From Heliorestis convoluta (GTDB lineage Bacteria > Bacillota > Desulfitobacteriia > Heliobacteriales > Heliobacteriaceae), in assembly GCF_009649955.1 (NCBI RefSeq), contig NZ_CP045875.1, positions 310,001 through 374,000 on the forward strand: a DNA stretch of 64,000 bases. The letters are read 5' to 3'. This document shows, piece by piece, positions 1 to 64,000 of the stretch. Numbering within the stretch: position 1 is the stretch's first letter; each line of letters opens with the position of its first letter. The notes under the pieces were generated by a model that did not search any database, was not told the origin of the DNA, and saw nothing but the letters and a program-made list of their open reading frames with translations. The translations under genes and the position numbers were made by a program.

Positions 1-1092
1 AGAGCTTTTCAGAACACCGACTTTTCCATTGTTGTTACTGATAATTGTGGTAGCATCACAATATTCTTCATAAGTAACTGCTTGTAAAGCATTCACAGGT
101 CGAATATGAGAAGGATGAATCACCGTTTTTCCACATAAACCATTGGCTTGATCGAAGAGAATTTCACGAATTAAGCCGTCTATATAACGAGAGATTAGCT
201 GTTGGCGAAAGGCAAGGCCTCGATGACCATATCGTTCAAAAGGTGCTTCCCGTAGCTTAGGCTTTAATACGCGATTGTCAGAGGGAAAATATTCCCAGAC
301 CGGTCCAGAAATGACATAAGAGTCATCAATACGGCCAAATAGATTGACAATATCACCAATGCAATCTTGCAAAGGGGCAATGTCATATAAAGTAAGATCA
401 GGGCTTCTGCGAATGCCAAAGAGGCTACAAAAATCAGTAGCGCCAATTCGTATATTCAAAATCATATCTTTATAGGGTAGTAACAGTGCTTTCAAAGCCA
501 CTAAAGCATCCAGACGAGACTCTTTATATAAGATATCTCTTGTCTCTAAGATAGGCATGCCATAGAAAAAAGGAAGAGGCGACAAAGCCCTTTGTGCTCT
601 AATAGAATCGTTTAACTGACGTAGTAACTGAAGATAGACGGAACCATTTTGTTGCGAAAATTTCGGAAAAACAAATCCTTGAAGCAAGCACCTACCTGCT
701 ACCACAGAAGGCCACAATCTCTCTATAATTCGTTGAAATTGCTCGGGACTCCGAAGACGCAGAAAAATTAAGGGCAAGCCAACTTTCTGTTCCCTAGACA
801 AGGTCTGCCATGCTTGTTCTAGTTGACTCAGTTGGGCAAAAAGTGCTTCCTCTGCTTCCGCAACTTCTTCATCACCGATGGCATCTTCTAAGCAGATAAC
901 CATGGAAGTTAGCTCTTTATGTTTACAAGTGATTAAATCCTCCGCAATACGAGGACGATGGGCTGGCATGTACAAGGTTGCGCCGAGTGCATGGGCCAAT
1001 GTATTCCTATCCCAAGTAGGACCATATGGTTCTGGAGGAATATAAAAAATCCTCTCTATTTCTGCCTTGTCTAAATCGTTAAAATGGATCAC
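1..1092 (-). CDS. CitE-like (HpcH/HpaI family) aldolase of the Ter cluster, partial at left edge
   Basis: Continuous reading frame of 364 codons that runs off the left edge, so the C-terminus is missing. The start is read as GTG at 1092, with a GAGGA ribosome site eight bases upstream; the only nearby ATG gives a five-codon frame. The start of the TIM barrel is visible: LYMPAH near residue 40 and CLEDAIGDEE near residue 67, the latter resembling the LEDA motif of citrate lyase beta/malyl-CoA lyase proteins. Such CitE-like lyases are known members of the biosynthetic module of Ter clusters, where the substrate is not established. It lies 33 bases downstream of the AIM24-like gene on the same strand, so co-transcription is likely. 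Family placement is firm; the reaction is unknown. Confidence 0.8.
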   Translation of the reverse strand, partial: MIHFNDLDKAEIERIFYIPPEPYGPTWDRNTLAHALGATLYMPAHRPRIAEDLITCKHKELTSMVICLEDAIGDEEVAEAEEALFAQLSQLEQAWQTLSREQKVGLPLIFLRLRSPEQFQRIIERLWPSVVAGRCLLQGFVFPKFSQQNGSVYLQLLRQLNDSIRAQRALSPLPFFYGMPILETRDILYKESRLDALVALKALLLPYKDMILNIRIGATDFCSLFGIRRSPDLTLYDIAPLQDCIGDIVNLFGRIDDSYVISGPVWEYFPSDNRVLKPKLREAPFERYGHRGLAFRQQLISRYIDGLIREILFDQANGLCGKTVIHPSHIRPVNALQAVTYEEYCDATTIISNNNGKVGVLKSS

Positions 1093-1125
1093 CCATCGCT
1101 TCCTCGCTTTCGGCCTTATAGTAAA

Positions 1126-1815
1126 TTAGGCTCCAGGACGCCCCCCGGGAATGAACTTTTTAATCCAGTTGCCAAAGCCTCCTGGGTTCCGCGTCTGTAT
1201 AAGTACTGTTCCTGGACCTCTAAAACGACAAACGGCAATTTCTCCCGATGTGAAAGTATGTATCCAACTGCTTGAGGCTCTTTCGATTTTATAGTCCATA
1301 TAGTCAGGCCATGCTACCAAGTGATGATTATCAATGATAAACTCTTCCCCTGCATCAAGGTTGATGGCATGAATCCCGCCATAGCTATTTACAAAAACTT
1401 TGCCATAACCACTTACTTTGACAACAAAAAAGCCTTCTCCCGAAAAGAAACCTTGCATTAAGTTTTGCATCTTTGTTGATACTTGTAAATCTTGCGTGCC
1501 TGCTAAAAAGCCGTCTTTCTGTACGATCAAGTTATAGGTGCCATCAAGTTTAATATCGATAATATCACCTGGTATAGAAGGCGCTAACAAAACGGTCCCT
1601 GGGCCTCGGTTGGCTGTCAAAGTTTGAAAGAAAAATTTCTCTCCCGCTAACATTCGAGCGATGCCTTGCATGATACCTCCGTGGACAGAACCCATAACAT
1701 CGACGGTGGAAGACATGGCTACCATCGCATCGGCTTCAGCTTTGATACTTTCTCCTTTTTGCAATTGCATTTCTATAATCGGAAAAGCTCCGGGGTACAG
1801 TATCTTATAATCCAT
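1126..1815 (-). CDS. AIM24 / TIGR00266 family protein
   Basis: A 229-residue protein rich in Gly and beta-strand patterns, with no signal peptide or membrane segment. The N-terminal part (MQLQKGESIKAEADAMVAM) and the repeated GPGTVLL/GPGTVLI segments (about residues 70 and 203) match the AIM24/TIGR00266 family, a double beta-helix fold of unknown biochemical role. The start has a clear GAGGTGA site. It sits between the kinase and the aldolase genes, as AIM24-like proteins often do in Ter-type stress clusters. The eukaryotic AIM24 is mitochondrial; the bacterial function is not known. Confidence 0.75.
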   Translation of the reverse strand: MDYKILYPGAFPIIEMQLQKGESIKAEADAMVAMSSTVDVMGSVHGGIMQGIARMLAGEKFFFQTLTANRGPGTVLLAPSIPGDIIDIKLDGTYNLIVQKDGFLAGTQDLQVSTKMQNLMQGFFSGEGFFVVKVSGYGKVFVNSYGGIHAINLDAGEEFIIDNHHLVAWPDYMDYKIERASSSWIHTFTSGEIAVCRFRGPGTVLIQTRNPGGFGNWIKKFIPGGRPGA

Positions 1816-1840
1816 GGTTTCACCTCTTCTGCTTTATTGA

Positions 1841-3259
1841 TTATGACTGATTCAGCATCTGAACGTAGACAATTCTGCCATGCGTTTCGGTAGATAGGCG
1901 GATTTGTTGACCTTCTTGAAGGGGAATAAATTGCTTTCTGGGAATCGTTTTTTGTATACCTTTTTCTATCAACTGGGCATCCATATCGAGATTGTAAAGA
2001 TACCATCGATTCTCGTGATAGTGAAAATACCCTTGCGGTGTTTTATCAGCATTTTCGCCAGCACGAATGTGATCAAAGACATGCCATTTATAAAGATAGA
2101 GGCCTGGCCATACAATGAGTTGACGTCGTTCATTGATAAAGTGGCCTGGTTTGCCCCTTTGTTCTTTGTAAAACTGCAATAGTGGAACAGGATGGTGGGT
2201 CATTTTTTGCCCACAGCCGGGACAAGTAGCGCCGTAGACAAACCATTGTAACTCGCATTGGCTATTGGAACAAGGATGAATGAGATCGGTTGTCCGAATC
2301 AAAGCTTGTTCCCAGTCTGCTGCGGTAGGACGGTAGTCCGGCTCATGGAGATACTTGACAAAAGATTTGTTAATTAACTCAGCGAGATAAGTCCCCAATC
2401 GTTCAAAGCTGGTAAAAGTGCCTTGTGGTCGATTGCTTTGATCATGAGGATGTTCAATAAAAAGAGCTTTTGCACCCATGGACAGCTTTTCATCTTCTTC
2501 TGCCGAAAGGGTGGAATTTATCTTCGGTCCTCGCAGAGGATGACGAAAGAGTAAGGTCTGATATACAAGGACAGCCAGTGCATGTAAGTCTGTGCGGATA
2601 GACGGTGCCCCTTGGCCCATAATCACTTCAGGCGCAATCAAGCCTGGCGTACCTGCTACACTCGGTGGGTAAACCTCTGGTACGACAAGGCTATCGAGAT
2701 CGATCATATTGACAGTGCCAATCACAGGATCAGCCAAAAAATTATTGTATGATAAATCAGAATGGGCCAGGCCCGCCGAATGAAGTCGCCGTGTCGCACG
2801 AGCCATCATAATGGCGATCTTTAGGTGTCCCAACCAGTCTCCTCGCTCTTCTTTGCTAATTAAGTTTCTTGTACGGGGAGAAATAAACCAACTAAGCTTT
2901 TTTTCTCGTCCATCTTTGGTGAAAAATGTCGACGGATAGGCTGGTACAAGGACACCAAGCCGAGGTGCTACGACGACAGCAGCAGGCCAGCAATAGAGGC
3001 TTTTCCAGTAGTCTCCACTTTCAGGATGTAACGTCGGGTTATACTTGTAAACGATGTTTTCAATACGGCGACGGCGCTCTGGATCTTTGCTATCGTTGAG
3101 ATCTTTATAAAACTTGACAACAGACTTTCTATCTTCCGTAAAGTGTACGACCCCTTCGCTGCCTTCCCCAAGCACTTCCTGCTCATAAAAGAGGGTTGTA
3201 CCATCGGCCAGCGTTGCTTCTAAAAGTTTTTTCTTGTTTTTCTTTTTTGCTTTGGCCAT
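1841..3259 (-). CDS. Ser/Thr protein kinase with C-terminal zinc ribbon (TerY-P triad kinase)
   Basis: A 472-residue soluble kinase. Glycine loop GEGSEGVVHF at 31-40, ATP lysine in VVKFYK near 49, catalytic loop HSDLSYNN at 166-173 (HSD for HRD), metal motif DLD at 187-189 (for DFG), and activation segment GTPGLIAPE near 203-211. Four cysteines at about 330, 335, 346 and 349 form a C-terminal zinc ribbon. The N-terminus is Lys-rich. It is preceded by the PP2C gene, five bases away, and by a TerY-like vWA gene. This is the arrangement known as the TerY phosphorylation triad (vWA, PP2C, zinc-ribbon kinase). Likely function is phosphorylation of a Ter component; the target is inferred, not seen. 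Confidence 0.88.
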   Translation of the reverse strand: MAKAKKKNKKKLLEATLADGTTLFYEQEVLGEGSEGVVHFTEDRKSVVKFYKDLNDSKDPERRRRIENIVYKYNPTLHPESGDYWKSLYCWPAAVVVAPRLGVLVPAYPSTFFTKDGREKKLSWFISPRTRNLISKEERGDWLGHLKIAIMMARATRRLHSAGLAHSDLSYNNFLADPVIGTVNMIDLDSLVVPEVYPPSVAGTPGLIAPEVIMGQGAPSIRTDLHALAVLVYQTLLFRHPLRGPKINSTLSAEEDEKLSMGAKALFIEHPHDQSNRPQGTFTSFERLGTYLAELINKSFVKYLHEPDYRPTAADWEQALIRTTDLIHPCSNSQCELQWFVYGATCPGCGQKMTHHPVPLLQFYKEQRGKPGHFINERRQLIVWPGLYLYKWHVFDHIRAGENADKTPQGYFHYHENRWYLYNLDMDAQLIEKGIQKTIPRKQFIPLQEGQQIRLSTETHGRIVYVQMLNQS

Positions 3260-3264
3260 AACCT

Positions 3265-4560
3265 TTATCTCCTGTACAATATCGCCATCGTTCGATCGTC
3301 AAAGGAACCTCTGCGTTCATAGGAGAGAAACTGAAGCATTGCTTTGTCTGGCTCTGTACTGCCCTTTACAATGTCATGCACTTGTAGAAACAGTGCAGGC
3401 ATTTCTTGTTCAGCAGGAAAAAAATCATCGCAAACACCATCGCTCATAGCGGCTACAGCAAGGACATCTTTTTTAATAGAGAAGAAGATACGATGTCCCA
3501 ATTCTTGCTCGATGTTCCTAGATGTAATAAATTTTGTTTCACTGGCAAAGGTCCCTGTATCAGCACTGCCGAGTAAGGTAACTGAATCATTGCCTTGCCA
3601 AATTGCAATTGATCCATCACCAACTTGTATACTGGCTAGAACGCTTTTGCCTTGCCATAGGGTATGAACGACGAGAAGTAGAGTCGTAGACAGTTCTTCG
3701 ACTTTGGCTTGCCGTTTTGAAGCTTCTTCTTTTAGCGCTTGTATGGCTTCAAGAATGGCCGTTGTTAGATATGATTTAATCTTTAATAAGTCATTTTGGC
3801 TAGGGATTTCACCGTCCTGCTCCGCCAGTACATAATCTTTTAAGCATTGTTGCATATGCAGCAATGCTTTTTGGCAAGCAAGGGCTGCGCCGACTCTGGA
3901 ATATTTGCAAGAACCAGCTCCATCGGCTACAGCCAGCAAGGTCCACTTTCCTTCTTGGCCAATCGCGAAAGAATCTTCTCGGTGCGATCCTTTGTGAGCA
4001 TGTAGTTTCCCCCGTCGACTGGCTGCCGTGATAGACCAGACTTCATCAACCTGGTAATGAGTACTGTCTTCAAGGGGAACCCAATCCTCTGGATCGTGTG
4101 GGGGTATATCCTTCCATTCTGGGACGATCGGTTCCGGCGTTGCTGGCTGCTCTTTTGCTATCTCTTCCGTCTTTTGATTTTTCTCAAGGGACACTTCTGG
4201 CAGCTTTTCAATTATCTTTTTATCTTCTGCTCTCTCTTGAGAGGTTGGTTTAGACAAGATTTCATAAGAATAGAGGCCCTTTTGAGGTTGTAATACTTGA
4301 ATGACTTCAATCTTTCGAACAACAGGAAATTGATTTTCTGCACGACGACGATAAAGAATCTTGGGAAAACAACGTTCTAATTCTCTCGGAATTTGCTCGA
4401 TAGAGATGTTACCTTGGGCTACATGAAACAAAAAGGTTGAACGGTCGGCATCTTCGGCTTCTATAATAGACCCTTTTACGACAAAACCATATGTTCGAAA
4501 AAGAATTTCCAAATCCTCTTGTTTTTTTGGATTGAGCTGGAACTGACTCAAATCTAACAT
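3265..4560 (-). CDS. PP2C-family protein phosphatase (TerY-P triad)
   Basis: A 431-residue protein with a roughly 170-residue N-terminal extension, including a Glu/Lys/Pro-rich stretch near 110-150, followed by a PP2C catalytic domain. Metal-binding motifs are visible: HREDSF near 193-198, VADGAG near 211-216, and a C-terminal MSDGVCDDFF. Expected to remove phosphate from Ser/Thr, opposing the kinase encoded immediately downstream. The N-terminal extension resembles no domain I can name and may dock the triad partners. The preceding intergenic gap contains a GC-rich hairpin (4584-4604). Confidence 0.87.
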   Translation of the reverse strand: MLDLSQFQLNPKKQEDLEILFRTYGFVVKGSIIEAEDADRSTFLFHVAQGNISIEQIPRELERCFPKILYRRRAENQFPVVRKIEVIQVLQPQKGLYSYEILSKPTSQERAEDKKIIEKLPEVSLEKNQKTEEIAKEQPATPEPIVPEWKDIPPHDPEDWVPLEDSTHYQVDEVWSITAASRRGKLHAHKGSHREDSFAIGQEGKWTLLAVADGAGSCKYSRVGAALACQKALLHMQQCLKDYVLAEQDGEIPSQNDLLKIKSYLTTAILEAIQALKEEASKRQAKVEELSTTLLLVVHTLWQGKSVLASIQVGDGSIAIWQGNDSVTLLGSADTGTFASETKFITSRNIEQELGHRIFFSIKKDVLAVAAMSDGVCDDFFPAEQEMPALFLQVHDIVKGSTEPDKAMLQFLSYERRGSFDDRTMAILYRR

Positions 4561-4583
4561 GATCCCACTCCTTTAAAGAAAGG

Positions 4584-4604
4584 GTGCCCTGGTATGCAGG
4601 GCAC
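4584..4604 (-). terminator. Intergenic hairpin between TerY-like and PP2C genes
   Basis: Perfect 8-bp stem GTGCCCTG/CAGGGCAC with a 5-base loop, followed on the minus strand by CCCTTTCTTT and then the PP2C ribosome site. The tail is not a clean T-run, so it may be a leaky terminator or a transcript-processing/stabilising hairpin rather than a full stop. Confidence 0.5.
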
Positions 4605-4634
4605 AAGTCTCTTTCTCCTATCATCGAAGAATCA

Positions 4635-5300
4635 TTAAGGAACAATCTGAATGGTTGGAGGCGGTGGTGGTAATTCAGCAGGCTTCTCACCATCGGCTGT
4701 GAATTTTTGGCTAGCCATAGACACAGAAGCACTGACCCAACGGAAAAATTGATTAAAATCATCAGGCTGGTATGATTCCATGTGTAATACGATTTCCGTA
4801 ATTTTCTTTAATGTCGTTAAGTCCACATCAGGTCCACAACCGACAGCGATAATATTGGCCAGCTTACCGGCTTTTTGCTTCATTACATTGGCGGGTCCTT
4901 CCCAGCTATCTGTCGGTACGCCATCGGTAAGTATGAAGACGAGGGGCTTATAGTCACCTTTTTGTGTCGCTGTTGATTTCTTTACTTCTGTATCAAGGCA
5001 GCGATCGAGAATTTTTAAGGCTTCTCCTAAGGCTGTTGTACCGTTGGCATCAAGTTGTGGTTCTCGAAAGCTTTGTAGATCCGTAAGAGGTACTACTTGT
5101 TTTGCTGTACTCGAAAAAGTAATCACGCTAAGATAGGCTGTTTCAATGGCCTGAGGTTCTTTTTTCAGGGATGAGATGAGATACTTTACGCCTTGACGTA
5201 AAGCCTCAATGGGTTGTCCATACATTGAGCCGGAGGTGTCTAAGAGTAGGTAGACTGGCAATCTCCGTTGATTGGACTCCATTTTATCGAGATTTAGCAT
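4635..5300 (-). CDS. TerY-like von Willebrand factor A protein
   Basis: A 221-residue vWA domain with a complete MIDAS metal site: DTSGSM near 21-26, a central Thr and LTDGVPTD. This is the TerY type of short, soluble vWA protein, and the C-terminus is a proline run (PPPPPT). The start is placed at 5300, where an AAGGGGG site lies seven bases upstream, rather than at the longer frame from 5321. It is followed by the PP2C and zinc-ribbon kinase genes, completing the TerY-P triad described for Ter stress systems. Likely role is metal-dependent assembly or scaffolding; the partner is not shown by sequence. Confidence 0.87.
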   Translation of the reverse strand: MLNLDKMESNQRRLPVYLLLDTSGSMYGQPIEALRQGVKYLISSLKKEPQAIETAYLSVITFSSTAKQVVPLTDLQSFREPQLDANGTTALGEALKILDRCLDTEVKKSTATQKGDYKPLVFILTDGVPTDSWEGPANVMKQKAGKLANIIAVGCGPDVDLTTLKKITEIVLHMESYQPDDFNQFFRWVSASVSMASQKFTADGEKPAELPPPPPTIQIVP

Positions 5301-5392
5301 TTTGGTTCCCCCTTTAATCATAGTAGGCTTTTGCTGTATTTTTTCATCTTTGCTGATGAATGAGCCGGCTTCGGTTTGTTCATTATGAAAAG

Positions 5393-6406
5393 CTAAAAAG
5401 ATAGCCCTAACTTCTGTGCAATATCTCCGTAGGATGGATTGTTTCTATAGATTTCTTCATAATCCTTGCGAGCTTGTGCTTTTTTTCCAACTTCTTCATA
5501 CATTTGCCCTCGAAGATAGCGAATGTCAAGCAAGAGCGATTCAGGTCGATCCTTTTTCTTGCGAACGAGGCCTGTTAGCTGTTGAATGGCTGCCTCGGTA
5601 AGGTGAAGACGATACAAAGCATAAGCGCGTAAATAAAGAATATTCGTGTCTATGGGCTCATCATTATCAACGGTTTTGGTCATTTCAACCACATCGGTAA
5701 GCAAGCCTGGATCTGCTTGCTCTGCCATTGTAACGATTTCTACGAGGGAGAGACAAAGGACCTTATCACTTGGATTTTGCTCCCAGAGAAGATTGATCTT
5801 GTCGATGGCTTCTTTTTGTTTACCTTGCCGTTGGTAGACTTCGACTAGACAAAGAGTAAGCCCTCGTTCGTCAAGACGAATGGGTGCTTCGATATATTCT
5901 GTAACATCTAGAAGTAGTTCTAGGTCTGGGTTGATTTTGTTACTAATATGCCCTAGTTGCGAAGGTTGGCATTGATGAAAAAAAGATTGAGCACGAGTAT
6001 ATTCTTCACGACCCATAGCAATATAGCCACACATAAAGGCTCCGTCTGAGAGGTGCGCTATTTTCTCAAAGGCCAGATAGGCTCCGCTATAATCTTCTGC
6101 TAGTAGAGCTTGTAAGCCTGTTAGATACTGTTTCTCTTCTGTCGATAGAAGCATCTGACGAAAAAAGCCAAGATCAGCCTGCTGAGACGCTGATGGCCTT
6201 GTGTTCTGTTTTTGTTGGGAAGACCAGCCTTTTGCTTTTGTGTAATAGAGTCCTGTCCCTGGTAAGCCCAGTGTGGTTCGTGTTCCTTTGGAACCAACGG
6301 TGTAACGCATTCCTCGGGGGCCAAAGGAAAAGGAGGGCCCAGACTTACTTAGGTTCATTGTAACGCCGGGGGCAAGTTTGATACGCTTGAAAAAACGAAA
6401 AGCCAA
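5393..6406 (-). CDS. DUF4236 domain protein with TPR-like C-terminus
   Basis: A 337-residue protein. The N-terminus (FRFFKRIKLAPGV, then NLSKSGPSFSFGPRG) is a clear DUF4236 domain, a short beta-rich module of unknown function. The remainder, about 110-335, is a helical repeat array with TPR-like spacing (for example the GAFMCGYIAMGREEYTRAQ region), a likely protein-protein scaffold. The start is taken at TTG 6406, ten bases after AAGGGG, because DUF4236 proteins normally begin at this MAFRF-like position; the GTG at 6415 sits too close to the ribosome site. It is embedded in the Ter operon and presumably serves it. Confidence 0.72.
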   Translation of the reverse strand: MAFRFFKRIKLAPGVTMNLSKSGPSFSFGPRGMRYTVGSKGTRTTLGLPGTGLYYTKAKGWSSQQKQNTRPSASQQADLGFFRQMLLSTEEKQYLTGLQALLAEDYSGAYLAFEKIAHLSDGAFMCGYIAMGREEYTRAQSFFHQCQPSQLGHISNKINPDLELLLDVTEYIEAPIRLDERGLTLCLVEVYQRQGKQKEAIDKINLLWEQNPSDKVLCLSLVEIVTMAEQADPGLLTDVVEMTKTVDNDEPIDTNILYLRAYALYRLHLTEAAIQQLTGLVRKKKDRPESLLLDIRYLRGQMYEEVGKKAQARKDYEEIYRNNPSYGDIAQKLGLSF

Positions 6407-6482
6407 CTTGATCACGCCCCTTGTTCACCTGTTACCTTTCCTACTTTAGATCACTTCGTGCATACATCATAGAGGACGTAGA

Positions 6483-7754
6483 CTAAATTACAGTAACACC
6501 ATAAGTATGACAAAGTGCCTTTAGACCTCCATGATAGCCAGCACCTACAGCTGCAAAGCGCCAATGATTTCTGTAGCGATAAAGCTCGCCAAGGACGATT
6601 GCTGTTTCTAAGACAAAGGCATCGGGTACGGTAAAGCGAAACAGTTCTTTTTGACCAGCCATCATTGTGAGGTAAATATCAGTAAGGTAGGAAAAGTTTT
6701 GACGCCGTTCTTCTGCTTCATAGATCGATAACGTCATGACGAGCCGCTGTACATCAGAAGGTACTTTAGACAGATCTATGGAAACTTGTTCCTGATCGGC
6801 AGAAGCCAAACCTTTTTCAAGGCGGAGATAGTCGTTGCTTGGATTTCCATAAAAAAGCAAGTCTTGATCATGACGTACTTTTTGTTGAGCGTCTAAAGAA
6901 AAAACAGCGCTATCTACTTCAAAATCGGGTCGTTCAACTTTCCAGCCAAAGGCGATTGTAACGATGTTCTTATCTGCACTTAGTTCCGCAAGATCAATCC
7001 GTTGTCCTTTTAAGAGACCCCTTGTAGAGGAGAGGCTTGGTGCTGATGCCTGCGCAGAGGGCTCCATGGATTCGTGGGGCTTCGTATTTGTCCTTCCACT
7101 TCGATGGGCTTCCTCTCTTCGCTCTGCTCGCTCGGCAGGAGACCAGACGGTTCGATTTTCTGGTACTTCTGCTTCCGTAGTTGTAGATGCTGTCACTGTG
7201 ATCGCTCTTTGAAAGATGGAGTGGAGCACAATCTCTCCCCAGAGAAGGCTATGATCTGGCAAGGGGTCAATCGCTATTTCTATAACATTGCTTCCCGCTT
7301 GTAAATATTCCGGTGTCAAGCGAAGACCACTAATTTTGGATTCTAGTCGACAGGGTACCGGTACATTGACTCGAAAGGTTCGGTGCGAGGCTTGATGAGC
7401 TGGTAAGTTACCGAGTTCAAGAAGAGCAGGCAGGTGCCACTTTTCTGACTCTCCCGGTACCCCTTCTACATGGCCTCGGATTTTTACATCTTCAAAGGTT
7501 ACCTTTCTCTGGTTAAGAATTTTAATGGCCACTTGATTGCTTTTTCTATCTCCTAGTGCCTCTACCGATATCTTTCTGATCGTAACTTGATCAGAATCGA
7601 TAATCAATACAGGATCGGATTGGCTCCAGAGAGTGGCTCGATGGCCTTCAATAACCATAGGATGACGAATATGTAAGGGACCAGCCCATTCGCCAGGTGG
7701 TAAAAGCAACTTTCCTTGTGCTATCGCTTGATTATAAAGCTCTTGTAAGGTCAT
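6483..7754 (-). CDS. TerD-domain protein with beta-helix-like N-terminal region
   Basis: A 423-residue soluble protein. Residues about 1-110 have a periodic beta pattern (LHIRHPMVIEG, VLIIDSDQVTIRKISVE, VTFEDVKIRG) resembling a right-handed parallel beta-helix. Residues about 120-240 include a second beta-rich section and a charged linker. Residues about 255-423 form a TerD domain (IAFGWKVERPDFEVDSAVFSL and the terminal GELYRYRNHWRF / GAGYHGGLKAL). The acidic loop present in canonical TerD proteins (GDN...GDGDGDDE) is replaced by LEKGLASADQEQ, so one calcium site looks eroded. It follows the calcium ATPase. Role unknown beyond Ter membership. Confidence 0.8.
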   Translation of the reverse strand: MTLQELYNQAIAQGKLLLPPGEWAGPLHIRHPMVIEGHRATLWSQSDPVLIIDSDQVTIRKISVEALGDRKSNQVAIKILNQRKVTFEDVKIRGHVEGVPGESEKWHLPALLELGNLPAHQASHRTFRVNVPVPCRLESKISGLRLTPEYLQAGSNVIEIAIDPLPDHSLLWGEIVLHSIFQRAITVTASTTTEAEVPENRTVWSPAERAERREEAHRSGRTNTKPHESMEPSAQASAPSLSSTRGLLKGQRIDLAELSADKNIVTIAFGWKVERPDFEVDSAVFSLDAQQKVRHDQDLLFYGNPSNDYLRLEKGLASADQEQVSIDLSKVPSDVQRLVMTLSIYEAEERRQNFSYLTDIYLTMMAGQKELFRFTVPDAFVLETAIVLGELYRYRNHWRFAAVGAGYHGGLKALCHTYGVTVI

Positions 7755-7836
7755 TCAATCTCACCCGCTTTTATCTCTCTTCAGCAAGGAGTTGGCTATT
7801 TCTGTATAGCAATCTCAATCATAAGGACTATTGATT

Positions 7837-7875
7837 GATGGCGCCCCCTTGCAGTGTATGCATTGGGACGCCATC
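7837..7875 (-). terminator. Intergenic hairpin downstream of calcium ATPase gene
   Basis: Stem GATGGCG/CGCCATC with inner CCC/GGG pairing and a long loop, located between the ATPase stop and the next TerD gene. The minus-strand tail (AATCAATAG) has no T-run. The loop and 3' arm share CTGCAAGGGG and CGCC with the hairpin at 12004-12034, suggesting a common processing element rather than a simple terminator. Confidence 0.4.
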
Positions 7876-7913
7876 ATCTTTCCACGAACAACTACGTTTC
7901 GCTCTTATACATC

Positions 7914-10601
7914 TTACTCCTGCGTTTTCAGTTCAGAAGTGCTATACGCTTTCTTATCTTTGTCACGAATCATATTGCGTATCACTTTACGCGCTACGTC
8001 GATAGGAATAATGACTAGAGAGAAAGCAAATACGTAGAACCACTCCATCGCCGTTAAGCCTACGGTACGTAAAATATCTCCACCAATATAGGTAAAAGCA
8101 ATTTGTACAACGAAAATTAACAGAACCACATTGGTAAAACCAGGGTTTTTGCCAATATGGCTGAACAGATTGAGACCTTCTACTCTTGCGTTGAACTTAT
8201 TGAAGTTATTCAAGAAGATAAAGAAGGCGAAAAAGCCTGTCAGGAAGGCCGCTTCCGTGGTGAACAACCCTTGAACAGGAGGATATTTCAAGAAGAAGAG
8301 GCTCATCGCTGCAATGGCCAGACCATTGGTCAATATAGAAGACCACATATCGGTGTTGATGATCGATTCATCACGCCGTTTCGGTCTTTCCTGCATATAT
8401 TGTCGAAGGGCTGGTTCTCCACCGAAAGCAAGTGCCGCCAAGGTGTCCATAACGAGGTTAACCCATAGCAATTGAATCATTGTCAGTGGTAAATCGACAC
8501 CGAAAAAGGGACCTAAGAAGGCAACTGTGATCGCTGCAACGTTCACTGTTAATTGGAAGACTAAGAACTTACGAATCGAATTGAAGATCGTGCGGCCGTA
8601 AAGTACAGCTTTTGTAATCGATGAGAAATTATCATCTAAGATAACAATATCGCCTGACTCCTTGGCTACTTCAGTGCCACTTCCCATGGCAAAGCCTACA
8701 TCCGCTTTGCTTAAGGCTGGTGCATCATTAACACCATCGCCGGTCATACCTACCACTAAATTTAAGTTTTGAGCAACTTGTACAAGACGGCTTTTATCGG
8801 TTGGCAAGGCTCGCGCAACAACACGGAGGCGTGGTAAGAGGGCTTGTAGTTCCTTGTCAGACAGCGCTTGTAATTCAGAAGAAGTCAGAACAAGACTATC
8901 TTTCTGGTTCAGCAAGCCTACTTCTTTGGCTATCGCTGTAGCAGTCTCTTTGCGATCTCCTGTAATCATAACCACTTGAATGCCTGCATCTTGGGCTTCA
9001 CGAACAGCTTGCACAGACTCTTGCCGTAACTCATCACGAATACCGAGAACACCGACCAAGGTTAGGCTTTTTGGCATATCTTCACCGATAATCGGCTCTT
9101 CGCTTACTGCCACTGCAATTAAGCGAATAGCCCGCTCAGCCAAGGCATCCATTTCTTGTACCAGTGCTTTTTTGTTATCAAAGGGCCTTTTTTGACCCTT
9201 TTCATCGTAATAGGAAGAACAGCGTTCGAGAACACTTTCTGGTGCACCTTTGACCAAAGTAAGATTTACGTCACCTTGTACCTGAGACAGAGAAAACTTG
9301 CGTTTACTATTGAAAGGTACTATTTTTTCAACATCGACTTTCCATGTAGGTTCATAGTTTAAGTCGGTAAAAGCGACAACGGCTCGTTCTGTTGCATTGC
9401 CACCTATACACTGACGCCGCCCCTGCTCATCTGTTGTTATCAAGCAAGATGAATTGTTGCGAATACTAACAGCGAGTAGATCCTGCAATCCTTTCGGCAT
9501 ACCCTGAAAACTAGAGAAAGACTGACCTTTTCCGCTCATGAACAGAACGGCCTCTAGTTGACCTTTTGTCAATGTTCCTGTTTTGTCAGTGAACAAAATG
9601 TTTAAGCTACCTGCTGTTTCAATACCGATCATTTTCCGGACGAGAACTTTGGCCGTAAGCAGCTTTTTCATATTGAGGGACAAAACAAGGGCAATCATCA
9701 TAGGCAACCCTTCAGGAACAGCAACAACAATAATGATAATCGCAAGTATCAAAGCCGTTACAACATCATTTAGAAAGGCTTGCCAGTTACTTACATAGGC
9801 TGCGACTTGAACCATATCAAAGCCATGATCGATGAAAACCTTCTTGAAAATAAAGGAAAGAGCGATAAAAGTACCGCCGATATAACCGAATTTACTAATG
9901 CCATCTGCTAGTACAGAAAGCTTTACTTTTAACGGAGAATCTCTCTCTTCTCCACTTAGTTCACTAGCAAGACGACCATAGACGGTTTTATCACCGACTT
10001 GCTCTATTTCTACAATGGCTTCTCCATCCGTTACAACAGTGCCTCGAAAAGCGATAAATGTATTGGTCAAGTCATTTCTATCACCCGCTTGGCCGTCGGG
10101 AGAACGTCTTTTTAAGACATCTTCTGACTCGCCTGTTAGCGATGCCTGATTGACTTTCATCTCTCCTTGTATAATTCGACCATCGGCAGGCACTTTATCA
10201 CCAGGTTGCAATACAACAAGATCACCAACAACAATGTCGTTAACAGGAATCTCCATTAACTGTCCATTACGAAACACTTTGTTCGTAATTTGCGATGCTT
10301 CTTCTTGTAATTTCTGAAATGCCTCTTCGTTTTTGTGCTCCGAAAAGGTTGCAACCATTGTCGCTAGGAGAACAGCAATGGCAATGCCTACACCTTCATA
10401 CCATTCAGCATAGCCTGCGAAAGCCAATGCTACGTTAATCAGAAGCGCTACGACAAGGATCATAATAATGGGATCTTTAAAGTTCCCGACAAACTTTTCC
10501 CAGAAAGACTCGGAGTCTTGCAAGGTTAGCTCGTTCGATCCATGGGCTTCCCTCGATTTTTTTACTTCTTCGTCCTTTAAGCCGACAATATCGTACTTCA
10601 T
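7914..10601 (-). CDS. P-type calcium-transporting ATPase (P2A-like)
   Basis: An 895-residue P2-type ATPase that should export Ca2+ using ATP. N-terminal cation ATPase domain, actuator motif TGES, transmembrane PEGLP in M4, phosphorylation site DKTGTLT near 339, MITGD, and hinge TGDGVNDAPALSKADVG. The C-terminal six-helix region is complete, including a VNLVMDTLAALA segment. Length is normal for bacterial SERCA/PMCA-like pumps. It is encoded inside the Ter operon, 20 bases after the TerD-TerA fusion. TerD proteins bind calcium, so the pump probably sets or responds to the Ca2+ signal used by the system. Mn2+ as an alternative substrate cannot be excluded. Confidence 0.93.
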   Translation of the reverse strand: MKYDIVGLKDEEVKKSREAHGSNELTLQDSESFWEKFVGNFKDPIIMILVVALLINVALAFAGYAEWYEGVGIAIAVLLATMVATFSEHKNEEAFQKLQEEASQITNKVFRNGQLMEIPVNDIVVGDLVVLQPGDKVPADGRIIQGEMKVNQASLTGESEDVLKRRSPDGQAGDRNDLTNTFIAFRGTVVTDGEAIVEIEQVGDKTVYGRLASELSGEERDSPLKVKLSVLADGISKFGYIGGTFIALSFIFKKVFIDHGFDMVQVAAYVSNWQAFLNDVVTALILAIIIIVVAVPEGLPMMIALVLSLNMKKLLTAKVLVRKMIGIETAGSLNILFTDKTGTLTKGQLEAVLFMSGKGQSFSSFQGMPKGLQDLLAVSIRNNSSCLITTDEQGRRQCIGGNATERAVVAFTDLNYEPTWKVDVEKIVPFNSKRKFSLSQVQGDVNLTLVKGAPESVLERCSSYYDEKGQKRPFDNKKALVQEMDALAERAIRLIAVAVSEEPIIGEDMPKSLTLVGVLGIRDELRQESVQAVREAQDAGIQVVMITGDRKETATAIAKEVGLLNQKDSLVLTSSELQALSDKELQALLPRLRVVARALPTDKSRLVQVAQNLNLVVGMTGDGVNDAPALSKADVGFAMGSGTEVAKESGDIVILDDNFSSITKAVLYGRTIFNSIRKFLVFQLTVNVAAITVAFLGPFFGVDLPLTMIQLLWVNLVMDTLAALAFGGEPALRQYMQERPKRRDESIINTDMWSSILTNGLAIAAMSLFFLKYPPVQGLFTTEAAFLTGFFAFFIFLNNFNKFNARVEGLNLFSHIGKNPGFTNVVLLIFVVQIAFTYIGGDILRTVGLTAMEWFYVFAFSLVIIPIDVARKVIRNMIRDKDKKAYSTSELKTQE

Positions 10602-10621
10602 GGCTGCCCCCTGCAGTATGC

Positions 10622-11980
10622 TTAATCTTTAGACCCAGCAACCCATCGCATGTTCCATCCAAAAGCTTTATCCATATCTTGATGACCTTTGAAAAAGCGA
10701 ACAATTTTCTCGACACTAAACGTTTCGTTGTTAACATTTTCCAACAATGCAATGGCGCACATGCCTTGGCTCTGTGAGTGGTCATCCATGCGCACCACAA
10801 TTTCTGCGCCTGACTGTTGCTTAATGGTGACAACACCATCGGCCTGGGCCCAATTGGTAATCCCTTCATAAATGAAGGCGTAGATAAGAATTCGTTTAAA
10901 CTCATGAACTTTTGTGCCATTAATCAGTAGGTTTTCACCTTCTGTAGAAGCACCTGTTCGATCATCTTTATCGAGCATAATGTAAGGCTCTTGATTGAGA
11001 GAACCAAAAGCATTGCCTAGAGCTTGTATAGCGCCTTTTCTACCATTTTTCAGCTCAAAAAGACAACCAAGGTCAAGGTCAATACCTTGTGAAGAGGCAC
11101 CACCAAAGAGGCTCTGAAAAAATCCTGTCTGTTTTGGCGCACCCGCTCGTTGGTTCCAATTCAAGTTAACGACCAGGTTGCCGAGAGATTGTCCTTGCTT
11201 CTTCTCTAGGTTAATGCGGTCGCCTTTTTTCTTTAACTCGATTTTGGATAGACGTATTTTCTCTTGTGCTGCTGCCGGTGATGATGGATTGGAACCGAGT
11301 GATAGTGGCGCCCTTCTTTCTCCTAGATCGATGGGCTTAGGTGGTGGACTTGGGACTGGAGTTGGACTTGGCGTTGGCGTTGGCGTTGGCGGCGGAACTG
11401 GCGCTGGCGGCGAAGGCTTATCAATCACTTCTAAGCCATAGCTATTGCACAAAGCTGCTAGTCCACCATGATAACCTGCACCAATGGCGTTAAATTTCCA
11501 TTCTCCTCTGTGACGATAGAGCTCACCTGCTACAATGGCTGTTTCTCGCTGAAAAGGCCCTAGGGGAAATCGAAGAATCTCATTTTCCCTTTGCCCGTGA
11601 CAAATTCGAATGTAAATCGTAGAAACATTGGCAAAGCTTTGTTTACGTTGTTCCGCTTCATGAATGGTAATCGTAAAGGCAATGCGCTCAATGGTTTCAG
11701 GAATCTGTGTCAAGTTGATTTGAAAAGTTTCTTTGTCGGACCTAGAAGTACTCTGATGAGCAATTGCTCCACGAAGGCCTTGTGGTTGTCCGTAAAAAAT
11801 CATATCTTCATCTTGACGACATTTCCCCTGCTTGTCTAGCAAAAAAGCAGCACTATCAACTTCAAATTCTATATTTGCCATTTTTTCCACAATCCAACCA
11901 AGTCCCACAGAAATTCCATCTAGACCAGGAGAACTTTTTGTTACATCTAGGCGTTGTCCCTTTTGAACTGAGAGACTCAA
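10622..11980 (-). CDS. TerD-TerA fusion protein with proline-rich linker
   Basis: A 452-residue protein with two domains. Residues about 1-180 are a TerD domain ([48 protein letters not shown]). A Pro/Thr/Ser linker follows, near 185-215. The C-terminal half is TerA-like, with DLDLGCLFELKNGRKG, YIMLDKDDRTGASTEGEN and YAFIYEG...NWAQADG. The second acidic calcium loop of the N-terminal domain is degenerate (HQSTSRSDKE). The start is placed at TTG 11980 because AGGAGGTG lies five bases upstream; the longer frame would overlap the previous TerD gene. TerD and TerA are usually separate genes, so the fusion is informative about partnership. Confidence 0.83.
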   Translation of the reverse strand: MSLSVQKGQRLDVTKSSPGLDGISVGLGWIVEKMANIEFEVDSAAFLLDKQGKCRQDEDMIFYGQPQGLRGAIAHQSTSRSDKETFQINLTQIPETIERIAFTITIHEAEQRKQSFANVSTIYIRICHGQRENEILRFPLGPFQRETAIVAGELYRHRGEWKFNAIGAGYHGGLAALCNSYGLEVIDKPSPPAPVPPPTPTPTPSPTPVPSPPPKPIDLGERRAPLSLGSNPSSPAAAQEKIRLSKIELKKKGDRINLEKKQGQSLGNLVVNLNWNQRAGAPKQTGFFQSLFGGASSQGIDLDLGCLFELKNGRKGAIQALGNAFGSLNQEPYIMLDKDDRTGASTEGENLLINGTKVHEFKRILIYAFIYEGITNWAQADGVVTIKQQSGAEIVVRMDDHSQSQGMCAIALLENVNNETFSVEKIVRFFKGHQDMDKAFGWNMRWVAGSKD

Positions 11981-12003
11981 AAAATCACCTCCTGAGTTCG
12001 AAA

Positions 12004-12034
12004 AACAGGGGCGCCCCTTGCAGACACCCCTGTT
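12004..12034 (-). terminator. GC-rich hairpin followed by T-run between TerD and TerD-TerA genes
   Basis: Arms AACAGGGG/CCCCTGTT with additional inner GC pairs; on the minus strand the stem is followed by TTTTTCG. It has the shape of an intrinsic terminator, but lies 24 bases upstream of the next ribosome site, so partial termination (favouring the two upstream TerD genes) is the natural reading. Confidence 0.6.
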
Positions 12035-12050
12035 ATCGTCATTCCTGTTA

Positions 12051-12629
12051 TTATACGTTAAGACCGTAGTTTTTGCATAGGGCAGCAAGACCGCCTTGGA
12101 AGCCAGAACCGATGGCGTTAAATTTCCATTCTCCGCCATGACGATAGAGTTCACCAGTTACAACAGCTGTCTCTACGGAGAAATCTTCGCCCAAGTCAAA
12201 GCGCATTAGTTCATTATGAGTTACCTCGTCTAAAACACGAATATAAGCATTGCTTACCTGGCCAAAGTTTTGATTGCGATCGACTGCATCATGAATCGTT
12301 ACGGTAAAAGCAATCTTCGTAATGTCAGCAGGTACTTTGTCCAATTCAATGGTAACATACTCGTCATCACCGTCACTATCACCGGTTAAGTTATCACCAG
12401 AGTGAACAACGGCTCCGGAAGGATCTTGTAAATTGTTATAGAAAACAAAGTTTTTGTCACTTTCTACTCTGCCGGAAGATCCAACCAAGAAAACCGAGGC
12501 ATCCAAGTCAAAGTCATGTTGGCCATCGTATTTATTGGTGTCCCAACCTAGGCCAATTCCTATCTTTTTCAGACTGGCATTACCTTTGGTTAAATCCACC
12601 TTTTGACCTTTGGATAAACTGATTCCCAT
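12051..12629 (-). CDS. Canonical TerD-family calcium-binding stress protein
   Basis: A 192-residue protein that is one complete TerD domain: [39 protein letters not shown] and the terminal [17 protein letters not shown]. Both acidic calcium-coordinating motifs are intact. Length and ends are typical of TerD/TerE/TerZ. Start is ATG 12629 with an AGGAGGGG site. TerD proteins are cytoplasmic, bind Ca2+ and act in resistance to tellurite, phage and membrane stress; the molecular mechanism is unsettled. It is second in the operon, and a hairpin with T-run follows its stop. Confidence 0.92.
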
Positions 12630-12660
12630 GTAAGAACCCCTCCTGATAATTTATTCAAAA

Positions 12661-12688
12661 GTACAACCTAAGAAAAGCTTAGGCGTAC
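12661..12688 (-). terminator. Hairpin overlapping the stop codon of the first TerD gene
   Basis: Nested inverted repeats GTAC...GTAC and CCTAAG/CTTAGG with a 4-base loop (AAGC/GCTT centre), followed on the minus strand by TTTTGAATAAATT. The stop codon TAA lies in the stem. It could be a weak terminator or a processing site between the two TerD genes. Confidence 0.45.
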
Positions 12689-13275
12689 CGACTCGCTAAT
12701 TCTTTCAGAGATGGATCGGTCGTCCCTTGACCGATGGCAGCAAACTTCCATTCGCCTTGATGGCGATAGACTTCTCCTGCAATCAAGGCAGTTTGTCCTC
12801 CATAGTTGTCTGTCAGGCTATATCGACATAATTCTTCATTGGTATTCTTGTTGACGATACGAATATAGGCGTTTTGAATCATACCAAAGTCCTGCTTGCG
12901 TTGTACAGCCTGGTAAATATTAACGACAAAGACAAGCTTATGTATGGACGATGGTACTTTATTCAGAGAAACAAAGATTTGTTCGTCATCACCATCGCCA
13001 TCACCTGTCAAATTGTCGCCACTATGAACAATGCTATTACACTTGCTTTTCAGTTGACCAAAATAAACAACTTCTTGCAGTCGGTCGCCTTCCCGCAACA
13101 TTAACACCGAAGCGTCACAATCAATGTCCTGACCGCCACCTCCAAATAAGCCTGACAAAAATCCACCGCCAGCCTTTTTGATAGGATCCCATCCTAAGCC
13201 GACAGTAAGTTCGGAAATTCCTGCTGCGCCTTTGGTCAAATCAATTTTTTGACCTTTTTTGAGGTTAATCGTCAA
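12679..13275 (-). CDS. Canonical TerD-family calcium-binding stress protein, first gene of the Ter operon
   Basis: A 198-residue TerD domain with intact acidic motifs (IDCDASVLML and [14 protein letters not shown]) and a Gly/Phe-rich loop near residues 36-47. The start is put at TTG 13275 because AGGAGGG lies eight bases upstream and the product then begins MTINLKKGQKIDLTKG, the family-standard end. The ATG at 13281 is only two bases from the ribosome site. It is promoter-proximal (sigma-A-like promoter at 13390-13418) and so likely the most highly expressed Ter protein. Confidence 0.92.
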   Translation of the reverse strand: MTINLKKGQKIDLTKGAAGISELTVGLGWDPIKKAGGGFLSGLFGGGGQDIDCDASVLMLREGDRLQEVVYFGQLKSKCNSIVHSGDNLTGDGDGDDEQIFVSLNKVPSSIHKLVFVVNIYQAVQRKQDFGMIQNAYIRIVNKNTNEELCRYSLTDNYGGQTALIAGEVYRHQGEWKFAAIGQGTTDPSLKELASRYA

Positions 13276-13389
13276 ATACATTACCCTCCTACATAAGGTT
13301 TTATAGTGCTTAAAGGGATAATCGCTTCGAGAAATTGCACTTGCTCGATCTTAAGCGGGAATAATTCTCAACTACCCCGCTCATATATC

Positions 13390-13418
13390 ATTATAAGAAA
13401 AAGTAGCCACAAATTCAA
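13390..13418 (-). promoter_or_regulatory. Sigma-A promoter of the Ter operon
   Basis: On the minus strand TTGAAT, 17 bases, TATAAT; the -10 is perfect. Transcription would begin near 13383, leaving a leader of about 108 bases before the first TerD gene. The leader can form a hairpin with arms AGCGGG/CCCGCT and a smaller TCGAG/CTCGA one. No alternative-sigma motif was recognised. Confidence 0.75.
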
Positions 13419-13597
13419 CTCAAAGAGCGTAAAAGGTAGCACCAAGTAGGGAAATCGATGAAAAATATCGTGAAAAAGCAAAAGAAGACCTTTGATCCAA
13501 CAAAGGATGGCTGGATCGTTGGTCTTTAATATTTTACCACATAATGTAATTTGTAAAACAATTTTTTTTACAGTGCTTTGCCTTTCCTGAGAGAAGG
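13419..13597. other. Intergenic stretch upstream of Ter promoter
   Basis: Apart from the promoter (13390-13418) and the bulged terminator hairpin (13487-13524), nothing coding was supported between 13282 and 13597. Confidence 0.5.
13487..13524 (-). terminator. Terminator of the TIGR04086-like gene
   Basis: Bulged hairpin: GACC/GGTC outside, GATCCA/TGGATC inside, with a minus-strand tail TTCTTTTGCTTTTT. It separates the upstream membrane-protein genes from the Ter operon promoter. Confidence 0.55.
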
Positions 13598-14005
13598 TCA
13601 GGTAGGAAGCCACTCTTTTTCTTCTTCCTTTTCTGGAAGAGAGTAAACACCGGCCATGCCTCCGAGAACAGAAAATAGAAGTAATAGAGCAACTTCAAGG
13701 CCGATAGATGACCAAGATAGTAAGGTCGTTCCGGCACCATAAAAAAATAAAAAGGCTGTAGCCGATAACAAAAGAGCCAGCACCAGACCATGGAGCCAAC
13801 CATGAAATTGTGCTGTTTTTGCACTTTGATAAGCACCTGCAAAAGCTGTGGTAGCAATTATGACAGGCGTCCAGAAAGATAGGTAATAGACAGGGCCAGA
13901 AAGAAACCACAAAAAGAAAGCCGTCATCCATAAAAAACCCACAAATACAATCGTTGATGTTAAGAATCCGATCATTAGGGCTTTGCCCTGTACGAAACCC
14001 TTCAT
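13598..14005 (-). CDS. TIGR04086-like four-helix membrane protein
   Basis: A 135-residue hydrophobic protein with about four membrane segments and a short acidic tail (EKEEEKEW). The Gly-rich pattern GAYQSAKTAQFHGWLHG followed by a Leu-rich helix and a final GGMAGVY segment resembles the TIGR04086 family of small Firmicute membrane proteins, whose function is unknown. AAGGAGGG precedes the ATG. It lies 56 bases downstream of the antiporter gene; a perfect GC hairpin (14033-14055) sits between them. Confidence 0.6.
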   Translation of the reverse strand: MKGFVQGKALMIGFLTSTIVFVGFLWMTAFFLWFLSGPVYYLSFWTPVIIATTAFAGAYQSAKTAQFHGWLHGLVLALLLSATAFLFFYGAGTTLLSWSSIGLEVALLLLFSVLGGMAGVYSLPEKEEEKEWLPT

Positions 14006-14032
14006 TTTTTCCCTCCTTACTTGTTAACTGAC

Positions 14033-14055
14033 ACAGGGGGGCAGGTCCCCCCTGT
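14033..14055 (-). other. Perfect GC hairpin between antiporter and TIGR04086-like gene
   Basis: Arms ACAGGGGGG and CCCCCCTGT enclose a 5-base loop. No T-run follows on either strand, so this is more likely an mRNA-stability or processing hairpin than a terminator. Confidence 0.4.
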
Positions 14056-14061
14056 TCCCTG

Positions 14062-15075
14062 TTACAAAGCCAGAACAAGCACCCAAGATGCAAAGATAAG
14101 GTAAACAATGCCACCGATTAACAAAATAGGTGCTTGCAAGACCTGACGGTTTAATAAGAACAAAGCCATAATCAATGCTGTTGATAGCAAAGTAAGAGAA
14201 GCGGCAAAAATCGCCATTTCATTCAGGCTCCAAACACCTGCTAACAAAGCAATAGCGGGAATACAAGTGCTTTGAAATACCATTGCGCCTGTTATATTTC
14301 CCAAGGCTAAGGTGTCTTCTCCTTTTGAAACCCAGAGTAAGCTATTTACTTTCTCAGGCAATTCTGTGGCCAGAGGTGCCAGGATGAAAGATACAATAAG
14401 AGCAGGCCAGCCTAACATCGAGGCAATCGACTCTATGGTACCAACAAACAGATTTGCACCAAGAGCCATTAAAGATAAAGCAAGACTCAATTGTAAAAGG
14501 ACAGCCCATAGAGTAGGTCTAGCACGACGACGTTGTAAGTAAAGTCCCTTTTCTGGCTCTAAGACACCGCCTTCACCGCCTCTGACAGTAAAAAATACAT
14601 AAATTATGTAAATCGCCAACAGTAAAAGGGCAAGGTATTTTTCATAGCCAGCAATATAGGATTGTTGAAATAACATAGGTATCAAAAGCAATGAAAAAAT
14701 AGCCAGAAAAAAAGAAAGATCTCGCAGAAAAATCCTTCTATTTACATACAAGCGAGCTCTCCAACTTTTTCGTAAAACCATAGCGACCAGCCCAACAAGA
14801 AAAAGAGCAATTGTAGCAAGCATAAAAGGTGCTCCCAAAATGGCACCAATGCCAACTTCTATGCCAGTGGTACCACCATAAAAGAAAATCGCTACCAAAG
14901 GAATCATTGTCTCTGGCATAGCCGTCCCTACAGCGGCTACCAAGCTACCAACAACACCTCGAGACCAACCAAAAAGAGCGCCCACCCACTCCACAGCATT
15001 CGTAAAAAATTCAGCAGCCAGGAGAATTAAGGCAATGGCAAGGATAAACGTCCCAAGGGCCAACGCCACTTCCAA
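14062..15075 (-). CDS. CaCA-family cation (Na+/Ca2+ or H+/Ca2+) antiporter
   Basis: A 337-residue integral membrane protein with about ten helices and the two inverted alpha repeats of the calcium/cation antiporter superfamily: GTAMPETMIP near residue 49 and ATELPEKVNS near residue 238, each supplying the ion-binding Glu. The start is TTG 15075 behind GGAGGG. A longer frame to 15153 would start upstream of the previous gene's terminator hairpin. It should exchange Ca2+ for Na+ or H+. Together with the nearby P-type Ca2+ ATPase it suggests that calcium handling is tied to the Ter region, although a separate promoter is likely. Confidence 0.85.
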   Translation of the reverse strand: MEVALALGTFILAIALILLAAEFFTNAVEWVGALFGWSRGVVGSLVAAVGTAMPETMIPLVAIFFYGGTTGIEVGIGAILGAPFMLATIALFLVGLVAMVLRKSWRARLYVNRRIFLRDLSFFLAIFSLLLIPMLFQQSYIAGYEKYLALLLLAIYIIYVFFTVRGGEGGVLEPEKGLYLQRRRARPTLWAVLLQLSLALSLMALGANLFVGTIESIASMLGWPALIVSFILAPLATELPEKVNSLLWVSKGEDTLALGNITGAMVFQSTCIPAIALLAGVWSLNEMAIFAASLTLLSTALIMALFLLNRQVLQAPILLIGGIVYLIFASWVLVLAL

Positions 15076-15135
15076 ATTCTTCCCTCCCTTTTTACGGACA
15101 CGCCCCTTATTCAAACCATATGCGCTAATGAAAAG

Positions 15136-15172
15136 AAAAAGCCCTGATCTCACTAGAAGAGATCGGGCTTTT
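15136..15172 (-). terminator. Terminator of the GH8-like gene
   Basis: Stem AAAAGCCCGATCTC pairs with GAGATCAGGGCTTTT (one mismatch), loop of about seven bases, minus-strand tail CTTTTC. It lies just after the stop at 15186 and argues against starting the antiporter at 15153. Confidence 0.75.
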
Positions 15173-15185
15173 CCTGTGCCGAAAT

Positions 15186-16757
15186 TTATTTTTGCTGCCG
15201 CACAAGGGCTAGTGCTTGAAGTGCCAAAAGATTGTCGAAAGAGTAACAGTCACCGGTAATCGGATCGCCAAAGCCACCGTAAAAAATAGAGTTAGGATCG
15301 TTAACACGATAAAGAAGCAAGTGATCCACAGCCACCTGTGCCCACTGGGGCTCATCAATTTCTAAGAAGTATTGTGCAACAAGAGCATACACGGCTGGAG
15401 AGCGAAAATCTGCCGCCGCCACAGGCTCATCGCCTTGATCCCGATGATAAGCAGCCCAAATCCGTCCCGCTTGCAATTCCTTCTGGAGGAAAGAAGCGGT
15501 CTTGGGTGACACATAGCCTACTTGGGCACCATGAAGTGCTGCCAACATAGAATTAATCATATTCACAGCTTCTTGCTCTTGGAAAGGACCTCTTTCCGGT
15601 GAATAATCGGTCATAAAAAGACCATTGCCCAGATCGGCTTGCCGAATAATATCCAAAGCTGGCTGAACGAGAGGTTCATAACGGCTATCAACGGTAGCAA
15701 TAAGGGCTAAATAGGCTGGTTGTAGATATCGAACAGGAACAACGATACCGCCATTGGGCTCTACAGGCTCAAACCATTGTGACCAGTTATGGGACAAGCC
15801 GGACCAGTCAAACCAAGGGGTCCAGTGGCGACCTTCTAGGAGCTGATAGCGGTAAATGCCTTCTAAAATCGCTTTTGCTAGGTAAAAATCTCTTTTATCA
15901 TCCCAGCGCTCAGCACCTTTCAGTAACATAGCGGCAATGCGAATATCATCAATTAAAGCGCTTGATTGCGCTGGCTCTCGATTGTCGGGCTTAACCTTCC
16001 AAGAAGGAATCGCGTAAGGACCTATCAGATATTTGCGCACATAATTAACTTGCTGACGATACAAAGCCTTATCATCGGTCCAAAGGGCATATTCTAACAG
16101 AAGGCCCGTCGATTCGGAAAGAATATCATGATTCCGTGCTTCATCGGCCAATTCAGGGCGATCGTCACGATAATTTGTAAAAACCCCGCCTTGCTCATTG
16201 GACAAGTGACTCACAATAAACTGAGCCAATTGCCCTTCTTGGTTGTCTGGTCTTTCTTGAACTCCTTGTGGCAAAAGAGTTTGAGGCTCTTCAAAAAAAG
16301 TAAAAAAGCGTTCCATGAGCATTCCTTTTATATCGTCACCAGACAAAAGAATATAAAAACTCTTTCCCCCACTTTCTAAGGAAGAAGAAAGTAAAGGACG
16401 ATAAAACTGACCATCATTCCCCTCTAGAATGGAAATCTTTTTATTTCCACCTTGAAACGTAATTGCGACAGGCGATCGATCTAATTCCAACTCTTTTCCA
16501 GAGAGGTATTGTACCCCTATAATCGGAAACAATCGACTCTCTAGCATTTTAACTTGCTCTTCATCTTCTCTGCCATCTAACAGAACAATGGCGTAACTAT
16601 CTTTTTGCCATTGCAAAGTTACATCATCAATTTTTGTAAAAAGAAAAGGCTTCATGAGCCAATAATACCAAAAAGCAAGCAATAATAAGAAAAGAAGAAA
16701 TCCCACCGTAGAAAGCCTTCGATAGGATACTCTCCCTTTGTTTGCCTTCAAAAGCAT
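15186..16757 (-). CDS. Membrane-anchored glycoside hydrolase family 8-like protein
   Basis: A 523-residue protein with a positively charged N-terminus and one membrane segment (VGFLLFLLLLAFWYYWL, about residues 18-35), leaving the rest outside the cell. The C-terminal two-thirds is a helical, toroid-like domain with Trp- and acid-rich segments (WTPWFDWSGLSHNWSQWF; SSALIDDIRIAAMLL), reminiscent of GH8-type (alpha/alpha)6 enzymes. I cannot assign catalytic acids or a substrate. The start is ATG 16757 behind AGGAG. It is divergent from the beta-propeller gene at 16916, with 158 bases between them. Confidence 0.55.
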   Translation of the reverse strand: MLLKANKGRVSYRRLSTVGFLLFLLLLAFWYYWLMKPFLFTKIDDVTLQWQKDSYAIVLLDGREDEEQVKMLESRLFPIIGVQYLSGKELELDRSPVAITFQGGNKKISILEGNDGQFYRPLLSSSLESGGKSFYILLSGDDIKGMLMERFFTFFEEPQTLLPQGVQERPDNQEGQLAQFIVSHLSNEQGGVFTNYRDDRPELADEARNHDILSESTGLLLEYALWTDDKALYRQQVNYVRKYLIGPYAIPSWKVKPDNREPAQSSALIDDIRIAAMLLKGAERWDDKRDFYLAKAILEGIYRYQLLEGRHWTPWFDWSGLSHNWSQWFEPVEPNGGIVVPVRYLQPAYLALIATVDSRYEPLVQPALDIIRQADLGNGLFMTDYSPERGPFQEQEAVNMINSMLAALHGAQVGYVSPKTASFLQKELQAGRIWAAYHRDQGDEPVAAADFRSPAVYALVAQYFLEIDEPQWAQVAVDHLLLYRVNDPNSIFYGGFGDPITGDCYSFDNLLALQALALVRQQK

Positions 16758-16915
16758 CAAACTCCTACTTTTTTCCTTTATTTCACCATAACCACTTAAT
16801 TTTTGCAAGTATTCTATTCAAAATAGAAGAAAGAAAAGGATTTCATCTTTGCACGTCTAATAGGACTCTATCATTGAGAAAATGATACCATAAGCAACAT
16901 AGCAGGAGGTCATAC

Positions 16916-18280
16916 ATGAATCGCTTTCGATCAGGCATCCCTTTTCTGACGGCTTTGCTTATCGTCTTTTTTGCAGCGATTAACTACGTCGTCACAGAAC
17001 GAACCCCCGATGAAGTATTAGAAGATCAGAGCTGGCCAGTCCCTGAAATGGAATGTACAGAGATCAATGTAAGTTCTTTTAGCAGCGAAAGTACTTTTCA
17101 ATGGGTTCACCTGCAAAGCCTCTGTGAAAAAGCTGTCGAAGATGCCAACCAAGCTTATAGTACAGGGGCGGAACAAGCCATGGAACAGGAAAAAGAAACA
17201 GAGCAAAAAAGAACTACAGCTTCAAAGGAACCAAAGAAGGACGATACAATCATCTGGTCCAGCCTTCAATTAAACAACCAAAAAAACCAGGTAGCCTTCT
17301 ATACGCAAAAGAGACTCTATCTCCTAGACGTAACAACAGGCTCTTCGAAAGTTCTTCATAGCTTATCAGAAGATGATAAAAGCGTACAATATGTCCCCAC
17401 TATCAGTTGGAGCCCCCAGGGAGAATACCTAACATTTACATTGCTCAAAGAAAACCAGCGCTGGAATGGACATGATAGCTATAGCATTCACCTTGTAGAC
17501 CTGAAGACAGAAGAGATACTGCTCATACACCAAAGCACCCGAGCACCGGATAAACCTTCGTGGTCACCGAAAGATCCCATCGTTGCTCTAGACAGTCCCG
17601 TTATTCTTTACGACGTAGAGAAGCAACAAGGTACACCTGTTATCTCCGGATACCAAACGCGTCATCCTCGTTGGTCACCGGAAGGCAATCACATTATTTT
17701 TATCCAAGAAACATCAAGTACTCGTGGTGAAACTTTTCGCTACTCTTTAGATACTAGAGAAGTGATGCAAATAACGACACTAAATCGAGTCACTTCACCG
17801 CTTCTATGGCTGCAGACACCGCCTACCATTTTATTAGAAGTAGAAACGAAAAGAAGCGGTAGCCGCCCTGAACGTCATCACATTGGAGAAGCCAGACCGC
17901 ACACAGAAAGTAGTATTCGTTGGCTCAGCCCTTTTGATCGCAATGAGTCGAATCGATTTCTTTCTATTTCACCGAATGAACGGTATCTCATCGTTCAAAA
18001 AACAACCAACCTAGGTACGGCTGATGAAAAAAGCCATCTGATCGCACTCAATAGAGACCTCAGCTTTTATCGCTGGCGCTGTGTTACCCTGGCACCATTA
18101 GAAGATCCATCCACTGTAACCTTGCATTGGACAGCCGATGGAAGACTTCTCTATAGCACAGAAGGGGAAGTCTTTCTTTTTGATTTTGAGCAATTAACGA
18201 AAGAAAAACTAGAAGAGAAAGAAGAGGCCTTCCAAATTCTTGGAATTGACAATCAAATAATTTATTACAGTCCCTTATGA
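16916..18280 (+). CDS. Secreted or membrane-anchored TolB-like beta-propeller protein
   Basis: A 454-residue protein with an N-terminal hydrophobic segment (FLTALLIVFFAAINYVV, about 9-25), then an acidic/Gln-rich spacer, then WD40/TolB-like blades. Blade motifs such as ISWSPQGEYLTFTLL, PRWSPEGNHIIFIQ and SISPNERYLIVQK recur about every 50 residues. The ribosome site AGGAGG is strong. Likely an extracytoplasmic binding or scaffold protein; the ligand is unknown. Divergent orientation to the GH8-like gene suggests shared control, possibly joint cell-envelope work. Confidence 0.65.
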   Translation: MNRFRSGIPFLTALLIVFFAAINYVVTERTPDEVLEDQSWPVPEMECTEINVSSFSSESTFQWVHLQSLCEKAVEDANQAYSTGAEQAMEQEKETEQKRTTASKEPKKDDTIIWSSLQLNNQKNQVAFYTQKRLYLLDVTTGSSKVLHSLSEDDKSVQYVPTISWSPQGEYLTFTLLKENQRWNGHDSYSIHLVDLKTEEILLIHQSTRAPDKPSWSPKDPIVALDSPVILYDVEKQQGTPVISGYQTRHPRWSPEGNHIIFIQETSSTRGETFRYSLDTREVMQITTLNRVTSPLLWLQTPPTILLEVETKRSGSRPERHHIGEARPHTESSIRWLSPFDRNESNRFLSISPNERYLIVQKTTNLGTADEKSHLIALNRDLSFYRWRCVTLAPLEDPSTVTLHWTADGRLLYSTEGEVFLFDFEQLTKEKLEEKEEAFQILGIDNQIIYYSPL

Positions 18281-18316
18281 AACGAACAAGTATACAGTGT
18301 TATCGCTCTAAAACCC

Positions 18317-18346
18317 TTGAACTGAATCAATTTGATATGCTATAAA
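18317..18346 (+). promoter_or_regulatory. Promoter of the glutamate synthase genes
   Basis: TTGAAC, 18 bases, TATAAA. Transcription would start near 18353, giving a structured leader of about 145 bases before the first gene. Confidence 0.6.
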
Positions 18347-18352
18347 TACAGG

Positions 18353-18480
18353 TACGACGAGCTGATGCAATGGCGCATCAACAGTACTTGTAGAACAAAG
18401 GCGTTCTCGCATGTTAAGCGATCTATGAAAGTAGGTCTGCACTTCAACATGCGAGAGCGTCTTTTTGTCTTTTTTTGATG
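18353..18480 (+). promoter_or_regulatory. Terminator-bearing leader (possible attenuator or riboswitch) of glutamate synthase
   Basis: The leader holds a small hairpin TGATGC/GCATCA (18363-18380). It then has a long hairpin GCGTTCTCGCATGTT (18401-18415) with AACATGCGAGAGCG (18446-18459), directly followed by a T-rich tract (18461-18477). The arm CGTTCT could alternatively pair with AGAAC at 18392-18396, which would be an anti-terminator. This arrangement fits transcription attenuation in front of gltB. I do not recognise the sensor: the glutamine (glnA) motif and ykkC-type cores are absent. Confidence 0.6.
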
Positions 18481-18498
18481 AAGAGGAGGTTGCAATAT

Positions 18499-19596
18499 AT
18501 GTCTTTACGAGAAGGTGAAGTTCGCATCCCTTCTGGCTGCGCCATCAGTGGGATTATAAACCGCAAAGGACAGCTTTTTTCTGGTGATGACATTATCAAG
18601 TCTATCGCCTTAATGCACGATCGTTCCAACGGCCTTGGTGGTGGATTTGCTGCCTATGGTATTTACCCAGATTATGCTGACCATTATGCCATTCATATGT
18701 TTTATGAAAATTCTCTTTGTCGGGAAGAAACAGAGTTATTCATCAACGATCATTTTAACGTAGAAGTTGGTGGCAAGATCCCAACTCGAAAAGTTGCTTC
18801 CATCGGTGAAGCACCGATCATCTGGCGCTACTTCGTTCAACCCAAGGCGGAGAAGCTGATGGAAATGGAGCTAGAAGAAGATGAATACGTAGCCCGCAAA
18901 GTGATGCAGATTAACGCCCAATTCCCCGGATCTTTTGTTGTTTCCTCTGGTAAGAATATGGGCGCTTTCAAAGGCGTTGGCTATCCCGAAGACATTGGTG
19001 AATTTTATAAGCTTGAAAGCTATAAAGGATACCTCTGGACAGCCCATGGTCGCTTTCCTACCAATACTCCAGGCTGGTGGGGCGGTGCCCATCCCTTTAC
19101 TTTGCTAGATTGGTCAATCGTCCATAACGGTGAGATCTCTTCCTATGACGCCAATCGGCGTTACATAGAGATGTTTGGATATAAGTGTAGCTTACAGACG
19201 GATACAGAAGTAATAACATACCTCTTTGATCTTTTACTACGCAAGCAAGGTCTACCCTTAAAAGCTGTCGTCACAGCGATGGCGGCTCCTTTGTGGAACG
19301 TCATTGACCGCTTGGAGCCGGAAGAGCGAGAGCTTGTAAAAGCCATTCGCACAGTTTATAGCCCCTTGCTCGTTAACGGACCCTTCTCCATCATTTTGGG
19401 CAGTCGCAAAGGCTTCGTTGCACTGAACGATCGTATCAAATTACGAGCTCTCATAGCCGCAGAAAAAGATGATTTTCTCTATGTCGCCAGTGAAGAATCA
19501 GCCATTCGCGAAATCTGTAGCAATCCTGACCGTCTCTGGTCCGTCGCGGGCGGTGAACCAGTGATCGGCTTACTGGAAGGGGTAGAGGAACTATGA
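18499..19596 (+). CDS. gltB1: Glutamate synthase, class II glutamine amidotransferase subunit (split GltB domain 1)
   Basis: A 365-residue class II amidotransferase that releases ammonia from glutamine for the synthase subunit. The nucleophile is Cys14 in IPSGCAISG, so a 13-residue leader must be removed to expose it. Other visible elements are GRFPTNTPGWWGGAHPF and HNGEISSYDANRR. The start is 18499, where AGAGGAGG lies upstream; the ATG at 18475 would place the ribosome site inside the gene. It overlaps the next gene by four bases. This is the archaeal-type split form of GltB, where the three domains are separate genes. Confidence 0.92.
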   Translation: MSLREGEVRIPSGCAISGIINRKGQLFSGDDIIKSIALMHDRSNGLGGGFAAYGIYPDYADHYAIHMFYENSLCREETELFINDHFNVEVGGKIPTRKVASIGEAPIIWRYFVQPKAEKLMEMELEEDEYVARKVMQINAQFPGSFVVSSGKNMGAFKGVGYPEDIGEFYKLESYKGYLWTAHGRFPTNTPGWWGGAHPFTLLDWSIVHNGEISSYDANRRYIEMFGYKCSLQTDTEVITYLFDLLLRKQGLPLKAVVTAMAAPLWNVIDRLEPEERELVKAIRTVYSPLLVNGPFSIILGSRKGFVALNDRIKLRALIAAEKDDFLYVASEESAIREICSNPDRLWSVAGGEPVIGLLEGVEEL

Positions 19597-21095
19597 AAGT
19601 AAATTATTCAATGCCTGAATTTTTAATTGATAGAGATGATCAGCGATGCACCCATTGTCGAATCTGTGTTCACCAGTGTGCGAATGAAGCCCATTTATGG
19701 AACGATAAGAGAAAAGTTGTCTACTCTGACGAACTCCAATGTGTAAACTGCCATCGCTGTGTAGCAACCTGCCCGACTCGCGCTTTACGAATAGGCAATT
19801 ATCCTCTGGAATTCAAACAAAACGCTCATTGGACACCCCATTACATCACATCGATCTTTAAGCAAGCGAACAGCGGTGGTATGCTCCTGGCTGGTATGGG
19901 TTGTGATCGACCTTACCCTGTCTATTGGGATCACCTTTTAATCAACGCTTCTCAGGTAACCAATCCTTCCATTGACCCTCTTCGAGAACCGATGGAACTG
20001 AAAACTTTTCTTGGCCGTAAACCTGAGAAGCTAACGATTCGAGATGGTAAGTTGACAGAACCCCTACCACCCCAAATCGAACTAGACATTCCTATTATGT
20101 TTGCTGCCATGTCTTTCGGTGCCATTTCCTTACATGCCATGACTTCATTGGCCAAAGCAGCTGAAGCCATGGGTACCTGCTATAACACCGGCGAAGGAGG
20201 CCTTCATAGCAGCCTCTATCAGTACGGTAATAATACCATCGTTCAAGTCGCTTCAGGGCGCTTTGGTATTGATCCAGCGTACCTAAATGCAGGTGCCGCT
20301 ATTGAGATTAAAATTGGTCAAGGTGCCAAGCCTGGTATTGGTGGTCATTTGCCAGGAGAAAAAGTAGGCCTCGATGTCTCTCGGACTCGCATGATACCAG
20401 AAGGCAGCGATGCCATTTCACCAGCGCCACACCATGATATTTATTCTATTGAAGATCTACGACAGCTTATCTATTCTTTAAAAGAAGCAACAAATTACGA
20501 AAAACCTGTGGCTGTTAAGATAGCAGCCGTCCATAACGCTGCCGCCATTGCTTCTGGTATCGCTAGAGCGGGTGCCGACATAATTGTCCTTGATGGCCTT
20601 CGCGGCGGAACAGGTGCAGCACCTTTACGAACAAGAGATAGCGTTGGTATCCCCATAGAATTGGCGTTAGCAGCGGTCGATCAAAGATTGCGTAATGAAA
20701 GCATTCGTAACGAGGTTTCTCTTGTCGTGGCAGGCTCCATCCGTTGCTCTTCTGATGTCGTAAAAGCCATCGCCCTTGGTGCCGATGCTTGCTATATAGG
20801 AACGGCCGCGTTGATCGCTTTAGGCTGCCACATGTGTCAAAAGTGTTACACTGGAAAGTGCAATTGGGGTATCGCAACGCAGAACCCCAAGTTAACAAAA
20901 CGCCTTGATCCAGAAGAAGGTGCTGCCCGCGCTGCCAACTTACTGCGAGGCTGGTCTCTGGAAATTAAAGAAATGCTTGGGGGCATGGGCATTAACGCCT
21001 TAGAAAGTCTTCGTGGCAACCGCTTAATGCTACGAGGGATTGGCTTATCAGAAAAAGACTTAACCATATTAGGCGTTAAAGCTGCTGGTGAATAA
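19593..21095 (+). CDS. gltB2: Glutamate synthase, FMN-binding synthase subunit with ferredoxin domain (split GltB domain 2)
   Basis: A 500-residue protein. The N-terminus has two 4Fe-4S ferredoxin motifs, CTHCRICVHQC and CVNCHRCVATC. The rest is the FMN TIM barrel that makes glutamate from 2-oxoglutarate and ammonia: MSFGAISLHAM, GGLHSS and GARAGAD-like barrel segments, with a cysteine cluster CHMCQKCYTGKC for the iron-sulfur centre. No NADPH-dependent GltD subunit is encoded nearby, so electrons probably enter from ferredoxin through the fused domain. It overlaps its neighbours on both sides, so translation is coupled. Confidence 0.93.
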   Translation: MKVNYSMPEFLIDRDDQRCTHCRICVHQCANEAHLWNDKRKVVYSDELQCVNCHRCVATCPTRALRIGNYPLEFKQNAHWTPHYITSIFKQANSGGMLLAGMGCDRPYPVYWDHLLINASQVTNPSIDPLREPMELKTFLGRKPEKLTIRDGKLTEPLPPQIELDIPIMFAAMSFGAISLHAMTSLAKAAEAMGTCYNTGEGGLHSSLYQYGNNTIVQVASGRFGIDPAYLNAGAAIEIKIGQGAKPGIGGHLPGEKVGLDVSRTRMIPEGSDAISPAPHHDIYSIEDLRQLIYSLKEATNYEKPVAVKIAAVHNAAAIASGIARAGADIIVLDGLRGGTGAAPLRTRDSVGIPIELALAAVDQRLRNESIRNEVSLVVAGSIRCSSDVVKAIALGADACYIGTAALIALGCHMCQKCYTGKCNWGIATQNPKLTKRLDPEEGAARAANLLRGWSLEIKEMLGGMGINALESLRGNRLMLRGIGLSEKDLTILGVKAAGE

Positions 21096-21108
21096 GGAGG
21101 TGCTTGCC

Positions 21109-21858
21109 ATGAATCAAAGTAGGACCATCAATGGAAAAGGAATATACTATCGTCAACTGAACGAAGCCATTAAAGACTTTCTTAAGAACGATATTACCCA
21201 TATAGAGCTTCAGAACATTAACGGTCAACGCTATATCGGAGCGGGTCTATCTCATAGCGCTTCTATCACCATTCAAGGTACGCCTGGCAATGACTTAGCC
21301 GCATACATGAATGGCCTGACCTTACAAGTCTATGGCAATGCCCAGGACGGCGTAGCGAATACCATGAATGATGGCACCATTGTGATTCATGGTGATGCTG
21401 GCGATGCTTTAGGCTATGCCATGCGCGGTGGTGAAGTATTTGTTAAAGGTTCCGTAGGCTACCGCATCGCCATTCATATGAAAGAATTCCAAGAAAAAGT
21501 GCCTGTCGTAGTCATTGGCGGCAAAGCAGGTTCTTTCTTCGGCGAATACATGGCCGGCGGGATTTTAATTCTTCTGGGCCTACGAGGGCGCGAAGAAAAT
21601 CCGATTGTAGGGGACTATTGCGGTACGGGCATGCACGGTGGTGTGATGTACATTCGTGGTTCCGTTGAAGAATATAAGTTAGGCAAAGAAGTTAAATCCG
21701 TTCCTATGACCGAAGAAGATTACCATCGCCTGTCGCTCTATGTAGGCCGCTTTGCTGAGCATTTCAACGAAGACAAAGAAGCCATTTTATCAGAGCCTTT
21801 TACCAAGCTGATTCCCTTTAACAAGCGCCCTTATGGCAATCTCTATGTAGGCGCATAG
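21109..21858 (+). CDS. gltB3: Glutamate synthase, GXGXG structural subunit (split GltB domain 3)
   Basis: A 249-residue right-handed beta-helix protein corresponding to the C-terminal GXGXG domain of GltB. Repeats such as MNDGTIVIHGDAGDALGYAM and RGGEVFVKGSVG mark the coils. It has a structural role, positioning the amidotransferase and synthase domains. The start is 21109 with AAGGAGG seven bases upstream; the in-frame ATG at 21088 lies inside the preceding gene. Ends at a shared terminator with the convergent oxidoreductase operon. Confidence 0.9.
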   Translation: MNQSRTINGKGIYYRQLNEAIKDFLKNDITHIELQNINGQRYIGAGLSHSASITIQGTPGNDLAAYMNGLTLQVYGNAQDGVANTMNDGTIVIHGDAGDALGYAMRGGEVFVKGSVGYRIAIHMKEFQEKVPVVVIGGKAGSFFGEYMAGGILILLGLRGREENPIVGDYCGTGMHGGVMYIRGSVEEYKLGKEVKSVPMTEEDYHRLSLYVGRFAEHFNEDKEAILSEPFTKLIPFNKRPYGNLYVGA

Positions 21859-21920
21859 CTTTCTCATTACAAAATATTCTCACAAAAGGTTACAAAAGGG
21901 GTTACTAAAAAACAAAAATA

Positions 21921-21960
21921 GAAAATCCCCTCCTTCTGTAATTCAGAGAGGGGATTTTTT
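21921..21960. terminator. Bidirectional terminator between glutamate synthase and 2-oxoacid oxidoreductase operons
   Basis: Stem AAAATCCCCTC/GAGAGGGGATTTTTT with A-run on the left and T-run on the right, so it can stop transcription from both sides of this convergent junction. Confidence 0.85.
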
Positions 21961-21985
21961 CTAGCTATTCTAGCTACACTGTTGA

Positions 21986-22537
21986 TTAAGCAGCATTAAG
22001 AACTTCTTCAATCGCTTTGAAACCAACAGCCAAAGCTTTTTTGTTCAATTCTTCTGTTCCTTTTGGAATACGAGCTAAGACTGCTTGCTCTAAAGCATCA
22101 CGAGATACGACTTTAGTAATGCCGACAATTACAGCAAGAGCCACTATGTTGGCCACCAGTTCTCTCCCTGCTTCATGACGAGCTAGATGGCTAATCTTTA
22201 CTTCGTACACTTTACCTTTTGAAGCAGAAAACTCTTTCACATAGGTGCTATCAACGATAATAATTGCATTATCTTTGACTTCATCTTTATACTTTTCTGC
22301 TGCTTCAGGGCTCATTACGAGTAAAAGATCGGCATCTTTTACTTTCATATAGTCAATCTCCTCGTTGGAGATAATTACTTCCGCTTTCGAAGAGCCACCT
22401 CGAGATTCAGGTCCATAGCTTTGAGACTGCACAGCGACTTTCCCATCTAGAATCGCTGCTTCCGCTAGGATAATACCGCCTGTGATCAAGCCTTGACCGC
22501 CTGTTCCACCAAGACGAATTTCCCAATTATCTCCCAT
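21986..22537 (-). CDS. korC: 2-oxoacid:ferredoxin oxidoreductase, gamma subunit
   Basis: A 183-residue protein with the gamma-domain motif GGTGGQGLITGG near residue 10 and the SYGPESRGGSSKAEV segment that contacts CoA. It is the last gene of a four-gene operon (delta, alpha, beta, gamma), abutting the beta gene. The enzyme decarboxylates a 2-oxoacid to acyl-CoA, reducing ferredoxin, or runs in reverse. The subunit layout and alpha-subunit sequence favour 2-oxoglutarate as the substrate; branched-chain 2-oxoacids cannot be ruled out. Confidence 0.88.
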   Translation of the reverse strand: MGDNWEIRLGGTGGQGLITGGIILAEAAILDGKVAVQSQSYGPESRGGSSKAEVIISNEEIDYMKVKDADLLLVMSPEAAEKYKDEVKDNAIIIVDSTYVKEFSASKGKVYEVKISHLARHEAGRELVANIVALAVIVGITKVVSRDALEQAVLARIPKGTEELNKKALAVGFKAIEEVLNAA

Positions 22538-23359
22538 TTATGCTCGACCTCCCTGGCACTTATCAATTACTTTCTGATAAAGCTCCGTGTATTCAGGCAT
22601 TTCTTCATGATGCAGAACACCAGTAATAATCTTTTCTGCTCTCTCTTCGGCTGTCATTCTTGATGCTGCTTCTTTCGTAATGCAAACATCTTTCTGCCAT
22701 TTTAACATATCCGGTGCTTTGCCCATCTTGTTCTTCCGTCCAAAATAAACAGGGCAAGTGGATAAGGCTTCAACAAAGGAGAAACCTTTATTTTGTAAGC
22801 CTTTGTAGATTAAGTTCGTCAGCTGGCCTGTGTTATAACTATTTCCTCGGGCAACATAACTAGCGCCTGACGCTGTAACGAGGTTACAGATATCAAAGGG
22901 CCGCTCCACATTGCCGTAAGGGGACGTAGTTGCTTTGGCTCCATGAGGGCTCATGGGAGAGTACTGACCACCGGTCATACCATAAATGTTGTTGTTAAAC
23001 AAAACTACAGTTAGATCGAGATTACGACGAGCACCATGGATAAGATGATTTCCACCAATGGAAGTTCCATCACCATCGCCTGTAACGACGATTACATTCA
23101 GTTCTGGATTGGCGACCTTTACACCCGTTGCAAACGCAATGGCTCGACCATGGACTGTGTGGAGTGTGTTAAAGTTCAGATAACCTGGCGCCCGTGACGA
23201 ACAACCAATGCCTGAAACGATAACTGTTTTATCTTGATCCAGTCCAGCTTTATCAATGGCTTCCACCAAAGACTTGACAATGATGCCGTTGGCACAACCA
23301 GGACACCAGATATGGGGCAGCCTCTCGGTGCGAAAATATTTTTCTAGTTGTGGTAACAT
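22538..23359 (-). CDS. korB: 2-oxoacid:ferredoxin oxidoreductase, beta subunit (TPP-binding)
   Basis: A 273-residue TPP-binding subunit. The motif WCPGCANGI near residue 18 and GDGDGTSIGGNHLIHGARRN (TPP/Mg site, about 94-113) are clear, followed by NNNIYGMTGGQYSP. Cysteines in the N-terminal motif and near CPVYFGRKN fit the cluster-ligand pattern of this family. It shares one base with the alpha gene stop and abuts gamma. The conserved GMTGGQ segment is typical of Kor and Vor type enzymes. Confidence 0.92.
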   Translation of the reverse strand: MLPQLEKYFRTERLPHIWCPGCANGIIVKSLVEAIDKAGLDQDKTVIVSGIGCSSRAPGYLNFNTLHTVHGRAIAFATGVKVANPELNVIVVTGDGDGTSIGGNHLIHGARRNLDLTVVLFNNNIYGMTGGQYSPMSPHGAKATTSPYGNVERPFDICNLVTASGASYVARGNSYNTGQLTNLIYKGLQNKGFSFVEALSTCPVYFGRKNKMGKAPDMLKWQKDVCITKEAASRMTAEERAEKIITGVLHHEEMPEYTELYQKVIDKCQGGRA

Positions 23360-24504
23360 TAGAGCACCTCCCCAATCTTATCAAGCATTTGCCAGGGCGT
23401 TACAATATCACCATTGCTATTTCCAATCCCATGGACTTCAGCTTTTCCGGCGACAGCCGCTTGAACGACTTCTTTGATCTGACCTCTGTTCATTTCAGGC
23501 ACAATAAGTGCTTTGGCTTTTTCTGCTACCTTGATGACTGCCTCTTCAGGGAAAGGCCAAACTGTGATTAAGCGCAACATACCAACTTTTTGGCCTTGCT
23601 CACGAGCCAATTTCATCGCTTTTTGAGCAGAGCGTGCAACAGCACCGTAGGCAACAATGACGACATCGGCGTCTTCTGTATTCACTTCTTCAACCATGAT
23701 GATTTTTTCGAGGCCTCTTTCGATTTTCTGGTGAAGTCTTTCTACGAGGGCACCCATTACATCGGCATTGTTGCTAGGAAAGCCAGTCTCATCATGGAGC
23801 AGTCCCGTCACATGGTAACGGTAACCGTCACCGAAAGAAGCCATCGGTGGTACCAGTGTGCTATCAACAGGCTGATAAGGGAGATAATCTTGCGTTCCAG
23901 GCTCTGGCTTTGTGCGATCAACCACTTCTAAATCACCTGGTTCAGGTATAACAACACGCTCTCTCATATGTCCGATGACTTCATCCATCATGAGAAGAAC
24001 TGGTGTTCTGTATGCTTCTGCTAGGTTAAAGGCTTTGACTGTGAGGTTAAAGCACTCTTGTACGGAAGAAGGACATAGTGCAATTACGGGATGATCTCCA
24101 TGAGTGCCCCAACGAGCTTGCATCATATCACCTTGAGCAGGGGCTGTAGGACCACCTGTGGAAGGGCCAAGACGTTGTACATTCACAACTACACAGGGCG
24201 TCTCAGCTACCATACCGTAGCCTAAGTTTTCTTGCTTTAATGAAAAGCCAGGACCGGACGTAGCTGTCATCGTCTTCGCACCAGTTAGCGACGCGCCGAT
24301 AACAGCTGCCATACTGGCAATCTCGTCTTCCATCTGAATAAATTTACCGCCTACTTGGGGCAATCGCTCTGATAGAACTTCGGCAATTTCTGTAGAAGGT
24401 GTAATTGGATAACCAGCATAAAAGTTAATACCAGCGTAAATAGCGCCTTCTGCACAGGCTTGGTTCCCTTGCATGAGCTTTGCATTTATATTTGTTACTG
24501 TCAT
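23359..24504 (-). CDS. korA: 2-oxoacid:ferredoxin oxidoreductase, alpha subunit
   Basis: A 381-residue alpha subunit. Signature segments: GNQACAEGAIYAG, YPITPSTEIAE near residue 33, EDEIASMAAVIGAS near 58, and TSGPGFSLKQE near 81. The TQRLGPSTG-like NVQRLGPSTGGPT motif fits 2-oxoglutarate/2-oxoacid alpha subunits. Together with beta it forms the active site for CoA-dependent oxidative decarboxylation. In anaerobes this supplies or consumes low-potential ferredoxin and links to the 2-oxoglutarate used by the neighbouring glutamate synthase. Confidence 0.92.
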   Translation of the reverse strand: MTVTNINAKLMQGNQACAEGAIYAGINFYAGYPITPSTEIAEVLSERLPQVGGKFIQMEDEIASMAAVIGASLTGAKTMTATSGPGFSLKQENLGYGMVAETPCVVVNVQRLGPSTGGPTAPAQGDMMQARWGTHGDHPVIALCPSSVQECFNLTVKAFNLAEAYRTPVLLMMDEVIGHMRERVVIPEPGDLEVVDRTKPEPGTQDYLPYQPVDSTLVPPMASFGDGYRYHVTGLLHDETGFPSNNADVMGALVERLHQKIERGLEKIIMVEEVNTEDADVVIVAYGAVARSAQKAMKLAREQGQKVGMLRLITVWPFPEEAVIKVAEKAKALIVPEMNRGQIKEVVQAAVAGKAEVHGIGNSNGDIVTPWQMLDKIGEVL

Positions 24505-24725
24505 GATTTCGATACCCCCATCACAGATATGGCATAATCGGGACAGTGATTTTCACAGATTCTACAACGAGTACACTTCTCGGGTGCTGTGACAACACAC
24601 TTGCCCAAATCATTGCCGGAAAGTACCTTGGTCGGACAGAGTGAATAACAGATTCCACAACCTTTGCACCAGGCGAGCTTCACATATACTGGTTCAGACT
24701 GTTCTGTTACTGCGTTCATGGACAC
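24501..24725 (-). CDS. korD: 2-oxoacid:ferredoxin oxidoreductase, delta (ferredoxin-like) subunit
   Basis: A 74-residue 2x4Fe-4S protein with motifs CKGCGICYSLCP and CTRCRICENHCP. It transfers electrons from the catalytic subunits to ferredoxin. The start is read as GTG 24725 seven bases after GAGGTG; an ATG two codons inside is an alternative. It is the first gene of the operon and overlaps the alpha gene by four bases. Confidence 0.88.
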   Translation of the reverse strand: MSMNAVTEQSEPVYVKLAWCKGCGICYSLCPTKVLSGNDLGKCVVTAPEKCTRCRICENHCPDYAISVMGVSKS

Positions 24726-25107
24726 TCATAACCACCTCATTCGTTATGCTTCTGACAAATCGTAATGGCTCTAGCACTGTTCAATAGTAGTGTTGCTGCA
24801 GCAGCGAATTTTTTTCAATAATTCGACAATTCGTGGTACGATTCCCCTGCAAAAAGTCCCTTTAAGCCCCTTTAACCTACTACAGTTCATTGATATGAAA
24901 AAGTCACTAGCGCTACTTTTTGTGATTATGGTACCTAATAGAGGTTTTTTTGGATTTTCGCAGCAGAATCATGCTGTTTTTTTAGAAGCTTCTGTGTTCT
25001 ATTGTCAACATCATTGTAGGCGTAGTGGAAGTGCTATGTCAACGGATGGTTATTGTTATTATTAGGATAAACTCGTTTTACCTATAGTATTTTTAGAAAG
25101 GCTTTTT
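24726..25107. other. Intergenic region between kor operon and sleB
   Basis: No supported gene. On the minus strand it carries a palindromic AATTGTCGAATT (24821-24831), which contains a Spo0A-box-like TGTCGAA about 100 bases upstream of korD. One exact 7-mer is not significant by itself. Confidence 0.4.
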
Positions 25108-25138
25108 TGAATGGCTCTACCTTTTTTCGCTCATACTA
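25108..25138 (+). promoter_or_regulatory. Sigma-G/sigma-F-type sporulation promoter of sleB-like gene
   Basis: TGAATG, 18 bases, CATACTA. The -10 matches the known forespore sigma-G consensus exactly and the -35 differs at its last base. It lies 66 bases upstream of the start codon of a spore cortex-lytic type hydrolase, so the biology agrees with the sequence. Confidence 0.7.
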
Positions 25139-25204
25139 GGTCTAGCATGGAACAAATCTTTGTCCTACAACAAGACAAAAGGTTCTAGCGAAAGGGGGTG
25201 CTTC

Positions 25205-25729
25205 ATGTTTAACAATCGAAGCAAAGCAAAGCTGGGCATTGCTCTGATTATTATAACCATGCTTATCTTTCCTTGGCCCGTGGGAGGACCCGAGCTCCCT
25301 ATGAACTTTGAACAATTCATGGCACGCTATGGTGCCGAAGTAGCAGAAGCGCAGGCACTGGGTTGGGGTTATCCTCGCGATTATGATGTTTGGATGATGG
25401 CCCGTGCCATCACAGGTGAAGCTCGCGGGGAACCTTATACGGGACAAGTGGCTGTTGGAGGCGTTATACTGAATCGACTACGCCATCCTTCTTTCCCCAA
25501 TACAATATCTGGTGTAATCTTTCAGCCTCGTGCTTTTACAGCTGTTGATGACGGACAGATCTGGCTTAACATTAATCCTACATCTTTGAATGCAGCCCGT
25601 GATGCTCTTGCTGGCTGGGATCCTAGCAATGGAGCTCTCTACTATTTTAATCCCGATACTGCTACCAGTGCTTGGATCTGGAGTAGACCGCAGATTAAGC
25701 GCATTGGAAAGCATCTCTTTTGTAAGTAA
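25205..25729 (+). CDS. Spore cortex-lytic-type cell wall hydrolase (SleB/CwlJ family)
   Basis: A 174-residue protein: an N-terminal hydrophobic segment (KLGIALIIITMLIFPWPV, about 8-25), then the hydrolase_2 (SleB/CwlJ) domain. Visible motifs: MARAITGEARGEPYTGQVAVGGVILNR, HPSFPNTISGVIFQPRAFTAV, and GALYYFNPDTATSAWIWSR. It should cleave spore cortex peptidoglycan during germination. The peptidoglycan-binding domain of classical SleB is absent. Start 25205 has an AAAGGGGGTG site; the frame extends further upstream without one. A forespore-type promoter precedes it. Confidence 0.87.
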   Translation: MFNNRSKAKLGIALIIITMLIFPWPVGGPELPMNFEQFMARYGAEVAEAQALGWGYPRDYDVWMMARAITGEARGEPYTGQVAVGGVILNRLRHPSFPNTISGVIFQPRAFTAVDDGQIWLNINPTSLNAARDALAGWDPSNGALYYFNPDTATSAWIWSRPQIKRIGKHLFCK

Positions 25730-25737
25730 TCCCCCTT

Positions 25738-25771
25738 CCCTGCCTTGCCTTCTATGGAGGCAGGGTTTTTT
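25738..25771 (+). terminator. Terminator of the sleB-like gene
   Basis: Arms CCCTGCCT and AGGCAGGG followed by TTTTTT on the plus strand, nine bases after the stop. Confidence 0.85.
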
Positions 25772-25784
25772 GTATTATTAAATT

Positions 25785-25812
25785 AAAAAGACCTTCTCGA
25801 AGAAGGCCTTTT
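25785..25812 (-). terminator. Terminator facing the psd gene
   Basis: Hairpin with arms CCTTCT/AGAAGG, flanked by A- and T-runs on both sides, so it may work for both directions. On the minus strand it lies 80 bases after the psd stop. Confidence 0.6.
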
Positions 25813-25894
25813 GTAACGTAACAAGTTATTTTTCAATATGATTATTTACATTGAAAGGATTTGACCCATTTTTGTTTTTTGCAGAAACTTGTTT

Positions 25895-26725
25895 TTATGA
25901 CCTAATTTTTGCAATTTTTTCTCCCATTCTGACGGAAGTCCCTGAACATAGGCTTTGTAACCATTCAACCCGATGAGGCTCAAATAGTAAGATTACGGTC
26001 GATCCAAACTGAAAGTAACCTAGTTCATCACCTTTTTGTAAAGTTGGGCTTTCTGTCATTTCTACTGCTTGAGCTTTCGCACCTTGGTTGGACGTAATGG
26101 GGGCATAGCCAACCTTGATGCCACCAACAATAACAGCGCCTACTTTGATGACAGCCATTGCACCAATGGCTGTGTTCATATAGGTGATCAGCCGTTCATT
26201 TCTAGCAAAAAGACCGGGGACATTTTGCACACCTTTTTGGTTAACGGGATAGAGCTTTCCCGGCCAGTAGGCATAGCCTTGAACTTCTCCAGTATAGGGA
26301 CAGTGAATTCGATGGTAATCACGGGGACTTAGATAAATCGTAACAAAATGGCCTCCCATAAATTGACGAACCTTTTGAGGATCGCCTAACAATTGCTCTA
26401 AGGAGTAATCGATGCCTTTGGCCTGAATAAGCTTTCCTTCTTTGATTCTACCGATTTGAGAAATAACGCCATCAACAGGACTGACAATCATCGTCTCATC
26501 ATCACAGACAGGTCGCAATCCCGGTTTTAGCTTTCTTGCAAAAAAATCAGCCAAAGAATTATAGTCTTGCCAAGGTTTTTCCGCTTCTTCTAAATCGACA
26601 TTAAATCGGCGAATAAACAAAGGTATAAAAGAGCGGCTCCATGAAGCAGAAGCCCAGTGGCCAGCCTGCCGGGAAAGCCATTTATTCGGTAGTATATTGA
26701 ATAAAGTCAGCCATAGGTGACGCAA
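25895..26725 (-). CDS. psd: Phosphatidylserine decarboxylase proenzyme
   Basis: A 276-residue membrane-associated enzyme making phosphatidylethanolamine from phosphatidylserine. Motifs: SPVDGVISQIG (about 85-95), the HRIHCPYTG segment near 144, and the self-cleavage site FGST near 252, where Ser becomes the pyruvoyl cofactor. Length is normal for the bacterial PSD-B type. The start is TTG 26725, seven bases after GGGAGG; the product then begins MRHLWLTLFNILP as in related enzymes. The upstream ATG at 26764 has no good ribosome site. Confidence 0.9.
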   Translation of the reverse strand: MRHLWLTLFNILPNKWLSRQAGHWASASWSRSFIPLFIRRFNVDLEEAEKPWQDYNSLADFFARKLKPGLRPVCDDETMIVSPVDGVISQIGRIKEGKLIQAKGIDYSLEQLLGDPQKVRQFMGGHFVTIYLSPRDYHRIHCPYTGEVQGYAYWPGKLYPVNQKGVQNVPGLFARNERLITYMNTAIGAMAVIKVGAVIVGGIKVGYAPITSNQGAKAQAVEMTESPTLQKGDELGYFQFGSTVILLFEPHRVEWLQSLCSGTSVRMGEKIAKIRS

Positions 26726-26814
26726 CCCTTTCCCTCCCGACAATCTTTCATCGGACACTAGCATACCTAAGTAAAGGGTGCTCTGTCAAATAGAGTGTGA
26801 ATAAAATATCAAAA

Positions 26815-27096
26815 TTATTTACAACAATCTTTTTTTGATGACAGCGTTGGTGCTAAAGGTGTCGATGTAAGGGGCTGTGGTGCTGGTGGTGGTGCCTCAG
26901 CTGGCTGTGGCCTTGGCGGTTGATGCTGTGGAGGAACAGCGGCAGGACGGCGCGAGGGAATTTGAAGGCGTTGGCCTACATAGAGTAGATCTGGATTTTT
27001 TAACTGGTTCTGCTCTATGATTTGGTATGCAGTGATACCATAACGAGCTGCGATTTTCCCGAGACTGTCGCCTTGTTGAACCATATAGATAAGCAA
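26815..27096 (-). CDS. Small LysM protein with proline-rich tail
   Basis: A 93-residue protein: one LysM domain (MVQQGDSLGKIAARYGITAY through DLLYVGQRLQIP, about 5-50) and a Pro/Gln/Ala-rich low-complexity tail ending DCCK. No signal peptide is visible, as in several spore-coat-associated LysM proteins. The start is TTG 27096 behind GGGAGG. LysM binds peptidoglycan or related glycans. The paired cysteines at the end could crosslink; this is inference. Confidence 0.75.
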   Translation of the reverse strand: MLIYMVQQGDSLGKIAARYGITAYQIIEQNQLKNPDLLYVGQRLQIPSRRPAAVPPQHQPPRPQPAEAPPPAPQPLTSTPLAPTLSSKKDCCK

Positions 27097-27189
27097 AGTG
27101 AAACCTCCCTTCCTGTTCTGTTCCATCTTATTCCATGGAAGGAAGGAAGGTCCCTAGAGATCCTTTTATCGAATTTTTCACCAAGCAGA

Positions 27190-27239
27190 AAAGAACCTCA
27201 ACCTTCGCAGTATGGTACCTGCAACGGTTGAGGTTCTTT
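27190..27239 (-). terminator. Terminator of the ubiD gene
   Basis: Arms GAACCTCAACC/GGTTGAGGTTC with flanking AAA and TTT runs. It is located about 20 bases downstream of the ubiD stop on the minus strand and symmetric enough to act both ways. Confidence 0.75.
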
Positions 27240-27258
27240 GTTGCCTGATTTGAATTGC

Positions 27259-29103
27259 CTATTTCAAGCCAGCCAAACTTGCACCCTTTTCAAAAAATCG
27301 TTCTACTTTTTTCTCTACAGCCGAATCGGGTACTAAAGGCGGTGCATGATGTGGTTTGGTGCGTACATCAAGAATGACATTGTCACAGCCCCAGTGTTTG
27401 TATTTATAGAAGCTATTGACGCCATAAATATCATGAGAAGGATTGCTACGCGTAAAGGTCACCCAGAGGAAATTTGAGATAGAGTCGCTGATATAGTTGC
27501 TATCATCACACACTACGATCATGGGGCAAGAAGAGAGGGAACCTTTCTTTTGAATCGCTGTTGTTAGTTCTTTGATTTCTATATCAGCCTTTTCATAGGT
27601 TGTGAAGGCAGGTCCTTCTAAAGCAACCACACCGGGCATGACCCAGCGTGGATTGGAAAAGTCACTTTTTTCTTTTACTTTTTCTAACTCCCTAAGCTCT
27701 TTAGGCACTTCTTTACATAAGTCACGCTTCTTATCGCCGTACGCTGCAAAGATAACCTTGCTACCTCTGTTTAGACCTGTACCTGTGTAGTCTAAAGTAT
27801 CAATGGTCGTATTCGTTTGAAAGTGAATGTCTCTCTGCAGATCTATTCTCTCTAATATATAAGTTAAAAAATCAACTTCCTTATGGGTATCTAAAGGTAT
27901 CTGGTCTTCTGCCGTTATAAATAAATACTTGGCCAAGCTCAGTTGACCTGTCCCTAAAATCCGGTTGGCAATGGTGAGAAGCTCTGCTGGTTCCTTTACT
28001 TCTTGATAAGGCGTATAGCGCTCACTGCCAATGGCAAAAAGCAAAGGATGGACGCCAGCGGCGTCAACAGCATGAACTTCTTTGACACCTGGAATTTCTT
28101 GCTGGATGGCATCGCCTGTTAGTTCATGAATCAAAGCACCGAATGAAGTATCTTCCTGCGGTGGACGACCGACAACAGTAAAAGGCCAGATAGCATTATT
28201 TTTCGCATAGACTTTGTGGACTCTCATGAGTGGAAAAGGATGGGTAAGACTGTAGTAGCCTAAATGATCGCCAAAAGGCCCTTCAGGCTTTGTTTCCCCT
28301 GGGTGAATTTCACCAGTTATTACAAAATCAGCATCATGACTAATACAATAGCCATCGACATAGCTATAGCGAAAACGACGACCGGCTAGCATGCCAGCAA
28401 AGGTCATTTCACTTAAGCCTTCCGGCAAAGGCATGACGGCCGACAAGGTATGAGCCGGAGGGCCACCAATAAATATGCTGACTTTCAAGGGCTCTCCTTT
28501 TCTTCTTGCTTTTTCTTGATGAACACCAATCCCGCGATGAATCTGATAATGCATGCCGATTTCTTGATTCAGTTTATAGTCATTGCCATCGAGTTGCACT
28601 CGGTACATACCCAAATTGGCGTTCATAATGCCTGGTTTCTCAGGATCTTCACTGTAGACTTGCGGTAACGTAATAAAAGCGCCTCCGTCCTTGGGCCAAT
28701 GGTGGATCAACGGTAGATCCGAAATGGAAATTTCTTGGAAGGAAGCAGGCAAAGCCGACTTTTTTAAGGGCAACGCTTTAGAAGCGGCCAAACCTGTACG
28801 AATCTGTGCAAAAGGGTTTTTCAGCGCTTTGAAAGGATCATTGCGCAGAGCAATGACGCTTTGTGTTGTTTCCCATGTTTTTCGGAAAATATATTTACTT
28901 CTCTCTACTGTACCAAAAAGATTGGAAAGGGCCCGGTATTTGGAACCTTTAACCTTTTCAAATAACAAAGCTGGTCCGCCCGCTTCGTAGACTTTCAGGT
29001 GAATGGCGGCCATTTCAAGATAGGGATCTACTTCTTCACGAATACGAATTAAGTGACCTTCTTTTTCTAGATCTATGATGGTTTCTTCTAAATTTCGATA
29101 CAT
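27259..29103 (-). CDS. UbiD-family decarboxylase (menaquinone/aromatic acid)
   Basis: A 614-residue UbiD-type decarboxylase, which depends on prenylated FMN made by a UbiX protein not encoded here. Recognisable segments: GGPALLFEKVKGSKYRALSN near 42-61, NQEIGMHYQIHRGIGVH near 183, the EGPFGDHLGYYS motif near 273, and SNFLWVTFTRSNPSHDIYGV near 545. The length exceeds E. coli UbiD (about 500) and fits the longer UbiD/MqnL-type proteins of Firmicutes. A role in menaquinone synthesis is plausible for a respiratory or photosynthetic anaerobe; other aromatic acids are possible. Confidence 0.85.
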   Translation of the reverse strand: MYRNLEETIIDLEKEGHLIRIREEVDPYLEMAAIHLKVYEAGGPALLFEKVKGSKYRALSNLFGTVERSKYIFRKTWETTQSVIALRNDPFKALKNPFAQIRTGLAASKALPLKKSALPASFQEISISDLPLIHHWPKDGGAFITLPQVYSEDPEKPGIMNANLGMYRVQLDGNDYKLNQEIGMHYQIHRGIGVHQEKARRKGEPLKVSIFIGGPPAHTLSAVMPLPEGLSEMTFAGMLAGRRFRYSYVDGYCISHDADFVITGEIHPGETKPEGPFGDHLGYYSLTHPFPLMRVHKVYAKNNAIWPFTVVGRPPQEDTSFGALIHELTGDAIQQEIPGVKEVHAVDAAGVHPLLFAIGSERYTPYQEVKEPAELLTIANRILGTGQLSLAKYLFITAEDQIPLDTHKEVDFLTYILERIDLQRDIHFQTNTTIDTLDYTGTGLNRGSKVIFAAYGDKKRDLCKEVPKELRELEKVKEKSDFSNPRWVMPGVVALEGPAFTTYEKADIEIKELTTAIQKKGSLSSCPMIVVCDDSNYISDSISNFLWVTFTRSNPSHDIYGVNSFYKYKHWGCDNVILDVRTKPHHAPPLVPDSAVEKKVERFFEKGASLAGLK

Positions 29104-29286
29104 TGATTTAGCTCCTAGTTTTCTCCATAATATTTTTTATCTTTTCTCTATTCTTCGTCATCATTCTTTTAATACCCTTCTTAACCAATCATGCCCGCTC
29201 GGGCACAACCATTTGATGAAAATAGTTGCCAAGCAAAAACGTCCCTGTGACACACAGGCTTACTTACGATAGAGTAACCTCGTAGA

Positions 29287-29402
29287 GGGGCCAGGTCATC
29301 ACGCTTTCCTCCGCTCTGGACTGGTCCCACGCTGTTACCGCCAGCAAGCTGGCGACAGCTGAGGTCCCAAGTCCCGCTCCGGAAAGCGTGATGCCCTGGC
29401 CC
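29287..29402 (-). repeat. Structured repeat unit A, copy 1
   Basis: Read on the minus strand: outer stem of 22 positions with one mismatch (GGGCCAGG...CCTGGCCC ends), then GGACT/AGTCC, GCTGT/ACAGC and a CGCCAGC/GCTGGCG hairpin with a CTTG turn. Conserved unpaired or lightly paired words shared with unit B: GACCTCAGC and GCGTGGGA. Confidence 0.85.
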
Positions 29403-29527
29403 AGAGGGTTTTTGCTGATTGTTACTCCCGTTGGCATTGCTTTGCGTAACTTTCTTCTATACGCAACTACCTATTGTATTTGCAATGCAATGGGCCAAAA
29501 CTCAGTCACAACCAAGAAGATGTATCT

Positions 29528-29643
29528 GGGTCAGGCGTTATGACTTCCTGGAGAGAGGACTTCAGACCTCAGCCATCGGCAGCTTGCTGCCGCTCATGGC
29601 GTGGGATGAGTCCGTTCGGAAGGAAGTCATAACGCCTGACCCC
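29528..29643 (+). repeat. Structured repeat unit B, copy 1
   Basis: Perfect 21-bp outer stem (GGGTCAGGCG... with ...CGCCTGACCC), inner stems GGACT/AGTCC, GCCAT/ATGGC and CGGCAGC/GCTGCCG with a CTTG turn. Shares GACCTCAGC and GCGTGGGA with unit A while the paired arms differ compensatorily. Confidence 0.88.
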
Positions 29644-29663
29644 ACCACAGGGTAGCTATTTTC

Positions 29664-30053
29664 GTACCAAACGAAAGGCCCCAGCAAATATTCTTTCCAA
29701 AAAATACTACATGAAAAATCTAAAGAGAAGACACTCTTTTATCGATAACAACTATAGCAGATCTTTAGTCCCTCTATAGCATTTTCTCATCATTCTCTTG
29801 CGTAAAAAAACACAAACATGAAGCCCTATCACAAAAACCATAGTCTCCCCCAAGAAAGCAAAAAGGGTCTTGCTGTGACGATCTAACAGCATTATATACT
29901 CAAAAAAGCGACAAGTAAGGCTATAGACCAAACATCCGAGGAGGTTGATCAAAGTCCTATAAAGACATCGTAAAAATCTTGATCCCATCACATGGTTCCA
30001 AGGCTGACAAAAATTTCATAAGTAACGGATGAAGATGAGCTTCGTCTTCACTG
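29664..30053. other. Intergenic region upstream of the giant IPT gene
   Basis: About 390 AT-rich bases with no supported gene. A 79-codon hydrophobic frame on the minus strand (29752-29991) lacks a ribosome site. No riboswitch core was recognised. Confidence 0.4.
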
Positions 30054-30095
30054 AAAGACCCTTTTTCTCCTTCTTAAGAAAAAGGGTCTTTCTTT
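30054..30095 (+). terminator. Terminator-like hairpin in front of the IPT gene
   Basis: Perfect 15-bp stem AAAGACCCTTTTTCT/AGAAAAAGGGTCTTT, followed by CTTTCC. It is preceded by the smaller hairpin GAAGATGAGCTTCGTCTTC. It ends about 35 bases before the start codon, so it either insulates the gene from upstream transcription or acts as an attenuator if the promoter lies further upstream. Confidence 0.65.
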
Positions 30096-30129
30096 CCCCC
30101 AAGATCGATCACAAAAAAGAGGTGCCAAT

Positions 30130-33100
30130 ATGAGCAAAATCACTCAAACCAAAAGACTAACAACAATCCTACTCATTTTCTTTTTTTCAGCAAGCCTCTT
30201 TCCCATTTCTGCCTTTTCTCAAGACATTACGATAAAAGCCATCTTTTATAAGGCTCAGCCTAGAGGAAATCCTATAACGGTTGATTTTGTTGGTACCAAC
30301 CTAGGGGATATCAACCTGAATGAGATGCGTTTAGTCAGGGGGACTCACAGCTACCCTCTCTATAATACAAGCAGAGAAAATATAGGAGGCAATGAATTCA
30401 AAATCCGAGGCACCGTCGGGATCGACACAGCCATCGGTGAAAATGAAAAACTAGACCTCGTCTTAGGGCAAACTATAACCATCCCCCAGATTTTTCACTA
30501 CCGATATACCAACGTCCCTAATACCTACTTTTCTCCCTCTTATGCCAGACCCAATGAACGCCAAAGAATCGATATTACAGCAGACGCTTTTATAAGAAAT
30601 TCGGGGCAAGATCCTATCAGAAACGTGATTATTACAGCAAAAGATCAGGAACTACATCAGTACAGCCTCTCGCAAGAAATATCCCATGCAGATATTGACA
30701 GCGCTTTGCAAAACAACCCCAATCAAGCCTATTACTGGCGAGATGGCAACGGAATCTATAAAATCTCTCTCTTAAGCCCCGCCTTGCCCCAGAGCTCCGA
30801 CAACATTATGAACATTCATCTCAAAAGAACGATGACCTTTCAAAGTACAGAAATCGAAGAAGTAATAACAATACCGGGTGACTTTTACATATACAACCCC
30901 GAAGGGCAAGTGCCTCAAATTACTGAAATAACTGCAAAGCCCTTATCTGATCTAGCCATAGGCAACCAGATTTCCGTCCAAACAGGCGCACAAATCGAAG
31001 TTATTGTAAGTGGAGAAGACTTATATAACAACCAAGACAACTGGGATACTATAAAACTTCTGATCAAAGGAAGACCTTTCGGTCCAATTAAGAAACCTGA
31101 TGACAAAGGTAAGATTCACTTTGCCATTCCCGCCAACTCCAACTTAGCTACAAGCTATGAAGTTGTCGATGCGACCCTACTTCGTGATGACGGTGCTCTG
31201 ACAGATCCTTTTCCCATTACCCTTTGGGCCGACCCCTATCACCGCTATCGCAACACCTTAGAGATCATACCAGACTCTACAGCAGGCCTCGTCGAAGACG
31301 TACAGGACGAAACCCCCTTTTATTGGCTAGAATCAGGAAAAAGGCAAAGATTCAAAATCGAGGCTAAAGACATTCCCGGCTTTACCGGAGCCAACCAGGT
31401 CTTCCGCGATCTGGTCCAAAACTGGGATACAGTGAAAGACCAAGTACAAATCACCATCGGTACAACCAAGCTCACCATTCTGGACGTACAAAATTCTCAC
31501 ATACAAGTAGAAACACCAGGATACTTGCCCATTACCAATGAACTAGAGACAATCATCATAAGCTCACCCTGGGGTAGAAGCCCTGTAGATCGAAAAGTCA
31601 AAGTTTTCAGCGCTTACAATGAACCCGAAATTATTGATGTAAGCCCACGCACAGTTTCACGAAAGGTCAATCAATTTGCTTTAGAAGTAAAAGCAAGAAA
31701 CATAGGACCTAACAGCACCCTGCGTCTCGAAAGAACCATAAACAATACCTTGGAAGTCTTAGAACCATCTGTCCTAGCCTTCCAAGCAGGCGATGAAAGT
31801 GGAGAAACCATTCTAAGAGCAACTTTCACAACCGATCAAGGAAACTTTCAAAAAGCGCCTAGCGACTGGAATGTGGTCGTGATTACAGGCGCAGGTGAGG
31901 TTTCCATCCAAAAAGTCGAGAAATTCAAAGTGGAAAAAAGCACAAATAGCAAAGGGATAGACCAATTCAACGTTATTGGCGGTTTCCGCTTTGTAAGTGC
32001 CCCTCATTTTCCAGCCTTACACCAACCAGGTCAACCGATTTCCATCGGCGTAGACTACCTGAATAAACTAAAAAGTACTGTCATCACACCCTACAAGGTA
32101 CCCGACAAAGCCCTCAATCAATACGGTGGTCACATTATCACCCTTACAGGTGCATCTAACTTTTTCCAATTCTGGCATGAAGAAAATCAGACTCCAAAAC
32201 TGTATCATCCCCAAGTATTAATTCACTGGGAGCAAGCAGGCGAAGATATCTGGGTTCCTTCTACAGAAGTCTTTCTAGAGCACCCGAATGATCCACTACA
32301 AGAAGAATCACTGGTAAACCAGAAAATTCATTTTCGTTTGCCCGATCTTACAACTGCACAAGCAAGCTTCCCTCAAGATGGCTGGGTGAACATAGCGATT
32401 GAGAACCTGGACAATCAAAGAGTCATCATTCCCAAGGCCCTCAAGATCGAAAGCACTTTAGGCAGGATCGAGTTGCCTGATTTTCAAATCACGCCAACAG
32501 CAATGCCAGACCTACGGGGGCGCATGGCCAGCATTACCCAGGGCAGAAACCTCAACCAAGTTACCAACCTATTTATGGGGTTTTACCCCGCTGAGCAACT
32601 CTTTATCAATCAGCATGACGACACAATGCTTCAATTTACAACAACTCAGCAAACCTATCGAGACGATGAATATAACAGCAACGGACAACGGTATCCTCGA
32701 ACCAAGCCACTCACCTTGATCTTTGCCGATGGAAGAGCCTACTACGACAATACAAAAGCAAACCTAACCTTTGTCGAACAAAGGCTTACTCAACCCACCA
32801 TAGAAAAAATACTCCCCGCTTACAGTTCCTACAACTCTGACCATAAACCAACCATCTTCATTCAGGGTGAAAACTTTCTCTCCCCAGAAGTAAGGCAAGG
32901 TGAAAGAGGAACAGGCACCCGTACTTTGCAAGAAATATGGCTAAACAACAAGCAAGTCTGGCCACCGAACGGGGAAAACAACCTAACAAGCGAAGAAAAA
33001 CCACAAGTTTACCGACTTACCAAAGAGGGAATCACAAAAGACTACATCGCCTTCACAATGCCGAATATCAACTTTGACATGCCTGATCGAGAGATCGAAC

Positions 33101-36100
33101 GTCAATTGCGAACAGACATGACTCTTTTTCTCATCTTCAACGATGAAACAGCGTACCAAGAAAAAGCCGTCTCCCTATTCAGAAGCGACGAACGCCTTCA
33201 ACTGGAAAAAATCGTCCCCCTTACGGGACCAGAAGGTTTCTCCATGCCTCTATCCATAGAAGGCAAAGGATTTCGTGCAGAAGGGCAACTCCCAGAAGTT
33301 TACATCGGAGGCTTGCCCGCCACGAACATTACAGTGTCAGAAAACGGAACCATACTTTCTTTCAAAACACCTCCCTTACCAAGAGGAGAATACAAGATCA
33401 CCGTCGCCAACCCAATAACCAAAGATGTCCTCACCTACAAAGAACCTTATAAAGTAAAAGCAGGGCAAGACACCGGTGACCCACAGATCACCGGCGTACT
33501 CATTGACGGAAAAGCAAGCACAGAAGCGCAACTTCGCTCCACCGGTGGACAACGAATCCGCATTGAAGGTGCTCAATTCGTCGTCAACGAAAACCCTCGC
33601 CAACTGCCTGAATTGTACTTACAAAACATCCTGATCGATGAGACCTATCTCATTACACCATCGGCCGACGCCATCTTCGAGCACGGCGTCATCGAATTTT
33701 ACGCACCGCCCTTAGATGTATCTAGAATCGACAGAACGACAGAAGCAACCTTATTGCTCATTCGTAAAGCTGATGCCCGCAGCGTCTCACACCAGCTAAA
33801 GCTGATGACTTCATCACCCGTCATCACCTCTGTAGCCCCACCGGGTATCAAAGTCGCAGAACCAGGTCGAACAGAAGCTATCTACATCTACGGATCAGAC
33901 CTCTATGAAGGCATGACAGCAAGCTTTTATGACAGCACCAACAACCTCATTGTGCAGGTTCCTCAAGAACGAGTGATTGCTGAAACCTTTAACAGCGATA
34001 CCCGGCCGAGCCAAGCTGTCTTTAGGGTCGAATTTACCCATGAAGACCTCGAAAAATTTCAACAAGCTTACAGCCCCAACCCAAACCGCAATTATATAGA
34101 CTTGCGCATTAAAAATAGCGACGGCAAAACAACAGAACGTCAAAAAGCCTTCATCCTGTTCCAAGAAGGTGCTGTCCCTGAAATTCTGGAGATTACAACA
34201 GATCAACCGAATCAATATGCCGAGCCCAATCGTGCTTCCTCCGCAGGAGGTGCCTTAACGAAGATACGTGTCGGCAACGTCATACCAGAATACTACGAAG
34301 ACAAGAGCTACTGGCCCATCTTCTACTTCGGCGGCATCCCTGCAGAGACCCTAGGCTATGAGAAAGATAACAACAACTTGGGCGAAGCCATCTGGCAGGT
34401 CAAAGTACCTACCTATCCCTGGCCCGATCAAGCCATTGGGGAGCAAGCTTGGCAAGTCGATATCAAAGTTGTCAATACTTTCTACCTGACCCACAGTGAA
34501 AAAGAAAAAGCCTTTACCTACACCCACTCGTACGAAACCATTCGGCTCGAGAAGATTACACCCAATCAGTATCAGTACCAACAAGGAAAAATCATGGAAG
34601 CTACCATTACAGCAAGACCACGGCGCCCTGGAGAAACAAATATTACAGCAGGTTTTTTGAAAATAGGCGATCAGTATCCTGAAGTCTACTTTGGCAGTCA
34701 AAAAGCACAGATCGTCGACAAGAACCCCAGCCAACCTTGGCCTAGAACGGAACTAACGGTGATTGTGCCACAAGGAAAAGTAGGCACTGTAGACCTTCGT
34801 GTTTCTAATCCTAGTGGTTCAGAAGGAATTTTACCGCAAGCCTTTACATACCTACAATCAAAGCCAACCATAGAAACCATCGTACCCTGTGGTATCGATG
34901 TCGAACAAGAAAACCATATCTATCTGCAAGGCAAAGACTTTCAACCTGGGCTGATCATTCGTTTTGGAGAAGAAAGTTTTGAAGAAGTTCTACCAGGCAA
35001 CAGTGCTTATGACGTAACAGAAGATCCCTTTCTAGTCGAAGTAGGCGCCATCGAAAGAATTGCCTTCGATCCAATCACTGGAAAAGAAATCATCAAAGTC
35101 AGAGTCCCCTCCTTACAAGACCTTTTTGCAGAAAGAGACCACTTGAGCGATAGCAAAAACATCACAGTAAGACTTATCAACGTCGATGGAGCCAAAGCAG
35201 AAGCCCCCAGAAAAGTAAAGCTTTATGCCGGAAAAGAAGGGCCTCAGATCATCGAAGTCACCCCGAACAATGCTTTCTCCACGGGAGGAGAAAGGGTCTA
35301 TATCAAAGTTACCAATTTGGAAATTGACTATCGTGATAAACGCAATTGGCCTTCTTTTGCCTTTGGTGGTATCCCCGTGAACCCCAATCGGACCAATCCA
35401 ACATTGATTAATTACCCTTTTGATACAACCGTCGATGACAGCCAAGAACCGATTCAGTTGCTGCAAGCGGGTGCATCAAAAGACGATGAATGGATCTGGG
35501 CTGTGCGCGTACCAGCCTATCCGATCTCTTCACAACGGCAAGAGCAAACCGTAGACCTTCACATTATTAATGGTGACTGCATAAGTAGTTCTCTCGAGCA
35601 ATCCTTCACCTACTTGCGCAGTACAGGGCAGATAGACCTAACCACAGTAACGCCTCGCCGTTCGCCCGTAGAAGGTGGCATCGAAGTTCTCATCGGAGCT
35701 AGATTCACCTTGCAAGGTGATGCAACCCATCCAGTCTCACCCGGCTTCGTCGTAACAGAAGGCCAAGTACCGCGCGTCTTCTTTGGCTCTGAAGAAGCTT
35801 CCGTTATCAATGTAAGTCGCACGGAGCTCAGGGTTATCGCACCGCCTCATCGAATGGCCAACGTCGATATAAAAGTTATCAATCCCGATGGTAGAACCTA
35901 CGGCTTGCTACGCAATGCCTTTACTTATGCCGACATACCGATTATTGAGTCTATCACTCCAGCTAGCGGTCCACAGGAAGGCGCCATCGTCGTCAAATTG
36001 AAAGGCCGTGGTTTCGCCCCCAACGCCAAAGTTACCTTCGGCAATGCCCAGGCAGAAGTCAAAGAACTTAGTGCCACTGAGATTTCTGTGATCCTCCCAC

Positions 36101-37110
36101 GAGGTCCTGTCATTCCCAATGATGACATCAAAATATCTGTCGACGTTACCGTAACCAACCAAGATGGTGAATTCTACCGAGTAGAAAAAGGATTCACCTA
36201 TTATAAAGACGGCGGTCTCCCCGAAGACCCTCCAGAGATCCTCGCCCGAGTCATCGACCGTAACACCATAAGCATTACTTGGTCACCTGTTAACATGGCC
36301 CAAGCTTATGAAGTAGAAATCTCCGAAGGGAACCACCATAACTACCGCCTCTATGAAGTCGTCCCCGCAGCGAAAGTGCAAAATGGGCAGTTCTACAGCC
36401 TCGTCCGCGCACTCGAATCACAGACCCGTTACGCCTTCCGCGTTCGTGCCATCTCCTCTGCCGGCACAGGTCCATACTCCGAAGTCGTCTTCGCCACTAC
36501 CAACAATACCCGCGGCTGGGAGGGCTTTGGCCAAGCAGAAACAGAAGTTCTTGTCACTGCAGAAGGTGCTACACTCATGTTTCGTCAAGGTAGACCCGAT
36601 GGGTACTACGATCTCCGACAGGGCCTTCTCGGTGCCGCCCAGAACAAAGCCGTTTCCTTTAGCCCCCAATCCCAAAGCTATAACACTTCCGTTCTCTTAG
36701 ACAATGACAACTGGAAAATAATTGTTCCAACTCAATCTTTACGCTTTAACGCTGCCCACATGACCCATAGCTACAGCACCATTCAAGTTAACCAAGCCTC
36801 TGAAAGAGAAGCAGAACGACTCCTTATCTCCAACGGCCAACGTCGTCCCCTAACACCTATATACGAAGTAAAGCTCACCTACGAAAATAACAACCAACAA
36901 AGATTCGCCCCTGCGATTTACCCCCAACCCTTCACCTTAAGCCTCCGATACAACAACCTATTCAATAACCCCAGCAACTTGAGTCGCCCTCACCTCTACT
37001 GGTACAACCACAATACCAGACAGTGGATCCGATTAGAAAGCTCGATGGATAGCACCGCTATCTCAGCGACCATCAATCGCCCCGGCTACTACGCCCTTTT
37101 CACTGATTAA
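30130..37110 (+). CDS. Giant secreted IPT/TIG-repeat surface protein
   Basis: A 2326-residue protein with a signal peptide (about residues 1-30, FFFSASLFPISAFS). Most of the rest is tandem immunoglobulin-like IPT/TIG domains. Clear examples begin near PLTGPEGFSMPLSIEG (about 1030), ETIVPCGIDVEQENHIYLQG (about 1580), DLTTVTPRRSPVEGGIEVLIG (about 1835) and IIESITPASGPQEGAIVVKLKG (about 1935). A fibronectin type III domain follows at about 2033-2127, then a unique C-terminal domain of about 195 residues ending PGYYALFTD. No LPXTG, SLH or other anchor is seen. Probably a long extracellular adhesin or sheath protein. The gene is bracketed by direct copies of the structured repeat. Confidence 0.8.
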   Translation: MSKITQTKRLTTILLIFFFSASLFPISAFSQDITIKAIFYKAQPRGNPITVDFVGTNLGDINLNEMRLVRGTHSYPLYNTSRENIGGNEFKIRGTVGIDTAIGENEKLDLVLGQTITIPQIFHYRYTNVPNTYFSPSYARPNERQRIDITADAFIRNSGQDPIRNVIITAKDQELHQYSLSQEISHADIDSALQNNPNQAYYWRDGNGIYKISLLSPALPQSSDNIMNIHLKRTMTFQSTEIEEVITIPGDFYIYNPEGQVPQITEITAKPLSDLAIGNQISVQTGAQIEVIVSGEDLYNNQDNWDTIKLLIKGRPFGPIKKPDDKGKIHFAIPANSNLATSYEVVDATLLRDDGALTDPFPITLWADPYHRYRNTLEIIPDSTAGLVEDVQDETPFYWLESGKRQRFKIEAKDIPGFTGANQVFRDLVQNWDTVKDQVQITIGTTKLTILDVQNSHIQVETPGYLPITNELETIIISSPWGRSPVDRKVKVFSAYNEPEIIDVSPRTVSRKVNQFALEVKARNIGPNSTLRLERTINNTLEVLEPSVLAFQAGDESGETILRATFTTDQGNFQKAPSDWNVVVITGAGEVSIQKVEKFKVEKSTNSKGIDQFNVIGGFRFVSAPHFPALHQPGQPISIGVDYLNKLKSTVITPYKVPDKALNQYGGHIITLTGASNFFQFWHEENQTPKLYHPQVLIHWEQAGEDIWVPSTEVFLEHPNDPLQEESLVNQKIHFRLPDLTTAQASFPQDGWVNIAIENLDNQRVIIPKALKIESTLGRIELPDFQITPTAMPDLRGRMASITQGRNLNQVTNLFMGFYPAEQLFINQHDDTMLQFTTTQQTYRDDEYNSNGQRYPRTKPLTLIFADGRAYYDNTKANLTFVEQRLTQPTIEKILPAYSSYNSDHKPTIFIQGENFLSPEVRQGERGTGTRTLQEIWLNNKQVWPPNGENNLTSEEKPQVYRLTKEGITKDYIAFTMPNINFDMPDREIERQLRTDMTLFLIFNDETAYQEKAVSLFRSDERLQLEKIVPLTGPEGFSMPLSIEGKGFRAEGQLPEVYIGGLPATNITVSENGTILSFKTPPLPRGEYKITVANPITKDVLTYKEPYKVKAGQDTGDPQITGVLIDGKASTEAQLRSTGGQRIRIEGAQFVVNENPRQLPELYLQNILIDETYLITPSADAIFEHGVIEFYAPPLDVSRIDRTTEATLLLIRKADARSVSHQLKLMTSSPVITSVAPPGIKVAEPGRTEAIYIYGSDLYEGMTASFYDSTNNLIVQVPQERVIAETFNSDTRPSQAVFRVEFTHEDLEKFQQAYSPNPNRNYIDLRIKNSDGKTTERQKAFILFQEGAVPEILEITTDQPNQYAEPNRASSAGGALTKIRVGNVIPEYYEDKSYWPIFYFGGIPAETLGYEKDNNNLGEAIWQVKVPTYPWPDQAIGEQAWQVDIKVVNTFYLTHSEKEKAFTYTHSYETIRLEKITPNQYQYQQGKIMEATITARPRRPGETNITAGFLKIGDQYPEVYFGSQKAQIVDKNPSQPWPRTELTVIVPQGKVGTVDLRVSNPSGSEGILPQAFTYLQSKPTIETIVPCGIDVEQENHIYLQGKDFQPGLIIRFGEESFEEVLPGNSAYDVTEDPFLVEVGAIERIAFDPITGKEIIKVRVPSLQDLFAERDHLSDSKNITVRLINVDGAKAEAPRKVKLYAGKEGPQIIEVTPNNAFSTGGERVYIKVTNLEIDYRDKRNWPSFAFGGIPVNPNRTNPTLINYPFDTTVDDSQEPIQLLQAGASKDDEWIWAVRVPAYPISSQRQEQTVDLHIINGDCISSSLEQSFTYLRSTGQIDLTTVTPRRSPVEGGIEVLIGARFTLQGDATHPVSPGFVVTEGQVPRVFFGSEEASVINVSRTELRVIAPPHRMANVDIKVINPDGRTYGLLRNAFTYADIPIIESITPASGPQEGAIVVKLKGRGFAPNAKVTFGNAQAEVKELSATEISVILPRGPVIPNDDIKISVDVTVTNQDGEFYRVEKGFTYYKDGGLPEDPPEILARVIDRNTISITWSPVNMAQAYEVEISEGNHHNYRLYEVVPAAKVQNGQFYSLVRALESQTRYAFRVRAISSAGTGPYSEVVFATTNNTRGWEGFGQAETEVLVTAEGATLMFRQGRPDGYYDLRQGLLGAAQNKAVSFSPQSQSYNTSVLLDNDNWKIIVPTQSLRFNAAHMTHSYSTIQVNQASEREAERLLISNGQRRPLTPIYEVKLTYENNNQQRFAPAIYPQPFTLSLRYNNLFNNPSNLSRPHLYWYNHNTRQWIRLESSMDSTAISATINRPGYYALFTD

Positions 37111-37113
37111 AAG

Positions 37114-37289
37114 ACACCCCCTGCCCGTCCGGTCACAACCAGCAACATGTACCTGGGTCAGGGCTTATTCCTTCCTGGAGAGAGGACTTCAGACCTCAGC
37201 CATCGGCAGCTACGCTGCCGCTCATGGCGTGGGATGAGTCCGTTCGGAAGGAATGAATAAGGACTGACCCCACCACAAGGCAACTAATT
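37114..37289 (+). repeat. Structured repeat, short copy 2 (left end plus unit B)
   Basis: Has the same left end as copy 3 (GACACCCCCTGCC, then CACAACCA at 37134-37141) but goes straight into unit B (37155-37270). Unit A and the linker are missing. The junction lies at CACAACCA, the word present twice in the full composites, so this looks like a deletion between short direct repeats. Confidence 0.8.
37155..37270 (+). repeat. Structured repeat unit B, copy 2
   Basis: The outer stem changes to a CTTATTCCTTCC-type sequence while the opposite arm becomes GGAATGAATAAG, preserving most pairing. Inner stems GGACT/AGTCC, GCCAT/ATGGC and GGCAGC/GCTGCC are retained with a TAC loop. This is the copy that best shows covariation in the outer stem of unit B. 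Confidence 0.82.
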
Positions 37290-37310
37290 TCGCACTAACC
37301 AACCAAATGG

Positions 37311-37763
37311 TCACTGAAAGATATAATAAAGCAAGCCAATAAGGACAGACATAGTAAATCCATAGACAAGAACAGGTCCAGCAATGGAGAACATTTTCGC
37401 TCCAACGCCGAAAACGTATCCCTCGCGCTTATACTCCATGGCCGGCGCTACAATCGCATTGGCGAATCCTGTAATAGGAACGATTGACCCCGCTCCGGCA
37501 TGTTTGCCGATTTTATCATAAAGACCAAGACCTGTTAAAAAGGCGCCAAGAAAAATCAAAGTGGCTGCAGTAGCGGCTATGGAATCTTTCTCCGCAAAAC
37601 CCAAGCTTATATAGCTATTGTAAATAAGCTGACCGAGTGCAGAGATCAGTCCACCGACAATAAAAGCCCAAAAAGCATTTTTGAAAACAGTAGGCTTTGG
37701 TTTAACCTTTTGTACTTTTTCTTCATATTCTTGTGCCGATAAGTTCTCGAACTTGTAGGGCAA
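37311..37763 (-). CDS. spoVAC: Stage V sporulation protein AC
   Basis: A 150-residue membrane protein with about four helices (FWAFIVGGLISALGQLIYN; AATLIFLGAFLTGLGLYDKIG; PITGFANAIVAPAMEYKREG), matching SpoVAC. With SpoVAD and SpoVAE it forms the channel moving dipicolinate into the forespore and out on germination. The start is TTG 37763, eight bases after AGGGGGG; a GTG at 37772 sits too close to the ribosome site. spoVAD and spoVAE, its usual neighbours, do not follow; a structured repeat and the convergent IPT gene do. Confidence 0.88.
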   Translation of the reverse strand: MPYKFENLSAQEYEEKVQKVKPKPTVFKNAFWAFIVGGLISALGQLIYNSYISLGFAEKDSIAATAATLIFLGAFLTGLGLYDKIGKHAGAGSIVPITGFANAIVAPAMEYKREGYVFGVGAKMFSIAGPVLVYGFTMSVLIGLLYYIFQ

Positions 37764-37812
37764 AGATTCCACCCCCCTATGCTATTATGGAGTTGCATAG
37801 ACGCCTTTTATA

Positions 37813-37867
37813 CGAAAACCGCCAAAAGGGATAGAGCAACGTAAGCTCTACTCTTTTGGCGGTTTTT
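37813..37867 (-). terminator. Terminator between sigF and spoVAC
   Basis: Stem AAAACCGCCAAAAG/CTTTTGGCGGTTTT with a structured loop of about 24 bases containing AGAGC/GCTCT. It is A- and T-flanked on both sides. It separates the spoIIA operon from spoVAC, which therefore needs its own promoter or read-through. Confidence 0.8.
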
Positions 37868-37875
37868 ATACCTTA

Positions 37876-38664
37876 TTATTCTCCGGAAGTTTTCGCATGG
37901 TAAAACATTGTCTTAATTTTCTTCAAGGCCGATCGCTCAATCCGTGAAATCTGCACTTGCGAAAGTCCCACTTGTTCAGCCACTTCTGTCTGCGTCTTAT
38001 CTTGAAAAAAACGCATATGTAAAATCTCTTGCTCTCGCGGTGCCAAGCGACTCATGGCGTCTCTTAAGGCCAGATGCTCAAACCATGTCTCTTGATCGCT
38101 TTCTTCTGTCGAAAGCTGATCGAGTAAATAAATGGGATCACCATCATCCTGATAAAAAGTCTCGTGAATGGATGTGGGCGATTGAACGGCTTCTAAAGCT
38201 TCCACAACTGCTTCTGGTTCAATTTCCAAAGCGTTGGCAACTTCTTGTATGGTCGGTTCTCTTCCAAGTTTTCCTGTTAATTCATGCTGGCAGCGATGAA
38301 TCCGTTGTGCCGTCTCTTTATAAGAACGACTTACCTTCACAGGACTATCATCGCGCAAAAAGCGGCGTATCTCTCCAATAATCATAGGAACGGCATAGGT
38401 ACTAAAGCGGACGTTATAGGTCAAATCAAACTTATCAATCGCTTTAATTAAGCCAATAACACCAATCTGAAATAGATCTTCTAGTTCATAGCCGCGGTTT
38501 TGAAAGCGCTGCACCAAATTAAAAACAAGTCGGAGATTGCACTGAATCAACCGCTCCCGCGCGTCACTATCACCACCCTGGGCTAGTTGAAGCAATCGAG
38601 TGGTCTCTTGCTCTCCGAGCAAAGGAAAGCGAGGCAAGTTCATCTCTGTCAATCGATAATTCAT
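37876..38664 (-). CDS. sigF: RNA polymerase forespore sigma factor F
   Basis: A 262-residue group 3 sigma factor. Region 2 includes NLRLVFNLVQRF and the ELEDLFQIGVIGLIKAIDKFD core; region 3 follows at about 115-150; region 4 has the helix-turn-helix near LAPREQEILHMRF...TQTEVAEQVGLSQVQISRIE. It directs early forespore gene expression after asymmetric division and is held inactive by SpoIIAB. The gene order spoIIAA-spoIIAB-sigF is the classical operon, with 12 bases between spoIIAB and sigF. SigG is similar, but the operon settles the assignment. Confidence 0.96.
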   Translation of the reverse strand: MNYRLTEMNLPRFPLLGEQETTRLLQLAQGGDSDARERLIQCNLRLVFNLVQRFQNRGYELEDLFQIGVIGLIKAIDKFDLTYNVRFSTYAVPMIIGEIRRFLRDDSPVKVSRSYKETAQRIHRCQHELTGKLGREPTIQEVANALEIEPEAVVEALEAVQSPTSIHETFYQDDGDPIYLLDQLSTEESDQETWFEHLALRDAMSRLAPREQEILHMRFFQDKTQTEVAEQVGLSQVQISRIERSALKKIKTMFYHAKTSGE

Positions 38665-38676
38665 AGAAGCCTCACA

Positions 38677-39117
38677 TCACTGAACAGCCCGCTGCAATTG
38701 CGGGACATATTTGTAGAGGCGAACAACAGTACCTTGACCCACTTCCGACTTTACGTCGATCTGATCCATAAATGATTGCATAAAGACAAAGCCGAGACCC
38801 ATTCGATCCGGCGAAGTCGAATAAGAAGGCTCCATGGCTTTGGCAATATCTTGAATGCCCTGCCCCTGATCAGCGACTATAATCTCAAGACCTTCGCCAT
38901 CTAAAGTGACAGCAAAATCAATCAAGCCATCGGTTTTATTATGATAACCATGCATTATGGCATTAGAAACAGCTTCCGACACAGCGACTTTCACATCATC
39001 TAAGTTCGTCAAAGTGAATTCTAGGTTCGACATCATTGTCGCTACAACAACACGAGCCAAAGCAACATTTTCAGGAAGACTCGCAAACTGCATCTTCACC
39101 TGATTCACATTCCTCAC
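38677..39117 (-). CDS. spoIIAB: Anti-sigma F factor / SpoIIAA kinase
   Basis: A 146-residue GHKL ATPase. The N-box reads EAVSNAIMHGY near 48-58, the G1 box VADQGQGI near 81-88, and GLGFVFMQSFMD near 109. It binds and inhibits SigF and phosphorylates SpoIIAA on serine. Start overlaps the spoIIAA stop by four bases, indicating coupled translation and a fixed partner ratio. Confidence 0.96.
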   Translation of the reverse strand: MRNVNQVKMQFASLPENVALARVVVATMMSNLEFTLTNLDDVKVAVSEAVSNAIMHGYHNKTDGLIDFAVTLDGEGLEIIVADQGQGIQDIAKAMEPSYSTSPDRMGLGFVFMQSFMDQIDVKSEVGQGTVVRLYKYVPQLQRAVQ

Positions 39118-39470
39118 AACACACCATCCCCCTCTAAAGCACGCAAAGCCAACTTTTCTTTTCGATAATGCTTCATTAGACCATATAATCCAGACATATC
39201 CAACAAACGATCCACCACTTCATTCGCGCCTGTCAAGGTAATCTTTCCACCGACATTGACAACATACTTATATCGACCTAAAAGCATTCCCAGCCCAGAG
39301 CTGTCAATAAAATCGACTTTGCTTAAGTTAAAAAGCAAGTTCTTCGCTCGTTCTTTTTCCATCTCACGTTCAATCGCTTCTTTAATACTGTTGCTGACAG
39401 ACATATCAATCTCGCCTTCATAGCGGACAATGAGGGTCTGTCCCACTTTTTCTAATTGTAAATTCATCAT
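39114..39470 (-). CDS. spoIIAA: Anti-anti-sigma F factor
   Basis: A 118-residue STAS-domain protein with the phosphorylation motif VDFIDSSGLGMLLG (about 51-64). Unphosphorylated protein displaces SigF from SpoIIAB. First gene of the spoIIA operon. Two adjacent ATGs give equally good starts. The leader holds a 9-bp hairpin AACAAGTAG/CTACTTGTT (about 39507-39536). Just upstream is a weak sigma-H/0A-box-like combination (AGGAATT and TGTAGAA), which I regard as only suggestive. Confidence 0.95.
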   Translation of the reverse strand: MMNLQLEKVGQTLIVRYEGEIDMSVSNSIKEAIEREMEKERAKNLLFNLSKVDFIDSSGLGMLLGRYKYVVNVGGKITLTGANEVVDRLLDMSGLYGLMKHYRKEKLALRALEGDGVL

Positions 39471-39576
39471 TCACCATCCCCAAGCTCAAAAACATTTTTC
39501 GCAGAGTTCTAACAAGTAGGACTTCTAGAGCTACTTGTTCTACAAAAGATTGGTAATTCCTTCCTTCCTTAAATAA

Positions 39577-39620
39577 AAAAGTGCCCTGAAATGCTAAAAA
39601 TTTGCAAATCGGACACTTTT
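39577..39620 (-). terminator. Terminator of the cheX-type operon
   Basis: Arms AAAAGTGTCC/GGGCACTTTTTT with one mismatch; minus-strand T-run follows. It ends the two-gene REC-CheX/CheX operon and isolates spoIIA. Confidence 0.7.
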
Positions 39621-39659
39621 GCTAGGTATGAACAGATTCTTATTGCTAGAAGTTTATCA

Positions 39660-40130
39660 TTACTGGCTTACCAAACCGACATAGATATCCATGTCAATAT
39701 CATCTACAACAAAAGTGGCTTTCATCGCTTTCGGTACAGATAACATAACTTGACCTTTTTCACCAGCAATTATGTTCGGCGGTGATATATCGAGCCCCAC
39801 AATCCCTTCATTGCTGTAAAGTGTGCAAGAAGTAGCACAAACCATATTTCCCAGTTCAGAAAGAGCACTTACAGCCATATCATCTAACTCTGAAACAGGC
39901 ATACCCATCATCATTTTAGATGCTATATGTTTGGCTGAAGTAAGGTCCATACCAATGAGTATGGAGCCTTTTAAGGGTCCAACTACACTAACATTAATAA
40001 AAATCCCCCTATTGTCCAAGTGCTTATCGACCAAAACTGCTGTATCTTTCTCCTCAATATGAGAAAAGCCCAATTGTGGCATGATTTGATTAAAAGCATT
40101 AATTACAGGATTTATCATATTCATGTCCAT
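39660..40130 (-). CDS. CheX-type chemotaxis phosphatase
   Basis: A 156-residue single-domain CheX/CheC-like protein. The catalytic motif of this phosphatase family, Glu-x-x-Asn, is visible in SELGNMVCATS near 91-95. CheX dephosphorylates CheY-type response regulators. The downstream half PPNIIAGEKGQVMLSV is also family-like. It overlaps the response-regulator gene by ten bases, so the regulator encoded there is the probable substrate. No flagellar or other che gene is in the window. Confidence 0.83.
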   Translation of the reverse strand: MDMNMINPVINAFNQIMPQLGFSHIEEKDTAVLVDKHLDNRGIFINVSVVGPLKGSILIGMDLTSAKHIASKMMMGMPVSELDDMAVSALSELGNMVCATSCTLYSNEGIVGLDISPPNIIAGEKGQVMLSVPKAMKATFVVDDIDMDIYVGLVSQ

Positions 40131-40981
40131 AAAGCCGACCCCTTTTTAAAACCGATAAATAAATTAATACGTCCATGGGGTGTTTCCGCACCGATACATT
40201 GTAAATGTAGACTTGGGCTGATAACTTTCGTAGGAGCACCATAAAAAACGTTCGGTGGTGATACCCGTAACTGAAAAGCCTTTTCCTTTTTATTAAGCAT
40301 GGAACAGGCAACACCAGCTATAATGTTGGCAAACTCAGCACCTAAAGCCATGACTTCATCACGATTCTTAGGTTCCCGTCGGAGCAGTACTTTTGCCATT
40401 TTCTCAGCCGTAGATTCAGATAAATCCAAAATCATCGTTCCTGAATAATGTCCAATTATTCCAATAACAACACTAATTCCTTGCGAAGGAAAAAAGTGCT
40501 GCTGAGGCTCTTCATCCAATAATGAGGCCGAAACCTTCGTCATACGGGTAATGTTCTGACTCAATGATTCTTTGAATGTAGGAATGCTCATTGTGATCAA
40601 ACTTTCAAACAATCTATCAGGGGCCATAACATTGTCGATAACTCTTTTTAGCTCTTCTGCCTCAACAGGCTTTTGGAGGTAACCAGAAACGCCAATTTGC
40701 TTGGCTTTTTCTATAGTCTCATCGTCCTTCATCGAACTAACCAAGATAATTCTTGCTTGTGGATCATGGGCTAGAAGCGCTTTACTGCATTCAAATCCAT
40801 CGGCGCCAGGCATGGCAATATCCATCGTCACAACATCAGGCTTGACTGTAGAGTACCTATCGATAAGCCCTTCTATTGACTCTGCTTCTCCCACAACTTC
40901 ATAACCAATCTCTTCAAGATAGTCCGCAATAATGGTACGAGAAAGCATTGAGTCATCCACAATCATGATTTTTGTTTTCAC
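40121..40981 (-). CDS. Response regulator: REC domain fused to a CheX-like domain
   Basis: A 286-residue protein. The receiver domain (1-118) has acidic pocket DD at 9-10, phospho-acceptor Asp in VVTMDIAMPGADG near 55-59, and Lys in YLQKPVEAEE near 106. A CheX-like domain (about 150-280) has the Glu-x-x-Asn motif in GAEFANIIAG near 217. A regulator carrying its own phosphatase-type output domain, followed by a free CheX, suggests a signal that resets quickly. Strong promoter at 41107-41135. Position between dacF and spoIIAA is unusual. Confidence 0.85.
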   Translation of the reverse strand: MKTKIMIVDDSMLSRTIIADYLEEIGYEVVGEAESIEGLIDRYSTVKPDVVTMDIAMPGADGFECSKALLAHDPQARIILVSSMKDDETIEKAKQIGVSGYLQKPVEAEELKRVIDNVMAPDRLFESLITMSIPTFKESLSQNITRMTKVSASLLDEEPQQHFFPSQGISVVIGIIGHYSGTMILDLSESTAEKMAKVLLRREPKNRDEVMALGAEFANIIAGVACSMLNKKEKAFQLRVSPPNVFYGAPTKVISPSLHLQCIGAETPHGRINLFIGFKKGSALWT

Positions 40982-41106
40982 GTAAAAAAGCCCCTCCTGA
41001 TCAAAAAATTTATCTTTTTGAAAAAGAACATCTCTAATTTTGTTTCATTTATACGAATGTCGTTAGCCAAATATTCACAACACTTGGCTGTATTTCCCTT
41101 GTAATC

Positions 41107-41135
41107 AGTATAAGTTATCGTTATTTTACCGTCAA
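41107..41135 (-). promoter_or_regulatory. Sigma-A promoter of the REC-CheX operon
   Basis: Minus strand TTGACG, 17 bases, TATACT; both hexamers are one base from consensus. The leader is about 120 bases and can form AGCCAA/TTGGCT. Confidence 0.75.
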
Positions 41136-41172
41136 GGCATTTTCTTCTTTATCTAACCAGCCATATGTAATG

Positions 41173-41287
41173 AGGCCTGAAAAGTCTAATTCCCATAGAA
41201 GGACGCAAGACCGCTTGCCCTACGCAGCATAACAATCTGCCACATAAGGCAAGGGCTGCCTCGCAGGAAATTAAGCTCTACAGGCCT
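41173..41287. ncRNA. Rod-like folded element of unknown function
   Basis: 115 bases that can fold end to end. On the minus strand: AGGCCTG/CAGGCCT, a bubble, TTAATTTCC/GGGAATTAG, then GCGAGGC/GTCTTGC (with G-U pairs) and GCCCT/AGGGC. A long hairpin with bubbles in a gene-free stretch could be a small RNA; the shape recalls 6S RNA, but I cannot match its conserved core. No clear promoter or terminator defines its ends, and the strand is undecided. Confidence 0.3.
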
Positions 41288-41387
41288 ACTGTAATGTTGC
41301 TCTCTGCCGAAGTATACATTGCGGACTCCACAAATCGATAGCTACACTTACTAAGAGAACGTAACAAGTTAAGCAACATCCAAGCAG

Positions 41388-42548
41388 TTATTGAAATCCA
41401 TACATACCCCGAAAAATCTTAAATAACTGATGATCAAAAGTCCCTCGCATTACGGCTTCTTGGGCAATCAAGTCAATGCGCTTCTTTTCTTGCGAATCTT
41501 GCAAAATAATTAATTCACCAAGCTTCTGACCCGCTTCTACCGGTGCATCAACGTAAGGAAGTACTTCCATCGATGAAGTAATCCCTTTATCCTTGCCTTT
41601 TTCTACAACAATGCCTGGCTTTTCTTTCGGAATTAAGGCAACTTGATCGACTGTTCCTTTACCGACAGGAACTTGCCCTAAAGCTTGATCCGGTTGTGCG
41701 ACTAGCTTAAAGCCATAGCGGGCAAAACCGTAGTTGTATACTTTCATCGTCTCTTTGAAGTGACCGCGCATTTCTGGTACACCGAAGACAGAAGCAATCA
41801 AGCGAAGATTGTCTCGCTCTACTGTTGAAACAAGACAGTATTTGGCTTCATTGGTCCAACCTGTTTTGAATCCGTCTGTACCTGGATACCACCAGAGTAG
41901 CTTGTTATGGTTATCAAGCTGCATTGGCTTGTCGCTTTCTTCGCGAATTTTATAATGTCGTATAGAAACCATTTCCCGTAGCTTGGGATACTTTAAAGCC
42001 TCTCGAGCAACCAAAGCCATATCATAAGCGGAAGTATAGTGGTTTTCTGCAGGCAATCCATGAGGATTTACAAAGTTGGTATTTTTCATCCCCAACTCTT
42101 GCGCTTTTTTGTTCATTTCTTCTACATAGGCTTCATAAGAGCCACTGATATGCTCGGCTACAGCAACACAAGCATCATTGGCCGATTGCACAGCAATAGA
42201 AATGAGCATTGTTTCTAAAGGCATTTCTTCGCCAGGTTCTAAGTAAATCTGAGAACCGCCCATTTCAAAGGCTCTTTGGCTCGTTGTGACCCTGTCGTCC
42301 ATGCTAACGCGACCCTGGTTGATCGCATCGAAGGCTACTAACAAGGTCATCAACTTTGTTGTACTGGCTGGTGCTACCTTTTTGTGAGGATTCTTCTCAA
42401 AAAGAACAGCACCGGATGTGGGATCCATGAGTACAACACTGTCAGCTGAAGTTTCTAGCGGTACCGTTGCGAAAGCAGCAGCAGGTGAACCTAAAAGGAG
42501 CAAGGTACTTAATAAAATACCCCAAACTGATTTTTTCCAACGCTTCAA
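41388..42548 (-). CDS. dacF: D-alanyl-D-alanine carboxypeptidase (DacF-type)
   Basis: A 386-residue penicillin-binding protein 5 family enzyme with signal peptide (KKSVWGILLSTLLLLGSPAAAFA). Active-site motifs are complete: SxxK in ASTTKLM (about 61-66), SxN in QSANDAC and KTG in GFKTGW, followed by a PBP5 C-terminal domain. It trims D-Ala from peptidoglycan stem peptides; DacF-type enzymes act in the forespore cortex. The start chosen is TTG 42548 behind GAGGGGG; an ATG at 42602 with AAGGA four to five bases away is a real alternative. Lies upstream of the spoIIA region, as in many Firmicutes. Confidence 0.88.
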   Translation of the reverse strand: MKRWKKSVWGILLSTLLLLGSPAAAFATVPLETSADSVVLMDPTSGAVLFEKNPHKKVAPASTTKLMTLLVAFDAINQGRVSMDDRVTTSQRAFEMGGSQIYLEPGEEMPLETMLISIAVQSANDACVAVAEHISGSYEAYVEEMNKKAQELGMKNTNFVNPHGLPAENHYTSAYDMALVAREALKYPKLREMVSIRHYKIREESDKPMQLDNHNKLLWWYPGTDGFKTGWTNEAKYCLVSTVERDNLRLIASVFGVPEMRGHFKETMKVYNYGFARYGFKLVAQPDQALGQVPVGKGTVDQVALIPKEKPGIVVEKGKDKGITSSMEVLPYVDAPVEAGQKLGELIILQDSQEKKRIDLIAQEAVMRGTFDHQLFKIFRGMYGFQ

Positions 42549-42666
42549 AGCAGATTCCCCCTCGAATATACTCGCCTTTATCACGTAGCAATTTGAGATC
42601 ATTATGTCCTTAAGGGGAGACTGTCATTCGAAGAGGCTGCTGAAAAAAATCAACCTTTAAAGGGCC

Positions 42667-43170
42667 TTAAAGAGGTTTATAAAGGATTCTCTTCCCAAAC
42701 TTTTCTTCATTATGAACAATATAGATGACATCGGGCCTAAACTTGTATACTTTATTTTTCTCTACTTCTTGTAACAAAGATGGCTGCTGCAAAAATTTCT
42801 CAAAAAAAGAAAACCGTCTTCCAAAAGCAAGCAATAAAGCACTTCTCTTATGAAAGGCTTTGACTTCCTCCACTGAGCCACTCATCTGTAACCCTCGAAT
42901 GGCCTCATAGGCTTCCGGTTCATTATAGATGGACACAGACGCTTTCATCGATGCTTCTAGTTGCAAAAGCTCTACATGACGGCTCTTTGGAGAAGAAAAA
43001 AAGTAAAAGCATTGATCTTGATAGAGATAGTAAACAGGCGCACTCCAGGGCGCACCTTCTTGATCAACGACAGCGACAGTCATGGCTCGATGTTCATTAC
43101 AAAGGGCATGAAAAAGTTCTTGTAACTTCCTTTTATTATTTTGTGTCATGGTATCTTGATAACGATTCAT
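42667..43170 (-). CDS. Pyridoxamine 5'-phosphate oxidase-like FMN-binding protein
   Basis: A 167-residue split-barrel protein. The segments MTVAVVDQEGAPWSAPVYYLYQDQCFYFFSSPKSRHVELLQ and KASVSIY resemble the general PNPOx-like family that binds FMN or related cofactors. The substrate is unknown; the name reflects fold only. It lies between dacF and pdp, a place where no such gene is usual, on the same strand. Confidence 0.7.
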   Translation of the reverse strand: MNRYQDTMTQNNKRKLQELFHALCNEHRAMTVAVVDQEGAPWSAPVYYLYQDQCFYFFSSPKSRHVELLQLEASMKASVSIYNEPEAYEAIRGLQMSGSVEEVKAFHKRSALLLAFGRRFSFFEKFLQQPSLLQEVEKNKVYKFRPDVIYIVHNEEKFGKRILYKPL

Positions 43171-43196
43171 AGGCTTATCTACCTTTTCTACCTTAT

Positions 43197-44522
43197 CTAG
43201 AGCATAACTTCACCCAATAGGAGTGCTGTAGGAGCAGGCACAGGTTCTTCAACGATCTCGTACGCTTTGGCAATCTCCTGAAGCGCTTCTTTTCGATGTT
43301 GTCCATCATTATAATGGATTTCGGCCAAAGGCTCTCCCGCTTCCACTTTATGACCTTGTCTCTTATATATAATTACACCCGCTGCTAGATCAATGGCATC
43401 TCCTTTTAAGATTCTGCCAGCTCCGAGTAAGGAAGCAGCTTTTCCAATCGGAAGCGCTTGCAACGATTTTACATAACCACTTTGTGCAGATACGATCACT
43501 TCTTTGTTTTGCGCTTTCGGCAAATATCGATCGGGATCTTCAACAACAGCGCCAACACCACCTTGGGCCTCAATCCATTGACGAAAAGATTGTAAAGCGC
43601 AGCCTGTGCATAAAGTTTCCAGGGCTTTCTCTTTTCCTTCTTCAATAGAGGCACTTTGACCTGCCAGATAAGATATTCGCGCCGCCAGTTCAACGGTCAG
43701 AAGTAGAGCATCGTCTGTGACTTGCTCAACACTCTTTGGTTGTAGCAATTCAATGGCTTCTCGCACTTCCAGAGCATTACCAATCATATTGCCCAAGGGC
43801 TGATCCATCGATGTAAGTACAGCAGCTGTACGGCGACCCAATTGATTGCCTATTTGAACCATTGCTTTCGCCAATTTTCTTCCCTCGGCTAGACTTTTCA
43901 TAAAAGCACCATTGCCAACTTTTACATCAAGCATAATCACATCAGCGCCGGCCGCTATCTTTTTACTCATAATACTAGAAGCAATCAAAGGAATGGACTC
44001 CACAGTAGCCGTTACATCGCGAAGTTCATACAATTTTCCATCGGCAGGTACCATTTCTTTGGTCTGACCGATCAAAGCAAGATTCCATCGCCGAACTTGT
44101 TGAATAAATTCTTCTCTACCTAGATCAACGCGAAAGCCAGGTATACTTTCTAACTTATCAATCGTACCTCCCGTATGTCCTAAGCCACGTCCTGACATTT
44201 TCGCCACTTTTAGTCCCATTGCGGCAAGCAGGGGTACTAATAGAAGTGTCGTTAGATCTCCAACACCACCGGTGCTGTGCTTGTCTACTTTCAGACCTTC
44301 AATAGGAGATAAGTCAAGCTGTTCACCGGACTGAATCATCACCTTCGTTAAGGCAGCTTGCTCTTTCGCTGTCATTCCTTGGAAAAATACAGCCATAGCC
44401 CAGGCTGCTACTTGATAATCTTCAATCTCATTTTTTACATAGCCAGCAATGAGATGGTGGAGTTCTTCTTCTGTAAGCTCCTGCCCTTCTCTTTTCTTCC
44501 ATATCAGATCGTTGGTTCTCAT
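43197..44522 (-). CDS. pdp: Pyrimidine-nucleoside phosphorylase
   Basis: A 441-residue class II nucleoside phosphorylase that splits thymidine or uridine with phosphate to base and (deoxy)ribose 1-phosphate. The family signature SGRGLGHTGGTIDKLES (about 109-125) and KHSTGGVGD near 80-88 are present. Start 44522 lies behind GGAAGGTGAG, sharing one base with the deoB stop. Paired with deoB it forms a nucleoside-salvage unit, feeding pentose phosphates to central metabolism. Confidence 0.95.
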   Translation of the reverse strand: MRTNDLIWKKREGQELTEEELHHLIAGYVKNEIEDYQVAAWAMAVFFQGMTAKEQAALTKVMIQSGEQLDLSPIEGLKVDKHSTGGVGDLTTLLLVPLLAAMGLKVAKMSGRGLGHTGGTIDKLESIPGFRVDLGREEFIQQVRRWNLALIGQTKEMVPADGKLYELRDVTATVESIPLIASSIMSKKIAAGADVIMLDVKVGNGAFMKSLAEGRKLAKAMVQIGNQLGRRTAAVLTSMDQPLGNMIGNALEVREAIELLQPKSVEQVTDDALLLTVELAARISYLAGQSASIEEGKEKALETLCTGCALQSFRQWIEAQGGVGAVVEDPDRYLPKAQNKEVIVSAQSGYVKSLQALPIGKAASLLGAGRILKGDAIDLAAGVIIYKRQGHKVEAGEPLAEIHYNDGQHRKEALQEIAKAYEIVEEPVPAPTALLLGEVML

Positions 44523-45706
44523 TATCTCACCTTCCAAACAATCATGGGCTCACCGACTTCATGAGAAGGTAAACCAAGCCAAGTGAGCACCGTTTCTCCT
44601 ACATCGGCAAATGTTTTTCTTATGCCTACAGACTGTCCCTCTACGGTCGGACCATAAAGCAATACAGGTACATATTCTCTAGAATGATCTGTTGAGACAG
44701 TGGTAGGATCGCAGCCATGATCGGCTGTAAGAATCAAAAGATCGTCATCTCGCAAGGCTTTTAAGAGATCTGGTAATTGCTGATCAAATTCTTGTAAAGC
44801 TTGGGCATACCCTTTCGGATCATTTCGATGCCCATAAAGCATATCAAAATCAACAAGGTTGGTCATAATAAGACCTTGCTTTACTTTCTTCATCATTTCA
44901 ATTGTTTTTTCCATGCCTTCTCGGTTCGACGTAGAAGATTCGTAGGCTGTAATACCTTGTCCTGCATAGATATCTTTGATTTTTCCAATGGCTACCACGT
45001 CCATGGATGCTCTTTTCACTGTATCAAAAATCAAAGGCCGCGGTGGCAACAAAGAGTAATCTTTGCGATGAACGGTCCTTTGGAAAGATCCGGAAGTTCC
45101 TACAAAAGGTCGAGCAATGACTCTGCCTACAGCATGCTCACCTCGTAACATTTCCCGAGCGATTTCACAGTATCGATAGAGATCCGCAAGCGATATGACC
45201 TCTTCATGGGCTGCAATTTGAAAAACCGAATCGGCAGAAGTATAAACAATGGGAAAGCCTGTTTCTACATGCTCTTGACCAAGCCTTGCTATAATCTCCG
45301 TTCCCGAAGCCACTACATTGCCAAGTATCTTACGACCAATTGCTTTTTCATAGGCTTTAATGAGTGTAGACGGAAAGCCCTGTGGGTACGTGGGAAAAGG
45401 CCTATCGAGGATCACGCCTCCTAGCTCCCAGTGACCGGTTGTCGTATCTTTGCCGGGCGCTTTTTCAGCCATTTTACCATAGGCTGCCAAGGGCTTGTCT
45501 ACGGCAGGAACTCCTTCAATAGGGCCAATATTGCCAAGGCCCAGTTGCCCTAAGGTAGGGAGATTCAAACCGCCAACAGCACTGGCAACATTGCCAAGGG
45601 TGTTAGTACCTTCATCACCATAAAGATGAGCATCAGGCATAGCGCCGATACCAACGCTATCTAGGACTATTATGATGGCTCTTTTGTTCGAATTCGGCAG
45701 AATCAT
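44522..45706 (-). CDS. deoB: Phosphopentomutase
   Basis: A 394-residue alkaline-phosphatase-superfamily mutase interconverting (deoxy)ribose 1- and 5-phosphate. Metal motifs: [13 protein letters not shown] near 15-27, and [19 protein letters not shown] near 322-340. Start ATG 45706 lies ten bases after AAGGAG, inside the 3' end of xerD (50-base overlap), and translation probably couples with it. Order xerD-deoB-pdp is common in Bacillales and Clostridia. Confidence 0.96.
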
Positions 45707-46622
45707 TGTTGTTCGTCTCCTTTTCTGGTTCTTTCAATAAAGCCCGTGGATGACTGCGATCATAAACTTCTCGAATCCGTCCCGTTGTTAGATGCGTGTA
45801 GATTTGGGTCGTGCTAATGTCAGCATGTCCCAACATCTCTTGCACCGAACGTATATCAGCGCCATTGGCTAACAGATGGGTGGCAAAAGAGTGCCGTAAC
45901 GTGTGCGGAGATATCTCCTTGGTAATACCAGCCTTTAAAGCATAGCTTTTTAGAATTTTCCAGAAACCTTGACGACTCATTGCTTTTCCTTTTTGATTCA
46001 CAAAAAGGTGATTCTCCCGACTATGACCGACCCAGCGACTTCTCGCTTTTGTTACGTATGCTTCAATCGCTTCAATCGCTTGACTTCCTAGAGGAACAAT
46101 GCGTTCTTTCCCACCTTTGCCCATCACTTTCATAAAAGCCTGTTGAAGCTGAACTTGATCCAACTTTAGTGAAAGAAGCTCGCTCACACGTATACCTGAA
46201 GCATACAGCGTTTCTAGCATGGCTTTATCGCGAAGACCTACGATGGTCCGCGGAGGGCTTTCTAAAAGCGCTGCTACTTCCTCTACATTCAGTATGTCCG
46301 GCAACAACCGAGATTGGCGAGGCCCATCAAGGAGCGCCGTCGGATCTTTTTCCAATTGTGTCTCTTGCAACATAAAAGTAAAAAAAGTCTTCATCGCAGC
46401 AAGACGCCTCGCTCGCGTTGACGATGCCAGTCCTCTCTGATGAATATCATATAAATAGTCTTTCAAAGCACTACGGTCGACCAATGTCCAGGATTGTATT
46501 TCTCGATTTTCTAAAAAAGAAACAAGGTCTGTTAAATCTCTTCGATAGGCTGCAACAGTATGATCAGATAAGCCTCTTTCTACAACTAGATGCGTAAGAA
46601 ACATGGAAATTTCTTTCTGCAA
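45657..46622 (-). CDS. xerD: Tyrosine recombinase XerD
   Basis: A 321-residue integrase-family recombinase for chromosome dimer resolution. N-terminal SAM-like core-binding domain ([23 protein letters not shown]), then catalytic residues: Arg in [11 protein letters not shown], Lys near [36 protein letters not shown] with the Tyr nucleophile. Start TTG 46622 has AAAGGGG eight bases upstream and gives the usual XerD length; a further TTG at 46646 lacks a site. The roughly 25-residue polar tail is encoded over the start of deoB. Confidence 0.93.
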
Positions 46623-46677
46623 ACTATCATCCCCTTTAGGGTCCAAGAGCCCTAGATTGAATCCCTATGGGAATCTT

Positions 46678-46887
46678 TCATTCGACTTCTTCTTCTATCT
46701 TTCCTTCATCAGGATGGAGGACTCGCATTGGTTCACCGGAAGGTTCTTCTTCTTTTGGCATTTGTGCGTACCTTTCGTTCCAACTCATAATCTGAGGCAC
46801 AAGCAAAGCGAGGACCAACAAGATAACGAGCAGTCGTACTGCCATACGAAGGCGCTTTTGAACTTTTGTAATCAATACAAAAAGCAT
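46678..46887 (-). CDS. Small membrane protein, DUF4227-like
   Basis: A 69-residue protein with one membrane helix (VRLLVILLVLALLVPQIM) and an acidic tail. Length, topology and position directly upstream of xerD match the DUF4227 (YqzK-like) proteins of Bacillus. The direct sequence resemblance I can see is limited. AAGGGG precedes the ATG. Function unknown. Confidence 0.5.
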   Translation of the reverse strand: MLFVLITKVQKRLRMAVRLLVILLVLALLVPQIMSWNERYAQMPKEEEPSGEPMRVLHPDEGKIEEEVE

Positions 46888-47067
46888 GGCTATCCCCTTT
46901 TTTCTAAAAGAATTTGCTATAGAAAAGCTATGCCTTGAAAAAATCTATAGACCATACATTATTTTCTATTTTTTAATTGGTGTAGCCTTTCCCGGCCAGG
47001 AGCACACTAGTCAGTGCAGAGGCAAATTCATGATGGCTAATCCTTATAGCCGTGAAAGGAGGACGAA

Positions 47068-47295
47068 ATGGCTAGAAGAAGAAATAATTTTATCGTAGCC
47101 CGTTCCCTAACAGCAACGACAACAGGTGCTCAGACTGGCGCAATGGCTACGACAACAACAAATGATACGATGACGAATGTACAAACTCAAAGGGGAACAG
47201 AAGCTCTTCCAGAGTATGGTCAACCTACCCAAGGTACCGACACAGCCCTCTTTGGAAGTGTACGACCTACTTTTGAAATCTATCCTGGCGAGTAA
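47068..47295 (+). CDS. Small Thr/Gln-rich protein of unknown function
   Basis: A 75-residue protein with a basic start (MARRRNNF) and a Thr-, Gln- and Gly-rich body, no membrane segment and no domain I recognise. It is supported by an excellent ribosome site (AAAGGAGG five bases from ATG) and a perfect terminator just after the stop. It is the only plus-strand gene between 37 kb and the right end. Low complexity recalls small spore or coat proteins, but that is a guess. Confidence 0.6.
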   Translation: MARRRNNFIVARSLTATTTGAQTGAMATTTTNDTMTNVQTQRGTEALPEYGQPTQGTDTALFGSVRPTFEIYPGE

Positions 47296-47308
47296 TTTTC
47301 ATGGAATG

Positions 47309-47359
47309 AAAAAAAGAGTCACTTTGTACTTGTAAACTTGTACAAAGTGACTCTTTTTT
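47309..47359. terminator. Bidirectional terminator between the small gene and spoIIM
   Basis: Perfect 14-bp stem GAGTCACTTTGTAC/GTACAAAGTGACTC with A6 on the left and T6 on the right, serving both convergent genes. Confidence 0.92.
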
Positions 47360-47369
47360 GAACCCATTC

Positions 47370-47981
47370 TTAAAGTACGAACCAGCGCAAAAACAGGGGC
47401 GATACATAGGCGTCAAGAAGTGCTGCAATAATGGCTATAAGCAAAGTAGCGCCACCGACTGTCATATATAACATAAGAGCTTTCCCTAAAGATATACTGC
47501 TATCTTGACGCCCTTTGATCAACCACAGTGAAAAAGCCAGCGCGATGGCTCCCGTAATGGCCAAGGCTGGAATAAAGAGCAGGCTCGACGGGACTAAAGA
47601 AAGAAGAACGATAAAAATCCCATCTTCACGAGTTAACATAAGGAAGCTGGCCGTAAATCCAAGCACAAAGCCACGGAAGAAAAGTAGAGCCACAATAAAA
47701 GGAAGTCCTAAAACTGTTAAGCCGAGAAAGAGGATAAGTCCAATTACCGTAAGATTGCGTGTAATGGCCACATAAGCGAGACTATGGTAATCTAGACCAC
47801 TTTGTACGATATAAAAAGCATCTGAAATTCTTGTACTTAAGATTTCTAGTTGTTCCGGCGGTAACGCTCTTGCTCCAATCGCTCCTATGGCAATACCAGC
47901 ACTAATCACGACAACGATTGCAAGGTAAAAACTCCAATGAAGATTAAAATGGTACATCAGAACTTTAATCGTTCGTAACAC
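47370..47981 (-). CDS. spoIIM: Stage II sporulation protein M
   Basis: A 203-residue integral membrane protein of the SpoIIM/DUF95 family with about five helices and the family pattern GLTVLGLPFIVALLFFRGFVLGFTASFLM in the middle. In the DMP complex (SpoIID-M-P) it drives septal thinning and engulfment. Start taken as GTG 47981, eight bases after AAGGGG; the TTG one codon earlier is equally possible. It lies upstream of xerD, as in other spore formers, although a small divergent gene intervenes here. Confidence 0.88.
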   Translation of the reverse strand: MLRTIKVLMYHFNLHWSFYLAIVVVISAGIAIGAIGARALPPEQLEILSTRISDAFYIVQSGLDYHSLAYVAITRNLTVIGLILFLGLTVLGLPFIVALLFFRGFVLGFTASFLMLTREDGIFIVLLSLVPSSLLFIPALAITGAIALAFSLWLIKGRQDSSISLGKALMLYMTVGGATLLIAIIAALLDAYVSPLFLRWFVL

Positions 47982-48109
47982 CAAAACCGCCCCTTCGCCG
48001 CACCTTTCAGACAAGCTGTTAAATGGTAAACATTAACAAGGCTGTCCTACTTCACTCTATGCAGCTTGGGGTCAGGGAAGAACCTTCATGCCTGAGAAGA
48101 AGTGCCTCC

Positions 48110-48643
48110 TTACTTTTGTCGAGCTACTTCAATCAATGCTGTAATCGTCTTCCCATCAAAAATTTCTCCACTTTGAATTTTCTCTAAGGCTTCATCTAAA
48201 GGCATGGTCAGGGATTCAATAAATTCATCCTCATCGGGTCTTGCTTCTGAAGGAATAAGATGGTAAGCCTTGTAGATATGAATCTTTTCATTGCAAAAAC
48301 CAGGACTGGCGTAATAACTGAAAAGATGATGCCATTCCATCGCCTGAAAGCCTGTCTCTTCAGCCAACTCACGCTGTGCACAAAGCAGGGGATCTTCACC
48401 CACTGAAAGCTTGCCGGCAGGTATCTCCAAGGAAAGGCGCTCCAAGGGATGACGCCATTGCCGGACTAGAATGACCTCACCTTGATCGGTGAGAGGAACA
48501 ACACAAGCAGCGCCAGGGTGGGTTACGACTTCCCGCGACGCTTCCTTTCCATTGGGAAGACGGACTTTGTCCAGTCGCAAGGTGATAACTTGGCCTTGAA
48601 AAAGGACTTTCTTTTCTATCGTCTTTTCCATCAAGTGATCCAT
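48110..48643 (-). CDS. nudF: NUDIX hydrolase, ADP-ribose pyrophosphatase type
   Basis: A 177-residue NUDIX protein. The complete Nudix box G-x5-E-x7-REL-x-EE-x-G starts at GKLSVGE (about 77) and ends at EETGF. An upstream RQWRHPLERLSLEIPAGK segment is typical of ADP-ribose pyrophosphatases. It hydrolyses ADP-ribose to AMP and ribose 5-phosphate. The start is ATG 48643 behind AAGGGTG. Gene order spoIIM-nudF is conserved in Bacillus. Confidence 0.88.
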   Translation of the reverse strand: MDHLMEKTIEKKVLFQGQVITLRLDKVRLPNGKEASREVVTHPGAACVVPLTDQGEVILVRQWRHPLERLSLEIPAGKLSVGEDPLLCAQRELAEETGFQAMEWHHLFSYYASPGFCNEKIHIYKAYHLIPSEARPDEDEFIESLTMPLDEALEKIQSGEIFDGKTITALIEVARQK

Positions 48644-48651
48644 GAAACCGT

Positions 48652-49776
48652 TCACCCTTCCCATTTTGAAGCGGCTCTAATAATCTCCAGTACATTGCGA
48701 GCATTAAGCTCTAAATCTTCTAAGGTGATGAATTCTTCCGTCGTGTGTACTTTTTGCATACCAATGCCTAAGTTGGCTGTAGGTATTCCAGCACCGTTAA
48801 AAATATTGGCATCGGAACCGCCTCCGGTTCCCTCTAGAGTAGCTTTTCTTCCAAGCTTTTCGGCCGCTTGTACAGCCAGGACCACAACAGGATCTTTTTC
48901 ATCTAAAGAAATTGCGGGATAGATCTGCTTTGTTCGCACATCAGCTTTTCCGCCAAGCTCTTCGGCGGCTATATGAAAAGCGGATACCATGCTCTCCGTT
49001 TGTAAAGCTAGCTTCTCTAAAGACAGACTACGTGCTTCTCCCATAATCGTAACACGCTCGGGAACAATATTGGTAGCCCTGCCCCCGTTGATAGTCCCAA
49101 TGTTCGCTGTTGTTTCTTCGTCAATACGACCGAGTTTCATCTGTTGAATGGCTCGAGAAGCAATTCGAATGGCACTAATTCCTTCTTCTGGACAAATTCC
49201 AGCGTGAGCAGCACGACCCAAGATATGGGCTTCAATGTTATTTTGTGCTGGGCCTCTGATAATAATATTTCCTGCAAATCCAGCTGCATCTAATACATAA
49301 CCCATCTTAGACTGCAAGCGACTCATGTCAAAAGCTTTAGCACCGTTGAGGCCGCCTTCTTCTTGCACCGTGAAAATAACTTCTATTGTTGGATGAGGCT
49401 CTCCTGTTTCCATAAGCACTCGCAAAGCCTCTATTATCGCAACAAGACCGGCTTTGTTGTCAGCCCCCAAAATGGAGGAACCAGCCGAATAAACAGCGCC
49501 ATCTCGAACAATGGGTTGAACCTGATCACAAGGAACTACGGTGTCCATATGAGCACAAAAGAACAAGGCAGGACCCGTTCCTGTACCAGGAAGCATTGCA
49601 TAAAGGTTACCAGCATTGCCTCCGATCTTCTGACCTGCATCATCTTCTTCTACTTTCAAACCCAAGCCCTCTAAAGTACGAATCAGATCATCGGCCACCT
49701 CTCGTTCCTCACCCCCGGGCGAAGATAGGGCGCACAAGCGCAAAAAATCCTGCAGCAAACGGTCTTGCTGAATCAA
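48652..49776 (-). CDS. M20-family peptidase (PepT/YqjE-like)
   Basis: A 374-residue zinc aminopeptidase-type protein. Metal and catalytic residues: FFCAHMDTVVP (His, Asp) near 73-82, ILGADNKAG near 101, TVQEEGGL with the catalytic Glu pair near 135, and GGGSDANIF near 324. An insertion dimerisation domain lies between about 175 and 285. PepT-like proteins cleave N-terminal residues of tri- or small peptides; the exact substrate is unknown. Start is TTG 49776 after AGGAAGTG, overlapping the previous gene by four bases. Confidence 0.85.
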   Translation of the reverse strand: MIQQDRLLQDFLRLCALSSPGGEEREVADDLIRTLEGLGLKVEEDDAGQKIGGNAGNLYAMLPGTGTGPALFFCAHMDTVVPCDQVQPIVRDGAVYSAGSSILGADNKAGLVAIIEALRVLMETGEPHPTIEVIFTVQEEGGLNGAKAFDMSRLQSKMGYVLDAAGFAGNIIIRGPAQNNIEAHILGRAAHAGICPEEGISAIRIASRAIQQMKLGRIDEETTANIGTINGGRATNIVPERVTIMGEARSLSLEKLALQTESMVSAFHIAAEELGGKADVRTKQIYPAISLDEKDPVVVLAVQAAEKLGRKATLEGTGGGSDANIFNGAGIPTANLGIGMQKVHTTEEFITLEDLELNARNVLEIIRAASKWEG

Positions 49777-51401
49777 GAAATTTCACTTCCTCTCATCTGT
49801 AAGGTACATCCTGAAACATCGTCAATATGGCCTTCATCAATTAACTCTAAAAAAGCATCTACTACAACGGGATCAAATTGTGTCCCCTTGCCTTGAATTA
49901 ACTCTCCAATTGCTTTTTCTCGAGGCATAGCACGTCGATAGACTCGGTTCGCTGTCATAGCCTCAAAAGAATCGGCGACAGCAATAATTCTAGCACCGAG
50001 TGGAATCTCTTCTCCAGCTAACCCTTCAGGATACCCTTTTCCATTGTACCACTCATGGTGCGCAGCCAGCGTAGCAGCCAAGTCCCGAAAATCAGGTACT
50101 TGGGAAATAATCTGCTCCCCAATAATAACATGCATTTTAATTTCCGCATATTCAGCATCCGTGAGGCCACCGGGCTTGCGCAAAATAGAGCTATCAATAC
50201 CAATCTTTCCTATATCATGTAACGTCGCTGCCATCGCAATACGTTCTACCGTCTCTTCAGGCAGTCCCATGCGTTCAGCAATTAATTTGCTATAGCGATG
50301 CACATATTCCGAATGACTCCGGGTGTAAGAGTCTTTCGCGTCGATGGCCATAATAAAAGCTTGCACAACAGAGTGGTATAGATTTTTTTGCTTTTGGTAA
50401 GCCGACGCGTTTTCAATCGCATGCCCCATCTGTACTGATAAAAGGTCAACCAACTCTAGGTCGTCTTTAGAAAAAGGCTTTTCTTCGTTGGAGAAAAGGG
50501 TAAGTAAACCTAAAGTTGTGCCACAACTTTGCAGAGGTACTAATAAGAGCTGGCGATATTCTTTGAGCAACTCATCTTTTTCACAATGCGAAAAAGCCAC
50601 TTCAACATTGCGAGAGCAAGCCACAGGCGCTCCTTTTTTTAGTACGTCGCCAAAAAAACTATTCTCCAGAGGCAGTTCTTTTCCCTCTAAAGAAGGGATA
50701 CCCAAATTGGCCATCGGCTGCAAATATCCTTTTTCTTCATTAAGAATATGTACGGTACAACCTTTTACTTTCATAGTCACCACAGACAACTGAACGATCG
50801 ATGAAAGTACTTGGGGCACCTCTAAGGAGGAATTGACGGTGCGGGCTACTTCTGCAAGCGTGCTAAAGCGATTCACTTTTTTCTCTAGTTCTTCTTTGGT
50901 GCTTTTCAGTTGATCAGATAGATAACCAATCGTCAGTACCAGCGTAAACAGAATGCCAGCACGAAGCATTATGTCGCCACCATAATAATATAAAGAAAGC
51001 GGTACATTCGTAGCGATGTAAAGAGTCATTGCCATCACAGCAATTGAAAGGCTCAGTTTCAGACCAAAATATAAGCTATGCAATGCGCAAAGCAAAAAGT
51101 AAGCAAGAAAAAAGTTGCTTTCTAGCCCTCCTGTTAAATGGACCAACCAGGTGATCATGATCAGATCACAAAAAATTACACCTAGAAGGAGGCTATCTTT
51201 TTGAATCAAGCCCACGTAAAAAGATAGATATAAAAAGGAACTGTAGACCAAAAAGAAGAGAATCGGAGGTACTAGTGTTGAAATTATATCTTGCTGAGGA
51301 GAGAACAAAGTCCAGAGTAAAATAGCAACAAAGGAAACAACTCTTACGATAGCAAATACGAATCTTTCATCGAAAAAAGGGTCTTGCAGCGTCCTCTTCA
51401 T
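49773..51401 (-). CDS. Membrane HD-GYP phosphodiesterase with GAF domain
   Basis: A 542-residue protein: about six N-terminal membrane helices (residues 10-170), a short coiled segment (STKEELEKKVNRF), a GAF domain (about 185-330), and an HD-GYP domain. The latter shows HSEYVHRYS, HDIGKIGI, HHEWYNGKGYPEGL and DSFEAMT. Such proteins hydrolyse cyclic di-GMP (or related cyclic dinucleotides). The canonical GYP is present as KGYPEG. A perfect Spo0A-box-like site (51440-51446) lies 39 bases upstream of the start, which hints at control by Spo0A, encoded just upstream. Confidence 0.88.
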   Translation of the reverse strand: MKRTLQDPFFDERFVFAIVRVVSFVAILLWTLFSPQQDIISTLVPPILFFLVYSSFLYLSFYVGLIQKDSLLLGVIFCDLIMITWLVHLTGGLESNFFLAYFLLCALHSLYFGLKLSLSIAVMAMTLYIATNVPLSLYYYGGDIMLRAGILFTLVLTIGYLSDQLKSTKEELEKKVNRFSTLAEVARTVNSSLEVPQVLSSIVQLSVVTMKVKGCTVHILNEEKGYLQPMANLGIPSLEGKELPLENSFFGDVLKKGAPVACSRNVEVAFSHCEKDELLKEYRQLLLVPLQSCGTTLGLLTLFSNEEKPFSKDDLELVDLLSVQMGHAIENASAYQKQKNLYHSVVQAFIMAIDAKDSYTRSHSEYVHRYSKLIAERMGLPEETVERIAMAATLHDIGKIGIDSSILRKPGGLTDAEYAEIKMHVIIGEQIISQVPDFRDLAATLAAHHEWYNGKGYPEGLAGEEIPLGARIIAVADSFEAMTANRVYRRAMPREKAIGELIQGKGTQFDPVVVDAFLELIDEGHIDDVSGCTLQMRGSEIS

Positions 51402-51439
51402 TACACCCCTCCTTCTGATACAACCTGAGGGTTATTTTT

Positions 51440-51446
51440 TTCGACA
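51440..51446 (-). promoter_or_regulatory. Candidate Spo0A box upstream of the HD-GYP gene
   Basis: TGTCGAA on the minus strand in the context TTTGTCGAAAA, identical over 11 bases to the site upstream of spo0A. Exact match to the 0A-box core; placement 39 bases before the start codon is suitable. Confidence 0.5.
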
Positions 51447-51716
51447 AACTAACACTTATCACCTTCATAAATAGAGCCTTTAGTTTAAAATTTTTTCTTC
51501 ACTAATAAACTTTCTTTAAAAACAACTGCTATTTTCGTTCATTGAAAATATAAAAGCATCTTATGCTCCCTTATATTCATAAAATTGCTCAAAGAAATAG
51601 GACACCTTGTAATAGCTAGGACCCTATAATTTTTGCATAGAGATTACTTCGTTACTTATTCTTCAAAAACATTGATTTCCCTTTCTTGAGCAAATTACAA
51701 AAAAATAATAGTGCTT
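51447..51716. other. AT-rich intergenic region between spo0A and the HD-GYP gene
   Basis: About 270 AT-rich bases with no supported gene. It presumably contains the HD-GYP promoter, but I see no convincing hexamer pair. Confidence 0.4.
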
Positions 51717-51751
51717 GGCAAAAGAGCACAGTCTACTATAGACTGTGCTCC
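51717..51751 (-). terminator. Terminator of spo0A
   Basis: Perfect 12-bp stem GAGCACAGTCTA/TAGACTGTGCTC with a 3-base loop and a short TTTT tail on the minus strand. Confidence 0.75.
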
Positions 51752-51786
51752 GATGTATCTGATATTTACCTAGATGCTCTAGGAAT

Positions 51787-52599
51787 TTAACCGACTTTTT
51801 GACCTAAGCGCAATTTATCAGCTACCATCGCAATAAATTCTGAGTTCGTTGGTTTGCCTCGCTCTAAGTTGATGGTGTAACCAAAAAATTTAGACATAAG
51901 CTCGACATTACCACGATCCCAAGCCAATTCAATGGCATGACGAATGGCTCGCTCTACACGAGAAGGTGTGGTCATATACTTCTGAGCAATCATGGGATAG
52001 AGCTCTTTTGTAACAGCACCCAGTAAGTTAACTTCTTGAATCACCAACAAAATTGCATCGCGAAGATATTGATATCCTTTGATATGAGCTGGTACACCCA
52101 TTTGGTGTATGATATTTGTCACTTCCACATCAAGATTCCGTGGTTTCGAAGGCGGCGGCGGTGGAAGCTCCATGGAAGCACAGCTTTGTTGTATGGCCAT
52201 GGAAGAACTGGTCGCTATATATCCACCCATAAGTTGTCGGATGCGGTTACCTAAAATCTCAAAGTCAAAAGGCTTTAAGATAAAATAATCAGCACCTAAC
52301 TGAACAGCACGATGGGTCATTGACTCTTGCCCGAAGGCTGTCAAAATAATGACTCGCGGACGCTGTCGCAATTGCATATCACCAAGACGTTCTAGAACAC
52401 CAATGCCGTCAAGATGAGGCATAATAATATCTAGTATGACAAGATCAGGTTCTTCCTGTTGAATGAGTTTCAGGGCATCATTGCCATTATGGGCAATCCC
52501 AACAATTTCGATATCATCCTGAGAAGATATATAATCTCGGAGAATATCACAAAATTCCTTATTGTCATCAGTGATGACTAGGCGAATTTTGTTTAACAT
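51787..52599 (-). CDS. spo0A: Sporulation master response regulator Spo0A
   Basis: A 270-residue regulator. Receiver domain about 1-125: acidic pocket DDN at 11-13, phospho-Asp in [13 protein letters not shown], Lys in FILKPFDFE. Linker with a proline run (ELPPPPPSK). The C-terminal effector domain about 155-270 contains the DNA-recognition helix [19 protein letters not shown]. Start taken at 52599 ([12 protein letters not shown]); upstream GGGGAGG is eleven bases away. The gene follows spoIVB, the standard Firmicute order. A promoter (52722-52749) and a 0A box (52641-52647) lie upstream. Confidence 0.97.
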
Positions 52600-52640
52600 T
52601 ATTTTACCAGCCTCCCCAAGTTTTTCACTGGTCATAGCTT

Positions 52641-52647
52641 TTCGACA
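52641..52647 (-). promoter_or_regulatory. Candidate Spo0A box in the spo0A leader
   Basis: TGTCGAA on the minus strand, context TTTGTCGAAAA, 42 bases upstream of the spo0A start and downstream of the promoter. The position fits autoregulation. Confidence 0.55.
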
Positions 52648-52721
52648 AACGAAAAAAGATATCCTCCTAACTTCCCACAAAATCGTTCGTAAAAAAATGT
52701 GAATTTATGACATTTAGTACC

Positions 52722-52749
52722 ATTGTATGTATTTCCTGTTATTTGTCAA
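52722..52749 (-). promoter_or_regulatory. Promoter of spo0A
   Basis: Minus strand TTGACA, 16 bases, TACAAT: perfect -35 and near-perfect -10, with a spacer one base short of ideal. An AGGAAAT word in the spacer could be part of an overlapping sigma-H promoter. Confidence 0.6.
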
Positions 52750-54146
52750 AGATTGAAAGAAGGACTCTGCTTTGATGGCAAAGTCCCTACTTGCTTTTGC
52801 TCCTTTTTCCACAGTCCTGCTTCTTCTAACATTTGCTCGACTAGGCATCCATATCCAGTACTGGGAGAATTTATGAAAACATGAGTGACCGCCCCCACGA
52901 TGTGTCCGTTCTGGATAATTGGACTTCCACTCATGCCCTGGATAATGCCTCCTGTTAGGTTGAGTAACCGCGGATCGGTAACGCGAATCACCAATCCTTT
53001 TCCATCCGAGCGATGAGGCATAATCCGATCAATATGAATCTGGAAGCGCTCTAAGCGGTCTCCATTGATTACGGTAATAATCTCAGCAGGTCCTTGCGTA
53101 ACCTGCGCTGACAAGGCGATAGGAATCGGCTCTGGGTAAAAAGGATTGGTCAGCTTGCCTTCTAAGTGCCCGAAAATTCCCACATAGGTATTACGTTGAA
53201 TATCTCCACTAAAAGAAGCGTCCTCTTCTTGGAAAAGACCTACCTTTTCTCCTGGTGAACCTTTTCTGCCGGGATGAATTGATTTGATAGTAGCTGGAAT
53301 AATCTTTCCATCTGCCACATCGATTCGCTTATTCGTATCGGCATCATTAATAACATGACCTAAAGCACCATAGGTTTGTGATTTTGGTTCAAGAAAGGTT
53401 AAAGTTCCTACACCAGAAGCGCGATCGCGGACAAATAGACCAATACGATATCGCTTTGTTTCGTCACATAGAATGGGCTCTATTTCTGTCTTATTCATTT
53501 TACCATTTCTTGACCATTCTATCTCTAATTTTCCTTTAGATTTTCCCATTTCGTCAATAATTCTTGCTAAATCAGCGTCACTTTTTACCGTTTTCTTGTC
53601 GACTCGATGAATAACATCGCCTACTTGAAGACCTGCTATTTTAGCAGGATAATGCTTCTCTCCTTTTTTATCGGCAATCGGTGCTTGTCCAACGACGATT
53701 ACCCCTTCGGAATGGAGCATCACACCAATCGAATGGCCGCCTGGAAGCAGCTCTAACGGTGGCATTACGTCTACAATAATGTTTTTCAATGGAATAAGCC
53801 CTAGTAGGCGTAAGGTAACACTGATTCGACCTGGTTCATCGGTTGCAGTGTCCGTTGTAACGACTGTAGAGGCACCTTCTTGGCCATCTTGGTGACTATA
53901 GTCCACAAGATCGTCTCCACCCGATAAAGCTTGTAGTGCCGGCATATCGATTCGATTCATCTCTAGTGTTACATGGCGCATCATAGAGGGAGGAAACATA
54001 CGGTCAAAAGGAATCTCTTCGCCCACAGTCGTGCGTAATTTTGATGGAGCAGACCAAATGCTCTGCGCTTCTTTTGTCATACTACCCGTCAAAATCAAAA
54101 GGGCCAGAAGAATGCCTGTTAGCTGTTTTATCCTCTCTTTCGCCAT
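52746..54146 (-). CDS. spoIVB: SpoIVB serine peptidase
   Basis: A 466-residue protein with an N-terminal signal/anchor segment (LTGILLALLILTGSM), a PDZ domain (about 165-230, VGDVIHRVDKKTV), and an S55 peptidase domain with the nucleophile in QGMSGSPIIQNG near 420. Secreted by the forespore, it cleaves SpoIVFA to activate sigma-K processing. Start ATG 54146 has AGGAGG five bases upstream; the reading frame continues upstream without a site. spoIVB-spo0A order is conserved in spore formers. Confidence 0.93.
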   Translation of the reverse strand: MAKERIKQLTGILLALLILTGSMTKEAQSIWSAPSKLRTTVGEEIPFDRMFPPSMMRHVTLEMNRIDMPALQALSGGDDLVDYSHQDGQEGASTVVTTDTATDEPGRISVTLRLLGLIPLKNIIVDVMPPLELLPGGHSIGVMLHSEGVIVVGQAPIADKKGEKHYPAKIAGLQVGDVIHRVDKKTVKSDADLARIIDEMGKSKGKLEIEWSRNGKMNKTEIEPILCDETKRYRIGLFVRDRASGVGTLTFLEPKSQTYGALGHVINDADTNKRIDVADGKIIPATIKSIHPGRKGSPGEKVGLFQEEDASFSGDIQRNTYVGIFGHLEGKLTNPFYPEPIPIALSAQVTQGPAEIITVINGDRLERFQIHIDRIMPHRSDGKGLVIRVTDPRLLNLTGGIIQGMSGSPIIQNGHIVGAVTHVFINSPSTGYGCLVEQMLEEAGLWKKEQKQVGTLPSKQSPSFNL

Positions 54147-54197
54147 TACCGCCTCCTCTTTCCTCGGTGAGCCAATAGATTTGAAAAGCTTTTTGTT

Positions 54198-54233
54198 GGC
54201 GCTGTCCTTACTGTCTCCTTGTAAGGCCGCACC
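54198..54233 (-). other. Small folded element in the spoIVB leader
   Basis: On the minus strand GGTGC pairs with GCGCC and, inside it, CCTTAC with GTAAGG around a loop containing AAGGAGAC. It lies about 50 bases upstream of the start. No known riboswitch core is recognised; the loop AAGGAG resembles a ribosome site. Confidence 0.35.
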
Positions 54234-54304
54234 TATCCTGTCAAAACCGTGGTTACAGCGCAATGCGCTGGAAGTAGAGGTTGTTTCACGGCTTAAAAAA
54301 CAAT

Positions 54305-54350
54305 GAACCCCTTTCCTGATCATCCTCAATCAGGAAAGGGGTTCAAAAAT
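54305..54350 (-). terminator. Terminator of recN
   Basis: Perfect 15-bp stem GAACCCCTTTCCTGA/TCAGGAAAGGGGTTC, loop of about ten bases, followed on minus by ATTGTTTTTT. It lies directly after the recN stop. Confidence 0.88.
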
Positions 54351-54356
54351 ATGAAT

Positions 54357-56060
54357 TTACGATATCTTCGAAAGAGCGCGCCTGGATTTTTGATACATCT
54401 CTTTGGCATGCTCGACAGTGGCTTCACTGGCCTCATCGCCGCCTAACATCCGTGCTAGTTCGCTGATTCGTTCTTCTTCTTGTAATGGTCGAATCTGAGT
54501 TACTGTCCGCTCTTCGTTAATTTCTTTACGGATTAGGAAGTGATTGTCAGCATAGGCAGCCATTTGCGGTGCATGGGTTACACAGATCACTTGCACATGT
54601 TCTGCCACTTGTGCCATTTTCTGTGCCACTGCTTGTAAGGCTTGTCCACCAATGCCAGCATCGATTTCATCAAAAATAAGTGCAGGAATGCCTTCAACAC
54701 GGGCCAATAGAGTCTTAAAAGCGAGCAGAATTCTACCTAGTTCACCACCGGAAGCGATGCGCGCCAAAGCTTTTGCAGGCTCACCCACATTCGGAGCAAA
54801 AAGAAACTCAATCTCTTCCAAGCCCTGTGCTGCTGGCTCTTGCCTTTGGCGAAATTGAACTTCTAACCGTGCTCTGGCCATACCGAGAAAAGCAAGTTCC
54901 TTCTGTAAAGCTTCTTCCAATTCTTTGGCCTTTTGGCGACGTTTTTCGGTTAAGATTCTCGCTGACTCCAAATATTTATCAAGCCACTGTTGTCGCTCTT
55001 TTTCCAGAACCGTAATTTTTTCATCACAACTTTCCAATTCTAGCAGTTCTGCAGCGATGCTGTCATGGTACTCTAAAATATCTTCAATTCGATTGCCGTA
55101 TTTATGTTTCAGCCGATCGATACGAATCAGTCGCTCCTGCACCTCATCGAGACGACCTGGTTGATATTCTAGGTCTTCCCGATAATCGCGCAATCGCTCG
55201 GTCACATCTTCTACTTGATAATATGTTTCTTCTAGAACTTTACTAAGATCACCTAAGGTGCTATCAAAAGGGGCTGCCTCATCTAAAGCCTGGCGTGCTT
55301 TGGCAAGCATTTCTAAGGCACCTTGGCCTTTATCACCATAAAGAGCCTCATAAGCCTCATTGCTGTGCGCCATAAGTTTTTCCATATTCTGTAGCTTTTT
55401 GCGCTCTACTTCTAATTCTTCATCTTCACCGCATTGCAACTGGGCATCCTTAATTTCTTTGCTTTGAAAGGCAAGCATATCAAGGCGCTGCATTCGATCT
55501 CTCTCGCTTTTTTGTAACTTGACAAGATCTTGTTCAATTTTTTGAAGCTTCTTGTAGCAGGCTGCTACTTTTTCCAAAATTTCCTCGCCCTCTTGCCCAA
55601 CGAGGCGATCGAGCAGTTGTCCATGCTTTCGAGGATTCATTAAAGACTGTTGTTCATGTTGACCTTGTAAGTCAATCAAGCGACCGCCTACTTCACGAAA
55701 CAACGACAACGTCACAGTACGCCCATTGACTCGACAAGTATTTTTACCACTTCGAGCAATCTCTCTTGACAACAACAGTGTTCCGTCTTCCTCAACTTCT
55801 ATCCCAAGCTCTAGTAATTCAGCATAAAGCTTGCTTTGATTTTCAAGATCAAGAACAAAAAAACCTTCAATCCGCGCTTTATTGGCACCGCTACGTAACG
55901 CTTCCAGGGTCGAGCGACCCCCAATGAGCAAACTGACTGCATCAATGACCAAGGACTTGCCAGCACCGGTCTCGCCTGTTAGCAAGTTCAAGCCAGGCGA
56001 TAGTTCAAGCTCCACCTCTTCAATCAACGCAAAATTCTCTACCCTAAGTCTCTCCAGCAT
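54357..56060 (-). CDS. recN: DNA repair protein RecN
   Basis: A 567-residue SMC-like ATPase for double-strand break repair. Walker A GETGAGKS near 30-37, long coiled-coil arms about 155-370, and the C-terminal signature/Walker B region SGGELGRILLAFKTLL...PALIFDEIDAGIGG near 440-475. AACGGAGG precedes the start. Follows argR with 37 bases between, in the classical order argR-recN-spoIVB-spo0A. Confidence 0.96.
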   Translation of the reverse strand: MLERLRVENFALIEEVELELSPGLNLLTGETGAGKSLVIDAVSLLIGGRSTLEALRSGANKARIEGFFVLDLENQSKLYAELLELGIEVEEDGTLLLSREIARSGKNTCRVNGRTVTLSLFREVGGRLIDLQGQHEQQSLMNPRKHGQLLDRLVGQEGEEILEKVAACYKKLQKIEQDLVKLQKSERDRMQRLDMLAFQSKEIKDAQLQCGEDEELEVERKKLQNMEKLMAHSNEAYEALYGDKGQGALEMLAKARQALDEAAPFDSTLGDLSKVLEETYYQVEDVTERLRDYREDLEYQPGRLDEVQERLIRIDRLKHKYGNRIEDILEYHDSIAAELLELESCDEKITVLEKERQQWLDKYLESARILTEKRRQKAKELEEALQKELAFLGMARARLEVQFRQRQEPAAQGLEEIEFLFAPNVGEPAKALARIASGGELGRILLAFKTLLARVEGIPALIFDEIDAGIGGQALQAVAQKMAQVAEHVQVICVTHAPQMAAYADNHFLIRKEINEERTVTQIRPLQEEERISELARMLGGDEASEATVEHAKEMYQKSRRALSKIS

Positions 56061-56097
56061 AGTGCCTCCGTTATCTCCTTTACAGTCCTTCCGTCAT

Positions 56098-56565
56098 TTA
56101 GTCGTCATCTATCCATTGACCGATTCTTTCTACAACCTCTTCTACCGCTTCAGGCGGTTTGACGACGAGCAAAATGGTATCATCACCAGCAACCGTTCCT
56201 ATCACTTCCGGCCAAGGATTGCTATCAAAAATGGCCGCGACAGCATGGGCATGACCGGGTAAAGTTCGAACAACAATGATGTTGAGACTGTAGTCAATTT
56301 GTGTAATCGTATCGCGTAACATGCGGAATAAAAGATCCGATGGCGAGGGTTGATGTCCCGACTCTGCCGGCGGTGCATAACGAGATTCGTCTTTGCTTAC
56401 AGGTACTTTGATCAAGCCCAGTTCTTTGATATCTCGAGAGACTGTAGCTTGCGTCACCTCCATCCCCCTATCACGCAAATGCTGCGCCAGTTCATCTTGG
56501 GTGCGAATTGATTCCGTCTGAATAATATGCAAAATCGTTCTATGTCGTTTGCTTTTCAAGGTCAT
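56098..56565 (-). CDS. argR: Arginine repressor
   Basis: A 155-residue regulator. Winged helix at 1-70 with EVTQATVSRDIKELGLIK; a C-terminal hexamerisation/arginine-binding domain contains GTVAGDDTILLV. It represses arginine biosynthesis and activates catabolism when bound to arginine. Start is ATG 56565, eight bases after AAAGGA. It overlaps the methyltransferase stop. Confidence 0.94.
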   Translation of the reverse strand: MTLKSKRHRTILHIIQTESIRTQDELAQHLRDRGMEVTQATVSRDIKELGLIKVPVSKDESRYAPPAESGHQPSPSDLLFRMLRDTITQIDYSLNIIVVRTLPGHAHAVAAIFDSNPWPEVIGTVAGDDTILLVVKPPEAVEEVVERIGQWIDDD

Positions 56566-57239
56566 TCGCACCGTCCTTTGACTTTCTTTTTCTCAGCCAG
56601 CAAGACATAGGGGGGATGACCTCGACGATTGGGAAAGGTGATGGATAAAGTATCCCACTGTTCTGGCGGCAATTGGGCCCACCAATGATCGACTGCTTTC
56701 GCTTCTTCTTCTGCACCATCATGACCGACGTAGACAACAACAATCAAACGCCCTTCCGGCGCCAATCCTTTGGCACTTCCATCAAGAGCGGCAATGGTAG
56801 AAGTCGCTTGAGTCGTCACAGTACGTTCGCCCCCTGGCAAATAGCCAAGGTTAAAAATCGCTGCTTTCAGAGGTGGTAAAGTTTCTGTTCCTCTTTCTAA
56901 AAGCTTTCCCAGTTGACCATGATCTGTTCGGAACAGAAAGATGCCTTCTCGATCCAGCGAAAACGCAGAGCCTTGATTCAACAAGCTTTCCATTTCTTTT
57001 TCCTCAAAAGTATAGGTTTTAGAATGATAGCCACTTTTTTGCAATCGCTCTGCTGTTTTATATATTGCTTGTTCTTGAATATCGAAAGACCAGATGCATC
57101 CACCTGGCATAACTCGTTGTGCCAGAAATAGACTATCATGACCATTGCCTGCCGTCCCGTCAATCACAAAGTCGCCAGGTTGTAATTTTTCTTGTAACAA
57201 TTTCTGTGACCACATTACAGCTGATGTTAAGGACGTCAT
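56562..57239 (-). CDS. mnmM: tRNA 5-(aminomethyl)-2-thiouridine-type methyltransferase (MnmM/YtqB-like)
   Basis: A 225-residue class I SAM-dependent methyltransferase. SAM motif DFVIDGTAGNGHDSLFLA near 23-40, and the YtqB-specific segments AIFNLGYLPGG near 131 and NRRGHPPYVLLAEKK at the C-terminus. YtqB (MnmM) methylates the wobble uridine of certain tRNAs. Previously called rRNA methylase. Overlaps nadK and argR by one to four bases, so all are co-translated. Confidence 0.85.
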   Translation of the reverse strand: MTSLTSAVMWSQKLLQEKLQPGDFVIDGTAGNGHDSLFLAQRVMPGGCIWSFDIQEQAIYKTAERLQKSGYHSKTYTFEEKEMESLLNQGSAFSLDREGIFLFRTDHGQLGKLLERGTETLPPLKAAIFNLGYLPGGERTVTTQATSTIAALDGSAKGLAPEGRLIVVVYVGHDGAEEEAKAVDHWWAQLPPEQWDTLSITFPNRRGHPPYVLLAEKKKVKGRCE

Positions 57240-58093
57240 TACGCTCTCCCCTGTTGCATCTTCTCATGGAGAATATGGAAAAAACTACGATTTTTGATCT
57301 TTAGCAATCGACAACTTACGGAAGCTTTTCGAATTAAAACGCTTTCACCCCATCGTAAAGGGCGCCCCGGTTGACCATCAACAGTGACGAGTCCATCGAC
57401 ATAGGGTGAACGAACGGTGATGCGAATTACTTTCTCTTTTGATATTACGAGAGGTCTTGCATCTAGACTATGAGGACAAATGGGTGTCATAATCAAGGCC
57501 TGTAAATCAGGTGACAGTATAGGGCCACCGGCTGACATAGAGTAGGCTGTTGAACCTGTTGGCGAAGCTACGATCAATCCATCGGCCGAATAACTCGCAA
57601 CCACTTCATCATCAATAGAAGCATCCATTCGTAACATTCTAGGATTGGCACCTTTGGTAACAACCATATCATTGAGGGCGTAGAAGATGGGACTGGCCCC
57701 TTCTTCATTAAGAATATAAGCTTCTAGCATCATGCGCTCCTCAATGGAATAATCACCTTCTATAATTTTCTCTAAAGCGAAAAAAAGATCTGCTTCTTCA
57801 ATTTCTGTTAAAAAACCAAGCCGTCCTAGGTTCACACCCAACAAAGGCACTTTAAATGGTGCTACCAATCGCGCTGTATTTAAGAGGGTACCGTCACCGC
57901 CTAAAACGATTACATAGTCAAGCTTTTGCAGATTCGCAGACAATTCTTTCGACGTTGACTTGACCAGTTCCGTTACATTGGTCAAAGGAATCCCCATAGA
58001 AATACCTCGAGCAGAAAGCCATTGGGCCATTTTTCGAGCCACTTCATGAGCTTGTGGTTTTTCTTCGTTTAAAATCACGCCAATGGCTGTCAA
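57239..58093 (-). CDS. nadK: NAD kinase
   Basis: A 284-residue ATP-NAD kinase. Motifs: VLGGDGTLLNTAR near 57-69, NLGRLGFLTEI near 83, and SPTGSTAYSMSAGGPI near 175 followed by CPHSLDARPLV. It makes NADP from NAD. Start is TTG 58093 (MTAIGVILNEEKPQA), six bases after GGAGGAG; the upstream GTG at 58108 lies inside the ribosome site. Confidence 0.94.
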   Translation of the reverse strand: MTAIGVILNEEKPQAHEVARKMAQWLSARGISMGIPLTNVTELVKSTSKELSANLQKLDYVIVLGGDGTLLNTARLVAPFKVPLLGVNLGRLGFLTEIEEADLFFALEKIIEGDYSIEERMMLEAYILNEEGASPIFYALNDMVVTKGANPRMLRMDASIDDEVVASYSADGLIVASPTGSTAYSMSAGGPILSPDLQALIMTPICPHSLDARPLVISKEKVIRITVRSPYVDGLVTVDGQPGRPLRWGESVLIRKASVSCRLLKIKNRSFFHILHEKMQQGRA

Positions 58094-58129
58094 ATACCTC
58101 TCCTCCACATCCGAATTAACAGTCTTCTT

Positions 58130-58594
58130 CTATCTCATAAACTCAATACGATGAATTTCTTTTTCTGACATATCGACAAGTAGTAGTCCGTCGACTGAAT
58201 AGGCAAAGTAATATTCTAATAGCTGCCGCCGCGTATCGACAAAAGTAGGGCGCGGCGCTACATTTCCCGTTTTTACTTCCGCAATATATCGTTTTCCGTG
58301 CCGCGTTACCAGATAGTCAGCTCGCACTTGAATTGTTGTCCCTTGTCCATTCACACGCATGTTCACTTTCCCAAGAGGCTGACTCTCTATAACAGTATAC
58401 CCTTTTGATGAAAGCACCTTAATAGCTTTGCTCTCTCCTTTTTTTCCTCTTCGCTGTCTCATCTGGATCAGCCAACGTTGATAGAAGCTACGAAGCTTGG
58501 AAAAAAGAAATGCACCTAGAGCCATAGCCAGGAAAAGCAAAAAAAGCAGCCTGAACCAATCGAAAGATCCTTCCGCCTGAAGTAGGTCGGGCAA
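58130..58594 (-). CDS. Membrane-anchored PD-(D/E)xK nuclease-like protein
   Basis: A 154-residue protein: one N-terminal membrane segment (LLFLLFLAMALGAFLF, about 16-31), a basic stretch (RQRRGKKGE), then a small domain with DYLVTRHGKRYIAEVKTG near 93-110. This is the Asp...Glu-x-Lys pattern of the PD-(D/E)xK/NERD-like nuclease fold. The active-site residues are present, so it could be an enzyme, but no substrate is known. Start TTG 58594 with AAGGAG eight bases upstream. It lies between tlyA and nadK. Confidence 0.6.
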   Translation of the reverse strand: MPDLLQAEGSFDWFRLLFLLFLAMALGAFLFSKLRSFYQRWLIQMRQRRGKKGESKAIKVLSSKGYTVIESQPLGKVNMRVNGQGTTIQVRADYLVTRHGKRYIAEVKTGNVAPRPTFVDTRRQLLEYYFAYSVDGLLLVDMSEKEIHRIEFMR

Positions 58595-58674
58595 GCTCTA
58601 CACTCCTTGTATTTCATCAGGACCTTATTTTGCTTTTTATCTTCTACGCTCTTCCAATCTTGTCCTGCCCATAG

Positions 58675-58728
58675 GAAAAAAAAAGGTCGAACAACCTTCC
58701 TATTCAAGGAATCTTGTTCAACCTTTTT
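58675..58728 (-). terminator. Terminator of tlyA
   Basis: Arms AAAAAGGTTGAACAA and TTGTTCGACCTTTTT (one G-U) with a structured loop, minus-strand T-run of nine. It lies a few bases after the tlyA stop. Confidence 0.85.
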
Positions 58729-58732
58729 GCTT

Positions 58733-59635
58733 TTACGACGTTAATCGATTATGGGCTCTGTCTACAAGCTCGGCAATCGCTTCTCCATCGATCACGTAGA
58801 GGTTTCTATTGCTATCGTCCCTATCGTTTGACTGTTCCTGCTCCGTGCTTTGCTGGGTTTGCTCCTGCTGACCTTCTGGATAGGTCTGCTGTAGATTTTT
58901 TTTCTGTAACCAGAGCAGATATTCAATATTGCCTTCTGGTCCTGTAATGGGAGAGTGATCCAAGCCAAGGACCTTCCAGTCATGATCAAGTGACCATTGT
59001 ACTAGCCCTTCAATTACTTCACGATGGACTTTACGCTCGCGAACAACACCTTTTTTGCCTACCTTATCTTTACCTGCTTCAAATTGAGGCTTGATTAAAG
59101 CAATGACATAACCTGGTGGTTCAAGCAATTCTTTCACGGCTGGCAATACTTTTTCTAAAGAGATAAAAGCAACATCAATCGTAGCAATCTGGGCTTTTTC
59201 ACCCAATTGCTCTGCTGTTACGTAACGAATATTAGTTCGTTCTAAAGAGCGAACTCGTTCATCTTGCCGTAGAGACCAGGCCAATTGCCCATAACCAACA
59301 TCAACAGCAATGACTCGACTGGCACCATTTTGAAGGGCTACATCGGTAAAGCCGCCTGTCGATGCACCTACGTCTAAAACAGTATAACCCTGCAAAGAGA
59401 GTTCAAAAGCTTCTACAGCACGAGCCAACTTAAAGCCACCTCGACTCACATAAGGACAGGCATTCGATTCTACCGAAACTTCTGCATCTTCGGGAATCTG
59501 GGTGCCTGCCTTGTCGATACGCTGTCCATTGACGCGTACAAGTCCAGCAAGAATCGTAGCTCTCGCTTTTTCACGACTCTCAGCAAGACCTTTTTCTACC
59601 AGTAAGAGATCCAGTCGTTCTTTCTTAATAGCCAT
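58733..59635 (-). CDS. tlyA: TlyA family RNA methyltransferase
   Basis: A 300-residue protein. N-terminal S4 RNA-binding domain (RLDLLLVEKGLAESREKARA..., about 5-60), then an FtsJ-like Rossmann domain with VLDVGASTGGFTDVALQNGAS near 88 and KPQFEAGK. TlyA proteins make 2'-O-methyl groups on rRNA. An extra Gln/Glu/Ser-rich stretch (about 245-280) precedes the final helix. Start ATG 59635, beginning eight bases beyond the dxs stop. Adjacent to dxs as in many Firmicutes. Confidence 0.9.
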   Translation of the reverse strand: MAIKKERLDLLLVEKGLAESREKARATILAGLVRVNGQRIDKAGTQIPEDAEVSVESNACPYVSRGGFKLARAVEAFELSLQGYTVLDVGASTGGFTDVALQNGASRVIAVDVGYGQLAWSLRQDERVRSLERTNIRYVTAEQLGEKAQIATIDVAFISLEKVLPAVKELLEPPGYVIALIKPQFEAGKDKVGKKGVVRERKVHREVIEGLVQWSLDHDWKVLGLDHSPITGPEGNIEYLLWLQKKNLQQTYPEGQQEQTQQSTEQEQSNDRDDSNRNLYVIDGEAIAELVDRAHNRLTS

Positions 59636-59642
59636 CGTTGAT

Positions 59643-61595
59643 TTATTTCTCTCCACGGAAGGCAACTTTTACATTCCCCATAAAAGGAGCTAGCTTCAGA
59701 TTGCCTCGTTTAGTTAATGCTTTCTTAATACCGACAAAATCAGCAGCCACGGACGCAATGTTATCAGCAGTTAGCCCATAATCTTTTAACAAAATAGGCG
59801 ATGCACCATGCTGTATAAATTCATCAGGAATCCCAATGCGACGAACTTGACAATCTACAGCTTCCTCTTGAAGAAGCTCGATAACAGCACTGCCAAAGCC
59901 ACCTTCAAGAGCATTCTCTTCTACAGTTAGGACTTTCCCAAGAGCTTGCGCTTTTTCAACAATCAAATCCTTGTCCAAAGGTTTGACATAACGAGCGTTA
60001 ACAACAGTGGCTTCAATGCCCTGGCTCGCCAACTGCTTGGCTGCTTCCATAGCAGGATTCACCATTGAACCAATCGCCAGAAGAAGAAGGTCATCTCCTT
60101 CTCGCAGTACTTCACTTTGACCGATGGGGATCTCTTGTAGTACCTGATCAAGAGGTACACCCTGGCCTTTACCACGAGGATAGCGAATGGCTACAGGACC
60201 TTCTTGCTTATAAGCTGTATAAAGCATATGTTGCAGTTCGTTTTCATCTTTCGGTGCCATCAGGATTAATTCAGGAAGATGACGAAGGTAGGAAAGATCG
60301 TAAACACCATGATGGGTCTCACCATCTTCACCGACAATGCCAGCTCGATCGAGAGCTAGAATGACCGGTGCTTTCTGGAGACAAACTTCATGAAAAACCT
60401 GATCGTAAGCTCGTTGCAAGAAAGTAGAGTAAACGGCAACGACAGGTTTCAGCCCTTCTAAAGCAAGTGCAGAAGCCATACAAACGGCATGCTGTTCGGC
60501 AATACCAACATCATAAAAACGAGCCGGAAAAGCTTGGGCAAAAGGCGCTAAGCCAGTACCATCTGGCATCGCTGCTGTAATGGCCAGAACACGCTCATCT
60601 TGTCGAGCCAGTTGCATCATCGTATCGCTGAAGACTTGCGTATAGGTCTTCGGCCCTTCGCTTTTGTGTACTTTGCCTGTCTTGATATCAAAGGGACCAA
60701 CACCATGGAAAAGACCAGGATTTTGTTCTGCTGGCTCGTAGCCACAACCTTTTTTGGTTAAGACATGAACAAGTACGGGACCTTTAAGCTGTCGTGCATT
60801 ATCAAGAACAGCCCGTAACTCTGTTAGGTTATGTCCATCAATGGGCCCTAGATAAGAATAGCCCAGTTCTTCAAAAAGCACACCTGGAACCATTAAGTGC
60901 TTGAGGCCTTCCTTGACTTTTTCTAATATTTTGAAAACCTGCGGACCAATTGACGGAATCTTTTTGACAACGTCTTCCATCTCTTCCTTGTTGCGGAAAT
61001 AACGTGGATCGGTGCGCATTCTGGTAAGATAGGTAGAAAGGGCGCCCACATTATCAGCAATTGATTTTTTGTTGTCATTGAGTACAACAATAAGATCGGT
61101 ATTTTCATTGCCCGCATGGTTTAAAGCTTCCAAAGCAATACCACCCGTTAGGGCGCCATCACCTATGACAGCAACAATGGCGTTATCTTCACGCTTTAGA
61201 TCGCGGGCAAAAGCGAGGCCCAGCGCAGCGGAGATGGATGTGGAACTGTGTCCGGTGTTAAAAATATCGTGAGGACTTTCTGAACGTTTCGGAAAACCAG
61301 CCATCCCTTGGTAGGTTCGTAAGGTATGAAAATCTTCATACCTTCCCGTTAATAACTTGTGAACGTAAGATTGGTGTCCCACATCCCAGACGATTTTATC
61401 ATCTGGTGAGCGGAAAACAAGATGGAGTGCAAGAGTCAGCTCTACAATGCCCAGGTTAGGGGCTAGATGGCCACCGTTTGCGGCTGTCGTTTGAATCAGA
61501 ACCTCTCTGATCTCCTGACATAGCTGTTCCAATTCAGGTTCAGAGAGCTGCTTCATATCTTCTGGGTCTTTGATCTGGTTAAGAACTTGGACCAT
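59643..61595 (-). CDS. dxs: 1-deoxy-D-xylulose-5-phosphate synthase
   Basis: A 650-residue TPP enzyme condensing pyruvate and glyceraldehyde 3-phosphate, first step of the MEP isoprenoid pathway. Motifs: WDVGHQSYVHKLLTGR near 70-85, GDGALTGGIALEALN near 145-159 (TPP/Mg), DRAGIVGEDGETHHG near 423. Start ATG 61595, nine bases after AAGGTGA. It is upstream of tlyA and downstream of oapA in the ispA-OLE-oapA-dxs order known from other OLE-bearing bacteria. A C-terminal extension of about 25 residues is slightly longer than usual. Confidence 0.97.
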   Translation of the reverse strand: MVQVLNQIKDPEDMKQLSEPELEQLCQEIREVLIQTTAANGGHLAPNLGIVELTLALHLVFRSPDDKIVWDVGHQSYVHKLLTGRYEDFHTLRTYQGMAGFPKRSESPHDIFNTGHSSTSISAALGLAFARDLKREDNAIVAVIGDGALTGGIALEALNHAGNENTDLIVVLNDNKKSIADNVGALSTYLTRMRTDPRYFRNKEEMEDVVKKIPSIGPQVFKILEKVKEGLKHLMVPGVLFEELGYSYLGPIDGHNLTELRAVLDNARQLKGPVLVHVLTKKGCGYEPAEQNPGLFHGVGPFDIKTGKVHKSEGPKTYTQVFSDTMMQLARQDERVLAITAAMPDGTGLAPFAQAFPARFYDVGIAEQHAVCMASALALEGLKPVVAVYSTFLQRAYDQVFHEVCLQKAPVILALDRAGIVGEDGETHHGVYDLSYLRHLPELILMAPKDENELQHMLYTAYKQEGPVAIRYPRGKGQGVPLDQVLQEIPIGQSEVLREGDDLLLLAIGSMVNPAMEAAKQLASQGIEATVVNARYVKPLDKDLIVEKAQALGKVLTVEENALEGGFGSAVIELLQEEAVDCQVRRIGIPDEFIQHGASPILLKDYGLTADNIASVAADFVGIKKALTKRGNLKLAPFMGNVKVAFRGEK

Positions 61596-61637
61596 AGGCG
61601 TAGGTCACCTTCTCTCTGCTAGCATTCATAGTATGTT

Positions 61638-62267
61638 CTACTCATTCTTTTTCGCTTTTTCTTTTTTACTTCCTCTTTTATAGACTTTTTTCTTTTTCAT
61701 TTGAAAAATGTTTCTTCCTGTCAATGCTTCAAAGCGAGCCAACCAACGAGCGACTATAAAAACGACTTCATGACTGTAATTAATTGCAATCATTTTACCG
61801 AGAGATTTGCCACCTACTGTTAAAGCAGCCACAAAACCAGTAATAATAACACCCCAGTAGATCCCTTCAGCCCCAGGCAATTGGGCCAACCGGATGGCGA
61901 TGCTAATGCCTATAGCACCGGCTACAGCAGCAGCAATATCACCAATGACATCATTACAAAAATTGGCTACACGATCGGCATTTCTTACGATCCATAGCGC
62001 TTGTTGAGCGCCTTCTGTTTTGCGCGCTGCTTTGGCATGAAAAGGGATCTCTGTTGCAGCAGCAGCAGAGGTTCCAATCGTGTCAAATAAAACGCCCGTA
62101 AAAATCAATATTAATAAGACAACAATCGACAAAGAGATAGACACCACTTTGCTCAAGACAAAGTCAGAGCCTACTGTAATACCCATGGCAATGAAAAAAG
62201 AAAGCAGACCAATTAAGGCCGCATGACGCGCCGATTGTCGTAAATCTCTAAGTAAACCAGGACCCAA
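61638..62267 (-). CDS. oapA: OLE-associated protein A, membrane protein
   Basis: A 209-residue membrane protein with about four helices (AALIGLLSFFIAMGITVG; VVSISLSIVVLLILIFTGVLF; DIAAAVAGAIGISIAI; GVIITGFVAALTVGG) and a strongly basic tail (MKKKKVYKRGSKKEKAKK). OapA proteins bind OLE RNA and bring it to the membrane. The assignment rests on position directly after the OLE RNA and before dxs, with matching topology and length. The start is TTG 62267, nine bases after GAGGTG; longer frames would run into the RNA. Confidence 0.9.
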   Translation of the reverse strand: MGPGLLRDLRQSARHAALIGLLSFFIAMGITVGSDFVLSKVVSISLSIVVLLILIFTGVLFDTIGTSAAAATEIPFHAKAARKTEGAQQALWIVRNADRVANFCNDVIGDIAAAVAGAIGISIAIRLAQLPGAEGIYWGVIITGFVAALTVGGKSLGKMIAINYSHEVVFIVARWLARFEALTGRNIFQMKKKKVYKRGSKKEKAKKNE

Positions 62268-62299
62268 ATGTATGTTCACCTCAATATAACTACACAAAA

Positions 62300-62921
62300 A
62301 AGATGCCTGAGTAACAGGGTGACAGTCTGCTAAGTAAACTCTATGGCTTAGGTTCGGTAGGCTTTCCCCACCCGGCTCCGACAAGTCACCTTATCGGCGG
62401 TTTCCCTTTATGCCAGGCGCAGTCCTGTCACCAGGGCACTGAACCGAATCACCACTTAGTCCATACTTTAATCCCTAACAGACCTCTTGACAGAACAGTC
62501 TAGGAATTTTCTTCAACAACTCTACCTGTCTCTAGCCTCTTTTGCAGTATTGGTTTCAAGTCGCGGCTCTTCCTCCCTGGCCGGGGAGAAAGCGCCGTAT
62601 CCTCCTATCCGCCAATCCCACTCAAGGCAGGCTACACTGCACCCAGCATGAACCAAATGCAGGTTCTTCCCAAGCCATAGTTTCCTCCGAAAATGGTCCC
62701 GGAGTTCCCCACGTATCTTGGGTCTCCACGGAGGTAGGGTCATCGCCCGCATGCCATTGCAGATCGCCCTATCCCCCTTAACTCCCAGTACCAACCCCCG
62801 ACTGGGCGTCGGCAGCCAGCACCAGGAACTTCATCGATATGCCCTTGACGGATTTTTAGCCCCGCCTTCAAAACAGGAGATGCTGACTAGAATACTGCGT
62901 CACCACATTCAGACATCTTGT
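62300..62921 (-). ncRNA. ole: OLE RNA (ornate large extremophilic RNA)
   Basis: A GC-rich, non-coding stretch of about 610-620 bases, far more structured than its surroundings, directly upstream of the oapA ribosome site. Position between ispA and oapA/dxs, length near 610 and minus-strand orientation match known OLE loci. The 5' end forms CAGACA/TGTCTG; further hairpins include ATACGTGGGG-adjacent stems and the GGTTCTTCCC region. Its start fits the sigma-A promoter at 62928-62956. OLE RNAs form large complexes with OapA at the membrane and are linked to ethanol, cold and magnesium stress tolerance in Bacillus halodurans. Confidence 0.92.
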
Positions 62922-62927
62922 CTGAGT

Positions 62928-62956
62928 ATTATAGCACAAGATCTTGCCACTATCAA
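62928..62956 (-). promoter_or_regulatory. Sigma-A promoter of OLE RNA
   Basis: Minus strand TTGATA, 17 bases, TATAAT (perfect -10, -35 one base off in each of two positions). Start near 62921, at the base of the first OLE hairpin. It lets OLE be expressed independently of ispA. Confidence 0.85.
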
Positions 62957-63100
62957 AAAAAATGCATCTTTTTTGTCTGGTTATATTCTGGGTCATTTCT
63001 CAATACTATCCAATTCGTAGCGGGACACCCCCTGCCTGGTCGGGCACAACCAACGATGAAAATCAACTTTTCCTGATTACGTTGGGGTTACTTCTTGCAG

Positions 63101-63216
63101 GGGCCAGGTCATCACGCTTTCCTCCGCTCTGGACTGGTCCCACGCTGTTACCGCCAGCAAGCTACTGATGCGCTGAGGTCCCAAGTCCCGCTACGGAAAG
63201 CGTGATGCCCTGGCCC
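63101..63216 (-). repeat. Structured repeat unit A, copy 3
   Basis: Outer stem identical to copy 1 unit A (GGGCCAGG...CCTGGCCC). The apical hairpin is damaged (CAGCAAGCTACTGATGCGCTG), which breaks the CGCCAGC pairing seen in copy 1, so this copy may be decaying. Confidence 0.8.
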
Positions 63217-63345
63217 AGAAGGCTTCTACTGATTGTTACTCCCATTGGCATTGCTTTGCGTAACTTTCTGCTATGTTTAAGCAACTACCTATTGTATTTG
63301 CAATGCAATAGGCCAAAACTCAGTCACAACCAGCAAAATCTACCT

Positions 63346-63463
63346 AGGTCAGGCGTTATGACTTCCTGGAGAGAGGACTTCAGACCTCAGCCTTTCACGC
63401 AGCTTGCTGCCGCTCATGGCGTGGGATGAGTCCGTTCGGAAGGAATTCATAACGCCTGACCCC
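63346..63463 (+). repeat. Structured repeat unit B, copy 3
   Basis: Same outer stem family as copy 1 unit B, with one changed pair in the middle (GACTTCC against GGAATTC) and a modified apical region (CCTTTCACGCAGC). GACCTCAGCC and GCGTGGGATGAGTCC are kept. Confidence 0.8.
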
Positions 63464-63528
63464 ACCACAAGGTAGCTATTGCGTGTTAAAGCTCATGTCC
63501 ATAAGAACACTACAGAATCATCGCTGTG

Positions 63529-64000
63529 CTAATTCTCTCGCTCCAGCAAGTAAAGTGCCAACTGACGAAGCAGTTCTGCCTCTGAACCGAAGGGTTCTAG
63601 TGCTTCTACAGCCGACTGTACAGCTTCTTCTGCCGCTTCTCTCGCTTTTTCTACGCCTAGCAAAGAAGGATAGGTTGATTTTTGGTTTTTCTCATCGCTA
63701 CCAACAGGTTTGCCTAGCTTTTCTGTATCTCCTTGGATATCTAAAAGATCGTCCGTAATCTGGAAGGCAAGGCCTAAGTATTCGCCATAGGCAGAGAGTG
63801 CTTCAATCGCTTCATGAGAGCCCCCACCTAAAATGGCACCCGTGCGGAGAGATGTTTTAATCAGAGCGCCTGTTTTGTGTTGATGTATGTACTCCATCGT
63901 AGGAAGATCAATGGCCTTTTCTTCCGCTTCCATGTCCATAACTTGTCCGCCGATCATGCCTTGACTTCCAGAAGCCTGAGCGATTTCTGTAATCACTTGC
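63529..64000 (-). CDS. ispA: Farnesyl/geranyl diphosphate synthase, partial at right edge
   Basis: The C-terminal 156 codons of a trans-prenyltransferase; the start lies beyond the right edge. The second Asp-rich motif is FQITDDLLDIQGDTE, preceded by GQVMDMEAEEK and HQHKTGALIKTS, and followed by KNQKSTYPSLLGVEKA. It makes farnesyl (or geranylgeranyl) diphosphate from the products of the MEP pathway that begins with dxs. The order ispA-OLE-oapA-dxs-tlyA matches known OLE loci. Confidence 0.94.
   Translation of the reverse strand, partial: QVITEIAQASGSQGMIGGQVMDMEAEEKAIDLPTMEYIHQHKTGALIKTSLRTGAILGGGSHEAIEALSAYGEYLGLAFQITDDLLDIQGDTEKLGKPVGSDEKNQKSTYPSLLGVEKAREAAEEAVQSAVEALEPFGSEAELLRQLALYLLEREN

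Follow-up and report, generated by a model that had tools for sequence, protein, structure and literature searches.

OLE RNA is a large structured bacterial RNA that acts at the cell membrane, and its protein partners OapB and OapC are usual, though not universal, in genomes that carry it. In Halalkalibacterium halodurans it is a discrete, abundant RNA of ~630 bases that acts with OapA (PMC9723947); its own promoter, abundance, processing and dependence on OapA are described in the same work and in a second report (PMC9723947, PMC11332333). Cryo-EM has recently revealed that OLE forms RNA homo-oligomers (PMC12286853). The OLE class, its linkage to OapA and the presence of its own promoter are already known from H. 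halodurans; what is new in this work is the comparative context of the Heliobacteriaceae.

The window analyzed here, a stretch of 64,000 nucleotides from the chromosome of the alkaliphilic anoxygenic phototroph Heliorestis convoluta HHT (PMC7143216), carries on its minus strand, in this order, ispA, a repeat element, a promoter, OLE, oapA and dxs. We estimate with a probability of about 95% that this is the ole-oapA locus of H. convoluta, which would be transcribed as OLE-oapA-dxs and whose RNA would enter a particle like that of H. halodurans, the ole-oapA block having most likely been lost in other heliobacteria. The cmscan analysis of the window reported one Rfam match above the threshold, namely OLE on the minus strand at 62919-62303 (617 bases; RF01071, score: 512.4 bits, E-value 2.2e-147, gathering cut-off: 50 bits), which spans the full length of the model (1-616 of 616). 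A preliminary description of this DNA, made from the sequence alone, had assigned about 615 non-coding bases to the OLE class and proposed a search with the Infernal/Rfam OLE model; that search, passed by a very wide margin, bears out both the class and the approximate length. A covariance search of the complete H. convoluta genome (one contig, 3,218,981 bases, ~3.22 Mb) identified OLE as a single copy, and none of 14 control genomes was matched by the OLE model. On either strand, chance frames of ~80-100 aa extend into the region, and no conserved frame was found among them; the size of the OLE score rules out a chance or coding origin of the region. Thus, the window contains a sound, ordinary member of a class that is already known, and Heliorestis is probably listed in the 2024 OLE survey, because that survey used GTDB R214. 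For comparison we used nine Heliobacteriaceae genomes (G000-G008), of which G000 is H. convoluta and G001 is Heliorestis acidaminivorans.

Upstream of OLE we identified a sigma-A type promoter (62956-62928, minus strand), TTGATA-17-TATAAT with a TG before the -10 element, which agrees with the consensus at 11 of 12 bases, as expected from the near-perfect sigma-A promoter announced earlier. In the four closest genomes with OLE, its equivalents are positioned directly before OLE, with a spacing of 17 in G001 and G003 and of 18 in G014 and G016, two genomes from another family of the same class. The claim that OLE possesses its own promoter therefore stands, but this is not peculiar to the locus, as such a promoter has already been reported for the OLE of H. 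halodurans (PMC9723947). The preliminary description also placed the beginning of the first hairpin at the transcription start. Reading of the sequence indeed reveals a small hairpin, CAGACA-AGA-TGTCTG (62924-62910, minus strand), around the predicted start, but that start (~62921) lies inside the hairpin and would cut into it. Moreover, the hairpin is restricted to Heliorestis, being absent from G003, and its bases are unpaired in the Rfam OLE model, outside the consensus pairs.

The oapA gene (62267-61638, minus strand) encodes the OLE-associated membrane protein A of 209 aa and directly follows OLE, where an OapA-like membrane protein had been predicted; its relatives in G001 and G003 (82% and 59% identity, respectively) are likewise adjacent to OLE. 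The predicted ribosome binding site GAGGTG (62282-62277) and the TTG start codon (62267-62265) coincide with those proposed initially, and G001 and G003 retain both the TTG and the GAGGTGA. An in-frame stop inside GAGGTGA ends the upstream frame in G003, so that no start other than TTG is usable there. An earlier in-frame GTG at 62279 was considered and rejected, as it is not conserved and, in G003, does not share the frame of oapA. A TTG start is ordinary for this genome, since 20.8% of H. convoluta genes use it (PMC7143216). Profile matches place ole-oapA between the 3' part of ispA (farnesyl diphosphate synthase; 64000-63529, minus strand, cut by the end of the window; PF00348, E-value 3e-29; NF045485, E-value 1e-58) and dxs (1-deoxyxylulose-5-phosphate synthase; 61595-59643, minus strand; TIGR00204, E-value 1e-264), i.e. 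in the ispA-dxs context that had been anticipated. OapA itself exhibits a weak similarity to the CNNM/DUF21 domain (E-value 9e-4, below the Pfam cut-off), which has already been published for OapA (PMC11332333). The Pfam profile search detected no CBS or CorC match in OapA, and comparison with solved structures returned no match.

Among the nine Heliobacteriaceae genomes, three carry OLE (G000, G001, G003) and six lack it (G002, G004-G008). OapA co-occurs with it exactly, together in three of the nine genomes and jointly absent from the other six, in agreement with the near-complete mutual inclusion of OLE and OapA reported across Bacillota (PMC11332333). All six OLE-negative heliobacteria have a TTG-N17-TATAAT promoter 92-121 bases before the dxs match. 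Given that these genomes keep TTG-17-TATAAT at the same place, what we call the OLE promoter probably drives an operon made up of ole, oapA and dxs. Its apparent homology to the dxs promoter is indicated by position and spacing more than by the letters, a sigma-A promoter being short. The gene order in G003 is ispA, an opposite-strand FHA/trypsin-like gene, OLE, oapA and dxs, while G005 and G002 exhibit ispA, the opposite-strand FHA/trypsin-like gene (identified with Pfam) and dxs, and G004 exhibits ispA, an opposite-strand gene and dxs (according to the ORF layout only). In other heliobacteria (L236, L237, L239), the opposite-strand gene downstream of ispA and ahead of dxs or OLE thus codes for an FHA plus trypsin-like protease protein; in Heliorestis, the gap after ispA contains hairpin elements in its place.

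Most likely, ole and oapA were deleted as one block in the OLE-negative lineages, leaving the old promoter to serve dxs directly. A single ancestral ole-oapA-dxs promoter followed by a clean loss of ole-oapA would be the simplest reading, and we prefer loss over gain because the block is present in neighboring families (a parsimony argument about an undated event). The reverse scenario, in which ole and oapA were acquired by transfer into Heliorestis and G003 and inserted behind an existing dxs promoter, would account for the patchy distribution within the family and for the position of ole-oapA as a clean block between the promoter and dxs. We regard it as unlikely, as OLE is also found near ispA in G014 and G016, with nearly equal scores in that other family of the same class, and the identity of OapA falls with kinship (82% within the genus, 59% to G003), as expected for descent.

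The distribution of MpfA adds a further aspect to the loss of ole-oapA. In the published survey, MpfA is anticorrelated with OLE (PMC11332333). H. convoluta encodes an MpfA-type Mg exporter with the CNNM-CBS-CorC_HlyC architecture (L233:544-1869, minus strand; G000:C1 about 834543-835868; domains checked), and G001 contains two CNNM proteins over the cut-off. The profile search found no CNNM/MpfA protein in any of the six OLE-negative heliobacteria, nor in the OLE-positive G003, whose genome is only 87% complete. One MpfA alongside OLE is within the published range; what is unexpected is that the OLE-negative genomes have none. The pattern comprises nine genomes of one family and serves as a pointer only. 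We tentatively propose, with rather less than even confidence, that dxs was ancestrally served in Heliobacteriaceae by what is now the OLE promoter, that ole-oapA is a removable block controlled by the isoprenoid operon, and that OLE and MpfA are not simple replacements of each other. If the alkaliphilic genus Heliorestis keeps OLE together with MpfA, and other lineages lost ole-oapA while having no MpfA, then a simple mutual replacement does not hold; the Heliobacteriaceae genomes run against the idea that MpfA simply substitutes for OLE. If this is true, the family would offer a natural setting in which to ask what OLE is required for: close relatives that have or lack the complete ole-oapA block at one and the same site, and with known partners, lend themselves to gain/loss comparisons under different conditions of pH, Mg2+, light and energy stress.

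Two further partner proteins were sought in the H. convoluta genome. The OapB homolog (103 aa; between map and infA, chromosome about 2951261-2951572) was missed by the PF00467 profile alone and was located by gene position; its best PDB match is 7k9b, "OLE-associated protein B" (E-value 2.8e-13). The OapC/YbxF homolog (between rpoC and rpsL, chromosome about 2968344-2968595) matches the YbxF structures (3v7e and 4lck, E-value 8e-16). Homologs of all core OLE partners published for H. halodurans are thus encoded in H. convoluta. Could the OLE gene nonetheless be decayed or non-functional, with sequence similarity alone left? The cmscan alignment marks ~25 positions with non-standard pairs, mostly in the variable middle stems, and the outermost ~15 bases at both ends fit RF01071 loosely. 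However, 205 of 220 consensus letters are kept (counting the upper-case, i.e. most conserved, letters of RF01071 in the five main alignment blocks), the match is full-length, OapA, OapB and OapC are intact, a consensus promoter is present, and two related genomes yield good matches with scores of 523 and 525 bits, all of which makes decay very improbable.

We infer the transcription, processing, complex formation and function of the Heliorestis OLE from those of H. halodurans. From the strong sigma-A promoter between ispA and ole, transcription would yield an RNA that begins with ~617 bases of OLE and continues into oapA and dxs. By analogy to H. halodurans, the OLE RNA would then be split from the oapA-dxs message by processing, and it may bind the membrane protein OapA alongside OapB and OapC (YbxF), a kink-turn protein, forming a particle that could support the cell under stresses including cold, alcohols, high Mg2+ and a poor carbon supply. 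The 3' end of OLE lies 35 bases before the oapA start and no terminator was found between them in the region scanned, so that the 3' end would have to arise by processing. The same short distance and absence of a detectable terminator would also suit a non-coding stretch that is mainly a long cis-acting leader of oapA rather than a free RNA, but we give this very little credence, given that the H. halodurans counterpart is a discrete RNA working with OapA (PMC9723947).

The repeat between ispA and the OLE promoter (63033-63480) is a neighbor of OLE and not part of it. It consists of ~450 bases with two hairpins of ~115 bases, inverted with respect to each other and connected by a linker, with the conserved hairpin heads at 63131-63188 (plus strand) and 63375-63433 (minus strand). 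Within the window it is also found at 29281-29640 and 37150-37278. The H. convoluta chromosome contains at least ~41 near-complete copies with 88-93% identity among the matches listed, and a search with the head pattern gave 140 matches genome-wide, against 0 for the reversed pattern. Of the 22 pairs in the 57-base head, 7 exhibit compensatory changes (25 cells vs 8.9 in shuffles). A covariance model of the head identified 13 heads in G001, 5 in G002 and 4 in G006; the other 97 of the 101 genomes searched with it gave no match, which leaves the head confined to Heliorestis, G002 and G006. Below the head, the arms of different copies are hardly related (median identity 32%; 13 hairpins from G001, G002 and G006). 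In G001, pairing of the 5' arm with the 3' arm of the same hairpin exceeded all 200 shuffles in 8 of 8 hairpins; for the A+T-rich arms of G002 and G006 this held in only one of five.

A 53-base repeat is often found before or after the element; this unit (about TTTTCATCAGTGGTTGTGCCCGACCGGGCATGACTGGTTAACACGAAAATAG) is present in tandem and also on either flank of the element, e.g. at G000:C1:809463-809583, 2749786-2749907 and 472487-472607, all outside the window. In G002 and G006, several heads are located 230-310 bases from the start of a contig (L196, L201, L205, L208, L212), which suggests that an adjoining multi-copy repeat breaks the assembly. Since the element is dispersed through the genome and matches no Rfam family even at E-values up to 1, we rejected its assignment to OLE, to a known RNA and to a riboswitch. 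We found no mention of it in the genome paper (PMC7143216), and the family is apparently undescribed. One possibility is a mobile hairpin element that obtains its matching arms anew at every site; others are a structured RNA and a terminator-like element.

Among the closest known systems, that of H. acidaminivorans (L001/L084) shares with H. convoluta the order ispA-OLE-oapA-dxs, the TTG-17-TATAAT promoter, the TTG start and an OapA of 82% identity. The two differ in the ispA-OLE gap, which in H. acidaminivorans contains one hairpin with unrelated arms and in H. convoluta the ~450-base two-hairpin element; the single related hairpin of H. acidaminivorans is located at L084 about 1160-1286, and its arms are unrelated to those of H. 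convoluta. OapA resembles the MpfA/CorC Mg2+ exporters (CNNM-CBS-CorC_HlyC) in its weak similarity to CNNM, but it lacks the CBS and CorC_HlyC domains, and H. convoluta carries a true MpfA-type protein separately. The OLE of H. halodurans (RF01071) corresponds to that of H. convoluta in its full-length architecture, the adjoining oapA, the possession of its own promoter (PMC9723947) and the presence of genes for OapB and OapC. In contrast to H. halodurans, H. convoluta has ole separated from ispA by a hairpin repeat, combines OLE with an MpfA-type Mg exporter (H. halodurans is without MpfA; PMC11332333), and is an anoxygenic phototroph.
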